Source of the DNA: Diphasiastrum complanatum
Lineage: Eukaryota; Streptophyta; Lycopodiopsida; Lycopodiales; Lycopodiaceae
Reading direction: 5' to 3'
Assembly (NCBI GenBank): GCA_029204225.1
Contig: CM055097.1
Span: 66,730,941-66,794,940 of the forward strand
DNA: 64,000 nucleotides
Positions 1-64,000 of this stretch are shown here, piece by piece; the first letter of the stretch is position 1, and every line of letters begins with the position of its first letter. The notes under the pieces are model-generated. The model worked only from the letters and a program-made list of their open reading frames with translations, was not told where the DNA came from and made no database searches. The position numbers and the translations under genes are program-made.

Positions 1-112
1 TCTCTCTTTGCGCTCTGTCCTTCCCCACATTGTCCGTCTCTCTCCTCCGTCTCTCTTATCTTCTTCACATCCACAAACTAATACACATGCGTGCAAGCAA
101 TCCAAATCTTCT

Positions 113-172
113 ATCTCTCTCGGATTCAGAAAAAGAGAGAGGTTTATCTCTCTCGGATTCAGAAAAAGAGAT
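113..172. repeat. Short tandem duplication (about 30-bp unit)
   Basis: Two nearly identical copies of a unit containing CTCTCTCGGATTCAG followed by AAAAAGAGA lie side by side. No coding signal was recognised in the first 443 bases. Confidence 0.7.
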
Positions 173-443
173 AGAGGTTGAAAGAACAATAGGTCACAAC
201 AATCTGGATGAACAACGATCTGCGTTTAATTTTACAAAATTCCTTGTGGCTGGTCTGTGCGTTCTTAGGTGGGTGTCCTCCCTCCTTTTGACATCAAAAT
301 AACAATCGTTTTATGAGTTTTCGGAATGACAGCAGCTTCCTCAGGATTGATAAGCGACAGTACGCGCTCCTATGTGAAATAAATCTCTTTTTTGCACAAA
401 CTCTCAAATTTTATAATACTCATCTAATGCTCATTGAAAATTA

Positions 444-1054
444 TTAAATTAACTGGTGGCACACACGGTTAAATCTAACATCGTCATAGAGCTCAAGCAC
501 TGATCCAGCGCTAGGATTCAACCGTGAAAGATTTTTTACAGCTTTGAAAGATTCACAATCCACTAGCAGCTTGCTGCGCCCGTCTTTCCAACTGATCAAT
601 TCTGCTGGGCTGCCAATGCTGGTAGAGTAGATATTCACTTGATCCACAAGCTGGCAGTACTTCTCGAGCGACTCTACAAACAGCTTGTAAGATCTTAGCT
701 GCCCTTTGACAGACACAACTCATTTGGTCAAAATTGTTTGCCTGATTCCTTGCACCACGGCCAGTTGTGCGTCGCAGGTGACTCCAACCAGTTCAACCCG
801 ATATGATTTTCTTTCTCGCACTCTATGTTTTCTTGAATCTGTGTTGCTCAAGGAGGTGGTAAAAGCTTTTTCCTCTCGTGATGTATGCAAGTCTTCATTC
901 GATCCATCACTTCCAATATCTTTTTCCTCTCGCGATGTATGCAGGCATCCAGCTCCTTTACCAACTCTTGATTCAGTCTTTCCATCTCCTCATCAACCAT
1001 CTCCGGGAAAGCCTTCGATAGAAATATGAATAATTCTTCAAGGCTACAATCCAA
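444..1054 (-). pseudogene. Unrecognised coding remnants (two open stretches)
   Basis: Two minus-strand open stretches, 848-1054 (68 codons) and 444-716 (90 codons), have protein-like composition. The first is acidic then basic and holds a repeated motif (CIHRERKK, then CIHHERKK), which mirrors a DNA duplication of about 66 bases. The second reads like a globular fragment (LRSYKLFVESLEKYC) and may be an exon, because the base run just before it looks like a 3' splice acceptor (AAAGGGCAG). I do not recognise a family. They could be exons of a decayed host gene or chance open frames. Confidence 0.25.
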
Positions 1055-1636
1055 ATGACTCTTGTCCCCTCAGAAATATCCCTCCGCTACTACCGCTAGC
1101 CGCTTCCCGACCGCGCTACTCCACTCTAGCCCGATCTGTCGCACCGCATAGTCACCAAAAAACACCTCCACGGATTTGTAGAAGCTTGCACTGCTCAATT
1201 CAATCAGATGTATCATATTATTCTCTTCTTACGATCACTTTTGACATTTTTACGAGACTGAAGCAGCAAATTCAGAGCACCTAATCTGAAGATTCCTGCT
1301 AATGTGGTGTAATGCTTCGGATTGAGCTTCATCTTCACAGAGTAACTTAACTCCAAGGACTCTGATATCTTATTTTGCAAATCTCAGTATTAACATGGGC
1401 GAGGCGATGCTGCTCATGAATGGCGTGATGCGCTTTAGCCTCTCCATTGAAATAGACGATCATAACAAATTTGGATATATGCAATCTTGAGCTGTCATAG
1501 CATGACGCGGATCTCAAAAGTAGAAAAAAAATTCATCTGTCTTAAGGCCATAGCAGTCCAACAAGCAAATCCTACATGTTCAAGATTTAATAGACCTTGT
1601 GATAGAGCTCAGACTTCAGTAGTAAATCGCTCCTTG

Positions 1637-1733
1637 CTGCTCTTCTTTTGCTTCCTTCAAATACAACATTGATTTCAGAAAATTGTCTGCTCTTCTTTTG
1701 CTTCCTTCAAATACAGCATTGATTTCAGAAGCC
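1637..1733. repeat. Tandem duplication, about 50-bp unit
   Basis: The unit beginning TGCTCTTCTTTTGCTTCCTT and ending ATTGATTTCAGAA occurs twice in tandem with one substitution visible in the core (ACAACATT versus ACAGCATT). Confidence 0.8.
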
Positions 1734-2849
1734 TGCTGTTGATGATGTAATTAAGTATTGTGGGGGCATCAACAAGCCTTCGGAATCCGGATGTTGCTCT
1801 CGGCCTCCTTTAGAGTTGAGAAACAGTGGATCTATTCTATTCATAGTGATTAGTGAGGAAGATGAGAAAAAAGTACATAAATTCAGTTCAGACAGCGATG
1901 ACGTTGTATGAGGGAGTTGAAAAATGAGAGAGAGGCACATTGTTGTTGTCAAGGCAGTGGGCACGTAACTTATGTACCGACCAACCATCATTTAGAATTA
2001 TTGTCAAATTCGACGTCAAGATCTGTGGGGTGAAAACTTATTTGATGAATCGAGAGTCCTCCAGCCCATTGGTGGGTGTTTTGACTCTTTATGGTCGTAG
2101 AAAAATACGGACATGACAGAAACTTGCTTGACAGCTACTTGAAAGAAACCCCTTGCATCAGTTAAATGGACAGGACCCTCTCCTCCTTGAAATCAATCTC
2201 TTTTTTTCCTACATTTTTGTTAACGTGGCAGATTGCACAACCTCTCACATTTTTCCTGACCTGGCAGATGCACAAACGCCTCACACTATAAAAAAAAAAA
2301 CTTTATCTTGGTGACATTGTGCTGAAGGAGAAGCCTGGTGTTGCAGCAGATGCGCCACGCCAAATGCTCACTTTGCTTAGACCCTCCATCCATGTTTTTT
2401 TTATCACAATTCTTTGTGTTTTTCTCACTGGGATCACAAAATACATGTAGAGTTCAAGTGCAGAGCCTTAGTCTCCCTCTCTCAAAATATAATCAAGTGC
2501 TTTCCGACTGAACTTAGGGATGGTGACCCCGACTTAATTTATAGTAGGGGTCCGTGGAGTAAGAGCGTAGGCCCCTGCCCTCCAAACTGCCGCCCTTTTG
2601 GCTCGAGGAAGCGAGAGCATTTCCTCATCAAGTATCCTTGAAAAACGAGGATTGCTTTGTGCAAGAATTATTTATGTTTTGAGACTGTTGAGCAATCTTC
2701 ATCAAAAGCAAGGACATAAAAATGAAAAAGGATGAGAATAAGTGTTCTTGCGGCAGGACGTAATAATAATGAACCATATGTGATCAAAGACTGTAAGACT
2801 TAACATTGCTTTAGGAAAATTGAAACGTATATCTATATATATAAAGAGA

Positions 2850-3385
2850 AACCTCCAAATTAAACATCACTGGTCAATATTAGGCACAAACTATCTGTTG
2901 ACAGTCCAGAATAGTATTGATGAAGAGAGAGAATTGTGTTTGATAAAAGTCCTTGGTTCCCTTACCGTCTACAAGTTGCATGTTATCATCCAACGTACCT
3001 CGCTCCGCCTCCCAAAAGAGATCCAACTAATTCTGCTTAACTTGAGCTGCCAGCCACAACTATATAGCTGAAACGATGAGAACATAGAACTTGGATGTAG
3101 GAAATGAGCAGGAAACGCAATATGAGAAACAAACCTGATCAAGGCATTCTTCTCCTGCCTTTCTTTCATTTGGATTAGTACTGAGTTATATCAATATGAC
3201 CTCAGCCAATAGCAAGCTGGCTGCACAGTCCAAATATCAAAGCTCGGATCGTCGCTCTTAGGAAGCCGTAGTGCCGACATAAACCTCTAGATTAAACAAC
3301 ACTAGACAATATCAGACACAAGCTATTTGTTGACAGTCCAGAGTAGTATTGATGAAGAGAGATGTTTGATAGGAGTCCTTGGTAT
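2850..3385. repeat. Pair of about 105-bp diverged direct repeats (2850-2955 and 3281-3385)
   Basis: Both copies start AACCTC, contain GTTGACAGTCCAGA and GTATTGATGAAGAGAGA, and end near GTCCTTGGT. They differ by scattered substitutions and one gap. The 325 bases between them are not recognised. The arrangement could be a segmental duplication or the ends of an old insertion, but no terminal dinucleotides or target duplication were found. Confidence 0.65.
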
Positions 3386-4499
3386 ACATAAAGCAAGTAC
3401 ATAGGTGAAAGATCATGGGAATATAATTAAAAGTTTCTATAACTTAAAAGAGCAGTTAAATGTATTGCTGGTTGAGAAACTAAGAGGAGAAACCTCTTAA
3501 TGGATAGCTAAAAAATATATATATATATATTGTGTACAAGGATAGACTTCACTTTTTCATTGCATACTCATAGCTAAAGTTTTTTCTTTGATATCTTGCA
3601 TATTGTGGTATGATTTATGAGGCACAAGTAAAAAAGTCTTACATATTCAATGGAAGACTTGTTAATAGAATTGGATTCTAAATTGGATACACCAAGAAGA
3701 CCTTTTGCAGCAGAAATGGCCCCACCCCAGAGTGGCTAAATCCAGTAATCAGGAGCCAGCAAGTTCTCATGTTACCACTCCTATTTAGCCTCATGTTCAT
3801 GACTTGAAGGTACATATGGCTGTTGATTGCTCTTCATGGTAATGAGCTAAACAATTGATTTCAAAGCAATTTGGCTTAGTATTTGCTCAAGCCCAACAAC
3901 TTCATTTTCGCACACACCAATGTTGTCTTTCACACAGGTTTGTGTCCATTCCTGTTGCTTATGATTGTTTCCCTTCCCACCATAGCCAAGACCTTCCATA
4001 ACTCTCCACGATTTGTGATCACCCACAAGCCTACAAAATTGGCTTCTACTTTGAAAGCTATAGTGGATTTCTTGCCAAATTTAGGGATAGCAACACATAA
4101 GAAACCTCGGCCCTAAAAATATCTCCTCTGACTGCTATCTCTACTCAAGTAGAGGACCTCAACTTTGTTAAGAAATTGAAGCCTAAACTTTTTCGGTTCA
4201 AGAGGTCCTATTCAGATCCTGACTTTTGGAAGCGTAGAGAGGATGTTTCCTCATCAAATCGTTCTCCTGCCATGATGAACTTATCTATTTGGTAAAATGC
4301 ACTGGCACACGTTGTGGATGAATCAGGTATAGATTTCTTCTTAAAAAAATCGCGAGGAGGAGGAAGAAGGGTTGTCAAAAACTCTTTGTAGAAAAGAATA
4401 GTAATTAAAGATTTGCGGGACTCTAAAGTGAAGAAAGAAAAAAGGTGAGTCAATTCAAGTCTTTTGAAAACTTCGACTTGACAGTACAAAGGGTCCTTC

Positions 4500-5130
4500 A
4501 ATCCTTCGAAAAAATTTGAGTTGACAGTTCGATCCTTCGAAAAAATTCGAGTCTTTGGAAAATTCGAGTCGTCAAAAAAAGTCGAGATTTTCCAAAAATT
4601 CGATCCTTTGGAAAAATTCAAGTAGTAGGAAAAATTCAAGTGTTAAGAAAAATTCGAGTCGTTTGAAAAATTCGAGGTATTTTTGCGAAGGAGGCCAGTG
4701 TCGCATTTTTTTTCGAGGGTCAATGTCGCATCCTTCGAGGGCCAATTTCGCGAAATTTTTGAGGCCTCTCACTTCAGAAAATATTTTCGAGGTATTTTCG
4801 TGTTTTGAGGTATTTTCGCGAAGGCATCGAGATATCGCGAAATTTTCGCGAAGCCTTCAGGGAAATTCTGCGAAATTTTTGTGACATTGGCCCTCCTCAA
4901 GTGTCGCATTTTTTTTCAAGGGTCAGTGTTGCAAAAATAACTAAAGTTTTCGCGAAAATCCCCTGAAGGTTCGAGGTATTTTTCTGTTTCGAGGTATTTT
5001 CGTGAAGACATCAGGATTTTCGTGAAGCCTTCAGGGGAATTTTTTGAGATATTTTCGCGAAAGCTTTAGTGATTTTAGTGAAATTTTCGTGAAACCTTTA
5101 GGGAAATTTCGCGAAATTTTTGCGACATTG
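4500..5130. repeat. Degenerate short-period satellite rich in AAAATTCGAG / TTCGCGAAAT motifs
   Basis: The stretch is built of imperfect repeats of about 15-30 bases around AAAAATTCGAGTC, then GGTATTTTCGCGAA and TTTGCGACATTGGCCC. Open frames on both strands translate into low-complexity peptides rich in Phe, Lys, Ser and Arg and should not be called genes. A related short patch (AAAAAATGCGACAT...) occurs near 13440-13505, so the motif family is dispersed. Confidence 0.6.
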
Positions 5131-5245
5131 GCCCTTCTCCTCCAGAAAAATGCGACACTCCCCTTCCCCTCCCAAAAAATGCGTCCCCCTCCCGAACAAT
5201 GCGACACGTCAGCTGACACACTTCGGCCACGTACACACATACATC

Positions 5246-5382
5246 TTCCACCCGTCAACGAGGACATACTAAATTTTCAAATCGTCGAAAAATCATTGCC
5301 CGTCAACGAGATACTCAAGTTCCAAATCATCTTCTGTCGTCTAGATCGGCTGCCATTGCCCGTCAACGACGGGCACTCTTTA

Positions 5383-5386
<4 letters not shown>
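5246..5386 (+). mobile_element. Helitron-like 3' terminus, copy 1 (ends CTAA|T)
   Basis: An 8-bp stem (5357-5364 with 5368-5375, loop AAC) formed by TGCCCGTC and GACGGGCA is followed 7 bases later by CTAA at 5383-5386 and then T. Rolling-circle Helitrons end in a GC-rich hairpin followed by CTRR and insert between A and T, which this matches. Partial copies of the stem arm (CCGTCAACGA) recur upstream at about 5249 and 5302, like subterminal repeats. No 5' TC end, Rep or helicase coding was identified, so this is a non-autonomous end or a truncated copy. Confidence 0.5.

Positions 5387-5432
<46 letters not shown>
5387..5432. repeat. (TA)n microsatellite directly abutting Helitron-like end 1
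   Basis: About 23 TA units begin exactly where the CTAA terminus stops. The same arrangement is seen at the second terminus. Confidence 0.9.
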
Positions 5433-5434
<2 letters not shown>

Positions 5435-5660
5435 TATAACTATGTGTACGCATGTGTATGGGATAGGAGGATGCACCCATGGTTGCATGGGTGCATCCTC
5501 CTACCCCGCAACCATGGGTGCATCCTCCTACCCCGTGTGCTTTTAAAAAAAACTGGTAAATTTTTGTACATGCATGCATGAGGAGGATGATGCCCCATGC
5601 ATACATCCTCCTCCCCATGCATGTATGCATCCTCCCCCACTCCTTCCCTCCCTCTAAATT

Positions 5661-5663
<3 letters not shown>

Positions 5664-5719
<56 letters not shown>
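5664..5719. repeat. (CT)n microsatellite
   Basis: An almost uninterrupted CT tract. The CT/CCCCC-rich DNA on to about 6060 produces long open frames of Ser/Leu/Pro repeats on both strands that are artefacts of composition. Confidence 0.95.
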
Positions 5720-5720
<1 letters not shown>

Positions 5721-6551
5721 GCATGCCTCCATCGCTCCCTCCTGCTCTATCTCTCTCGCCTTCCCATCTTCATCTCTCTCTCCCTCCTGCTCCATCATGC
5801 CCCCCCCCTCTCTCTTTGTCTCTCCCTCCTGCCTGCTCCTCCATCACGCCCCCACGTCTCTCTCTCCTGCTGCTCCATTACACCCCCCCTCTCTCTCCGT
5901 CTCTCCCTCCTGCCTGCTCCTCCATCGCGCCCCCGCGTGTCTCTCCCCTGCTGCTCCATCGCGCGCCCCCTCATCCCCCACCCACCCCCCCTGCTGCTTC
6001 ATCGCCCCTTCATCTCTCTCGCTCTCCCTCCTGCATGCTCATCCATTGTCCCCCCTTCCTAGACATCCATGTCCAATTCAACAAATGAAATCAGGGAAGG
6101 AGCGTTCTGATTGCCATCGTCAATCTCTGCAACATATTTCAATGGTCCACGGCAAATTCTTTGCAGGTTATCAAAGTGGATGAACTATGGCATAACGAGT
6201 GGATGAACTATGGCATAACGGGTTGATACGACGTGTCCCATCCAGAGCCTCCATCGCTGGCTAAAAACCGATTAACTACCTCTTCAACTGCTCGCACTTC
6301 CTTCTGGATTCGCCCTCATCATCAACCTATGTTTCAATCAACTCACCTGCACACAAAAAAAGGTGATTAAACATGCCTCTCTCCCTTTTTATAAACCCTA
6401 ACTCTCTCAACCCTAAACACACCATCTCTGTCTCTCTCTCTCTCCCCCCGCTCTCCCTCGCTCTACCCCTCTCCATTTTCCTAAACTCTAAACACACACG
6501 CACGCACCCCGTTACCCTCCCTCTACCCCTCGAGCCATTTGCTATGTCTTA

Positions 6552-6597
6552 TCTCTCTCTCTCTCTCTAAACACACACACACACACACACACACACA
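6552..6597. repeat. (CT)n followed by (AC)n microsatellite
   Basis: A short CT tract at 6552-6568 is followed by about 14 AC units at 6570-6597. Confidence 0.9.
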
Positions 6598-6659
6598 TAG
6601 CCATTAGGGCACGCACACAAATGCATGCACGCACGCGCACGTGCACACACATCTGGCAT

Positions 6660-6703
6660 TGACGAACGTCCACCATTGCCCGTCAACGACGGGCACTTTA
6701 CTA

Positions 6704-6704
<1 letters not shown>
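6660..6704 (+). mobile_element. Helitron-like 3' terminus, copy 2 (ends CTAG|T)
   Basis: The same hairpin as copy 1 (TGCCCGTC at 6677-6684, AAC loop, GACGGGCA at 6688-6695) is followed 5 bases later by CTAG at 6701-6704 and then T in a TA tract. This is the canonical Helitron 3' signature. The segment between the two ends (5387-6704, about 1.3 kb) could be one non-autonomous Helitron, but its 5' end was not found. Confidence 0.55.

Positions 6705-6736
<32 letters not shown>
6705..6736. repeat. (TA)n microsatellite abutting Helitron-like end 2
   Basis: About 15 TA units start at the base after CTAG. Confidence 0.9.
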
Positions 6737-6740
<4 letters not shown>

Positions 6741-9700
6741 AAGCTTTGTTATGAATTTTCAAATTTTAAGTTGAACTCTAATTGTTTGCTAGTCCTGAAG
6801 TGTAAATGTAGTATGATTCTCCTTTACGATCATGCACCAAATCAAAGTTTAGCATAATCTGTACTAGCTTGTATACATAGGTAGCTGCTACAAAAAGGCA
6901 TTTTGTTGAGCCTTATAAAGAACATTGCTGGAATTATCTCTGCTCAACTGAGAATATGTCACCAAATGTTACAAATTGAAAGATAGACTGTGATAGTTCT
7001 TGAAATAGACTATGTTTGCAATAAATGCAAGTCTCTCTTTTCTTTTATAAACGTTCTCCAACAAGATGTGCTGGTCTCTATAACTTGGTCAGGAGGTTCA
7101 AAACAAAGTCTTGTGATTATGGAAACGATGTTGAGGTATTCATCTGCATAAAATAAACTCACAATCTGTGCAAAAGCATACTTGATGCTCAGATTTGGTG
7201 TTAGAAAACTATACAAGCTCTGATATTTTGTGATAAGAAGTCACATTGTACTAGGTGTCGCCTTATGGAAGATTACTTCGTATTGACTAGTTTATACGAT
7301 TTTTGACCAATCTATGAAGAATGGAATTTATTTTTCCTGGGAATGAGGGAGGTACTGTGCATACAGATCATTTGGTTTTGGGCATTGAGTTGACTCTGGT
7401 AACAGTGACCCTGCAAGTATACCCACTGCTCTGCTCCATTTGAATTCTGTGACAGAACTATCAGGCATAGTTGCCAGGGAATGGGAAAAAGGGAACATGT
7501 GGATTTCCCAGGAACGGGATTGTTTCCTGGGTAGGGGGGACGAGGAATTACCATGCCATTACATATATTCATTAAAAAGAAAAAATGTATATTCTTGACA
7601 ACAAAGTTCAAGCACTCAAATTATAGATAATATGTAAGCTGGAAGGGTAACATTAGGCCTGGCAAGCGAAAAAATTGGGCCAAAAGAAACAGAAAATGTT
7701 TCCAAAACTTAAACTGCAAGGGGAATGGCAGGATCTTGTTCCTCTTGCTATGGGAACGTTCCCCCATGTTACCGTCTTAAGAAGCAGTTGGGAATGGCAT
7801 TCCCTCATTTCTGGGGGCTGGGAACCCATCCCTGGTGACGATTATCATCAGGTATTTCATTTTCCTTCAACCTTTCTTGTTTATCACTTTTCTTTGGATT
7901 CACTTTAAAAGCCATGCAAACGAAGGTTCTTTGTAAGACTCTGTACTGTGCCCAGTTCTGGTTTGGATAATGATAAGCTGTGGCACGTGCGGTAACCTGA
8001 TTTAGAGTGAGGGACCAGGAGTAACCAGTTTGAGCGAGGGGATCCTCATGAACTCTTTCTATATTGTTGCCGTGTATGAGCTTGTCAAGTTTAAGACTCT
8101 ACTCAGCTTTGCTCTTGGACAAATGCCTTGCATTTGGCTTGAATCCTTGATGGCTAGAATTGCTGATACCTGTCATACATAGCTTTTTCAACTTGGTTTG
8201 GCATTTTCTGATTCTCTCTTTATAGCAGATAATGAAATTGGAGAATTGCTTTTTGCCACTTTGTGAGAACGACTCACTTTCTCCACAAGTTGTAAGCAAC
8301 TGGGGAGTTCTATCAAATTTTTGATTGCAGCATAGGCACTATTTCAAAGTTCAGCTGGCAATTAAAGTCTAGCTTTGTGTGACACATCAATGCTGTTCAC
8401 TACTTTCTCTCATGTTTGTCATCATGTATGTCATCTGTGTTGAACTACTAGAACTGTCTGTGCTGCCTGAAATTCAAGTCACTATTGTGCAAACTGCCTA
8501 GCCTGGTGGGTGGTGATTGTTTTCAAGCTACTTTCTTCTTCGTTTCTATTTAAATTTTGTTGAGCACACTTTAAACCAGAAACCCAACATTTTTCAGGTC
8601 TAAAATAGGCCTTAAGTTGTCTATTTGTTTCACTGTAAGTTTAGGTACAAATTGTTTCCTCTTAGGGCTACCTTTATTATTTTATATAGGACATCTGCTG
8701 AGCTTGTTGAAGTGAAAGTTTACGGATTTACACTAATGTGATAGTTAATATTGGAATTGACAGAGGTGGGCTATCTCTGGCTTTTATACTCACGTTTTCA
8801 GAATTGATGTCATCACATGTAGAGAACGGGATTTCTAAGAGAACCAAAATTTTTTATTGTTGCCCAGATTGCCCTAAAGCAGCAATTTTGATTTTCAGGA
8901 GTCGGCCTTTGTAGAATAGAGGAGTATACTGTAACTGGCCTCGATTCATGTCAAAGCAAACATAATGTTGAAGGATGAAAGTAACAAATGAACCGTAGAT
9001 GAGCTTGTTAACTCATCAGATTCTTTTATATTAAGACTTGCTACTAAGCTGGCTCACTCAGATTTGGCTTTCTTAAGGATCAGGATTAGTGAATGTTTTG
9101 ACTGAATGTGGAATTCGTAAAGGTGCTTAGGAAAAGCGTCTTTAGGAAGAAATTAGAAACAAACATGTTGATGCAAGTGGGAACGTGGAGATCTTTATGT
9201 AAGAATATAGGTCTTTCAATTAGCATTGAAAACGGCACTTGTGTAAGTACAATGGTACTAGAAAATAAACCTTTAAAAGGCAAAGTGCGAGCCTGGTTAA
9301 ACTGTCTGGTTAAGACGCCGATGAGGGTGAGGGTCAACTTGACTGGGTTGGATGCAGTGCATGTGTGTGGCGTTAGAGTTTAAAAGGAAAAGCACTAGAC
9401 TGATGCATATTTTGACATCGGCACCTCAAAGACACTTCTGCATGATTTGTATGGGTCAAGGATAAAATTAGTTAGGAATAAGGATGAGCATACCTTTACA
9501 AGGGTAGGAAGTCCACCTTAAGGTTGGGCCAAGGCCTCCCTAATCTTGTGATGACTCAACAAATTTCCTTTTCCTCCTATATATTTAGGAAGGTGTGAAG
9601 GAGAGGGAGACATATTCTAGGACTGATTTCTCAAGTTCTGTGTGTCAGGTGGCTTAGAAGAAGGGGTGTTGAAGTTTAGATTGTGCATGTCTATTCTCTT

Positions 9701-12700
9701 GTATCTTCCAAGATCCTTTTTTAGGTTGGTGTTGAGGAGGAAGGTTTCTACCAGTCTCCATCTCCTTTGGTGGAGAGTTGACGATCTTCACTGAAGATGT
9801 CGCTCCATTAGCGCACTGGAAGGGAGGGCACACTTTGCATCTCCATCATCTCTTTTGGCTGAGGTATTTTGTCCAGGTTTTGTTTCTTATAGAGCTGTTT
9901 GTAGATCCTGGCGTGCAGCTACAAGTTTCTATTCTAAGAAATGATCAAGAGAATTTTCTTCCAAGTTCCTCTCCTCCTATGGATCTGTATTCCGCTTGGT
10001 TTTGTCAGTGCCATGGGAGTTCTTATTTTCCGACTTGTGCTCAGGAGTGGTGCATGCCATCATGCACGTATATGCATGTGGTCATAAAATGCCACACATG
10101 TATGGTGGTGATTATCAAACTCATGCTCGTGACATTAGTAGTTCATCTACGTGTTTAAAGAATGGCATCTAGCTATGGATGGGTGGAGTCATATTCTTAG
10201 GCTTAAAAAACAGTTTGAGTATTTTGGGGCTTCTTGATCTGCTGGGTTGCATAATTTGCATTTGCCCATCACATTATTGAATGAGTAGATTTGTGCTAAA
10301 TAGCGAAAGAATTAGCCATGAGGATCAATTAACATCCAGTAAGTTCACAATATTCAGAAGTAATCATTTGAATATAATCTACCAATGTGTTTAGGAAATG
10401 CAGATCCTTCGTATTCTCAAATATAATGAAAGCAGTGTCTATCATGGTATCTATTTCCTTACATTTATATTGTCAGGTGGACTATTAAAAATTATGACTT
10501 GTATGTGTTCAAAGAAAATAATTGTGAAACTAGTAAAATTTATGTTCTAGAACTTTTAAGTGCAATTTCCCGGCATCCTTATTGTATCTTGATTGGATCA
10601 AAAGTGGACAAGTGTCTTGGCAACTATGATTTTGTTCATACGCTGTATGCATCACATAAAAATTACAAATATATTACCTTGCTTTACTTTGCAAAGGTGA
10701 ATATTTCATTATTGAGTATTCTGACCAATAGTTGTAAAAACAGAAATGTGCTGTTTACAAACCTAAACTGTAATAATCATGAAATGGTTCATGATCTGCC
10801 TTTTGTTTCTTGAATGATCAGCTAAGCCAAAATTTTGAGATTTATCATCACTATTGTTTTGAATTTATATAATTTGTGCAAGGAGTGCTTTTTATACTGG
10901 ATACATTATTATTCTTCAGTGCATGGTTATTTGAGCTGGATAAATAACCTCCTAAGGTTAGATTTGACAACTATGTTAGATAAGTGCAATATATGATCTG
11001 GTTTTCAAATCAGTACAAATCTAGGTTCATTCTGGAAATATTGGAAGTGATGGTTGACACTTGTTCCTACTTTTGATGAAGTACGCTGGTGGATCAGCTA
11101 GGCTGGCCTTGCCATAGTGGTCAAACGCTATTTTTCATGTTAATTTTTTATGACATGCTTAGCCTTGCTTATAAATGTACCCCAGATAGGAGCATGTACA
11201 ATATGCCGTTCTTAAAGACATTTTGTATGTCTTTGATCCATATTTTGGATTTGGAATCTCGAATGGAAATTACAGAATGAATTAGGAATCAATGAGGAAA
11301 GGCATAACAACAATTTGGAAATATTTGTAATGCAAGAATTTTTGACCTCAAGGAGGGTTAAAAAGACCTTACACATCAAGGAGTAGAGTAGAACTTACGA
11401 CCTCAAGGAGGGTTAAAAAAGACCACAAGACAGACTTTTCCTTATGAATTTTACTTAGACCACTTGCACAAAAGCTTGCAGTTGCAATGCCAAAACAAAA
11501 CCACAAAATGCTTCGATGCCTAACCTTTGCTAGGGTGAAGATGTAATTACATATTTATTTTTAACTTGAGTGTATTTCATTGTATAATTGTATGAAGCAA
11601 AAGATTATGTTATTATGATAGGGAGCAATCAATGAACTTAAAATAGGAATGAATTTCTATAGATTTAGCAACCAGAATATTGTAGCTCTTCCTTAACATT
11701 TGAGATCTACTAGAAAGTCCATTGCCCATCCCGAAATGATGGCAATGTAAATCTCCAATTATGAACTTCATATTTCTCATGACATGGTTAATGTAAAGTT
11801 GATTCAGAATGACTCAATTTTTTAGTGAATAAATAAACAATCAATAATTATGTCACTTAGCTTTATCTCGTTTTATGACAAAAGTACATTGCAAGATATG
11901 AACTCATATCAAAATACATTACTATGACTTGTAATAGAAAAAAGTTTAATTTTCCATGGACACTGGGCAATGCCAATTTTCTTTGTTTCTTGCTTTCCTT
12001 CCTAGGTCATAAGGAACCAGCTTGCTTCACTTCATAGTATTCCAAGGACTAAAGCATGGGAAGAGCTTGTGGAGAGAATGTGCACGCACTAACAATATCT
12101 CTATGTTCTCCCTCCTCGGGGTGACAATTTGTAATATTTAGATGAAGTTTTTAACATTTGGATGCCATGATTATTGAATTAAGGAAGCATGTTAGGATCA
12201 ATACATGGAACTTTGAATACCTTGCATTCGAAATGAAAAATAAATGAACAAGGCAAATTGGTTAATTAGTAAAGACTAAAATGTTTTGAAAATGAATTAG
12301 AAATTGAATTAGATTGTAATCTCTTAAAATTTTTATTGATTGAGATGATATATGCCATGTGCCTCATGAGTGTAGTATTGCCACAATGGTTCAAGTTCAG
12401 CATATGAAGATGGAGAAAGTGATGGTGACATACCTTCTCATGGTTAGCATGTGATTCAAGATTCAACTATAACAATGTAAGGACATTCCAATATGTGTGA
12501 TGAGAAAGACTAATGTAAAAGATTTTTCCATACTTTTCATGCAAGTAGAACATCCGTTTCACCTTATGATGAAATTTTTTGCCAATTTGATCAACATTCA
12601 TCAATGATTAGACCAATAATGTACAATGTGTTCATAGCTTTGAATGTGAAAAATCTTAAGATTGTCTTGATAAGAGTGGTTTATATTTATGACACATTTT

Positions 12701-13129
12701 GTATCATGGTGAATGAAACATATAATGAAGATGTATTCTATGAGGTCCACAAGAGGTAAATTTCTCAATATTCATTTGAGACCCTCGAAGTTGCATAACC
12801 TCATCAACCATTTCATATGGAATCTTTAGTAAGATGATAATAGCAAAAAAAAGAAAATGTTAATCGAATGTCGATTACTCAAGACATGAATGGCTTTGTA
12901 TTTATATGGAAAATGATATTTGAGGGTTGACTTAAGCACAAACATGAGTGAAAGATTATCTTCACTGATAGAATCTATAATATGAAGGTCAAGATCACTG
13001 ATTTAGGCTATAGAGCTTTGTACACTACTAGCTGATGTACTATTATTGATAAGAATTCTAATGAAATCCTCTTTGCACAGAGAAGAAAATTTGTATATCT
13101 TGAGCCAAGATTAAGCACTTTTTGCGAGT
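6737..13129. other. No supported gene; decayed AT-rich DNA
   Basis: Open frames are short, without conserved motifs, and stop-rich. A short direct duplication (GACCTCAAGGAGGGTTAAAA) occurs at about 11344 and 11399. A TATA-like stretch (CTCCTATATATTTAGG) near 9575 could belong to an unidentified old LTR, but no boundaries were found. 12600-13130 reads like heavily decayed copia coding leading into the next feature. Confidence 0.45.
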
Positions 13130-13240
13130 AATTTTGATGCTCATGTTTGGCATCAAAGATTAGGTCATTTAAACATGAGGTCTATCTTGTACATGCATCA
13201 CAATAATATGGTCAAGGACATGAATATTAGAAGTGACTGA
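13130..13240 (+). pseudogene. Ty1/copia fragment: GAG-pre-integrase region
   Basis: Translation gives HVWHQRLGHLNMRS followed by a stop. This is the WHxRLGHLN motif that opens the GAG-pre-integrase zinc region of copia polyproteins. The usual CxxC partner is missing, and the sequence breaks into unrelated DNA at about 13240. Only a relic remains. Confidence 0.65.
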
Positions 13241-13244
13241 CAAA

Positions 13245-15455
13245 TGCTGAAGATAGGACGTTGTGGCAAAACCAATCGTCGCGGGCAAGTCGAGTGTGCA
13301 GACTGTAGCTCGACAAGCGTGAACTATTTTTCAAAAATCTACATATTTGAACTATTTGTTGCAACAGTTCGTATTTTTACTCGCAAACTTCAACAAGCGA
13401 AAAATGCAAAAAACCCAACACAGTCTTCTACTTCACTTTTGGGCCATTCCGGGCACTTTAAAAAATGCGACATTTTTTTTCAAAAAACACGAAAAATACG
13501 ACACTTTGTAGATTTACATAGGATTTCAAGAATAGACTGTCTATGTCTTCACGCTCCAATAAAACCTGTTCTAATCGATCAGTGAAACAGTTGTTGATGA
13601 TCTTGTAATTGTAAAGTTAAAATAACACAAGATCGTTCAACAACTATATAAGTAAATGAGTGTTGTAGATAAATATGATGCATGAACATTCTCCAACAAA
13701 GATCTTACGACCAAATTTGGTCTTCACAGTATCTAACTTAGAGTTAGAGAATATAGAGAGACAGAAAATACTCAGGACTATAGCAATTAATTCGTTTTTG
13801 TAAGTAGGATCACGCGCTTATCAGCACAATTGTATTGTGATTTGATCATTGTTATTACAGCATTAATATACACTATTGTTTGATCTCACTGCATTCTGTT
13901 GAATGTTAATTAACCCTCACTCTTCTTCCGCAAGTATCATAAACGAAGAAATTATGGTTATCTTTGATGCCTAATAGTTCTTACATTTCTTTATATCAGA
14001 ATATTTGTATCAAAGAATTGCACGGTTGTGTCAGACGCCTAATTGTCTTTTGCAATCTCTCTTTAGGGTAGTCTAAGACTCCTACACTGATACTCTTAAT
14101 CAACACAATCGAAATAGCTCTATCATAACTTCGTTCTCCAAGTAATCCAGATTCTTTAATAATGACAATATTTATAGTTTTATCTCGTTGGCGTGGGCGA
14201 ACCATTGCACCATCAATGATGCACCTGGATTTGCAGCATGATTTGCAGTTTTTTTGGCCATCTCGATTAACTATTAGTGAAGTACAAATGACTAAAACCT
14301 GACTGAAATTGACTTCAATATGGTCAATTCAACAACTTTAGTATGTTTCATAGATAATTCAAGAAATTGGAAAGAACTGAAATTTAAAATTTTCGGATTT
14401 TTAATTTTTTTTTTTTTAAATTCTTTTACGTAACTTGTCTAATGCAACATCGATCAAGTGAATAATAATCTATGACTATGTAGTCAACTTCATTGTAGAG
14501 CCTCCCTTTGATTTATGATTGTTGGTTTGTAATATAAAAATTTGAATAAAATAACTTAGATAAATTCACTTTATGTAAATTAATCCAGAAATAAAAAAAA
14601 ATAAAGGAAAATCTATGATAAAAATATAATATATAAGCAAGTAGGGTTATATATGCTAATTCAAAATTACCAAAAGATATTATTTATTCTAGCATTGCAC
14701 ACATCAAGCAAGAATGTCTGGGATTGCCAACTAGAGTGGACTACAACAACTCTCCAAATAGGAGAGATTTTGCATTCTAAAATGTCTTGCGTAAATGAAT
14801 GAATATCAGTGTATTTGAATGGAGAATTACAGAATTTCTCATCTGAAAGTCATAAGGTATGTCGGCTATCTATAGTAGCATGGAGGATCATTTTTTAAAA
14901 TTTTTTTTAAGAATTTTTTTGGCATCTTTTCTTTCAATGGTGCATAAACATAGTTGATCATTAGCACCATCTAAAATATATGTTTCTACTTTATTCTCTT
15001 CAGCCACCTCCTCACTTCTCATGCCAATGTTTTTCTAGTGTTTTATTTTTTCATTTCTTTCTTTTGTTGTCTTGGCTTTTAAAATGTGTTCTTAATTGCT
15101 TGGGGAGAATATTTTTATTTCTATCTTTGGCACCTTGCCAATCAAATAAAAGAGAAACATTAGAAAACTTAAAGATTTTAGAATTCCTACCTAATTCTAT
15201 TTTTAATGAGGACTTGTCAAGTATCCAAATGCACTTTATGTCTCACAATTTGTAAAATTACAAGGCAATTGACACAATTTGTAGAATTCCAAGAAATCCG
15301 ACATACATAGTTTACAGAAAATACACAAGCTTTTACACAATTTGGGTCGATATCTACTTCGACTCTGAGAATCATAATCTATTTCAAATTTGGCTTGGAC
15401 TTGGATTGATGGGTTAAAGTATATTTTGATCCTTAGAAACAAAATTTGACCACAC
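13245..15455. other. No supported gene
   Basis: AT-rich DNA with scattered short frames. 13430-13510 contains a patch of the GCGACAT/TTTTTTTC motif also seen in the 4.5-5.1 kb satellite. Nothing else was recognised. Confidence 0.4.
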
Positions 15456-15555
15456 CTATTTCGATCCTATGTCTATTTTGATCCAACACTTATTTTGATC
15501 TAGTATCTATTTCGATCCATCACTTATTTTCGATCATGTGTCTATTTCAATCCAA
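15456..15555. repeat. Short minisatellite with CTATTTCGATCC-type units
   Basis: About five imperfect units of roughly 18-23 bases (variants of TCTATTTCGATCCATCACTT) follow one another. Some copies have TTTTGATC or TTTCAATC. Confidence 0.6.
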
Positions 15556-15719
15556 GTCGTGATCTAATTTCAACCGTGAAAATTAAAATCCATTACAACT
15601 TTGATTGTGATAGCGTCCATAGAAATGAACAAGATTTCTTCACAAAGAATGATTGCAGAAATACAAAGGACCTTTTTATAGACTGCGACAATTACTAGCT
15701 AGCGGTGATCCTTACACTG

Positions 15720-16150
15720 ATAATAAACATCAGGCTGTAAAATAATGTACAATCAGGACCATAAATGGATTCAATCAATCCACAAGAGTGATTGGTTGCA
15801 TTACGATCAACAATTCTATCACCAAATGCAAGCTAGAATTGATCCTATCTTGATATGTAAGCAAGAGCAATCTAAAACAAAGTGTAAATGATCAAAGAGA
15901 CTTCAAACGGGTGACAAGCTGATCCAGTTGTATGGACACAAACCAGAGAGCAAAGTTCTATTCTAACACTAATCAAAACATTGAATTCACCAAAATGCAT
16001 GCAAAGAGGGAGATATACAAGAAGCATTGATGTAGAATCCTCAAGATCTCTTCAAATAGTTCTTGCCAAATGAGTTCCAAATTGGAGCATATACAAAAGT
16101 ATGAGGCTTGGAATAACCAGACCTATTTCACACGTGGAAAAATACATTGA
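15720..16150 (-). mobile_element. Decayed copia LTR relic, minus strand
   Basis: GGACCATAAATGGATTC, CCACAAGAGTGATTGG and a CACACGTGG motif match the inner end of the LTRs of elements B (34691-35392) and I in the same order, but with many changes. No internal region is attached. The boundaries are approximate. Confidence 0.45.
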
Positions 16151-17299
16151 TTTGTCCTTTGGTTCCTCCTAAAGTCTCATACAAATGTATGGCCATCCAA
16201 TCAAATCGCACCTCTTGAAAAAAAATATAAAATTGAGAAAAATGCGTTCTAATTTGAAAAACTTGACTACTTGCCTAAGGGCTCTTGGGATTATGCACAA
16301 GCTACTCTATGCATATGCTCACATATGGGAATAGGCTCCACACATGTGGAATGACATGAGGTACATGAAATTTGGCCGTAATCAAACTATACTTTGCAAT
16401 TTTTCTCACACGCCTTAACAAATAGCTTGATTAAATTATGACAAACTATGCATAATTTCAAAGGCTAATTATGGCTTCATAAATACTTCATTTGCATGTA
16501 CAAAAGTATGAAAATCATCCAATAAAATTGATGATGATGCACTATCACCATATCCATGAAAGAACGTCCTTGAAGTTGGTCACCTCCAAGATGAAATAGA
16601 GAACTTTGCACCATCCTAGCACCTTTCACATTGGTTCTTTCCATATTAAGTGAAGATGCTTGATTGCAAATGTCATGTAATTTTTGTACATCAATGTTCA
16701 TCAACGCTATATAATATCCAATGTAAAAGACAAATCCAAATAAATTGAGACTATTCATAGTATCAATTTATAAATGTCAATTTTAAATATCCAAACAAAT
16801 GACAATCCCAAAAGAGTCACATTCATGTCACCAACAAATTTCTTTAACATCTATCCTTTTAATATGAAATTGTGATCATGGTCTTAGTAGGTATCATAAA
16901 CAATTTGCTATGTGAATGACAAAAAAGTGATTATGAATTTACAAAAATCTTTCTCTTTGCAAATTTTTCAACAATTCATGAATATGCCCCAAAATTTGCT
17001 GATGAGTAGCTGTAGGCCTTTTAAAACTAGTAACAGTAGCTAATACCATTGCTTCTCCCCTAGAAAGTTGTCTCTTGCTAGTTTGCCATTGTTCCAGTTT
17101 CAAAACTTGACCTGCAGACAACTCTTCATAAATTGATTTGCCCTTGATTGATCTTTCTTCAACCTAGTTTTCATGCACAGGAGATGGGAGTCCTTGATGC
17201 CATGATATTTTCAACACTGGTTGCAAATATCTGTATAGTACATGTTTCTCTATTACATCATGTTGGCATTTGACCAACACGATGTAACGCTATGACTAA
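16151..17299. other. No supported gene
   Basis: AT-rich, stop-dense on all frames; no motif recognised. Confidence 0.4.
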
Positions 17300-18082
17300 T
17301 TAAATGTCATGTTCCATTTTCACTGCCTCCAATAGTGGCCATAGCTTTTTCATGTCATCTGAAGTTAGACCGTGACAACCATCAAATACATGTGGAAACA
17401 AACAATGTCTTGCATCATTCATGCAAGCTTTGTAAGGCGAGTCATCTATGAGGATTGTGTTTTGACAATGCAATTTTTAAAAATGTTTCCAAACCTTGTC
17501 CAAAGGTTTGAAGTATGCACGTACATCCTTTTATTTTGGTCTCTTTAAGTCACTTTGGTAGCCATTTTCTTGAGACCATTGTGCATATGGAAATGAGAGG
17601 TCTTTTTGCACATATCTCATCCTGAAGGAAAGGTAAGAAAATGTGTCTAACTCGAGCATTGCTCGAAATAGCTTCCACATTATTGAGTAACAATTGCTCA
17701 TTGAAATGACATGTGACTTAGCAAATACCTTATCATGAAATGGCAATAAAATGTGTCTAACTTGAACACTGCTTGAGTTGGCTACACAATTCCTCAAATG
17801 TATGTGGATGAGAAGATGGTTAGCGGTGATGATATTTCGCACATATCTCATCATTCAAGACAGTTGAGAAAATGCCTCTAACTCGAGCACTATTCGAGTT
17901 AGCTGCATAGTTCTATCCATCCATGAGAATTGATAAAACATATTAGTCTTTGATGATATATGTTCCCAAACCCTTAACACATGGGTATTCTTGAATTGTG
18001 CACATGGAAATGAGAGGTGCTCTGGCACATATCTCATCATGAAGGAAAGGTAAGAAAATGTGTCTAACTCGAGCACTGCTCG
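17300..18082 (-). pseudogene. FCP1/NIF-type (HAD) phosphatase pseudogene fragments
   Basis: On the minus strand, 17300-17530 reads KVWKHF, a stop, then NTILIDDSPYKA followed by NDARHCLFPHVFD and later LWPLLEAV, ending at a TAA at 17300-17302. NTxLIDDSPYKA is the late catalytic motif of the NIF/FCP1-like haloacid dehalogenase phosphatases, which dephosphorylate phosphoserine, for example on the RNA polymerase II tail. Upstream pieces (LSFPYAQ and LSFPCAQ, each after a RYV stretch) fit the preceding LLFxWxQ block and occur twice, so exons or fragments were duplicated. The DxDxT nucleophile motif was not seen, and stops interrupt the reading. It is dead or fragmentary. Homology of the last block is the strongest part. 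Confidence 0.5.
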
Positions 18083-18095
18083 AGAAGAAGAGATT
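17612..18095. repeat. Four imperfect repeats centred on CACATATCTCATC...CTCGAGCACTGCTCGAG
   Basis: Copies begin near 17612, 17712, 17832 and 18026. The best-preserved contain GAAGGAAAGGTAAGAAAATG then TGTCTAACTCGAGCACTGC, including a near-palindrome CTCGAGCACTGCTCGAG. The repeats overlap the phosphatase-like fragments, so at least some are duplicated exon/flank pieces of that pseudogene. Confidence 0.6.
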
Positions 18096-18399
18096 TTTGA
18101 AAGGGCAAATGTTGAAAAAAAAATACCAATAGAACCATTTTATCGAAAAGAAAGGAATGTGATAGTTTCATTCAACGAAGGGATTGGATTGGGAGACAAG
18201 TTTTATTGGTACATAAATGTGGGGATGAATCCATTACTCTAGGAAAGGCTATTGTGATGCTTGTTTCACCACATGACATTGTGGGCAATGGAAAGCTGGG
18301 TGTGGACTCAGTTGGCATAATTGCATGCACAACAACTATTGGTCAAGGTCTACGATGGGTAGATTGTGGAATAATAATTTCAAGGAGGTTCAAATAGCA

Positions 18400-18660
18400 A
18401 CAAGACAATGATTTCTCAAAATGTGATGTGTGCACATCCATGAAAGATAAATTGCAATCTACAAAGGTGGTCTCTGAAAGACTTAACTACCTTGAAGAGA
18501 AAGAAAAGCACATGAAAATGCAACATGCTTGTCGTAGTGTATACTACAGTAATAGGTTGTTGTCGTGCTTGAATCCGAATGAATACCTTTGCATAATTCA
18601 CGACAACATGGGCCAAAAGAAACAAGCATTCCTTGAAAAGATGCATAATTAGAGTAATGT
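18400..18660 (+). pseudogene. Transposase-like fragment (CxxC, HxxxQ...YY, IIHDNM pattern)
   Basis: Translation reads DFSKCDVCTSMKDKL, then a helix with HMKMQHACRSVYYSNR, then NPNEYLCIIHDNMGQKK. The order CxxC, a charged helix, RxxYYxxR, then a hydrophobic strand ending in an acidic residue and xMxQxK resembles the start of the catalytic domain in a family of plant and invertebrate DDE-type transposase-like proteins. I recognise this from general pattern only and cannot name the superfamily. The fragment starts and ends abruptly. Confidence 0.3.
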
Positions 18661-19725
18661 GTGATCTTGTGTGCCATTATGCCAGCCTACCCCAACCGTC
18701 ACAATGATTGCCTGAAAGAACTCAATTAATTAGGTTATCAAAAGCTTCATTCCATTTGCACAATTTTGAAATCATGTGAGTATGATCGGGACTTAGCAAA
18801 TCATGATGTTAAACCTGCTGGTAAAGATTGAAAACGTAATTCCCAATGCCTCTCCATTTTTTTTCGCATTGAAGATTATTACAAGCAACACTCCAGCTTA
18901 AATTAGAGACTAATGAGTGACTAGTCTATTGTACTATAGTTTGCCTTTAATACTGGTAACCTCACTAAGCAAGCCCTTGGGTCGTAGTCATTGGCAATTC
19001 TTGCGTGCAGGGATCACCACTAGGACTGCCGCATGGACACAACCGTATCAAAATTGAACAGTGAATAAGAGAGATATTTTGACACCTAATGTTGTGGTAG
19101 ATGATGTGATTAGAAAGAAGATTGGTATGGCCTTTAGAGCACAAAATTTAAGCCAACATGCAAGGAGTAAGCTCATTATGTCACTTCTGTGGATGCACAC
19201 ACCTACTTAGAGTACACTAAGTGGGAAGGTATTCTTAAAAAATGGTCTTTAGTCTAAGCCAAATGTGAATGGCCTCTTCTATAAGGTCTTTTTCCCAAGT
19301 GTCATCGCTAACAAGACAAGCCTAAGAAGTTAGAACAGATTGAATTTGTGATATGAGTTCCATTCTCATTTTATCCTTAGATATAAATTTGTTGGTAACA
19401 AGCAAAAAAGAAGGATTGCAGCCTACCTAAGATAACATAACTGCTAATTAGAACTAGAAAATCAATAGTGATCATGCATAATTTAGGTGTTATCTTTAAA
19501 ATAGTCAAGGTCCTCATGCAAAGTCTGATTAAAGTTTAGAATTTGGTAGATCTCAAAGAGAAAGAACAATTTGCAGAACACTAAATAAAACACTATGACA
19601 AAATCCATGATTGTGAACTTGAACCATTATAAGATTCCAATTAGCTTTATTTTTTAATATTAACCATCAGAAGCTAACACTTATGAAATCACATAAACAA
19701 GTTTCTATGCTTAATGTGAAAGATC
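18661..19725. other. No supported gene; target region of element A
   Basis: Scattered short frames only; a patch near 19200 (KWEGILKKWS) may be the tail of the transposase-like fragment. The last five bases (AGATC, 19721-19725) are the left target-site duplication of element A. Confidence 0.4.
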
Positions 19726-20426
19726 TGTTGAAATTTCACAATTCTAGCTTGACCAATTTTGGTCACATGCATTGTAATTGGCAAGATGGCCATGTAAATA
19801 GATGCCACACGTGCCAAATAGCATAGGATGCTTTCCCAAGACTTCATTCCTCATATTACATTGTGATAGCATCTTTGAAATGAGGCCAAAGTGTGCTTAG
19901 ATAAGCTAGAGAAATTCTAGGAGCTAAAAATAGCATGTTTTACATTGTTTTTGGATCTTGAGATCTTGACCCCATATTAAAGTGGATCCAATGACCTATT
20001 AGGTTAGATTTTAGGGTTAGGTTATGATAAGTACAGAGATGCCCTAAAATTTTCAGATCCAATCTTGAAATGTATAAATGTATGATGGGATCTCCATCCA
20101 AATATGAAAGAAAAATCGAGTTTTTCCACTTCTATCAACATTGTCTTTTGGTGGCGAGTTCTAGCTATTGGATGTGAGTGATTTTATGCATTAATTACTT
20201 GCTTTGGAAGGTACTGAAGTTGTTTACAAGTCTGAGAAGCTTGCTGCACTTTACTTTAGTGTATTTGATCAAATCTATGTGCCTATTGCGGAGTTAAATG
20301 CCAAATTAGCTAGTTTTGGTAACTAGTCTTGATTCTAGCTCATAGTTTGGATCTAGATCTTTGATTTGTGCATCCTCCATTACTTTTAAGATTGATTGGG
20401 ATTGAATTTTCTGTAAAATTTTGTCA
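19726..20426 (+). repeat. Element A left LTR
   Basis: Starts TGTTGAAATTTCACA and ends ATTTTGTCA. It contains CCACACGTGCC at about 19805-19815. It matches the right LTR along its whole length with scattered substitutions. Confidence 0.85.
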
Positions 20427-20439
20427 TGGTATCAGATCC
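20427..20439 (+). promoter_or_regulatory. Element A primer-binding site
   Basis: TGGTATCAGATCC lies immediately after the LTR. It matches the complement of the plant initiator-Met tRNA 3' end (TGGTATCAGAGC) except at one position. Confidence 0.8.
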
Positions 20440-21217
20440 TAATCAAAAGTGGGCTTTAGATTTGATTTTCTCAAGCTTCGATTCTATATTTGAGCAATAC
20501 TGGGTTTGCCCTTGCTAGTAGTTGCTAATCTAGTGATTGTACCTCAAAATTTGAGCATAGATTAAAGATAATTAGTTTTGATGAGTTATAGCTGCAGGAA
20601 CCGAGATTGACCCATTTCCATTCAACCAAACCAAATTAGAAAGTTCTTATGAGTTGAATCTTGGAGTACATGTCTCCTAGTAGAGATTTTCATAAGGATT
20701 TGAATGCCACCACTTTTTAGAAGTTTACATCAGCCATTTGAGAGCTTAATTAGGTCATTCTTAGGCTTCTTAAGGTCCTAAAATACACCTTTTAGGTTCA
20801 GATCAAGTATTTTGATGATTTCTTCATCTAGAAATGCAAAACTAGTGAAAATTGTGTTTCTATTCTACTCGGTTTTGGATAGGTTTGTGATTGAATATGT
20901 CCATGTGATTCAACCTGAATTTAGGAGGCTCTATTTGTGAGACATTTGTGTTCTATAAAGTGCTTTTGATTCAATATAGGTGGATTCACCCTTCTTGTGA
21001 AGTTGAGATCAAGGAGGAGACTAGTTTTGATCAAATCTATAGTAAATTGAGCTAGGTTTGGATCTTGAAGATTGATCAAGCTCAAGATCACCTTAGATCT
21101 TGTTGAGAAATCAGAGAGTGATTCATCTCAAGTCCCAAAGAGAGTGGGATAGCTAGTAGTGATCATATCTTGTACAATCTATCTTGTTTCATTGAATCTA
21201 TCTCCCTATCATTGAAG

Positions 21218-22500
21218 ATGGCATCCATAAGTGCCTATCTTTTGGATTATAGTGATAGATTGAACTCTTCAAATTATTCAATTTGGAATTTAAGAATGGA
21301 ATCCATCCTTATCATGCAAGATTTGATGGATATTGTGAATGGAGAGGAAATGAGCCAAACCATTCACAAGAAGCAACTAAATACAAGAGAAGGTGCAAGG
21401 TTGCACTTCATTGTATTAAAATGAATGTTGTAAATGATTTTCTCAAAGAAGTAGGAGCATGTACCTTAGCTCAACAGGCTTGGGAGACTCTTCAAAAGAT
21501 CTATGAGTCCAAGAATACCTCAAGATTACTTTCCCACAAGAATCAAGTTCTTCAATGCTTCCAAGGGAAGAGTGAGAGTGGACATCAATTTTTTTTGAGA
21601 GTAAAAGATTTAAATAAAGAGCTTACTTATGTTGGTGAACCTATTAAAGAGAGTGAGCTTGTGCAAATAGTTTTGAATGGCTTATATAGTGATTTTAAAA
21701 ACCTTGTCCAAAGCTATGCCATCATGGGAAACTTGCCTACACTTGAAGACCTTCAAAATGTGTTGATGGCTGAGGAGAGTAGGAAGGCTCATATCAAATC
21801 AAGGATGGAGAGGCTCTCCATCAATGATGGTGATGACAAAGCCTTATTTTTCAAGAGAAAAGGCAAAGCCTAGAGCAAGGGATGAGCATTTAAAAAGGAG
21901 CAAGCAAAGGATGGAGATGAAGGAGGATCTACATCATCATCATCACAAGTCAAGCCCAAGAAGGACAAATCTAAGATCAAGTTCTACTATTGTAGCAAGA
22001 TGGGGCACTATGCCTCGAAATGCTTCAAGAGGAAGCAAGCTCAAATTCAAGCCAACATTGGACAAGAGGAGGAAGAGAGTTATCATGAGGACTCACTCAT
22101 GACATCAACCTTTTCATCATCAAATGTCAAAGGTGAGGATCCTTGGTGGATAGATAGTGGGGCTAGCTCCCACATGTCGGGTAAAAGGGAGTATTTTTCT
22201 CAACTCACACCTTATGTAGGACTTATAAAGTCCATTTTTACAACAATTGATCATGAATGTAAAGTTGAAGGTGTGGGATCCATTCCCTTATGCTTAGGAT
22301 CTTCCAAGAAGACTAAGATAGATGGTGTTCTCTTCATTCCTAGCATCACTAAGAATTTGCTTAGTGTTGGACAACTTTTAGATCATGGTTTCATTGTGGA
22401 GTTTTCTACTAATATATGCAACATCAAGAAGAATGGGAAGATCATAGCAAGAGGAAGAAGGTTTGGGAGGTTGTTTAAGATTGATGCTTTTGTAGATCCT
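21218..22500 (+). pseudogene. Element A gag-protease
   Basis: The start ATG at 21218 (MASISAYLL) aligns with the starts of the gag proteins in elements I and B. The UBN2-type gag domain is recognisable (NYSIWNLRMESI, ALHCIKMNVVNDFL, YESKNTSRLL, ELVQIVLNGL) but shifts frame at about 21335-21370 and meets a TAG at 21871. A zinc knuckle follows (YYCSKMGHYASKC) with its first Cys replaced by Phe. The aspartic protease motif WWIDSGASSHM lies at about 22143-22175, followed by NLLSVGQLLDHG. Coding ends at TAA 22504-22506. The protein is a decayed capsid and processing protease. Confidence 0.75.
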
Positions 22501-22533
22501 ATCTAATTTGGCATAGGAGCCAAGGAGGACAAG

Positions 22534-22850
22534 GTGACCACAAATGATTTGTGGCACAAAAGGCTTGGTCACATTAACACCAAGTCTATGGAAGTCATGT
22601 GCAAGGAGGAGCTTGCTCTAGGCCTTCCAATATCCATGGAAAAGGAAGAAAGGGTTTGTGAAGCATGTGCTTTGGCTAAAGCACATAGGTTGCCTTTCTC
22701 TAACACTATCACTAAGACTACTCACCCTCTGAAGTTGATTTATTTAGATGGCAAATATATGGTTGAGATGAAGGAGGAGCTTGATCAAGAGGAGGAGCAA
22801 AATCCGAGATCTTCAACTATTCCAAGGACAGCCACAAGAGCAAAGATGGA
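22534..22850 (+). pseudogene. Element A GAG-pre-integrase joined directly to the integrase-RT hinge
   Basis: LWHKRLGHINTKSME, then VCEACALAKAHRLPFS, is the GAG-pre-integrase region with its HxxxH-CxxC elements. In element I the next segment is integrase. Here, after about ten further residues (HPLKLIYLDG), the sequence passes straight to EELDQEEEQNPRSS and RTATRA. That acidic-then-basic stretch corresponds to the linker that follows integrase in element I (EEELEDPPQDARTPR). The integrase catalytic core has thus been cleanly removed. Confidence 0.7.
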
Positions 22851-23920
22851 GCTATCAATGCTCATTTTTGTGGACAAGGAAATGAAAGCTGGAAAGGGGG
22901 TACATTTTGTACTTCATTTGCTGAGTTTTGTAATGAAGTCCCTTTGAATTCTAAAGTATGGAATGAAAGGTGGTTGTCATATCTACTTACTCTTGAATGT
23001 GCTAGAAGTAGGCATGACATTTTCATTCATAAGTTGAGAGATTTTGACTTCATTTTCAAAGAGGCATATTGTGAACCTTGTAATAAAGTAAGTGAATCAT
23101 CCTTGAAGGAAACTTATATCCATACAAGAGTGTTTGGCCTCATTAGTTTCAAGTTCAACAAGTATGTAATGCAAATTGCTAGCGGTAGGCAATTGTGGAC
23201 TAGTAAATTTGGTATAAATAATCTTGGTGATTGTTTTGTTGACTTGAAAGATCATATTGAGAAGGAGAACATTCAGGTTTGGAGACTTGAAAACAAAGTC
23301 TTTGAGAGTCTTGAAGAAGATCATGGGTTGGATCCATGTTTTCATCATCAACACCAAGAGGGAGTGAGCATGATGAAGAAAAAAGACATCAAGGAGGAAC
23401 CCGAGAAGGAGCACTTGTCTCAAGGCAAAGAGACCTGAATCTAGATCAAAATGAAGGTTTGGTAAAGATAAAGGAGCAGCAAAGAAGTTATCCATATCTC
23501 CCTTTACTCATCTTATTTTGTGTTTGATAAAAAAACATGTCAATTTGACAAAGTCCTTTGATGATGCTAGTATGAACATTGTTTTTCATCCTATATCTTA
23601 TGATGATCAAATAGTGATCATTACTAGTTTTATTGGATTTTCAAATATGTATTCAAAGGCCTCATCTTGTGATCCATTCACTCTTGAATTTCCAAGGAAT
23701 GAACTCCTTCATTGGAAGGATGCCAAGTTGGAGTTCATTGTTTTGGTGGATAAAGTCAAGATGGTGATATATGGAAAGCTGATGTTTTTCATGTTTATTT
23801 TGAGGAGGAGACTCACATTTTGCAGCCCAAGGTGATCATTCAACAACCTACCAAAGACAAAGCTTGTATCTTGAAGATATGGAGCTCTCACTACATTTGA
23901 CAACTTGGAGCTCAAATTAT
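22840..23920 (+). pseudogene. Element A unknown coding region replacing RT-RNase H
   Basis: After a frameshift at about 22840, the reading continues through NAHFCGQGNESWKGG, KVWNERWLSYLL and FGINNLGDCFVDL to a stop at 23438. It resumes at 23518-23920 with FTLEFPRNELLHW and, after another shift near 23790, THILQPKVIIQQ. It has no RT, RNase H or integrase motifs. The second half can be aligned by eye with the unknown region of element B (SFALEIF..., ENVIFQEWKI), so it is a shared, formerly protein-coding feature of these RT-less elements. The function is unknown. Confidence 0.5.
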
Positions 23921-24034
23921 GTTCCTATTGTAATGAGTGATCATACTCACTACATACATCAAGAACCTGTTAATTATGTTATTTTTATGCTTGTAATTAT
24001 TATTGATCTAGGATAGTCTCATCAAGCTAAATTG

Positions 24035-24044
24035 TGAGGAGAAG
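24035..24044 (+). promoter_or_regulatory. Element A polypurine tract
   Basis: GAGGAGAAG just upstream of the right LTR is the expected plus-strand primer site. Confidence 0.65.
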
Positions 24045-24740
24045 TATTGAAATTTCACAGTTCTAGCTTGACCAATTTTGGTCACATGCATTGTAATTGG
24101 CAAGATGGCCATGTAAATAGATGCCACACGTGCCAAATAGCATAGGATTATTTCCCAAGACTTCATTCCTCATATTGCATTGTGATAGCATCTTTGAAAG
24201 GTGGCCAAAGTGTACTTAGATAAGCTAGAAAAATTCTAGGAGCTAAAAATAGCATGTTTTACATTGTTTTTGGATCTTGAGATCTTGACCCCATATTAGG
24301 GTGGATCCAATGACCAGGTTAGATGTTAGGGTTAGGTTATAATAAGTACAGAGATGCCCTAAATCATTCAGATCCAAGCTTGAAATGTATAAATGTATGA
24401 TGGGATCTCCATCCAAATATGAAGAAAAATCAAGTTTTTCCACTTCTATCAACATTGTCTTTTGGTGGCGAGTTGTAGCTATTGGATGTGAATGATTTTA
24501 TACATTAATTACTTGCTTTGGAAGGTACTGAATTTGCTTAAAGGTCTGAGAAGCTTGCTGCACTTTACTTTAGTGTATTTGATCAAATCTATAGGCCTAT
24601 TGTGGAGTTAAATGCCAAATTAGCTAGTTTTGGTAACTTGTCTTGATTCTAGCTCATAGTTTGGATCTAGATATTTGATTTGTGCATCCTCCATAACTTT
24701 TAAGATTGATTGGGATTGAGTTTGCTATAAAATTTTGTCA
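24045..24740 (+). repeat. Element A right LTR
   Basis: Begins TATTGAAATTTCACA (the terminal TG has become TA) and ends ATTTTGTCA, followed by AGATC. It carries the same CCACACGTGCC motif, at 24124-24134. Confidence 0.85.
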
Positions 24741-24745
24741 AGATC

Positions 24746-25743
24746 TGACCAACCTTTAATTTCTCTATTGCCCTTTAGAATATGTGGATCACACAACTGC
24801 TCTCTTCATGGCAAGAAAGAACGAAAGCCAATAACGTCAACCTCCACTAAACTCTTGAAATCAATGGCATTTACAAAAATCAATAAACCTTTGCTGTAAG
24901 TGTTATTGTGTACGAGAAGCATGAATCAACTGCAAAAACTCTCATACTTAGATTACATTCCTTCAATCATAAATACCTATGATATCAATTATCATAACTA
25001 AGAAGAAAGGCAATGATAATATATGATTCAGAACTCTATTGAATTGCTTGTCACAAAAAGGATAAAATGCTTGAAAGGCTTGAAATGCTACGATCTAAGC
25101 TCAAACTACAGCTTCAAAACACAAGGTTTTATCAAAGGGCTTTTTGATTTCTCTGTCACTTGTTAAAATCTGTGGATCACAAATCATCTCTTAGAATAAT
25201 ATTGTTCTAAATTGATGGTTTAAGATTTTGTGGGTGGACTCCCATTAGATTGCAAGCCTTCTTTGTTATGTTGGGTAATATCTTAGATGTAAACTTACAT
25301 ATTTTTTTGTTGTTTAAATAGATATGGAATTCTCATTTGAGATCTAAGACTTTGTCTAAGTTATTTTGTGTTGGTTTGCACTGATTCCGAGTCTATTTTC
25401 AGTAGTGCATTCAAAAAACAAACATTGCTTTTTAGTTAGCCTTCATCAAGATTGTGTCTATCTTTCACTTTTGGAAAATGAACGGAAATCCAATGTAATA
25501 CATTGTAGGGAAATCCAATTCAATACAAATGTGTGGAAGCTAATGTAAAGATATGTTTGAACTCTTGCATGTGACCCAAATTACTCTTAGGCACTAACAA
25601 AATGAGTAGGTATGGATGTAGCATTTCATTTGTGCTATATAGGGTCGTAAAACCATTATTAGGTCTAATGACCAGTCAAGAGATTCATTCTACACTACAC
25701 AACTTTTGTTGATTTGAGGAGCTTGCAACATAGGAGTGCAACA
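24746..25743. other. No supported gene; probable old LTR at the right edge
   Basis: Two diverged copies of a short segment (TTTCTCTATTGCC...TGTGGATCACA near 24758 and TTTCTCTGTCACTT...TGTGGATCACA near 25150) are present. The end GTGCAACA at 25736-25743 looks like an LTR end, because a primer-site-like sequence follows. The LTR start was not found. Confidence 0.35.
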
Positions 25744-25745
25744 AT

Positions 25746-25758
25746 TGGTATGAGAGCC
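25746..25758 (+). promoter_or_regulatory. Relic primer-binding site of an otherwise lost copia element
   Basis: TGGTATGAGAGCC differs at one position from the initiator-Met primer site TGGTATCAGAGCC and follows a CA-ending sequence by two bases. The interior that should follow is replaced by the truncated end of element B. Confidence 0.45.
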
Positions 25759-25841
25759 TCATTCTAAAAAGATAATAGCTCATTCTACATTTATGTTACT
25801 TTACCATTAGGTGGATAAGCAGTAGGGTAGATAAGCAGAAG

Positions 25842-26378
25842 CTAACTACATCCAATCAGAGAAAAAGAAAAAAACATATATCCTAGGGGCACAGTTAAGA
25901 AACTCAAGGTTCTTCTTGGAGTCCTTGGGTCTTGAGCTTGCTCCTCCACTTGACTTGACTCCAAAAAATCAATGAATTGAATAAGGTGTTGATCCAAAGG
26001 TGCTTCTTCAAGTTTACAAATCTTCCACTCTTGAAAGATCACATTTTCACCATTGACAAATTCTTTGGTTAAAAACAAGTAGATTCTACAATCTCTACTT
26101 GAAGAGCAAAACACTACCATTATTCCTATCATTGAAATATGGTAATCTTTGGTCCTTACATTGGAATGATCATGCACAAAGCATGTGGACACAAAGATTT
26201 CCAAAGCAAATGATGTTTTATCTTTTATGACTCTATTCAAACTATTACAAAAATAGCTATCCAATGAAATTGCTTTATCAACAACAATTGTAGATTTCAA
26301 CTTATGATTCCATTTCATTGTCTTGTCATACAAAGTAATAAACACCATGAATCTTATAGGTAAGAAACATGTCACCTC
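25842..26378 (-). pseudogene. Element B unknown coding region, distal half (cut off by element I)
   Basis: This open minus-strand segment starts at the insertion point of element I (EVTCFLPIRF) and runs 177 codons to a stop. It includes KTSFALEIFVS, NGENVIFQEWKICKLEE and EEQAQDPRTPRRT. It continues in the same sense the coding interrupted at 32369. Element C shows the uninterrupted join (GHGVTCFLSSR), confirming that the two halves were once adjacent. No known enzyme motif is visible. The 3' LTR of element B is missing below 25842. Confidence 0.6.
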
Positions 26379-27070
26379 TGTGAAAAATTGCCTACATTGG
26401 CAAATCTAGCCATGTAGAATATTGTACATTTTGTCAATATTGTTTGTTGGTTACTTCAATGGCCAAAGTGCCACTTGTACATACACACCTAAAGTAGGTT
26501 ACCACGAGTCAAGAGGAGTGGTTGTGTCTATTTGGTAGTGATTCCTACTTTGTAGGATCTAGACCATGATTTATGATGAGATTTGTACCTACCATGCACC
26601 TACCAAGCATGACTCTTGGATCTAGGCTAGGGTTTTCACATTAGGCCAAGAAAGTGGAGTCTACTTCCTTATTACATGCTAGATTTTTCACCTAACTTTG
26701 AAAAGGAAGTGTGTTTTACTATGTATTTTCATTCTCCATAGTGAGAAGATAGAAACTTTTTGGAGCCTCAAGGAGAAACTCGAGTTTCCTCTCATTGTAT
26801 GGTGATTACTCTATTTTTCCAATGAAACCCAGTTTTGGCACTTTGTAAACACTGTCTACAGGCCGTACTACAGCCTTATTTCCACACGTGTGGAGTTGGA
26901 TTATACTAATTGATCAATGCTTTGATTGTCTCTACTTGTTTCCTATCAAGCTGCTAAACTAGATCTTGTTTTTTGATGACTAGTTTCTGATAGATTGTTT
27001 AACAAGCATACAATCACCTTGTGGATCATTCAAAGATCCATTTATGGTCCTTAGTACTGTACTTTTCACA
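26379..27070 (+). repeat. Element I left LTR
   Basis: TGTG...CACA ends. It contains the perfect palindrome CCACACGTGTGG at 26882-26893, whose core CACGTG is a G-box, in a position suitable for promoter function. Confidence 0.92.
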
Positions 27071-27083
27071 TGGTATCAGAGCC
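27071..27083 (+). promoter_or_regulatory. Element I primer-binding site
   Basis: TGGTATCAGAGCC directly follows the LTR and matches the complement of the initiator-Met tRNA 3' end exactly. Confidence 0.92.
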
Positions 27084-27701
27084 AAGTACAAGGCCATTGA
27101 TCTGTGTTTGAATCTAATCCAGTTTTAGCAGGTTTTGGTGCAAAAAGCTAGTATTGGAAGGGCGAGCTGGTATCCAGGTTTTGGTGAGGGGATTTGATCC
27201 CAAACTTTTTCAGGATCAAAATCCGTACTGTTCACACGTGTGGGCATCTCTGAACCAGCATTTAATAACCCATATTCATTGGATCATAGAAAATTCATCT
27301 GGTGTCAGTTTGATGTAATTTTTGGTGCAAATCCTAGGACAAGCTACCAAGATCACTTGCCATTGATTAGTTTTGAATTTGTTTCATGAAAAGTAATTAA
27401 TCTAGGCTGATTTCTGACCTTCTTAAAGTGGAAACCAGGTCTTGAAAGTACATCAAAGTGAATGAGAGAGATAGAGTCAGTTTTTGTTCAAAAATAGCCA
27501 AGATTGGCAAGATTTGCTTGAGTGTAGTTTTCATCTCATCTTATCTTCATTCCAACTTGTGAGGGAGTGATAGAACTATGATTACAAATCCATTTGTTGG
27601 ATTAGAAGTCAACATTTGAGTGAAACACTGCAAGTTAGAAACCTTTGTGAGTTTCAAGTACAAACAAATCTATATCTTGTGTGTAGAATCTTGCTAGTAA
27701 G

Positions 27702-30700
27702 ATGGGATCAGTGGGAGCCTACCTTCTAGAAGCTAGTGAGAGGTTAAATTCTACCAATTATGCTATTTGGAAAATGAGGATGGAGTCACTAATGGTGCTC
27801 CAGGATCTTTATGAGTTTCTAATAGATGATGAAGATGAACCTCTAGGTGCACATGAATTAGTGAGATACAAGAAGAGGTCTAGGCTTGCACTTCACTGTA
27901 TTAAGATGAATGTAAGCAATGATCTTTTAAGGGAAGTATCATCATGTAAGAGTGCTAAAGAGGCTTGGGAATCTTTAAAATCTATCTATGAGTCTAGTAA
28001 CACTTCGAGGGTTCTCATGCTTAGGAATCAGATTCTACAAAGCATGAAGAGGAGTGATGAGAGTGCACAAGATTATGTGCTAAGAATCAAGTTTCTTAAT
28101 AGGGAGTTAGCTTCCATTGGAGAGAAGATTCAAGATAGTGAGCTTGTTCAGATTGTCCTAAATGGTCTAGGGAGTGGCTTTACAAATTTGGTCCAAAGCT
28201 TTGCAATCCAAGACACTTTGCCTACTATAGAAAAGCTACACAGTGTATTAGTAGCTGAAGAGTGTAGGATGTTGCATACCAATGCAAGAATGAATGCTAT
28301 TTCTCTGCAGGATGGTGATGAGAAAGCTAATTTCTCATTCAAAAGCAAGAAGAAGACCAATGACAAGAAGAAGCACTTCAAGGAGACCAAGGAGGAGGAT
28401 GAGGCTTCAAGCTCAAAGGGCAAGATCAAAGACAAGTCCAAGTACAAATATTTTTTCTGTGGAAAGAAAGGACATTTTGCATCAGAATGTCTCAAGAAGA
28501 AGAAGGCACAAGAGAGCAAACAAAGCAACATTGCACATCAGGAGGAAGAGGAGGATGAAGAGTCATCCTTGATGGTTTCCAACAAACCACCATCATCCAA
28601 GAGCAACACCAATGATTCTTGGTGGATTGATAGTGGGGCAAGTTCCCACATGACATATCAAAAGGACATATTCTCCACCTTACTTTCTTACAATGACTTA
28701 CATAGATCAATCTATACTGCAAGTAGTCAAGAATATAAGATAAGTGGAATAGGAACAATTCCCTTGTATGTGGGATCATCCAAAAGGATGAATCTAGATA
28801 ATGCTCTTTATGTTCCTAAGTTAACCAAGAATTTGCTTAGTGTTGGCCAGTTAATGGATAATGGCCTAGATGTACAATTTAAGCATGGACTTTATTCCAT
28901 CCTTAGAAATGATGAATGTATAGCCAAAGGCTTTAAGCAAGGTAGATTGTTTAAGCTTGATGCTAATATTGCAGTGGAGAGTGTTAACTTGGCAAAGGTG
29001 GAGCTATCAAAGGTGGAACTGTGGCACAAAAGGTTGGGCCACCCCAACTACAAAGCCATGGAATCTATGGCTACAAAGGAGCTTGCAGTTGGACTCCCCA
29101 AGCATTTGTCAAAGTGTGGGAAGAGATGTAAAGCATGCAGCCTCTCAAAGGCTCACAAACTACCCTTCTCAAGATCTACATCAAGATCAAACTCTCCTCT
29201 TGAACTCATCCATTCGGATGTTCATAGTTTTTCACATGAGTCTAATGGTGGTGCCAAGTACTATGTAATCTTCATTGATAGTTCTAGATTTTGTTAGATG
29301 TACCTCTTGTCTAGCAAATCAATGGTGTTTGATTCTTTTGTAAAGTTCAAGACTTTGGTAAGAAATCAACTTAGTACCAAGATTAAGGTATTAAGGAGTG
29401 ATAATGGAGGTGAATATATCTCCAATAAGTTGATTGACTTTTGTAGTTCTAATGGCATAAAGAGGGAGTTGTCATGTCCATACACCCCTCAACAAAATGG
29501 AGTGAGTGAGAGAAGAAATAGATCTCTTTGTGAGTGTGCTAAGGCCTTAAGGCTAGATGCTTCTCTATCCAAATCATTTTGGGGTGAAGCAATAACTTGT
29601 GCTAACTATTTGTGCAATAGATTGCCAAACCAAGCCATTGGAGGAATCACACCATTTGAAGCTCTATTTGGAGAGAAACCCAATCTCAAAGATCTCAAAG
29701 TTTTTGGATCCACTTGCTATGTACACCAATCCTTGGATAAGAGAAGGAAGGATGATGCAACATCCATCAAAGGCATCTTTGTGGGATATGGTGAGAATAG
29801 CAAAGGTTATAGAGTCTTCAATCCCATCACTAGCAAGGTGATAGTGAGTAGGGATGTTATTTTTGATGAAGGACATGCTTGTGATTTGGATGATAATGCT
29901 ACTAATCATCTTGATGCCAAGGATCATGCTAAGATGGAGGAGGAGCTTCCAAGTGAAGAAGAACTTGAGGATCCACCTCAAGATGCAAGAACTCCAAGAA
30001 CTCCAAGAAGATCTACAAGGGCAAGATCCGAGCCATTGAGGCTCACTTATGATGGTCAAGGTGATCAAAGGGAAGGCTCATCATCTTTCACATCTTACAC
30101 CTTTCTTACTTCAATGTTAGATGAGCCAACATGCTATGAAGATGCTTGTAAGTCTAAAAGTTGGATGGATGCTATGCAAGTTGAGTATGATGCTCTTATT
30201 GAGAATCATACTTGGGATCTTGTGGATCTTCCTCAAGAACCTCTTGATTGCAAGTGGGTGTTTAGATTGAAGTATAATCAAGATGGATCAATAAGCAAGC
30301 ATAAAGCTAGGCTTGTTGCCAAAGGTTTTTTACAAACCAAAGGCATTGACTATGATGAGACTTTTGCTCCTGTGGCTAAGCTTGTTACTATCAGGTTGAT
30401 CATTAGTCTTGCTACAACCTTCAATTGGGAGCTATTCCAACTTGACTTCACAAATGCATTCCTCAATGGTTATTTGGAAGAAGAGATCTACATGAGGCAA
30501 CCCGAGGGCTTCATCAAGGCAAAGCATGAAGGAAAGGTGTGTTTTTTGAAGAAGAGCCTTTATGGGCTTAAGCAAGCACCTAGAGCATGGTACTCTAGCC
30601 TAAACTCTTTTCTCATTTCCATCAATTTTGTAATGAGTGCCTATGATCCATCATTGTATATAGATTTTCATGATGGCATGATCATTATTCTTGTTTTGTA

Positions 30701-31790
30701 TGTAGATGACATTATCTTGAGTGGTAATGATCTAGGTGAAATTAGAGATGTAAAAATTGCTTTAGCAAAAGAGTTTAAGATGGTAGATCTCGGCCTATTG
30801 AGCTTCATTCTTGGAATAGAGGTTATTAGAGGATGTGATTTTAGCTTCATTTGTCAATCTAAATATGCTACATCCATCCTAGATAGATTTGGAATGAAGA
30901 ATTGTAAAGGCATTGAGACACCAATGGAGCAACATGTAAAAGCATCTATTGGTTGTGATGAAGCATCCTTTGAGGACATCACATTATATAGAAGGCTTAT
31001 TGGCTCCTTGATCTATTTAACTATAACTAGACCTGATCTTAGTTATAGTGTTGGAAAGTTAAGCCAATTCATGCAAAGTCCTCTAGTTTCACATTGGAAG
31101 ATGGCCAAAAGAGTTCTTAGATACATTTCATTCACTAAGAATTTTGGTATTTTGTATAGAGGAACTAATCTTGGCTTAAGAGCCTATAGTGACTCAGATT
31201 TTGCAAGTGACAAAGTGGATAGAAGATCAACAAGTGCCTTTGCCACCTTTCTATGTGATGGAGTAGTATCATGGCTTTCCAAAAAGCAAGATACCATCTC
31301 CCTATCTTCCACAGAATTTGAATACAAGGCCTTGACATCAACATGCAAGGAGGTCTTGTGGCTCAAAAGGCTATTGGTGGAGCTTCATGTCATGGAGGAG
31401 GAGATCCCTATCATCTATTCTGACAACCAATCAGCCCAATCACTTGCAACTAATCCTACATTCCATGCAAGGAGCAAACACATCGAAATTGCTCATCATT
31501 TCGTGAGGAAAAAAGTGCAAGTTAAAGAGATCAAGCTCCAACACGTGCCATCATCAAGTTGCTTGGCTGATTTGTTTACTAAACCTTTACTTAAAGATTC
31601 ATTTGTCAAGCTTAGATCTTCAATTGGAGTTATTGATAAAAGCATTGTGATCTCCAAGGCTAGATTTGAGGAGGAGTGTGAAAAATTGCCTACATTGGCA
31701 AATCTAGCCATGTACAATATTGTACATTTTGTCAATATTGTTTGTTGGTTACTTCAATGGCCAAAGTGCCACTTGTACATACACACGTAA
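27702..31790 (+). pseudogene. Element I gag-pol polyprotein with one in-frame stop
   Basis: A single frame of about 1360 codons is broken only by TAG at 29295-29297, where relatives have Trp (SRFCWMYLL type). Order: UBN2-type gag (residues 1-200); zinc knuckle at about 250-263 (YFFCGKKGHFASEC, first Cys changed to Tyr); protease WWIDSGASSHM at 307-317; GAG-pre-integrase WHKRLGHPN with CKACSLSKAH; integrase core with RSDNGGEY (29393-29416) and YTPQQNGVSER; RT with YVDD at 30699-30710; RNase H with AYSDSDFASD and the KHIEI region. It encodes capsid, protease, integrase and reverse transcriptase for copy-and-paste transposition. The frame runs 114 bases into the 3' LTR before stopping. Confidence 0.92.
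31668..31676 (+). promoter_or_regulatory. Element I polypurine tract
   Basis: GAGGAGGAG abuts the right LTR and lies inside the coding frame (Phe-Glu-Glu-Glu), so the tract is constrained both as plus-strand primer and as protein. Confidence 0.75.
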
Positions 31791-32367
31791 AGTAGGTCAC
31801 CACAAGTCAAGATGAGTGGTTGTGTCTATTTGGTAGTGATTCCTACTTTGTAGGATCTAAACCATGATTTATGATGAGATTTGTACCTACCATGCACCTA
31901 CCAAGCATGACTCTTAGATCTAGGCTAGGGTTTTCACATTAGGACAAGAAAGTGGAGTCTACTTCCTTATTACATGCTGGATTTTCACCTAACTTTGAAA
32001 AGGAAGTGTGTTTTACTATGTATTCCCATTCTCCATAGTGAGAAGATAGAAACTTTTTGTAGCCTCAAGGAGAAACTCGAGTTTCCTCTCATTGTATGGT
32101 GATTACTCTATTTTTCCAATGAAACCCAGCTTTGGCACTTTGTAAACACTGTCTACAGGCCGTACTATAGCCTTATTTCCACACGTGTGGAGTTGGATTA
32201 TACTAATTGATCAATGCTTTGATTGTCTCTACTTGTTTCCTATCAAGCTGCTAAACTAGATCTTGTTTTCTGATGACTAGTTTCTGATAGATTGTTTAAC
32301 AAGCATACAATCACCTTGTGGATCATTCAAAGATCCATTTATGGTCCTTAGTACTGTACTTTTCACA
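31677..32367 (+). repeat. Element I right LTR
   Basis: Same ends as the left LTR; CCACACGTGTGG at 32179-32190. The last 114 bases of the pol frame lie within it. Confidence 0.92.
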
Positions 32368-32368
32368 A

Positions 32369-32660
32369 ACCTCATGTCTACTAATACTTTCCAAAAAGTA
32401 TTCAAAGATAGTAGACTCTCCAATGCTCACCACCCTTGCAAGATGCACACTTGAATGGACAATTTGCATGCAATTTGATGACTCGGCCATTGTCATTGAG
32501 GACTCCCTTGGAACTCTCATGCTTTGAGGCTGGTCCTCAAGATCTTCCTCCTTTTGATGCTCCTCCTCAATGCAAGCAAGATCACACTTTGCCAAGATCT
32601 CCTCTTGAATGATCTCCTCCTTTGCCAAGCTCATTCTTTCATTCTTTGCCAACTTAAAAC
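32369..32660 (-). pseudogene. Element B hinge and unknown coding region, proximal half
   Basis: On the minus strand, coding passes from the end of gag-protease (GRLF, one-base shift) into KLAKNERMSLAKEE, then the hinge EEEHQKEEDLEDQPQ and the unknown region (SSNCMQIVHSSVHLARV, GESTIFEYFLESISRHEV), where element I interrupts it. GAG-pre-integrase, integrase, RT and RNase H are all absent. Element C has nearly the same protein (EEEHQRDEDFEDQPQ, SSNCMQIFHLSVHFARV), so this deletion and replacement was inherited by several copies. Confidence 0.65.
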
Positions 32661-33883
32661 AATCTTCCATGTTTAAAACCCTTTGCAATGCAAACATCAT
32701 TCTTCAAGATGAAGCAAACACCATGCTTAAAGTGGACATCCAAACCACTTTCTAAGAGTAGACCAACACTAAGCATATTCTTGGTGATTGATGGTACATA
32801 AAGGACATTTTCTAGATCCATGCATTTTGAGGATTCTAGACACAAAGAGATGGTACCAACACCATCTATCCTACACTCTTCATCATTTGCAGTAAAGACA
32901 AACTTTTTAGCAGCATTGAAAAACTCCTTTTGACAAGACTTGTGGGAGCTAGCCCCACTGTCGATCCACCAATTGTCTCTTGAATTGTTATTGCTTGTTG
33001 GTGAGGATGTAGATGACATCAAGAATACATCTACTTCATCCTCCTTCTCCTCCTTAGCAAGGTTTCCTTGTTTATCCTCCTCCACTTGTGCTCTTAGCCT
33101 CTTGTAGCATTCAGATGCATAATGCCCCCTCTTTCCACAAAAGAAGCATTTCTGCTTTGACTTGTCCTTTGAGCTTGATGCATCATCCTCTTCTTTGGCC
33201 TCCTTTGGATGCTTCTTCTTTCCATTGGTCTTCTTTTTGCCCTTGACTGAGAAATTGGCTTTCTCATCACCATCTTGCAAAGACAAGGAACTCATCCTAG
33301 ATTTTGCATGGAGCATCCTACACTCTTCAGCCACTAATACACTGTGAAGTTTTTCTATAGTTGGCAAAGTGTCTTGGATGGCAAAACTTTGGACCAAATT
33401 TGCAAAGTCATCTCCTAGACCATTAAGGACAATTTGTACAAGCTCTCCATCATGAATCTTCTCTCCAATGGAAGCCAACTCCCTATTTAGAGACTTGATT
33501 TTGAGTACATAATCCTGTGCACTCTCCTCACTTCTTCTCATGCTTTGCAAAATTTGATTTCTAAGCATAAGAACTCTAGAAGTGTTGCTAGACTCATAGA
33601 TTGATTTTAAAGACTCCCAAGCCTCTTTAGCACTAGTACAAGCTGACACTTCTCTCAACAAATCATTGCTCACATTCATCTTCACACAATGAAGTGCAAG
33701 CCTAGATCTCTTCTTGTATCTAGCTAACTCCTGTGCACCTAAAGGTTCATCTTCATCTTCAATCAAAAACTCATAAAGGTCTTGGAGCACCAAGAGTGAC
33801 TCCATCCTAACCTTCCAAATAGCATAATTTGTAGAATTCAACCTCTCACTAGCTTCTAGAAGGTATGCTCCAGCAGATCCCAT
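32654..33883 (-). CDS. Element B gag-protease (intact frame)
   Basis: An uninterrupted frame of about 409 codons from ATG at 33883 (MGSAGAYLLEASERL), chosen because it aligns with the start of the element I gag; an in-frame ATG 24 bases upstream also exists. Domains: UBN2-type gag (1-200), lysine-rich linker, complete zinc knuckle CFFCGKRGHYASEC, protease WWIDSGASSHK and MLSVGLLLESGLDV. It ends at GFKHGRLF, where the frame shifts into the hinge region. It would form capsid and process it, but the element carries no polymerase. Intactness of this frame, compared with the lost pol, suggests gag was kept longer. Confidence 0.8.
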   Translation of the reverse strand: MGSAGAYLLEASERLNSTNYAIWKVRMESLLVLQDLYEFLIEDEDEPLGAQELARYKKRSRLALHCVKMNVSNDLLREVSACTSAKEAWESLKSIYESSNTSRVLMLRNQILQSMRRSEESAQDYVLKIKSLNRELASIGEKIHDGELVQIVLNGLGDDFANLVQSFAIQDTLPTIEKLHSVLVAEECRMLHAKSRMSSLSLQDGDEKANFSVKGKKKTNGKKKHPKEAKEEDDASSSKDKSKQKCFFCGKRGHYASECYKRLRAQVEEDKQGNLAKEEKEDEVDVFLMSSTSSPTSNNNSRDNWWIDSGASSHKSCQKEFFNAAKKFVFTANDEECRIDGVGTISLCLESSKCMDLENVLYVPSITKNMLSVGLLLESGLDVHFKHGVCFILKNDVCIAKGFKHGRLF

Positions 33884-33929
33884 CTTACTAGTGACTTCTA
33901 CAAACAAGAAATAGATTTGATTGACTTGA

Positions 33930-34260
33930 AACTCACAAAGGTCTCACACTTGTAGTGTTTCACTAAAATTTGATTTCTAATCCAACAAATGGACTTATAA
34001 TCACAGTTCTATCACTCCCTCACAAAGTTGGAATGAAGATAAGATGAAGTGAAAAGTACTTTCAAACAAATCTTGCCAAGAAATGGATTTGATTGTCTCT
34101 AGAAACTCACTAAGGTCTCTCTCTCTTGTAGTGTTTCACTCAAATTAGATTTCTAATCCAACAAATGGACTTGTAATCTCAGTTCTAGCATTCCCTCACA
34201 AAGTTGGAATGAAGACAAGATGATGTGAAATCTACTTACAATCAAATCTTGCCAATTTTG
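33930..34260. repeat. Tandem duplication (about 165-bp unit) in the element B leader
   Basis: Two adjacent copies contain TTGTAGTGTTTCACT, ATTTCTAATCCAACAAATGG and CCCTCACAAAGTTGGAATGA in the same order with minor changes. The element I leader has a single copy (27547-27660, complementary orientation), so the duplication is specific to element B. Confidence 0.75.
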
Positions 34261-34680
34261 GCTATTTTTGGACAAAAAAATGACTTAATCTCTTTCACAC
34301 TTTTTGATGTACTTTCAAGACCTGTAAAACAAGTTTAGAGGACCTGATTTCAGCCTAGATTAATTAGATCTCATGACCCTAAGTCAAATCTAATCAATGG
34401 CACTCAATCTTGGTAGTTTATCCTAAGATTTCCACCAAAAATTACATCAAAAGCTCACAAATTGAATTTCTTTGGATCAAATAAATACCATGCATTAAAT
34501 GCAGGTTCAGAGGTGCCCACACATGTGAATATTACGGATTTGGACCCCTACCAAGTTTGGGATCAAATCTCCTCACCAAAATCAAGATTCTAGCTTGCCC
34601 TCTCAATACTAGTTTTTAGCACCAAAACTTGCTAAAAATGGATTTGCATTAGATCAATGGCTTATGCTCTTGTACTTGGA

Positions 34681-34690
34681 TATGATACCA
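34681..34690 (-). promoter_or_regulatory. Element B primer-binding site
   Basis: The complement reads TGGTATCATATCC next to the LTR end, an initiator-Met primer site with changes at its distal end. Confidence 0.75.
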
Positions 34691-35392
34691 TGTGAAAGTA
34701 CTGTACTTTAGGACCATAAATGGATCTACAAAAGATCCACAAGAGTGATTGGATGCTTCCTTAACAATCTATCAAAAAACTAGACACAAAAAAGTTGATC
34801 TAGATTGGGAATTTGACAAACAACAAGCATTAACAATCAAAAGCATTGATAAACATTGAAATCCGAGCCCACACGTGTGTACTATAGGCTGTAGTACGGC
34901 CTCCAACCTGAGAAACAAGTAGAAATTGATTTGGTTTCATTTGGATCACAAAAACTCAATGTACATAGTGAACTAGCTTGAGATTGCCAATGAGCTCCAA
35001 AATTTTTCCATCTTCTCACTATGGGAGCTTGGAATACATAGCAGATTCGACTTCCTTCTTGAAGTTAGGTGGATTTCCAGCATGTAATAAGGAAGTTAAC
35101 TCACCCTTCTTGCCCTAAAATGAAACCCTAGTCTATTTCCTAGAGTCATGCTTGGTAGATAGCTAGTTGGTCAAATTTTCACCTTAAATCTAGGATTTAG
35201 GTCCTATAAACTAGGAATCACTACCAAAATGACATGACCAATCCTATGGACTTGACCTAACCTACAGTAGGAGTGGGTTGCCATGTGGCATCTTGGCCTC
35301 ACATGTGTGGAATCCAGTTATGTACAAAATTTACATTATACTACATGGTTTTTGATCAAGCTAGATTTGCCAATTTTTGGCAATTCTTCACA
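34691..35392 (-). repeat. Element B 5' LTR
   Basis: 702 bp with TGTG...CACA ends; contains CACACGTGTG at 34870-34879. Confidence 0.8.
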
Positions 35393-35814
35393 AAAATTTT
35401 CTTTGTATTTTGGAGTGAAAGAGAAACAATTCATTTTTTCAAATTTGCAATTTCGGTTATTTTGAAATTTTTTTTTTCAGTCCTTTCATTTTGAATTTTC
35501 GACTATTTTCAAGCTAATGTTTTTTTGCCCTAACTCTACCTTTGCTTGCCCTAATTAACCCTCGCCCATTAGGTTAGTAAAAAAGAGAAGCGTTAAAAAA
35601 CAGAAATATACTATGCCCATTTTTCTTAACCCTAACTCTAATTCTTGAACTTAAAAAAAAAAAAACTCTTGCCCTAGACCTAACCTCTCTCCTTCCCTCT
35701 TTGCATGCTCTCTGTTTTTCCCCTACAGCCCCTTAGCGACCTGCCTCTCTATAGTCTTTCGTTCTATGGCCATCGCGACAAATGTAGATTGGAAAGCATT
35801 CAACTTCATTGTCT

Positions 35815-36329
35815 TGTGATATAAAGTACAAAATGTGAAGGATTTCAGATCATTCAAGATCCAATCCATGTCCCTGATCTTTGGTTACGATAAGGAGCAA
35901 GCCAAGAATCCTGCCAATGTAGAAAAATCAGCATCTACATACAAAATGAGATGCAAACTCTAAGAGATACTGATCAAACATGAACCAAAACATAAAATAT
36001 GATTGTTGTCAGTACAATTACAATACCCTACTGTATTTCACACACGTGGAACAAAAAATAGCAAAATATGAGCATTCTACACACAAGATTGCAAGATATC
36101 ATTAAGAGAGTGCACCAATGAGTAGTAGAACCCAAAGAGAACAATGTATAATGAGAAGAGAGAAGATGTGTCTCTCCATGAGTTACATCCTTTTATAACA
36201 GGTCCAAGCCCTATTTGGCCACTTGGCTTTCCCTCCAAAATGTAAACCCTACTATTTTTGGGTCTAGATTCAATGTACCCAAAGTTCAAATCTGAATCTC
36301 TCTCAAACTCGACTACCAACTTTCCCACA
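35815..36329 (-). repeat. Element C putative 3' LTR
   Basis: On the minus strand a segment begins TGTGGGAAAGTTGG and ends TATATCACA, giving TG...CA ends and 515 bp. It contains a TATA-like GTTATAAAAGG near 36195 and a CACACACGTGG motif near 36045. It lies 28 bases downstream of the element C coding stop, where a 3' LTR is expected. No second copy is in the window, so the call rests on position and ends. Confidence 0.4.
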
Positions 36330-36357
36330 CTTTCAAAAAGTGTTTATTGAATGTATT

Positions 36358-36795
36358 TTAAACTAATATAACCTCAAAAAGTTTATCTCTATGTCTAAAA
36401 TGAGTTTTGGCCTCATATTGACAATTTACCAAAATATGACTAAACTTGTTAAAATCTCTCACACTAAACATCATCAATCTTGAAGATAAGAAGCAAGTCA
36501 CTCCATGTCCACTAACACTATCTATGAACAAATCAAAGGTAGTAGCATCTCCAATGCTCTCCACCCTTGCAAAATGCACACTTAAATGGAAAATTTGCAT
36601 GCAATTTGATGAAGTTGCCTTTGTCTTTGAGGTCCTCCTTGGAGCTCTCGAGTTTTGAGGTTGATCCTCAAAATCTTCGTCTCTTTGATGCTCCTCCTCA
36701 ATCCTTGCAAGCTTTTTGTCACCAAGATTGTTAGTTGCATTCTCAATAGCAACACAAGCATGAAAGTGTGTATGTGATAGAGTGAGAGAGAAACT

Positions 36796-36798
<3 letters not shown>
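36358..36798 (-). pseudogene. Element C hinge plus unknown coding region
   Basis: A 146-codon frame carries EEEHQRDEDFEDQPQ, SSNCMQIFHLSVHFARV, FDLFIDSVSGHGVTCFLSSR and ends LFEVILV. It is clearly homologous to the element B region on both sides of the element I insertion, so it preserves the uninterrupted arrangement. The upstream part (gag-protease) is missing: the sequence runs into a CA microsatellite at 36800. The apparent N-terminus (SLTLSHTHFHAC) is read from the microsatellite edge and is not original. Confidence 0.6.

Positions 36799-36799
<1 letters not shown>

Positions 36800-36852
<53 letters not shown>
36800..36852. repeat. (CA)n microsatellite
   Basis: About 26 uninterrupted CA units at the truncated edge of element C. 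Confidence 0.95.
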
Positions 36853-36855
<3 letters not shown>

Positions 36856-38008
36856 TGTACTCTTAACATTAAAGAAGCTATCACTTGTTTATTGGCATTA
36901 AGTGAACTTTGAGATTCTAGGTTCATGCTACAATAGGTGAAGAAGAGATAGTTGTGTCCAATCTAAATATATCAAACTTAAAGGTGTCAAACCAATCTTG
37001 CTACCAAGAAAGGACTATGCACTAGCCATTGAGTAAGGTGATTTAGCTCTTGCTCCAACAAATGTCATTATAGTTGCTATTGACAAATTTTCAAGGATGA
37101 ATTTAGGTGCTAGGTGCTAAGTTCACCATCCTCAGTCAAATTTCCTCTGATATTTGAATAAGTTCTTGAAGTTATCTTTTAAGAATGAAAAAAAAAATTA
37201 AATAAGAAGCACACTCCATAAAAGTCAAACATCATTGAGACAAAGAACACACCAATTTGTGTTTGGCCCTTGAGTGTGTGTCATGGCATGGATTGGATAT
37301 GAGAAGATTGCAATCAAAAGCGTAAAAAACAGGGAGGAGAACACCCTACATGGGCCGATAGATGGGTGCTACTATGAGCGAGAAGATAAATTCTATTTTT
37401 CTATTTATAACACCAATGGTGTTTTTGTATAAAACTTCAACAATTAAATGTTAGAAATCTAAATAAGATACTTTTCACCATGTCTGCAATGAAAAAATTG
37501 AAAAAAAAAAATAGTAGATAGGGGCCCAAACAAATGGGTGAGAAACACCCATCCATCAATAGCTTGTGATTGTTTCTCACCCATCTACCAACTCCTATAA
37601 AGTGCTTTTCTTTCACGCATTTTAATTTCAATTGAATAAATAAGAATCTTACATTGAGTTATACGTTGTATAACTCAATGTAAGATTCTTGTATGAAGAC
37701 TTGTTCAAATTGTATTGCTGACAAATCTCTCATAAAGATGACATTGCCATGATGGAGAGCACAATAATATTTTGGGTCAAATATCCATAGAAGGCAAAAC
37801 AAGATAGCACTCTATAGGAACCAATAGATGATGTTAGATGTACAATGTTCACTTTACATTGTGACCAATATAACCAAGTGATTAGTCATGGCATTGTATA
37901 CTGTGAATTGACCTAACCTATTATTATTGAGCTCAATACAATTTCTCATTACACTTTAGGAGTTTTGTTGTTCTTTCTCTCTCTCAGCAAAGTCATATTA
38001 ACACAATA
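36853..38008. other. No supported gene; contains a perfect hairpin
   Basis: AT-rich DNA with no recognisable coding. Holds the inverted repeat listed next. Confidence 0.4.
37642..37690. repeat. Perfect 23-bp inverted repeat with 3-base loop
   Basis: Arms 37642-37664 (AAGAATCTTACATTGAGTTA then TAC) and 37668-37690 are exact reverse complements around GTT. Chance occurrence of 23 paired bases without mismatch is very unlikely. It could be the core of a foldback element or a recent inverted duplication. A cloning or assembly fold is also possible. Confidence 0.9.
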
Positions 38009-39025
38009 ATGGCCACCATGTGTGAGAAAGTATCATCAAAGATGAGTAAATTGGAAAACACATCCAATTACTTAGTTTGCAAATTCAAAATGAATAATTT
38101 GATATAAAAGAAATTGTGGACATTGTGATAGGTGAAGAAACACATCCACTCCTTGATGAGAACAAAAGAGCATTCAATAGGTGAGTTTGAAGAGCTTAGA
38201 CTTTCATCAATTTAATAGTGAAATATGCTATTGTTCCTTATATCAATGATTCACCAAGACCAAAGGAAGTATCGGATACACTCAAGAAGTTATTTGAGAT
38301 AGTCAATACACCTCACATTCTCTTTCTAAAGACAAAGCTACACACAATGAGAGTGGATGATGATGCTACCATAGCAGAACATTTTCTAAAGGTGAAAAAA
38401 ATCAAAGACCAACTAGTTGTAGTTGGTGACATAGTAGATAATTGAGAAATTGTGCAATTGACAAATGATAGTATTAGACATTTGTAACAAGAATTTCACA
38501 AGAGATATCCTACCTACCTATGATGAACTAGGGGGATTGTTGCTTCAGGAGGAGTAAAGGAGAGAAAATCTCAACTACTACAATCGAGCTTCGGATCAAG
38601 CATTTGTTGTTAGAGGTTGAAACCATAATGGAAAAAGAAGATTATCAAAATGAGAGATAAATCAAGCAAGAACTAATCCCGAGCAATCGAGTGGAAGAGA
38701 AATTTTTTAGAATCAGCAAGGTGGAGAGCAACGACAATTCAATAAGAAAAAAATCTTGGCAATTGTCATTGTTGTTACAAGCCACGACATTGGGAATGTG
38801 GATATAGGAAAAAACAATTCAACTCAAGGCAACAAAAGGAAAATGGCAAGCAAGCCACTATGTGGATCAACACCTTTATAAAAAATGATGACCAAGACTA
38901 TCAAAATTTTTAGAATGACAAAGGTGAATCTTCTTAACTAAGTATTTCTGCTTCGATGTTCAATGATGATCACCATAATACCTAGTATATCGATAGTGTT
39001 GCTACAAAACACGTAACCTCTTTCT
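38009..39025 (+). pseudogene. Element D: decayed Ty1/copia gag-protease
   Basis: ATG at 38009 opens MATMCEKVSSKMSKLENTSN followed by a gag-like YLVCKFKM. The frame is then broken by several stops. 38218-38445 reads KKLFEIVNTPH and HFLKVKKIKDQLVVVGDIV, the UBN2-type gag pattern of a different copia lineage from A, B and I. A degenerate zinc knuckle (CHCCYKPRHWECGYR) is near 38762, and the protease relic YIDSVATKHVTS near 38986 (normally IDSGATKHV). No LTR was found. Non-functional. Confidence 0.6.
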
Positions 39026-41208
39026 AAGTTCTATCCAACTGAACATTTTGTAACCAAACTAAATGTTGTAAAGCTTCAACGATATACACATTACATCAAT
39101 AATGCAAATGTGAAACTGTTTGTTTCAAAGTGGAGTCATTTAAGTGCACCAAGCATTTCAAGGCCAAGAAAATTACTTAGAAAGAAATGATTTTTTAGGG
39201 ACAAGACTAAGAACTGCACCCAACATGTCATAAGTCACTCAACATGGCTTCATAAGACTTTAGAGAGTCGGGCACTCCCAGTGAGGCAGTTATAGTGAGC
39301 TTGCATGCATTAATCAAAGAACAATATCCATATTTGCAAAAACAAAACTTAATTTTGAGAGTACTTTTCAAGGCTGTTGAATGAACTCCATTTTTCTCAC
39401 TTGTGGGAGGTTGGAAGGTTCAAAAGTACACAAGGAGTAGGGTGCCCAAAGCCATAGAGGAAGCAAAAAAAAAAATTACAAGGTAAAAAATGGCACCATG
39501 CAAGAAAACGGTCACACGCACACGCACACGCACACACACACATGACTAAGATAGGGATCGTGTGTTAACTGGTGGTCTTTTTTGTGTATACAAGGTGGAC
39601 CCCCACATGAAAACATGAGCAAGTCAATGAGCGTCCTAACCTGCCACTTCGCAAGGTTGATGCAAATCCATGTTAGCCCTTTGACTGAATTGGTTGGATG
39701 GTCCAAATCTCCTTTTGAAGGGGATAAAAAAAACAACAGTTTTTAATAAAAAAAACTTCATAGCGAAATTGGACTTGGGTCCCTAAGGGCCAACCCTTAA
39801 TATTCAAGAACCACCTAAAAGTGTTTTTTTTCCCTAGGAAATTAGATAGAAATGAAAAAAATGGAGTGATAAAATCACGTGAAAAACGGTAATGTATCAT
39901 GATTGTTATTGGATAAGAGCTATCTACAAACATTAGGCTACACATGGATATAAAAATCTATGGAATTTTTGAAAAAGGTAGTGCATTATTTAGCCTCTTA
40001 AGGCACTAGTGAGATTTTCTAAGGCAAAATCTTCATTTTGAAACAACTTGAGAACATCCATCAAAATGAAACAAGACTATAGATTTCTTTGATCAATTTC
40101 AATGTGACTTTTTCATTTTGCTTAGGTCTAGTTATTGATATAGCTGAATATCATTTCTTTCTTCTACTGACAAGTTTGATTATTATACATGTAGGTAGTT
40201 TTTAAAGCATTGTGAATGTCCTCAACTACATTCACAACAACAAGTACATGTGGTGCTATCTATGTTTTTGCCTACCAACCCTAATATTCAAATTGTAATC
40301 TTCTAAAGTTTTCTCCCCAACTCAACAAGCAGTCAAGAGGTGGGCGTCATGATATGTTGTCTTGGATGTGTGTGTAAGGATCATGTCTCCAACAATCCTT
40401 TTTCATCAAAAATCCATGATCAACAAAATCTTCCATCGAAAACTCAAGAGTCCACACAAACTAAAATTCTTCTCATATTCTTCTCTCATCTAAAATTCTT
40501 CTCATATTCTTCTCATGTAGCAACACTTGCACCTACAATCACATGGTGTACAACAACTCAAGATAGACTTTCCTCTACCCAAGGAGTTCATCTTCTAAAC
40601 GAGTACTGAGATTGGAAAATCTTCATGACAATCTGCTTTATCCTACATAACAATATCACATGTGCACAACAAGAGTTGCTTCTTCTGTAGCACAGGGGTA
40701 CATAAGTCTCTTTCATAGTATCTTTACCTTCAAATATCTTAGCCTCTTTCACATTGTCTGCAGCTCCAATCTGCTCAATAGTATTCTTTGCACTTGTAGT
40801 TTCTAGAGCAAGCAGGGCATTTCAGATGCTTCTAGAAGGTCAGGAATAATCACACTACTCTGTAGGGCACAAATCCACCTACTTGAATAATTTGGAGACT
40901 CAGAATCTTCTCGAAAATTTATTAGAAGATTCTATTCTAGAAAAGCTAATTATTCATGATTCACATGAATTCTGTTAATCAGTATGCATTTTTGAGATTT
41001 AGACCTAAGAAATAAACTCCCATATCATTTCTTCAGTAATCTGTAAGAGCAGGATATGGAACTATATGATTTGTAAACACACAGTGTTATGTAGGGTTTA
41101 TTGCACAGGACAGCCTCCAGAAAACCACCTCAAATTGAAGTTGGAAGATTCCTTGAATCCCTAGTGAGTTCTCACAGTGACATACCTTCAGATGTGTTGT
41201 TATTTCTT
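39026..41208. other. No supported gene; 3' side of the lipase gene
   Basis: A CA-rich tract lies at 39511-39543, and a short duplicated phrase (AAAATTCTTCTCATATTCTT) at about 40462-40510. No coding motif was recognised. Confidence 0.4.
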
Positions 41209-42348
41209 TCATATTTCCATAGCAGAAATACTTTGAAAATGGAAACAGACGGGTTGTCTGCCAGCGGCAACCAAGTCCATGACGTGCTTTAGTTGATGCG
41301 TCTTGAAGAAGCAGTCAAGACACGCACGACTTGGAGATTGAGAATTCACCAGCATGTCTGGAGGAAAATGTTCCAATTTATTTGTTGTAACAGTGCTGCG
41401 TGAGTTCAAGGGCTCGTTGAAAAGCTTTGGCATCAGAAAAGGCTTCACGTCATCCAACGTGTGTCTTCTCAAGGACGGTGCGGGTTTTCTCCAGAAGCAA
41501 GTTTGACAGGCTACAGGTTTCTTAGTTTCGTAATAACAAAAAGTCCCTACCTGTTTCTCCCAGAGGATTCTTATAACCTCATCCCACTCATCCGATATGA
41601 CAAACACTTTATGCTGCTTTTCTGCTTTAAGCTGTAACGAATATTTATCCAGAATGTTTTTTGGACCCGGAGCGCTAAAGGCTACTACAGGAAGCAGGCG
41701 AAAGTCAGAAAGCGCTGCAGAGACCAAGATAGCCAAAGAAGCTCCCAGGCTATGGCCTGACAATAGCAACGGGGAGTCGGGATATGCATCCATGACTTTT
41801 CTGGTATAGTTAAGCGCCTGTGAGAAATAATCAAGAGTTTCATTGCCAAACTTAGAGCAATCTTTAGGGATAGGGAAAATGAAGTCTTCTTCCCCGAACA
41901 AGATGAGGTCCACACACACGTCCGCAATGCTGGCCGTTCCTCTGAATGCCAAAACCACTCTCTTACCCTCGCCTGTCTGTGCGGCTGCTCCTTCATGAAC
42001 CCTACCTTCTTCTGCTTCTGCTTGTTCTTCATAAACCACAGCGTGAGCGCCACCATGAAGCGGCGCAAGGGGCAAAACCTGCGATGCCATAGTCCATCCC
42101 TCAACGGCCTCCTGCTTGGGATAGCTATAGGCATTGGCAGAGATTTGAGCAAGCGGCCATGCGATTTGCCGAAACTCTGAGCCATCCAGACGATCCAAGG
42201 TGGTGATCCAGTCCCATCCAGCAGAAGGGAATGGCGAGACAAGCAGAAGCTGCTGCCAAAGGCATGAAGAAAGAAGAAGCAGCACTGACAGTGTCCATGT
42301 GGGAGGGAGCAAACAACGATCCATCACTACAGCCATAGCCATAGCCAT
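41209..42348 (-). CDS. Secreted class-3 (fungal-type) lipase, single exon
   Basis: 379 codons without interruption. A hydrophobic N-terminus (residues about 15-38, LSVLLLLSSCLWQQLLLV) looks like a signal peptide or anchor. FRGT at 135-138 is the oxyanion-side motif, and GHSLG at 198-202 the nucleophile elbow (Ser200). DEV at 256-258 and the His in RRHTLDD (296) are candidate Asp and His of the triad. A Cys cluster (C271, C281, C284) may form disulfides. Class-3 lipases hydrolyse acylglycerols or other acyl esters; the true substrate cannot be told. Three Met codons open the frame, and the first was taken. A TA tract lies 25-50 bases upstream. The only intact host-type gene here, lying alone among retroelement debris. 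Intron-less structure could reflect an old retrocopy. Confidence 0.85.
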   Translation of the reverse strand: MAMAMAVVMDRCLLPPTWTLSVLLLLSSCLWQQLLLVSPFPSAGWDWITTLDRLDGSEFRQIAWPLAQISANAYSYPKQEAVEGWTMASQVLPLAPLHGGAHAVVYEEQAEAEEGRVHEGAAAQTGEGKRVVLAFRGTASIADVCVDLILFGEEDFIFPIPKDCSKFGNETLDYFSQALNYTRKVMDAYPDSPLLLSGHSLGASLAILVSAALSDFRLLPVVAFSAPGPKNILDKYSLQLKAEKQHKVFVISDEWDEVIRILWEKQVGTFCYYETKKPVACQTCFWRKPAPSLRRHTLDDVKPFLMPKLFNEPLNSRSTVTTNKLEHFPPDMLVNSQSPSRACLDCFFKTHQLKHVMDLVAAGRQPVCFHFQSISAMEI

Positions 42349-42374
42349 AGCAGCTAGGAGCTTCGCCCCTTTAC

Positions 42375-42486
42375 ATATACATATATATATATATATATAT
42401 CAGGTTTTCAGCCACACAAAAAGGAAGGTTTTCAGTCACACAAACACAAACACAAAGTAGCTTTGAATTGAGGTTAAGACCTCATC

Positions 42487-42530
<44 letters not shown>
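42375..42530. repeat. Two TA-rich microsatellites upstream of the lipase gene
   Basis: 42375-42400 and 42489-42530 are TA/CATA tracts separated by duplicated GGTTTTCAGCCACACAAA-type phrases. The proximal tract sits where a core promoter would be expected for the minus-strand lipase gene. Confidence 0.8.
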
Positions 42531-42531
<1 letters not shown>

Positions 42532-43679
42532 GTGATCGATCATCTTCCACCAAATCCTGAATTTTCGAAATGAGTTGACAATGTATGCCAAATTGATTGC
42601 AATGAGACACTAAGAAAAGTAACACAAAGCATAATGATTTCTAATGCGAGAGAGTAACAAAAGTAACACAAAGCATCATCATGATTTCTAATGTGAACAA
42701 TGCATACAGCTTGTAGCGTTTATTGAGATTTTCACTTGGAAGATTTTGATTTTCTTGGAAATGCTACACGTTATCCATGTTTTGACATTTAGCTGCCTAA
42801 TTTGACGGCCACCTAGAGAGAGAACGTTATACCCAAAACTGAAGAGGGTGCCAAAGTCAAACGTGACACATGAGTGATGATAGCACATAAGACAGGATGA
42901 TAGCACATGACTGATGATAGCACATAAGACAGGATGCCCTAGGAAGTGGTAAGTTTGCTTCAACTAAAGCTATTGCTCCATTTGTCTTAATGATGGCATT
43001 TTCTATGTTATTTGTGTTTCAATATTCTTGCATTGTACTTGGGTATGTTTTTGAGGTAGCAATCCACAAAAGTGATCATTAGATTTCAATCTCGAATAGT
43101 ATCTAGATCTCATCAAATATAAAAAAGACTTTATAGAACATACACTAGAAAAGCAAAGCAAAAGTTGAAGTAGCAAATATACTTGAAAGATACTTTCAAT
43201 AGAAAAGCAAACATGTCATGCAAATAATAATAACATCTCTTCAAATTCCAATATGCCTTTGAGTTTACAAGATGAGATTTTAGTTTGCTGTACCCATGCT
43301 TGCCAATTGATTTGTAATGTCATACATAAATTTTTTTGATTCTATTGGGTATAATTCTATTGACTATGCCATTTAAAATATCCAAATTTGTAGGTATCAT
43401 CACCTTTGCTCTTATTTCTAGTTTAGAAATTTGATGAAAAAATGGATCATTGATCCATGTAGTTAACTCATTATGTAATGTTGCATTTGTTTTAATAGAA
43501 ATATTTAATATATCAAAAGTTTTTCCAACATGTAGTTATTGAAATGAAGGACATCCTCTCTATGAGTGCATATGATAGTTGTATTACTTATTATTGTTTA
43601 CGACGTACTTTCATTGTTGCCAGCTGTAACCAGGTGTAACTAGCTGTAGGCTAGAATGTTAGTCAACTCCCAAACTTGG
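42531..43679. other. No supported gene; short local duplications
   Basis: AAGTAACACAAAGCAT repeats at about 42615 and 42660, and GATGATAGCACATAAGACAG at about 42875 and 42915. No coding motif was recognised. Confidence 0.4.
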
Positions 43680-43742
43680 CTGGATCACAAAAACTCAATG
43701 TACATAGTGAACTGGCTTGAAATTGCCAATGAGCTCCAAAAA
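43680..43742 (-). mobile_element. LTR fragment of element-B type at the 5' edge of gene X copy 1
   Basis: About 62 bases (GGATCACAAAAACTCAATGT through GAGCTCCAAAA) match 34952-35013 in the element B LTR with two or three differences. The match begins and ends abruptly and takes the place of the first part of gene X seen in copy 2. Confidence 0.75.
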
Positions 43743-43761
43743 TAATTTATCGATTCATTTA

Positions 43762-44411
43762 GATATTGGAAAATTACAGAGGAAGAACTTCTGAAGAGCT
43801 AGCAAATAGTGGTATATTCTTCAAGGAGTCTAAGTACATTTCAGATATGTATCACACTTCCACATTTTGGAAGTGATGAATGGCTTGCACTTGATAGTAT
43901 AGTGTCAGAATTTATGTCCTCATATGTATTCGTTGATTTCTTTTCAAATGCAAATATTCGTAGAACACTAACATTATTTGTTTGTAAGGATGTGCCAGAT
44001 GACACTCTTTCAAATCTGATGGATGTGGGTTTGGATTGCAAGACAATTGGAGATATTGAATGTAGGATTAACAAATCTTCTATGATATTCTGTTATTGTA
44101 TTGGGAGACAAATGCTTAGTCTTACATTCAGATACCAGAGATGGAAACGAATAAGTGGGACCTGGATGCCACTAGATCAAGACCTTCAAATGGATGGCCA
44201 CACAAATAAAAAAGAAGTCCACATTTTCAATAATGAAGATATGCTAACTATGATTGAAGTGGAGGATCATTGGAGCTTAAGTTATATCAGACAAGAGCTG
44301 ATCTTAATGCACAATGAAATTCTACTTGAACACTTCAGTTTCATTATAAATGGAAAGCAAGAAACTATCTTTTCAGCTTGGGTATTTACAAATTTTCCAG
44401 CCTCATTTTGA
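43762..44411 (+). pseudogene. Cassette copy 1, gene X (5'-truncated)
   Basis: It aligns with gene X of copy 2 from GKLQ onward. The frame is broken at about 43790 and then open to 44411. Shared blocks include SDEW, DSIVSE, TLFVCKD (TLTLFVCKDVPDD here), NKSSMIF, MLSLTF, TWMPLDQD, GHTNKKE, MIEVEDHW and the C-terminal FSFIINGK. No known domain is recognised with confidence. The last block (helix, LxxxF, FIINGK strand) looks like a small beta-grasp-type fold, which is a guess. The 3' end overlaps the antisense end of gene Y copy 1 by about 130 bases. Confidence 0.6.
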
Positions 44412-44424
44412 ATACGTATATCAT

Positions 44425-46041
44425 CTGGCTTAGATGGCCCTAGAAGAGTCTTTGGTCCAGCTGTTGCCCTGGCCAATATGCTGAGGATGAGCTCCTGTCA
44501 AAACTTGTACACTTCGCCAGCTGTATAATCACGGAGGGCAAACTGCAATAAAATATATCATATATTAGATGAAGATTTATGATAAACACTTCATGAAAAA
44601 GAAAACTAAATAACTCACCTTCGAAATATCAACATCCTCCTGAATATTGTACCACTCAAAAAATAGCTTTGCATTGTAGAGTATACACTATGCACAACTA
44701 AATGAGTTGTTTTGTTGGGGAGTCTGCAACACTTTCAACTGATTAGATGAGTCATTTTGCCAGGGAGGAAGAAACTGACACTAAAAAAAGATCATAAGAA
44801 AAAATACGTAGGAAGTGTTCAATAATAACCTCAATGCTAACAATTTCACAATCCCCTACCATGGCATTATCTAATGGAAAGTATTTACAAACTGCTGGCA
44901 ACAACGAGTCAAAATCTTTGTGTGTATGACCGGCAGAATTCATTTTCACACAAAAAAGATTTATTACATTAATTATTGTTATATTTATAGAGACAATAGT
45001 CAATATCCAATGATCACTTCAGAAAGAAGCATTCCATCAGATATATGATACAGTGATTACAAGTAAACTTAAACATACAAACAAGTAGAGAAAAAGACAT
45101 ACTTGATATGATATGGCATCACCAACATCTTCATAGTTGGTGAGCATCCACCAAGGAGACAACGTGCAAAAGTGTCGGTGTCGTCCTTGATGGCCTCCAG
45201 AAAAAAATTGCTGAGAAAACAGACTTGTTTTATTGAATCCCTCGCAATATCAAATTGTAGGAGAGGGAGACCCGCCTCTATAACTTGTTTGCTAATCGAA
45301 GCCCTTCTATCCTTCATCTGAATACAATCAGAGATCCTAAAGTTAAGACTAAAACCAATTTCTTCTATTTTGAAGAGAATTGGCATGCCGATATTATCTA
45401 TTGCATCTGATATCTCTCTCTTAAATTTTAGATAATCTTCAAAATCCAAGTATATAGAGGGGAGAGAGGAGTAGTGGGAGGAGGGGGGAGAGTAGTAGTA
45501 TTCACAATAGAGGGGCTAATAGGAGGATTGTCCAAAATTTTTGTGGCTGAGTTGACCACAATATCTAAGGCCTTAGTATTTACAATGGCATCACCTCCAA
45601 AAGAGAAATGTTGGAGGTCCATGTGTCATACCTTTTTTGGTGCATCAGCAGAGATTTTCTTACCTCGTTTAGGGGCTTGTTGCTTGTGAGGCCTCTCTGT
45701 GAGAAGGTTAATCTTGTTAATGGTTCGTCCCTAGGAGTAGAGGGTTCACCCTTGTGAAGTCTATAGTATCTATCCTTAATTCTATACAAAATCTGAAAAT
45801 CGTTGGGCATTATGGTGACCCACAACAAAAATGAATCTTAAAAAAAAAGGCTCAAATAATCCTCTGTGGACTCATGCAAGCATTGTAGTGTTGCAGGTGT
45901 GAACTTAACAAAATTGTACAGATTATCTCTTGTGATCTCACAGACAGTTCTATAAAAAAGGGGCTCTTGGTATCAGGAGTTCAGTGGATCTCTGATATTT
46001 CTTAATTCCAGAGAGCCACATGCTCCTGTTACGCCTGGTCT
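44425..46041 (-). pseudogene. Cassette copy 1, gene Y: histone-H3-like fold plus C48-like region
   Basis: Read on the minus strand. 46041-45750 translates, with two frameshifts, to RPG, KYQRSTELLI, PFF, CEITRDN, FTPATLQCLHESTEDYLSL and VTIMPNDFQI, which follow the histone H3 fold in order (RPGT, KYQKSTELLI, PF, REI, FQSSA, LQE, VTIMPKDIQL). A basic linker (APKRGKK, then APKKV) follows. Then comes DYLKFKREI and KDRRASISKQVIEAGL, and, across an 86-base intron (45017-45102, GTATGT...AG), PYHIN joined to DHWILTIV, the Ulp1/C48 pattern around the active-site His. A second intron (44543-44829) precedes FALRDYTAGEVYKF. The expected catalytic Cys is not present. Stops show that it is inactive. Confidence 0.65.
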
Positions 46042-47020
46042 GCCATGGTGGATTTGTTGGAGTTAATCTTCACTCTGACTCACCCGAATTCGATTTTTAA
46101 GCACCAGTAAGTTAGTATTCTCTCTCTACAATGACATGTAGTCTTACTCGCATAAGTCGAACAACCTGTGTAATACATCGACTTGAAGCAGAAGCATGAT
46201 TGATTTCGTCGAAGTCCACTTCATCGACTTCACCGACTCGACTTCTAGACATTCTAACATCAATTCCATCGACATCGACATCTTCTCAAGGGCGAGCTAG
46301 TCGACTCGACTTGATCGATATCTTCAACTTTTACCATTCAAAATGGAGCTCTTCTTCTATCCTATTCGACACAGACCATGTCACAGTTCATTTCAATTCT
46401 TTGCAGTAATTGCATTACTTCACGCTTGTTGCCCACACAGTTTTTATAACTGTCGCATGTATATATACATAATGGCAACACACTATGAATACATGATGAT
46501 GTAAGAGAAAAGTGTCAATTAGTATAAGCGAGATTCAGAGTTCCTTTGTGAACTCCATTGTATCAGAATTATATGATTCCATAGGATTAGGGATTTTAGA
46601 GAGAATGAAAGTAATTCAAGAACTAGAGATAGTATTCAATCTGTAACTAGCTTAGTAAGATCACAACACATTGTGCGCTGTTACTGTGAATCATTCTCGG
46701 GCACAAGATCGTGATATGATAGTTGCATTCACAACAACTTAATTCAAATTTTGACTTTCTTATGTCTGTTCCACTATGAATGCATTCTGATAATTTCTCT
46801 CTCACTCACTGATATTCACTCCACAACTCACTTGGGATATCTAATCTCGAAGGAAGCATGCTTGTCTTAGACATGTAACTGTTTTGCTCTCTTCATGGTT
46901 GTCTTTGACACCTACAAGATATTCCTCCTGTCAATCTAAGTAATAGTTTGAATCTATTGTTTGGTAAAGATCCTGTTATAATTTGCATGTTGAGTTTTCT
47001 ATAATCATTTCGCATTTCAA

Positions 47021-47104
47021 GCCCAACAAGCTGGTATCAAAGCAATACAAATCCAATGAGTTGGTATCAGAACAGTAGAAACCCAACAAGTTGGTGTCAA
47101 AGCC
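47021..47104 (+). promoter_or_regulatory. Element E triple primer-binding-site array
   Basis: Three tandem primer-like sites occur at spacing of about 32 bases: CTGGTATCAAAGC (47031), TTGGTATCAGAAC (about 47062) and TTGGTGTCAAAGCC (about 47092). The first and third are preceded by CCCAACAAG and the middle one by CCAATGAG. This looks like amplification of the LTR-end/primer-site junction. Confidence 0.65.
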
Positions 47105-47163
47105 ATCGTTCCAAACAATTATTACTATTCAAGACTATTTTACAAGTTTTTAGATCATTCATC

Positions 47164-47695
47164 ATGGAAGGTACATCTTCAGAAATCCACTTGATTAATA
47201 ATTTCAATGGTGATGACTTCTACATGTGGAAATTCAAGATGAAGATGATACTCACTGAAAAAGAACTCTAGGGATACATCAACAGTTCAACAACCAAGCC
47301 GACTGAACTTGACATGCTGACCACCTGGAAAGCTAAGGATGGCAAAGCTCTTGCCATTGTATCTCTGAATCTTAAAGATTCACAAATAGTTCATGTAGCA
47401 AATTGTTCCAGCTCCAAAGAAGCATGAGAGAGACTTTCTGGTCTACATGAAACAACAGATGTGTGGACTCGTCTCTTTCGAGGCATTCAACCATTTCAAA
47501 GAATTCAAAATTTTTGTTGAGACACGATTGGTCAAAGACTCAAGACCCTGCATACAGACAGTGGTGGAGAGTTCCTGTCAGACGAAATGTCTGACTTCTT
47601 ATCATCATGCGGCATTTATCATCAATTCACCACCAACTACACACACCACAACAGAATGGAGTAGCAGAGAAGAAGAACCAAACAATACTTAATGT
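47164..47695 (+). pseudogene. Element E gag start fused to an integrase fragment
   Basis: MEGTSSEIHLINNFNGDDFY then WKFKMKMILTEKEL, followed by a stop, is a copia gag N-terminus. KALAIVSLNLKDSQIVHVAN continues it to about 47430. From about 47530 the reading is LHTDSGGEFLSDEMSDFL and GIYHQFTTNYTHHNRME, a decayed integrase core (TDNGGEF...YTPQQNG). Everything between, and all of RT, is deleted. Confidence 0.7.
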
Positions 47696-47770
47696 TACAC
47701 AATCAATGATGTCACATTTCAGGATCCTAGGAGTTAAGCTTAAGGGGGAGTGTTGGAGTTAATCTTCACT

Positions 47771-48494
47771 GTGTCAGAAAATTTATTTAAACTATATGAA
47801 GTTCTCGGGAATTATTAATAAATTCCAACTTCATAAAACAATTTCCACTCATAATTTCTTTTGCCCCTCTTCGTAATCTCTATGGTCACTGAAGAGATTG
47901 AAGTATTCCTAGTGACAGATTTAGAAATGAGAAAGAACGAGTCGGTTGTTCTAATAACACATTGCGGTGGCACATCCCAACTTCAAGGACATCCAGAAAC
48001 AAACTTTTTGTTCCATTTCAGTCTTTCCACCTTAGGCTTTTGTGTCATTTGACCATGTTTGTTTTCAAAAAAAAAATGACATCTTGGTCAAAAAAAAATT
48101 CCAAGAATCTCTGGACAGAACTGTCCAATTCTCGGTTGCCCATTGCAGTTAATAAACCGAATATAACTTTACAAAATTCCTCCAAGAATTCGGCCTAGCC
48201 ACAATTCTATGGGTTGCATCCTCTAGCACGAGGAGGTTGTACCCAAAGCAAAAAAACGACGAAATTCATTTTTTTTATTCTGGGACGTTGTGCAAGCTAA
48301 AGTAGCTCAATCAACGATTTATCCAGACATCAACAACTTCGGGGCTTTTAAACAACGGAAAAAATTTCTGGTTAGCCCAAGTTGTTTTGTATTAATGGCC
48401 TATAATTGTCTGAAATGATTTTGCATTTGGTTGATTCAGTACTTATAGCTTTTATCCAGTTCCATAACAATCTTACCGAAGGTTGGCATGTTAT
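47771..48494. other. No supported gene between element E and cassette copy 2
   Basis: Unrecognised sequence with two A-rich runs near 48070 and 48095. It may include flank or promoter of gene Y copy 2. Confidence 0.4.
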
Positions 48495-49998
48495 AAATTC
48501 AAGAGGTCCATCACTTTTAGATGATGTCGGATAACTAAAAATGATCTCGAACAGCTTGTTAGATTCACACCCTCTGCTCTCCAGTGCCTTCAAGAAGCTG
48601 CTGAGGACTATATGAGCGTTTCTTTTGAAGATTCATTTTTGCTTGCTATTCATTCCAAGAGAGTCACCATAATGCCTAAGGACTTTCAGTTACTGATGAG
48701 AATGAGGGAGAGATTTTGCAAGTTACACATATCTTAGTCTGTTGCTCCCGGACCTATTCCTCTAGATAGGACTGACCTTCCTACCATGGCCAAGCAACCT
48801 AGAAGCAGGCAGCCCCCAAGAGAGCTCCGAAGAAAGTAAGGAGGGTAGATACCACCGACTCTGCGAAGCCTAACCCAGATGCAATTGTAGATAATGTTGT
48901 AAATATAGCTACATCGATTTTGGATACCCCTGTAATTCCTGTAGATACTACACATCCACCTCTTCTTGCTCCTTCATCTTTATACATATATAAATTCTGA
49001 TGATTATCTAAAATTTGAGAAGGACATAGCCGATGTTGTAGATAGAATTGGTACTCTAGAGGAACTTGATTTTAGTATAATTTATTATAGAGTTCCTGAT
49101 TGTTTGGATCTCAAAGACAGAAGGGCTTCTATCAGTGATCATGTGATAGAGTCTGGGCTTACACTCTTGCAATATGACATTGCAAGATATTCGTCCAATG
49201 AGTTGTTGGTGCTGAGTAACTTTTTGCTTCAAGCCTTGAAGGAGAATAATGACACATTGTCATAGTGCCTGACTAGTGGATTCACACCAGCAACAAAGTA
49301 TCTGCTCATCCCTTATCATACCAAATAAGATATATTAAATGCTTCTTGTTGTTTTATGCTTTAACATTGGCATTGTCAATGGAAATAGTTCTCAGAATTG
49401 CAATTAAAAAAATTTCAATCTTATTTTGTAGTGACCATTGGAGTTTAAACCTGGTCTCTATTAAGAGATTTGTAGATAATATTGTTAAAGGTTTTTGTGT
49501 CAAGATGAACTCGGCTAGCAATACGCATAAGGATGTAGATATATACTTGCCATATTTAAGTAAATATATTCCAACAGATGTTCCCCATTTCATGGACTGG
49601 CAGATCGTTAGTTTGGAGGTAAGTTCTGTCTTTCTTAACAACATTTTGAAATCAGTATTCTAATGTATTTGTTTCATTCTCATTCATTCTGTTTCATAAT
49701 GCAAAGTTATTTTTTGAGTGGTTCAACCTTCAGGATGATGTTGATATTTCTAAGATAATTAATTCTATTTATTCTTATTTTTGGAATCATGATTAGTTTT
49801 CTATTTTGTTGATGTTTTTAGCCATTACTAATACATGAATGTTCTATCTTGCAGTTTACACTTCCTGAGTACACATCAAGCCAGGTGTACAGATTTAGTC
49901 AAGAAATTATCCTGAGCATACTGGCTAGGACAAGGCTACAGCCTCTTGTTGTTGATGATGGTGCAAAAGATGATGTAATTATACTAAATAAAGATTAG
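48495..49998 (+). pseudogene. Cassette copy 2, gene Y: histone-H3-like fold plus C48-like region
   Basis: 48495-48736 reads in one frame (one TGA) [52 protein letters not shown] then [11 protein letters not shown] and stop. [16 protein letters not shown] is the C-terminal signature of histone H3. The H3 tail is not seen. After shifts come a basic linker (APKRAPKKVRRV) and DAIVDNVVNIATSILD, then YLKFEKDIADVV and KDRRASISDHVIES. A 107-base intron (49325-49431; donor GT now AT) joins PYHTN to DHWSLNLVSI, the Ulp1/C48 active-His pattern. FCVKMNSA replaces the usual DS Asp with Asn. A second intron (49619-49854, GTAAGT...GCAG) leads to the last exon 49855-49998, where Ser-Gln stands in place of the catalytic Cys-Gly. 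Confidence 0.7.
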
Positions 49999-50183
49999 AA
50001 CAATACAGATAGCATAGAATAAAAATAGATTGCACATGTATAGAATTCATAGAAAAATATACATTATCATATCAGATGATACTCTATTTTATGAATTTGG
50101 GAGCACAAAATACATGTACTGATGCCCAACTTGGGTTTTCATTTATTGAATGAAAGAGTCTATACACAGATTTTCACTAAACT

Positions 50184-51566
50184 TTATTTGAAGCTATTGT
50201 TCTCCCACAATGGTGATTGTTGTAGGGTAGATCTTTGCAGCACGTTATCAGCTCCTATCTTTTTCGCATTTGTGACATGATAGATATTAGTGAATGCGCA
50301 GTCGTAAATTATGTCATTTTCAATTATTTTATTCTATTTGGAAGTGCAATAATCATAAAGTACTTACAAGTCTTCCGTTGATGATAAATCTAAAATATGT
50401 TGGTAGATTGGTTTGTAATAGCATGAGTTCTGTTCTGATAAAATCAAGCTTCCAATGCTCTTCCACCTCAACCATAGTCAGATATTCCTCATTGTAGATA
50501 ATGCTTATTTCCATTCGGTTTGTGTGACCATTTAGTTCAAAGTCTTGATCCAATGGTAGCCATGTACCTTCAATTTTCCTGTATCTCTAATAGCTAAATG
50601 TGAGACTGAGCATTTGTTTTTCGATATGATAACGAAAGATCATTGAAGACTTTTTAATCCTGTATTCTATGTCAGTATTTGTTTTACTATCCCAGTCTTG
50701 ATCCATGAGATCTAACAAACTCTCATCTGATAAATCCTTGCAAACAAATAAAGTTGGCGTCCTACGAACACTAGCACTCGAGAAAAAATAAACAAATATA
50801 TGTAATGAGATAAACCAACTTAGGTGAACAATGATCGAGCCAGTGCTTATCTTCATAGCATTTCTAATATCAATGAGTAGCTTGCATCTCAAGGATTCGG
50901 AAACAATACTGTCTGGAGTAGGCCACTCATCACTTTGAAAACTAGGCAATGGAATTGCTTCGAGCTTGCCAAAACCTCCATTTGTATTTGGCGTGTATAA
51001 AGATTCGTAAAAATAGATACCACAATCTGCAAGTTCCTTTGGACTTTTTCCTCTGTATTGTAACTTTCCGACATCAGACTGAATCACGTCCAATATTCCC
51101 GCAAGTGATTGTGTTGGCTCCCATTCACTTATGCATGATGGATATAAATCTGAAAGAAAAAAACATTGTTGAAACATTTAAATCATAATTAGAAGAGCAT
51201 CAATAAAGAAAATCACATATGATTGTTGTAGAGTGCATATTTTTTAATATACTTACAAGTAAATTTTCGATGATCATGAGGATTCATATCATGTACTTTG
51301 ATTTCTGAATGCATATATACATGTTGTACTAAAACTTCTGATATCGATTGACCTCCCGAGGTAGTCTTAAACTCCAAAATTTTTACTTTCCAATAAGATT
51401 TGTATGTCATTTTTGCTCTTTTCTTTTGTCGAAAATTGCCCTTTGATGATGGATGCAGCAATATCCATGAATTCTTCGTATATTTTGTTGGCTTTCGGTT
51501 ATCAACTTCATCTTTCTCATTGTAAAGAATCACAGACTCGATTGTAGATCTGGGTCTCCTTGCCAT
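50184..51566 (-). pseudogene. Cassette copy 2, gene X (three exons, one nonsense codon)
   Basis: ATG at 51566 (MARRPRSTIESV). Exon 1 is 51257-51566 with donor GTAAGT. A 107-base intron ends TTTCTTTCAG. Exon 2 is 51149-50368 and is open except for TAG at 50587-50589, where copy 1 has Gln. Exon 3 (50333-50184) continues in phase 0 as NKIIENDIIYDCAF to TAA, if a 34-base intron with GTAAGT...AATAG ends is accepted. Exon 1 is basic, with YWKVKILEF and VLVQHVYMHSEI, faintly like the strand pattern of chromatin BAH domains (weak guess). The C-terminal block has FIRTEL and YFRFIINGR. About 440 codons. Convergent with gene Y, 186 bases apart. Function unknown. Confidence 0.6.
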
Positions 51567-52045
51567 TGTTATTTTCAATGTAACTATACATATTGTATTT
51601 CTATAACTGTAACTAGTATAGTTAGAAAATTTCATTATACTAACCAGCATAGTCAAGTATATTTAACTTGAGGTATTGACGTCGGCAGATTAGCACGTGT
51701 GGGACAGGAAGAAGAAACCAATGGGATAAGTCCATGCTGCCCGGACAAAATTTCAAAGTTTTCTATATTGCATTTTTATTTCTCAGTTAATTTGAACTAC
51801 GTTACGTAGATTTCAAATCTGTGCATTTTGATTGGGCCTGGTGATGGTCGAAACTAAAGAAAAATAAATAAAAGTATCTTTAAAAAGGGTCTTATTTTAT
51901 TTTGGAACTCCTCTAATGTTGAACAAGGACTGATGAGCTTTAGGCGAGGAAAACACCCGGTATGAATTGTGAGAAATGTAAAAAGGTTATCTATGTTAGT
52001 TATAGGGGCCTTATACTCTTTTGTGTCAAGCATCTTGTTCTAGAA
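51567..52045. other. No supported gene; 5' flank of gene X copy 2
   Basis: A probable 5' flank with no clear TATA box. Only short frames are seen. Confidence 0.4.
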
Positions 52046-52647
52046 TGTTGATAGGGTCAAATTTGGCATAATGGCAAACTGTTCAATTCCACATGTAATG
52101 CCACTATTGAGCCAAAGTAGTGTATGAGGCAAAACTCGAGCTAAATGGATAGTAGACATTCGTAAGGCTTTTGTTTGATGGAGTTCAAGAGGTCCAATAG
52201 GATTTATAGGTGGAACCATGAATGGTCCAATAGGATTTAGAGATGGATGGGTCAATGGTCCAATAGGATTGAGATGTGGCAAAAGTGTGGTCCAATCATG
52301 TTTGAGCATTGTGTTAGCTTTTGAATCTATAGTATCATTGTACTTCTCACTTTGATCTAATTGATTTGGAGATTTTGTGGATTTTGAGACTAAGGTCTCT
52401 CTATCCGAGAGCTATTGGTAGGATTTTCTCTCTACCCAAGGAGAGGAGCTTAATTTTACTTAGTTTTATTTTGAAACACTTCCCACACGTGTACTTTGGA
52501 AGTGAGTTAATGCATGTAGTAGTGTGTGTTTGCCATTGAGAGCTAGATAGATATTGAATCTCAATATAATCTTGATCATTATGCATCCACACACCTTAGG
52601 AGATCCAAATCACATGTAGTGGGCACTCCACACGTGTGAACTTCACA
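52046..52647 (+). repeat. Element G 5' LTR (start tentative)
   Basis: It ends GTGTGAACTTCACA immediately before a primer site, so the right edge is firm. The left edge is set at TGTTGATAGGG, the nearest TGTTG at a plausible distance (602 bp). It contains CACACGTGT at about 52485 and CACACGTGTG at 52629-52638. No 3' copy was found. Confidence 0.5.
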
Positions 52648-52660
52648 TGGTATCAGAGCC
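52648..52660 (+). promoter_or_regulatory. Element G primer-binding site
   Basis: TGGTATCAGAGCC, an exact initiator-Met tRNA match, directly follows the LTR end. Confidence 0.9.
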
Positions 52661-53394
52661 TACCTAAGGTTACCATGCATTTCCATCCATTAGTATGAGA
52701 ATTTTCTACCAATATTGAGCTAGAAATTGTCAAGATCCATTTTCCTAGCTATCATGTTCATTTTTGGATCAAAAGAGATCAATAGGGCATTGATTGGGTC
52801 TGACCTGGTACTGTACGGAATCAAGTGCTTAGACACATGTGAGGAATATCCAATTTCCGTTTGAGAGATGTTTGATCCAAAAATCTTGCTAGATAGCTTG
52901 TTTTGAAGATATTTTTGTCTAATTTCTGATGCAATCAATCTCATTCCATTTGGTTGTGCCAATCAATAGTTATAAGCTTTTGAAGAGGGTTAGGTAGGGC
53001 ACCGAGACTTGGGTGGACACATTTGGTTTGGTCAAGAGATTGCTTGTTTGATCCCAAATCACAATTGGATGCTTACCAATCTTATCTATATGTGATCTAG
53101 GCATTGTTTTGAGATCTTAGCCATTTTGTTTCATGCAATATCATTGTATTTGAGTCAATTTTTTTTTCTTAGTGTATTTCACGCATGTTAAGACTGTTTG
53201 ATCCTAATTTTGCCCATACTCCATCATTTGATGTGATATAGATCTAGTTTTGGAGAGATTGAGATAGCTAGTGAGATTCATCTCACAATTTGTTGCAAGA
53301 TCTTTCATAGGAGTTAATAGCACATCATCATTGGATCCTATCGAGAGTGTGTAGCAACATTTTTTGTTCATCATTTGAGTTCTTTTCACTTTAG

Positions 53395-54023
53395 ATGGCT
53401 TCAATGAGTTCATGCTTGTTGGAACCAAGTGAGAGATTGTCCACTTCAAACTATTCAATATGGAAGTTGAGAATGGAGTCCATCTTTATCCTTCAAGATG
53501 TGATGAACATTGTTCTTGGCCTTGAAGAAGAACCTCAATTTCTTCAAGAGAAGAAGAGAGCTAGGATGGCTCTCCACTACATTAAGATGAATGTCTCTAA
53601 TGAGATATTGGAGATAGGTACTTGCACAACAGCCAAAGAAGCTTGGGATTGTCTCAAGACTATCTATGAGGCTAAGAACACCTCTAGGCTCCTCACTCTT
53701 AGAAATCAAATCTTTCAAAGTATCCAAAAGAGTGACGAGAGTGCATCTAGTTATGTTTTGAGAGTCAAGGATATTCATAGAGATCTTACATGCATTGGTG
53801 ATTCTATCAATCAAAATGAGCTAGTCCAAGTCATTCTCAATTGCTTGAAAAGTGATTTTGATAACCTTGTCCAATCCTATGCCATTAAGGAGGAACTACC
53901 GAGCTTGGAGGCCCTTCAAAGTGTGCTTATTTCCAAAGAATCAAGACAAGAGTACAAACTCTTGAGGGAAAGCTCTATTTGTCAAGGACAAGCACAAAGG
54001 GAGGAGCAAGAACCAAGAGTAAG
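53395..54023 (+). pseudogene. Element G copia-type gag
   Basis: MASMSSCLLEPSERLSTSNY then SIWKLRMESI, ALHYIKMNVSNEIL, YEAKNTSRLLTLRNQ and ELVQVILNCL match the UBN2-type gag of elements A, B and I residue by residue over about 190 codons. The frame is open. The basic linker starts near 53980, and then the sequence switches to gypsy RT before any zinc knuckle. Confidence 0.85.
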
Positions 54024-54485
54024 TCACCTTTTGCCTCTCCTATGTTACTTGTTAAGAAGATAGATGGAACGTTCAGGATGTGTATCGACTATCGAGCCCT
54101 TAACAAAGTTACCATAAAAAATAGATATCCTACTCCAAGGGTAGATGACTTGTTGGATGCTTTGAAAGGAGCCAGTGTTTTTTCAGAAATAGATCTATGT
54201 TCGAGATACCATCAAATCAAGGTCAAAGAGGAGGATCAGCATAAAACAACTTTTCGAACTGATAGGGGATATTCTGAATTCAAAGTTATGTCTTTTGGAT
54301 TAACTAATGCTCCTGCTACTTTTCAAGCTCTCATAAATAAGATCTTTGAGCCTTATTTTTACTTGTTTGTGTTGGTATTCTTTGATGACATCCTGATATA
54401 TAGTAGAAACATGGAAGAACATGCGAAATTTGAATTTGATCTTAAGTATTCTTCGAGAATACAAGTTGTTTGCAAAAGTCTGTGA
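54024..54485 (+). pseudogene. Element G Ty3/gypsy-type reverse transcriptase (partial)
   Basis: [59 protein letters not shown]-like [21 protein letters not shown] and the catalytic FFDDILIYS (54378-54404) are textbook gypsy RT, a family unrelated in sequence to copia RT at this level. It is open for about 154 codons in a different frame from gag and ends without the connection or RNase H domain. The usual RSGYHQ is CSRYHQ here. Confidence 0.85.
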
Positions 54486-54789
54486 ATTTGCTCAAGATGA
54501 GGTGGAATAGTTGAGGCACATTGTGCTAATTGGGTAAAAGACATCCAAGCAGAGTATATAGAGGATTCAAATTTAAAAGAGATTTAGGAGGAATCACAAA
54601 ACTCCAATTATGTTATTCATCCATTATAGGAGGCCAGAACAAATATTGTTGTAAGATAATTCTATAATTGTGCTTGCTCCTAAATCCAAGTTTATTAGAA
54701 AAGTATTATATGAGCTATACTCATCTCCAAGTGTTGGACAATGGAATGTTGAAGACATATCAAACAATCAAGAAGCTATTCAAATGGGT

Positions 54790-55540
54790 TGGTATGAAGA
54801 AGACTAAATATACATATTTGCAGGAATATCCATTGTCAAGTTAATAAGATGGAACATGTCAAGCAACCAGGTTTATTGCATCCGCTATCTATTCATACAC
54901 AATATTGGACAAGTATTAGCATGGATTTTATACCTTCCTTGCTAACAACGTCTGGGGAATATGATAATATTTGTGTGGTGGTGGATCAGCTTACAAAATA
55001 TGCACATTTTCTACCTTATAAAACTACTGACAGTGCAACCCAAATATCACAAATATTGAAGAACATCTTCAAATTACATGGGATATCAAAGGAGATAGTG
55101 AGTGATAGAGACAACAGATTTATTTCCACTTTCTGGAGGGTTTTAATGGACAAGTTGGGCACTAAAATGTGCTTAAGTACATCATTTTATCTGAAAATTG
55201 ATGGATAGACGGAAAGGGTCAACCGGTGGTTGGAGTGCTATTTGCGACACTTTGTTTTAGACCACCAGACAAGGTGGATAGATTGGTTGTACCACACATG
55301 TCAATTGGCATGACACTTTACTTTGCATGATATGGCCATGAATCATTACAACGTATTAGTGTAGATTTGTCAGAGGTTGTAGTTCCAGCAGTTGTGGACT
55401 ATGTTCAGCACATGAATGAATATTTTAAAAGCTATTCATTAGCATATTAAAATATCACAGATGCGAATGAAGCAGTACGTCGATCTGAAAGGACTTTTCA
55501 TGACTTTGTTAAAGGAGATTTTGGGTATTTAAGATTACAA
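54790..55540 (+). pseudogene. Element G Ty3/gypsy-type integrase
   Basis: Decayed zinc region remnants come first, then ISMDFIPSL (first Asp), VVDQLTKYAHFLPYK, SKEIVSDRDNRFISTFW (second Asp) and, after a TAG at 55207-55209, TERVNRWLECYLR (catalytic Glu). This is the D,D-35-E core of gypsy integrase. Further stops follow, and a C-terminal tail (KGDFGYLRLQP, usually GDxVxLRLQPY) is recognisable at about 55510-55540. Confidence 0.75.
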
Positions 55541-55689
55541 CCTTAATAACACGCGAATCCACTTCATTCGAAATAAATCATAAATATACCAAATACTTAA
55601 CTTTCACATGCTATCCTCTTGGGGTTCGACATTAATTACTACAAAATCTATATTATCTTTGTTGGTATAGTACGACATATACAAATTTT
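55541..55689 (+). repeat. Element H: 3' end of a truncated 5' LTR or pre-primer region
   Basis: GGGGTTCGACATTAATTACT and the following bases up to the primer site resemble the segment that precedes the tRNA-Asp primer site in plant Athila/Tat-type elements. The LTR start was not found, because element G abuts here. Confidence 0.4.
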
Positions 55690-55707
55690 TGGCGCCGTTG
55701 TCGGGGA
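55690..55707 (+). promoter_or_regulatory. Element H primer-binding site (tRNA-Asp)
   Basis: TGGCGCCGTTGTCGGGGA matches the complement of the plant tRNA-Asp 3' end (TGGCGCCGTTGCCGGGGA) with one C-to-T change. Confidence 0.8.
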
Positions 55708-55896
55708 TAGCAGAGGAAAGTTAAAAAAAAAACTAACACTTCCATCTCCATTCCTAGTGTATGTCAGATAGAGATTCCCGATTAGACTGATACCGTAAGT
55801 TGAGAGGAATTTTTATGAAGACAGAGTGCGGGTACGAGTTGAAGAAATCTCAAAGAGATCACCGACCAACTTCTCGAACTCTTACTTAGTTTCGGT

Positions 55897-56190
55897 ATGG
55901 AGGGACCTGCTCCACGTTTCACTCCCATTTCAAAAATCAAATACAATTATTTTAAGGGGACTACTTCAGATGATGCAGACAGCTATGTCTCGCAATTCGA
56001 GTCGATTGCAAATGCAAAAAATGAAGGAACTGATGTAGACAAACTGCGAATCTTTTTCGGTCTATTGAGAAAGCAAGCACGCATATGGTACAGTCAAGTT
56101 GAACCAGGCTGTGTAGGAACTTGGTTACTACTGAAAGACGCGTTTCTGGACCTGTTCAGAGAAATTGGCTATAAATCTAGAATTCTCTGA
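55897..56190 (+). pseudogene. Element H gag domain
   Basis: MEGPAPRFTPISKIKYNYFK, then DADSYVSQFESIANA, LRIFFGLLRKQARIWYSQV and TWLLLKDAFLDLFREIGYK, is the Retrotrans_gag pattern (capsid C-terminal part). A stop follows at 56188. Capsid coding would have continued to the knuckles at 56760. Confidence 0.75.
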
Positions 56191-56759
56191 CATCTAAACA
56201 ATATTCAGAAGAAAACTAAAAAATCCCTTTGAAAATATACACGAAAGGTCAAGTATCTTATAGGAAAACTAACCAGTGTATATCCCATGGATATGCAGAT
56301 CGAATGGTTTTGGCTAGTTTACCACCAAAAATCAATCAATATTGCAGACAATGAGACACGACTTCCTTATCAGCAGTAATAGCAAGTGCTGAGAATTTCG
56401 AGATTTCAAAACTAGCACACAAGCGATGCTCTACTAAAAGATCTCATAAGTCTAAAACCGATTTTAGTGATAGTGAAGATAATTCAGATACTGAATCAAG
56501 TTCCAATTCTTCAAGCTCGGAGTCTGAAAGCAGTGATTCATCGACATCAGAAGCTGATAAAAGAGATAGAAGAAATAAATGTCGATCCAAACGAAAGGAC
56601 GACACGAAACTATCGAGAATAAATCGTCAACTTCTAAAGTTAAAAAGCTTTGAAAGATTAACATGGCCGATTTTAATAAAAAGTTTAATGATTTGAAAGT
56701 GCAGATCTCTGAAGTTGCAAACAAAAGACCAAAAGTTTTTTCTTCCAACTCAGGAATGT

Positions 56760-57258
56760 GGTGTACAAAATGCAAAACTCCTGGACATTCCAAGGAAGAC
56801 TGCACAACTGTGAATGTAAAGTATATCGAAGATCCTGCCTAGGAGGTACTCTTCATTCGACTACTAAATGTGTTCAGGGTACTACATCATCAACTCAATA
56901 GGATAGACCAAAGTTTGCACCAAAAAGACACAATCCTCCAGAATTTGTTGGACCAGCGATGAAGTCACCAACCACGACTAAACCAATGTCGGACAATTGT
57001 TACAACTGTGGAGAGCCAGGACATTTTTCACCTGATTGTCCTCAGCCGCAAAGGCCGATTGGATATGTACCACTATGTTCGAACTGTAGAGAGCTTGGCC
57101 ACAAATATCCAGACTGTCCTCAGCCGCAGAAGAAGAGACCAAAGTACCAGTATGTAGCAACACCAGCTGTTGCAAACTCAAAACCGAAAGCTTCGACTGA
57201 TGTTGTTTTGCAGAGGATTGATATTATCGAAGGAAAATTGGCGAAGACAAAAGACTAG
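56760..57258 (+). pseudogene. Element H nucleocapsid: zinc-knuckle array
   Basis: Three well-formed CX2CX4HX4C knuckles occur: CTKCKTPGHSKEDC (56760), CYNCGEPGHFSPDC (about 56998) and CSNCRELGHKYPDC (about 57079). A degenerate fourth lies near 56838. These bind RNA during packaging. A Ser/Lys-rich stretch follows to about 57420 in the same frame after a TAG at 57256-57258. Confidence 0.75.
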
Positions 57259-57531
57259 TCTTGGCCAAGTGACATAGAAAAGCTATTCAAAGTCACCACA
57301 AGAAGCAAAAGTTCTTTGAAACCCGAATCAAAATCTTCGACGAAGCGCAGAAAGTCTTCGAAGAAGAAATCTTCGAGCAAGTCAACTAACAAATCTATAA
57401 CCAAAAAACATCTTAAAAATGACTCTAATTATGACCGTAATGCTGCAAAATTATTTGCAAAAGACATCTCAACAGAGGCAAAATAAATTATCAATACTGA
57501 ATTATAGTCAGCTGCTGTAGAGAAGAAGGTC

Positions 57532-57960
57532 ATGTTCGAGGATGGGGACAAAGAAATACCGAAGACTAAATTGTCTAATGTTGTTATTGACAAGCCAATC
57601 TGGAAAGCAAAGATGAAAGACGATGATATAGTGATTGATATTGGATCTCTTCGCCCAAACATCACTTTTGAGCAATTGTTGGCAGACAACACTTATTACC
57701 GCAAGCAATTAAAAGCTCTTTCTACCTCAAAAAAGATGAAGAAAGTTTCTTTGCCAGATGTTGGTGTACTATCTATTGATTTAGGAGATCTCGGCATGCC
57801 ATAAATTGATGTTACCATTGCTGGTTGCTTAGTTGAAAATGTGCCGATATACTCTGATTCAAGTGTGAACATAATTAAAGAAGACACAGCTCATGCTCTA
57901 GGGCTGACAGACATTCGACCACAACACAGCAAAATATCAAGCTAGTAGATTTAACTCGAT
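57532..57960 (+). pseudogene. Element H aspartic protease region
   Basis: LSIDLGDLGMP, a stop, then AGCLVENVPIYSDSSVNIIK and ALGL follow the retroviral-type protease layout, with the active site normally DSGSSVN here reduced to SDSSVN. The upstream coding (57532-57804) is open but otherwise unremarkable. Confidence 0.55.
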
Positions 57961-58125
57961 GAAAGCCTATTGGAATTGAAGGATGTCACTATATACATTC
58001 AAGCCAAACCTTTCACAATGAATTTTATAGTTATCAAACCACTTAGTTTGCCATCTTATACTGTGCTAATTGGATGGCCCTAGCTTTATCAATCAAATGC
58101 AAGTGCTCACTAGAAGTCCAGAGAG

Positions 58126-58638
58126 TTGAGATTTCAAACTGGTGAGACCAATAATCGAGGTAAGCCAACAAAACAAATAATCACCTGGAGTCATGACAAA
58201 TATGGAGGTGAAACTCCTTTGTTTGATACCAAGTTTACCTTAGAAGATTCTTCTTATGCACTAAATATTTTTTCCAATGCATCTGACATTGAAGTGCAAT
58301 ATTTCGAATGCTATGAGAATAATGACAAAGAAGAATTTTTTGATGCCTGCAACGTTGAAGCGGATGTTTCAGATAAAGAAATAAAAGTTGCAGACACAAA
58401 TTTTGTTGAGTCTGATGAAGATTCACGTGACGAATTTGACAATTCCGAACAAGAATTTGGTAATAAAAACCAAACCAACGACAAGAATATATCTATGGAG
58501 TCAACCATGTGCAAAATTCATGGCCATACCAAGGCTAGTATGATAGAAGATATCATTCTACTAGATTCTACTGAGTTAATTGAATTTGTACTTGGCAGAT
58601 TTGTGCATGTCCCAAAATCACTTGAGAGACGAAATTAG
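58126..58638 (+). pseudogene. Element H acidic linker between protease and RT
   Basis: A 170-codon open segment rich in Asp/Glu (DEDSRDEFDNSEQEFG) in the place of the variable spacer before RT in Athila/Tat-type polyproteins. No motif. Confidence 0.4.
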
Positions 58639-58639
58639 C

Positions 58640-59990
58640 TGAATTCACGAAATTACTAAAGGAGTACCAAGATGTATTTGTTTGGTCTCTCGATGATCTA
58701 AAAGGAATACATGTCGAATTCGGAGAGCACCGTATTGATATTAAAGAAGATGTTGTACCTATTCGATAGAGACATTATCGTCTCAATCCAAGATACTTCC
58801 TCATGGTAAAAGACAAACTCGACAAGCACCTTAAGGTAGGTATTATTTATCCCGTCTTAAGTAGCGAATGGGTGTCTCCTGTTGTTGTTGTTCCAAAGAA
58901 GAAGACTGGCAAAATTCGAATATGCCAGGACTTCACAATGCTGCCACAAGGAATGATCGCCACCCTTTACCCTTCACTGATTCTATATTAGATCAGTTGC
59001 TGGTCAAGAACGTTACAGTTTCTGTGACGGTTTCTTTGGTTACAATCAGTTGGAGTAAGAAAGGAGGATCGTTCAAAGACCACATTTACTACAGATTGGG
59101 GCACTTATGCCCAAACAAAATGCCTTTTGGTCTTGTAACGCATTGACAACTTTTCAAAAAATTATGATGTTAATTTTTGCTGCCTTTCTAAGAACTTTTC
59201 TTGAAATCTTTATTGATGATTTATGTGGTTATAGTGATTAAAAACACATATACAGAAGCTGAAATTTATATTACAACGGTGTCGAGACACTTGTTTATCG
59301 CTTCACCCAGAAAAATATTTTTTTGGTATAAAAGAAAGAATTTTACTTGGACACAGAATATCAAATAGATGAATAGAGGTCGATAAAGATAAAGTTGAGC
59401 TTATTAAGGACCTCCTGATACCAAAAAATCTACGTGAACTAAGAGCTTTCTTAGGACATGTCGGTTACTATCAGAGATTTATCCAAAATCATGTCTCTAT
59501 TGCTACTGTGCTTACTCATCTACTTAAGAAACAAGTGGAATACTTGTGGACGAAAGAACAGTAGACAACGTTCAAAGAACTCAAACAAAGATTGCATAGT
59601 TATATATCGATGTTTCTGCATTTGCTATTGGCGTCTGTCTGAGCCAGAAGGATGAACAGAAGAAAGATTATCCTATATACTATGCAAGTCGACAACTAAG
59701 TGCCTTGGAGAAGAATTATTAGGCTACAAAAAGGGAAGCACTCGGAATGATTTTTATTGTTAAGAAATTTTGACATTATTTGCTTGGATATGCTTTCATT
59801 TTCCATGTTGATCACTGTGCTCTAAAGTATCTTGTGAATAGACCAGATTTATCAGGACGAATTGCTCGATGGGTTCTACTTTTGCAAGAATTCACTTATC
59901 AAGTAGGACTTCACCAAGGAAAATATCATACGAATGCTGATTGTTTACCGTGACTCAGCACTGAAAAAGTTGAGAATTATTCAAAATTTC
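58640..59990 (+). pseudogene. Element H reverse transcriptase and RNase H relic
   Basis: The traceable pieces are YRLNPRYFLMVKDKLDKHLK, VSPVVVVPKKKTGKIRICQD, FGYNQ (after a catalytic Asp), FIDDL at about 59208 (the xxDD box), HPEKYFFGIKERILLGH, LRELRAFLGHVGYYQRFI and RNase H scraps (YYASRQLSALEKNY type). At least eight stops or shifts occur, so it is inactive. Confidence 0.7.
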
Positions 59991-60060
59991 ATCTACGAAT
60001 TCGTTATATTCTGATATCATTACCTATCTTAAAAATCAAATATATCTGGATGGATATGAT

Positions 60061-61222
60061 TTGGAAAAAAAGACAGTTTTTCAATATAAGGTAGCACCTT
60101 ATACTATTATTAACAATGTCCTGTACAAGCTTGGTGTTGATCAACAACTAAGAAGATGTCTCGAAACTGAAGATATTAAAAAGGTTGTACAAGCCTTATA
60201 TTCAGAAGATGTTGGCGGACACTATGCTTTGAAGAACATTGTTGATAAAATTTTGACTGCCAAGTATTGGTGGCCAACTATATTCAAGGATGTATCGAAT
60301 TATATAAAATTGGGTGATCCATGCCAAAGATCTGAAAAGCCAACAAAAGCAGTGAATTGGCCGGTGACACCAATCTACTTCTTGCACCATTTGAAAAGTG
60401 GGAGATTGACTTTGTCGGTCCAATCAAGCCCGTGACTCAACACACTATGTGTTGTTATATTCTGATTGTGATGGATTATGCTACGAAGAACGTAGAAGCA
60501 GAAGCAATGAAACAAAACTATGGAAAAATTGTCGCAACATTCTTATTCAAATAAATAATCACAAGATATGGTTGTCCTCTTGAATTAGTTAGTGACCATA
60601 GTACACATTTTTTTAATGACACAATACGGCTGCTGACAACAAATTTTCTGATTAAACACAGAAAGACAACCCCTTATAATCCAAAAGCAAATGGAATACT
60701 TTGGAAAATCTTGAATAAAATTATTGTTGCACATGCAACTGATTGGGAACAGAAATCACTTTCAGTTCTCTGGGCTTATCGAAAGACAGAGAAGATCACG
60801 ATGAAACAAACACCATATTATCTTACTTATGGTATGTATCCTATTTTACCTATTGAATTTGAGGTGCCAGCTTTTCGTATACAAGCCCAACGAACAGATG
60901 AAGAATATATTAATGCTAGGTTGACGACTATTGAAGACCTGAAGCTCGTTCAAACTCACAAAAACTAACGGAGGAAATCCAGAAACAACGAAAGAAAAAT
61001 TATCATAGTCGTATCAGAAAAAGTGATCTTAAAGCTGATGACTTTGCGCTGATCTATGATAGTCGACATCAAAAGTTCCCTGGAAAACTTCATATGAGAT
61101 GGCTCGGACCTTATAAAGTTATCGAGGTGTTCGAAAACAAATCTGCTCAACTCCAATCACTTGAAGGAGAAATATTACCGACTCGAATTAATGGGTCTTG
61201 GCTCAAGAAATATTATCTTTGA
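60061..61222 (+). pseudogene. Element H integrase
   Basis: An H2C2-type zinc region (GGHYALKNIVDKIL, YWWP, GDPCQRSEK; first Cys lost) is followed, after a shift, by the core: EKWEIDFVGPIKP (first Asp), VMDYATKNVEAEAM, CPLELVSDHSTHF (second Asp) and TTPYNPKANGILWK, where the catalytic Glu is replaced. The C-terminal KADDFALIYDSRHQKFPGKL and MRWLGPYKVIEVF is present to a stop at 61220-61222. Confidence 0.7.
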
Positions 61223-61640
61223 TATTTCTTTTTCTAGAATCTTTCTGGAATTTTTCGCAAATTTTCTAGCATTCATCTTTAGCATTTTTTTGCAATTTTT
61301 TTCTGATTTTTCTAGTATGTTTTTTCAAGAATATTTCTAGAAATTTTCTAGCATCTTTACTAAAAAAAATTTCGAGAAGATTTTCAAGAAATTTTCTATC
61401 ATTTACTCTAGATTCTTTTGAGAATAATCTTCTCGAGATGTTTTCTAGACATACCTTTCGAGAATTTTTCCTAGAAATATTTTCAAGAATTCTTACTAGG
61501 ATTTTTCTAGTATCTTTCTTGAATTTTCTAGTATCTTTCAAGAATCTTTCTAGTATATTTCGAGAATCTTTCTAGGTGCATTTCAAAACCTTCGAGAATC
61601 TTTTTAGCATCTTTTCTAAAATATTTTGAAAATCTTTCCA
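61223..61640. repeat. Degenerate TTTCTAG(T/A)ATCTTTC repeat array after pol
   Basis: Around 17-20 imperfect units of 18-25 bases (variants of TTTTCTAGCATCTTT and TTTCAAGAATCTTTC) lie between the pol stop and the next coding region. Open frames across it encode Arg/Lys/Phe low-complexity peptides and are not genes. Confidence 0.65.
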
Positions 61641-62041
61641 CGGACTTTTTGTATCCATCTATTAAAGAAAAGATGATGGCCATGTGGTCATCATTTTTCA
61701 CACGTTTTTACGTCTACACATAAAAACGACATCATTATGAGTATTTTTATTATTATTTTCTTTTCTTTTCACAACCGGTCTTACGACCATTAAGACTCTC
61801 TATCAAATTATATTATGAAACTATGAGCCATGCATGTCATTAATAAAGGAATTGACAGATGTCACGTCATCATAACATGTCATCGTCCTCTCCACAATAC
61901 CAATGCATATCATAGTCAATTTTCTATTTTCCTCCTCCCAATTTTCTGCTTTCTTTGCTTATTTGCGATTATTATTTTTGCGATCAAGCTTTCTAGTACG
62001 AACTGTTGTGATCTTTGAGCTTTTGTTCATTATTCGACGAA
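61641..62041. other. Non-coding leader before the downstream coding region
   Basis: AT-rich, no coding motif. It could carry a promoter or splice acceptor for the region that follows. Confidence 0.35.
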
Positions 62042-62587
62042 ATGACTTCTGGATCCAGCTCTTCCGTTATTTGGAAAGCACGCGTAGGAGTCTGCCTGGC
62101 ATCAATCCAGACTCTTCTAGAACAATGCAGGTTGAGAAATTTGAAAGTGGAACCTTCAATCATCCTTTCTGAAATCAGCACTAAGTTTGTTTATTCAATC
62201 CACTCAATATCTGAAGCGGATTTTAAAGTTCATGTGCGAGTCAAGTTCTTCGCCGTCATAGAAGAAGTGTTCTCCACCCCCCTAGGATTACCACTCGACG
62301 ACAATGTAATTTCTACAAGTAGAGATGTGGTTGACGAAAATACATACTTCTTGAGCAACTACTTTGTACCTACCAAAGGCCACAAAATTTCTATGATCAA
62401 GGATGCCACATTGAAAGTGTTTTGTAAATATGCCAATCAAGTTGTATTTTTGACAGATGCGGATGCTACCATTTCGGTGCAGAATTTTGGATATTTATTG
62501 GATGCTCTAGCCGGCAATCCTATATGTTTTGGCATCATTGCATACAAGGCATTTTTGAGTGGATCAAACACCAAAAGTTTTCTATAG
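62042..62587 (+). pseudogene. Element H extra coding region downstream of pol, part 1
   Basis: MTSGSSSSVIWKARVGVCLA opens a 182-codon frame, of which the last part reads YLLDALAGNPICFGIIAYKA. Athila/Tat-type elements often carry an additional frame after integrase. This one has no signal peptide at its start and no transmembrane segment convincing enough to call envelope-like. It may continue in part 2. I do not recognise a family. Confidence 0.45.
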
Positions 62588-62649
62588 TAGGAGCGCATGT
62601 TTCGTGACTATGGGAATATTTTGGGATCTTACACGATGAGAAAAAAAGC

Positions 62650-63990
62650 TTGTTGATGGGAAGATTGCTACCAACAACATCAATCAACCTATCTAGCCTC
62701 CTAACCACACCTGCCTTAACTACCACAATAATAACAACAATTGCACCAACAATCCAAGTAGCAGCTACAACTGTTATGGAGATTGACGGTGCTGCTTCAC
62801 AGAAGGATGACGCTACAACCACTGCTATGGACACAGATGGAGCTGTTGCTACAAAATCAACAAAGCCAGGCTCTGCTTCAACTTCACAGAAGTAGAAGAG
62901 CTCAAACGACACAAATGAAACATAGTCTGACAATTCAGACAAGGCTCGAGCAGCTGTAGAGGACGACACTGGGACAACTGATGAAGATGATGATGAACTT
63001 GACAAACAGCCCCAGTGGTTCACCTCCATGACATCCAGAGCCAAAAATCTTGTCGCTGAAATATATGAATATGACAAGTATAATCAGAAGAACACCATGG
63101 GGTTGATAAATGCAAAGACAAAGCTCCAAGACTCCCTCAAAGAGTCTTTCAAGAAGATCGACTCGCTCGAATCAGAGAACACCAAGCTGGTTGAACGAAA
63201 TCGTTCCCAAACAACTTCACACCACAACCAAGGAAGTAGATTCTTTGAAGGAGATCAATAAGGCAATTGAGGCCAAGTCTGTTAATTATCAAACTAGTAT
63301 CAATTCATTAAAACAATAGCTGCTGACAACAAATAAAGACAATGTACCTCTCTAGAAACTTTTGCAGGAGGGGCGAGCGACAAGAATAAAGGCCGAAACA
63401 ATGCTTGCTTTGTGTAGTAATGTCGGTACGGTAACAATAGACCTTTCAAAGCTAAACCAGGCTCAAGGCCATATGCTAGATAATTGTCGAGTCGAGTTCC
63501 TGCAACCGCTCAAAGATGAGAAGGCGCTACTCGAAGAAGAGTTGGCGGAGCTGAAGGAGCTCTTTATCGAAGCCATCCAGATATGCAGCGGGCCCGACTC
63601 CCATGACGAATATTCATAGGCCCTGCTAAAGATCGACGATTTGACACAACAACTCAAGTTCATTTCCATCTGTTTGAAAGTTGTTAATCACCCTGAGTAC
63701 TTGGAAGTAGTCGCAACAATTGACAAACTCAAAAAGGAGCTATCAAATCTTAAGTTAGCTACTGAATTACAAATTCAAGACATGGCCACAACAGCTACTC
63801 AAACAAAGCGACAATGTTGAAACCAATTAAAGGTATGTGCTGAAAGGTTCAATACATTTGCTGATCAATTTTGGAAGTGGTGTCCACAAGCATTTACCAT
63901 TAAATTACAATGGCATGTGGATCATATGATGCTACTAGGTGCAGTAGGCATCGCCTTCGACGAATAGGAGACACCATGGAAAAAGGATGA
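62650..63990 (+). pseudogene. Element H extra coding region, part 2 (Thr/Asp-rich then coiled coil)
   Basis: Several linked frames separated by single TAG codons (62893, 62923, 63317, 63617, 63967). First comes a Thr/Ala/Asp-rich stretch, then TDEDDDELDKQPQWF. Heptad-like helices follow (TKLQDSLKESFKKIDSLESE, LKDEKALLEEELAELKELF, IDKLKKELSNLKLATEL). Layout: acidic linker, then long coiled coil. Most interruptions are TAG/amber, which could be simple decay. It runs to the window end. Confidence 0.45.
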
Positions 63991-64000
63991 CTTTCTCTGG

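Follow-up and report, generated by a model that had tools for sequence, protein, structure and literature searches.

The two convergent X–Y gene pairs in the window, the whole 64,000-nucleotide stretch of DNA that was analyzed, are most probably truncated copies of a very abundant DNA transposon of the cut-and-paste type (probability roughly 0.87). The X–Y pair makes up the left third of an element of 9.4 kb with terminal inverted repeats (TIRs) that also carries a gene Z and a presumed transposase T. The host is probably a plant, judging from its transposons and from a fern relative of T. As read from the sequence, gene Y combines a histone-H3 fold, which is preceded by a non-canonical N-tail, with a C48/Ulp1-type protease domain in one predicted gene. 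Of the two window copies, X1/Y1 represents, by sequence comparison, a diverged sister subfamily of X2/Y2.

The complete element and its copies

A genome search with X2 exon 2 gave 141 scored copies out of 13,246 first-look candidates, and the surroundings of eighteen X copies, 10 kb each, were retrieved for comparison. Seventeen of the eighteen share a sharp left border at the same base, outside of which the flanks differ. The exception, L033, is truncated, and its homology starts later. The border reads CATTAGAGGAGTTCTCAATATCAAAAAG with few substitutions per copy, and the terminus is CATTAG in the window and in 16 of the 17 fetched copies, with CATTAA in L041. The 35-nt family form of the TIR has 544 + 540 exact occurrences in the genome; the control, in which the pattern is read backwards, has 0. 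An end-to-end copy of 9,451 bp (C1:48368841-48378291) is covered by two adjoining pieces, L044 and L049. Its TIRs are perfect, with 35 of 35 bases inverted (CATTAG...CTAATG), and the four genes of the full element are arranged as X (+), Y (-), Z (+), and T (-). This copy is itself decayed, with stops or frame changes in its T and Y.

The initial annotation had regarded the X–Y pair as a unit that moves or is kept together, and had proposed that the flanks be aligned for terminal repeats and that convergent co-occurrence be sought genome-wide. Terminal repeats were indeed found, as a common left border and a matching inverted TIR 9.4 kb away. The pair is mobile and kept together: at least one Y exon lies on the opposite strand behind X in 17 of 18 fetched X copies, and all 25 neighboring pairs within 5 kb in the genome tables are convergent (25/25), with a spacing of 1.07-1.11 kb in 24 pairs and 0.23 kb in one. 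This count used 113 of the 141 X rows and 55 of the 121 Y rows, and it probably includes a few loci twice, once from an unplaced contig. Gene Z was found in 9 of the 18 fetched copies and T in 3, plus L044 by way of its adjoining piece L049; both counts are lower bounds, with each fetched stretch stopping ~6 kb into the element. What did not stand is the idea that the pair is a unit of its own, as it is part of the 9.4-kb transposon. It is very improbable that X and Y move as a separate cassette bounded by termini of its own. Such a cassette would fit the conserved order and orientation of X and Y and the 8 of 18 fetched stretches that show X and Y exons without a Z or T exon, but the left border is the TIR of the larger element, whose inverted partner lies beyond Z and T, and the right-hand alignment ends differ from copy to copy, as truncations or insertions would give. 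That two ordinary host genes were duplicated locally in inverted orientation, as a pair of diverged inverted copies side by side would suggest, is ruled out by copy number, with hundreds of dispersed copies that have sharp termini and differing flanks.

The truncated copies in the window

Both convergent loci described initially are present, with X1 (+) and Y1 (-) at ~43775-46058, and Y2 (+) and X2 (-) at 48531-51918. The block-by-block homology of the two is borne out by an exon-by-exon match (tblastx against the full copy and exon map), and the intron positions named for Y, PYHxN/DHW and SLE/F, are GT-AG junctions when read from the sequence. The second position hides an extra exon: better copies read SLE, a short exon SPQQNDSFSCGWYTLY..., and then FTLLEYTSSQ. 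Inverted repeats connect both window copies, the four longest of which measure 67-117 nt at 70-85%. The resemblance is not a matter of chance, since one multi-copy element accounts for the alignments of both fragments. The head-to-head placement of the fragments mimics an inverted duplication. It had also been considered that they are the two halves of one larger element, which does not hold: both pieces are left halves, belong to two diverged subfamilies, and stand face-to-face across element E.

Both window copies are broken. The X2/Y2 fragment (48531..51918, - strand) covers element positions 1-3605 of 9451, matches the full copy L044+L049 at 82-93% (blastn), and ends before genes Z and T. 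It starts at the transposon end, because the element border lies at 51918 in the window, and broke off after element position 3605. Its left TIR (CATTAGAGGAGTTCC..., 51884..51918, - strand) matches both ends of the full copy. X2 exon 1 (MARRPRSTIES..., 51264..51566, - strand) is 87% identical to the L031 exon by tblastn; exon 2 (50368..51147, - strand; tblastn 93%) contains one in-frame stop (TAG). The parts of Y2 all lie on the + strand. The degraded histone-H3-like region (48468..48725) has 66% tblastn identity to the L046 H3 region, with blastn homology to the element from 48531. It is followed by the middle part of the C48-like region (48981..49325, tblastn 81%) and the exon with the catalytic-His motif DHWSL (49430..49618, tblastn). 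A gap between two blastn blocks indicates that Y2 has lost ~77 bp including the catalytic-Cys segment. Of the extra Cys exon, the first part with the Cys is missing, and a remnant without the Gln/Cys part is left at 49674..49754, where tblastn covers exon residues 9-35 only and the Cys is not aligned as Cys. The last exon (FTLPEYTSSQ..., 49855..49998) was read from the sequence.

The X1/Y1 fragment of the diverged subfamily (43775..46058, + strand) covers element positions ~974-3725 and was aligned to the full copy by blastn (65-78%) and tblastx. X1 and Y1 are both truncated and frame-changed. X1 is represented by a remnant of exon 2 (43851..44357, + strand; tblastn 54% to L031 X exon 2). The parts of Y1 lie on the - strand. 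Its decayed histone-H3-like region (45718..46018, tblastn) has one frame change and one stop and still matches PF00125 with an E value of 1.5e-9 when the frames are joined and X is placed at the stop. The middle part of the C48-like region (45102..45452, tblastn 57%) and the exon with the DHW motif (44830..45018, tblastn 48%) are also present. The broken Cys exon (44619..44723, tblastn 71%) reads TPQQNNSFSCA and then a stop, where most other copies read CGW. This copy of the sister subfamily adjoins element E (46055..47773, + strand), an internally deleted LTR retrotransposon remnant, which we take to be Copia-like. It has a 23-nt LTR-start repeat at 46055 and 47751 (96%), and primer-site-like and purine-tract-like motifs and a gag-like ORF were read from its sequence.

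Gene Y combines a histone fold and a C48 domain

In copy L046, the first Y exon has an open frame of 331 codons; genome-wide, this exon was scored in 121 copies, of which 23 lack a stop. The N-terminal part of L046 Y matches PF00125 with an E value of 1.2e-24 (87.4 bits vs a cut-off of 26.4) and solved H3 chains with E ~1e-20. The H3 core of L046 is 53% identical to plant H3 over 88 residues and 58% to fission-yeast cnp1, that of L037 is 52% and 50% identical to plant H3 and cnp1, respectively, and overall the identity of the Y cores with H3 and fission-yeast CENH3 lies at 50-61%. Loop 1 is one residue longer than in H3, whereas a centromeric H3 would be expected to have a long loop 1 and to resemble CENH3 more closely than H3. 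The canonical N-tail ARTKQTARKS with K4/K9/K27 is absent from Y, and upstream of the fold, L046 reads MPMDRRKQTRRNFFSPG... from an inferred start codon.

The remainder of the first exon together with three further exons, taken from L031, matches PF02902 (Peptidase_C48) with an E value of 1.9e-10 (41.4 bits vs a cut-off of 20.7), and the C48 part of L046 matches solved Ulp1 chains weakly (E 0.002-0.004). The active-site residues are kept in nearly all aligned rows (His 31/31, Gln 34/34, Cys 33/35), which come from the overlapping sets L001-L030 and L031-L048, many rows being the same copy twice. The expected place of the catalytic Asp reads VKMNS, with Asn in 32 of 32 rows, in a part where the alignment is uncertain. 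Because the Asp is apparently replaced by Asn, protease activity is predicted only.

A protein-database search with Y gave 28 matches, all via the histone part and none listed with C48; the best two are plant records with two H3 copies each. The absence of other H3-C48 proteins is weak evidence, because the database probably has few spliced genes of such hosts. A transposon-borne histone was not found in the literature searched, including the available parts of PMC12730594 and PMC9033089, and a histone-protease cargo is likewise not found described there. Chromatin modifiers are carried by other DNA transposons, such as fungal TET/JBP and the SET methyltransferases of oomycete HarbingerS and MuDR, and plant Vandal transposons encode anti-silencing factors (cited in the available part of PMC12730594). 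The present element resembles these systems in that a chromatin-acting protein is encoded beside the transposase, whereas what it carries is itself a core histone fold, to which a C48 domain is linked within one gene. Ulp1/C48-like genes also occur in plant transposons, namely in Kaonashi-type MULEs and some CACTA elements, which share with this element a C48 domain within a DNA transposon. To our knowledge, their C48 domain is not joined to a histone fold, and their transposase differs from T.

Accessory genes and selection

X and Z are accessory proteins without a recognized domain. Profile and structure methods, which had been proposed for X, were uninformative: X, Z, and T gave nothing above the cut-off in Pfam, X had no match among PDB sequences, and a structure model of X from 6 sequences reached a pLDDT of 38. 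A protein search with X returned 5 relatives, all unnamed. For X (17 fetched copies and the window), the dN/dS between copies is 0.34; within Y it is 0.19 in the H3 region (6 copies), 0.35 in the middle part (8 copies), and 0.42 in the His exon (11 copies). Gapped copies were excluded (e.g., L045 for X), and the values are biased downwards because the selection favored gap-free copies whose protein resembles X.

Possible roles of Y

Transposons carry enzymes that edit chromatin marks. Judged from its domains, Y most likely works on chromatin at the element. The histone fold may bind H4, nucleosomes, or chaperones, and the protease may cut SUMO from local proteins. The H3 part could in this way put the fusion in or on chromatin, where SUMO removal by the protease would oppose silencing of the element; this is the likeliest of the roles considered, though at clearly less than even odds. 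A more specific proposal is that the transposon supplies a nucleosome component of its own, Y being an H3 variant without the K4/K9/K27 tail, fused to a SUMO protease, that would be deposited at or close to copies of the element, making unmarkable chromatin and stripping SUMO-dependent silencing factors, and that the element itself is a RAG1-fold lineage of seedless plants with insertion free of target-site duplication (TSD). As a whole, this proposal is speculative and rather unlikely to be right in full. If true, the coupling of a core histone fold with a SUMO-type protease would be a new strategy against silencing, which can be tested because copies are abundant.

The main alternative role is tethering of the transposition complex to nucleosomes, in which the H3 fold would serve as the docking part, with nucleosomes or H4 as its partner, while the C48 domain would process SUMO on host factors. 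The union of histone fold and C48 in one gene, with a separate presumed transposase in the same transposon, is consistent with such targeting, but no target shared in any obvious way emerges from the flanks of five TIR pairs, and this role is considered unlikely. It is quite improbable that H3 and C48 were merely picked up from the host as passive sequence and do nothing for the element. Capture of host sequence is frequent in plant transposons, and the apparent replacement of the protease Asp would fit a functionless passenger. Against it, H3 and C48 are present in both diverged window subfamilies and the H3 part also in a third diverged Y (L037), His, Gln, and Cys are kept as described above, and dN/dS is 0.19-0.42 in the selected copies.

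Gene T and the classification of the element

T is a presumed transposase from a family with a RAG1/Transib-like predicted fold. The fold was modeled on a database relative that has 45% identity over 83% of the joined T query; the model is RAG1-core-like, with 10-14% identity to Transib/RAG1 recombinases. Residues were counted in 36 aligned of 47 T homologues. D375 and D473 are invariant, and the third acidic residue has two candidates, the invariant E572 and E/D545 (35/35). D473 is followed by a C(2)C + H(4)H motif (C493 33/35, C496 34/35, H533 35/35, H538 36/36). No Pfam transposase was found in 10 T homologues among all families at E up to 1, and none is among the matches listed (25 of 53 families) for 36 homologues at E up to 10. 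T had no match among PDB sequences; a search of the PDB sequences with profile A3 (E up to 10) gave no RAG1/Transib chain and one weak coiled-coil match (E 0.052). The predicted fold of the T family would widen the circle of proteins related to the V(D)J recombinase.

The element is probably among the CMCT-type DNA transposons, a clade that comprises EnSpm/CACTA, Mirage, Chapaev, Transib, Plavaka, ESTA, and Lanisha according to the available part of Kojima 2025 (PMC12730594). It resembles the clade in the C(2)C + H(4)H motif after the second conserved Asp of T, in the 5'-CA..TG-3' termini with TIRs, and in the predicted fold of the T relative. It differs in the lack of a Pfam transposase match among the families listed, in its histone H3 fold, and in the TSD, which is 2-5 bp in the clade and absent at the cleanest insertion of this element. 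By the terminus and Pfam tests made on the sequences, the element is not CACTA: its termini are CATTAG rather than CACTA, and the T homologues have no Pfam match, among the families listed, to a Transposase_21-type transposase, the mark of EnSpm/CACTA. Transib and RAG1 differ from T in more than the low sequence identity. Only 36 residues separate C496 and H533 in the T relative P0004, whereas RAG1 has about 200 residues between the corresponding Cys and His, and Transib/RAG leave a 5-bp TSD, unlike the clean case of this element.

It is quite conceivable, at somewhat less than even odds, that the transposon belongs to the named Lanisha lineage and that only its cargo is new. The available part of Kojima 2025 (PMC12730594) counts Lanisha among the CMCT clade, gives C(2)C + H(3-4)H motifs for it, and cites Maumus, McDaniel and Carey 2020. 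The only named T relative is a fern protein. Maumus, McDaniel and Carey reportedly used a moss as their study organism. The comparison with Lanisha covered its clade placement and motifs as published.

Insertion and target sites

Insertion of the element is most likely the work of T, which would bind, cut, and join the TIRs, likely without leaving a TSD. The cleanest case is an 8.1-kb TIR pair (C1:20721697-20729787). Its joined flanks gave 34 matches: two are the flanks, and the other 32 are unoccupied repeats, each of which runs across the junction. Two unoccupied repeats were read directly and are contiguous at GTTGTAT/TGAA, corresponding to a duplication of 0 bp. Only ~2-10 bases match to the left of this junction, because the repeat seems to begin there. 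A nested 376-bp relative in L045 also shows no duplication, as the bases on its two sides are direct neighbors in sister copies.

For the target duplications that the initial annotation had proposed to look for, the evidence is mixed: the L044 pair has TCA on both sides, but the 8.1-kb pair has none. The L039 pair has a possible CT on both sides, and the flanks of the remaining two pairs match at no base and at one base. A fixed 3-bp TSD, read from L044, was dropped, since the other four TIR pairs disagree. If true, TSD-free insertion by a RAG1 fold would be mechanistically informative. In a further stretch of L034, no element sequence was found. By blast with a low-complexity filter, the left flank of L034 has two empty paralogues in the window, which end at 20277 and 24591.

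Diverged subfamilies and decayed copies

The X–Y element probably exists as several old subfamilies in the genome, to which two diverged genes point by their sequences. In the genomic stretch L037, a Y relative (2416–3397, oriented so that X reads +) carries a histone-H3-like region that is 60% identical to that of the main family, and L045 harbors an X relative (1545–2705, same orientation) with ~55% identity to its main-family counterpart.

Among the decayed Y copies, most stops are TAG. One codon is stopped in several of them (LFF*DSF, common to L031, L035, L036, and L042), which is consistent with base decay at a single site, a stop already present in a source copy, or shared ancestry. Internal deletions in the copies L014, L015, L020, and L034 place X or Z beside a piece of the T gene and resemble the deletion derivatives of other TIR transposons.

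Nested non-autonomous relative

The X–Y element in L045 hosts a 376-bp non-autonomous relative (CATTCGAGGAG...CTTCTCTAATG, oriented 5710–6086). Copy comparison reveals a clean empty site in the sister copies, against which no target-site duplication is found at the nested insertion.

Window surroundings

An unrelated repeat that forms the left flank of element copy L034 occurs twice in the window (19877–20277 and 24196–24591). Both repeat copies are unoccupied in the window and could be used as empty sites. A single open frame on the minus strand (41209–42348), read from the sequence, contains a GHSLGAS motif and presumably resembles a class 3 lipase; it is perhaps the nearest host gene. Probable LTR retrotransposon remnants with gag-like, reverse-transcriptase-like, and integrase-like frames, likewise read from the sequence, are located at 53395–55208.
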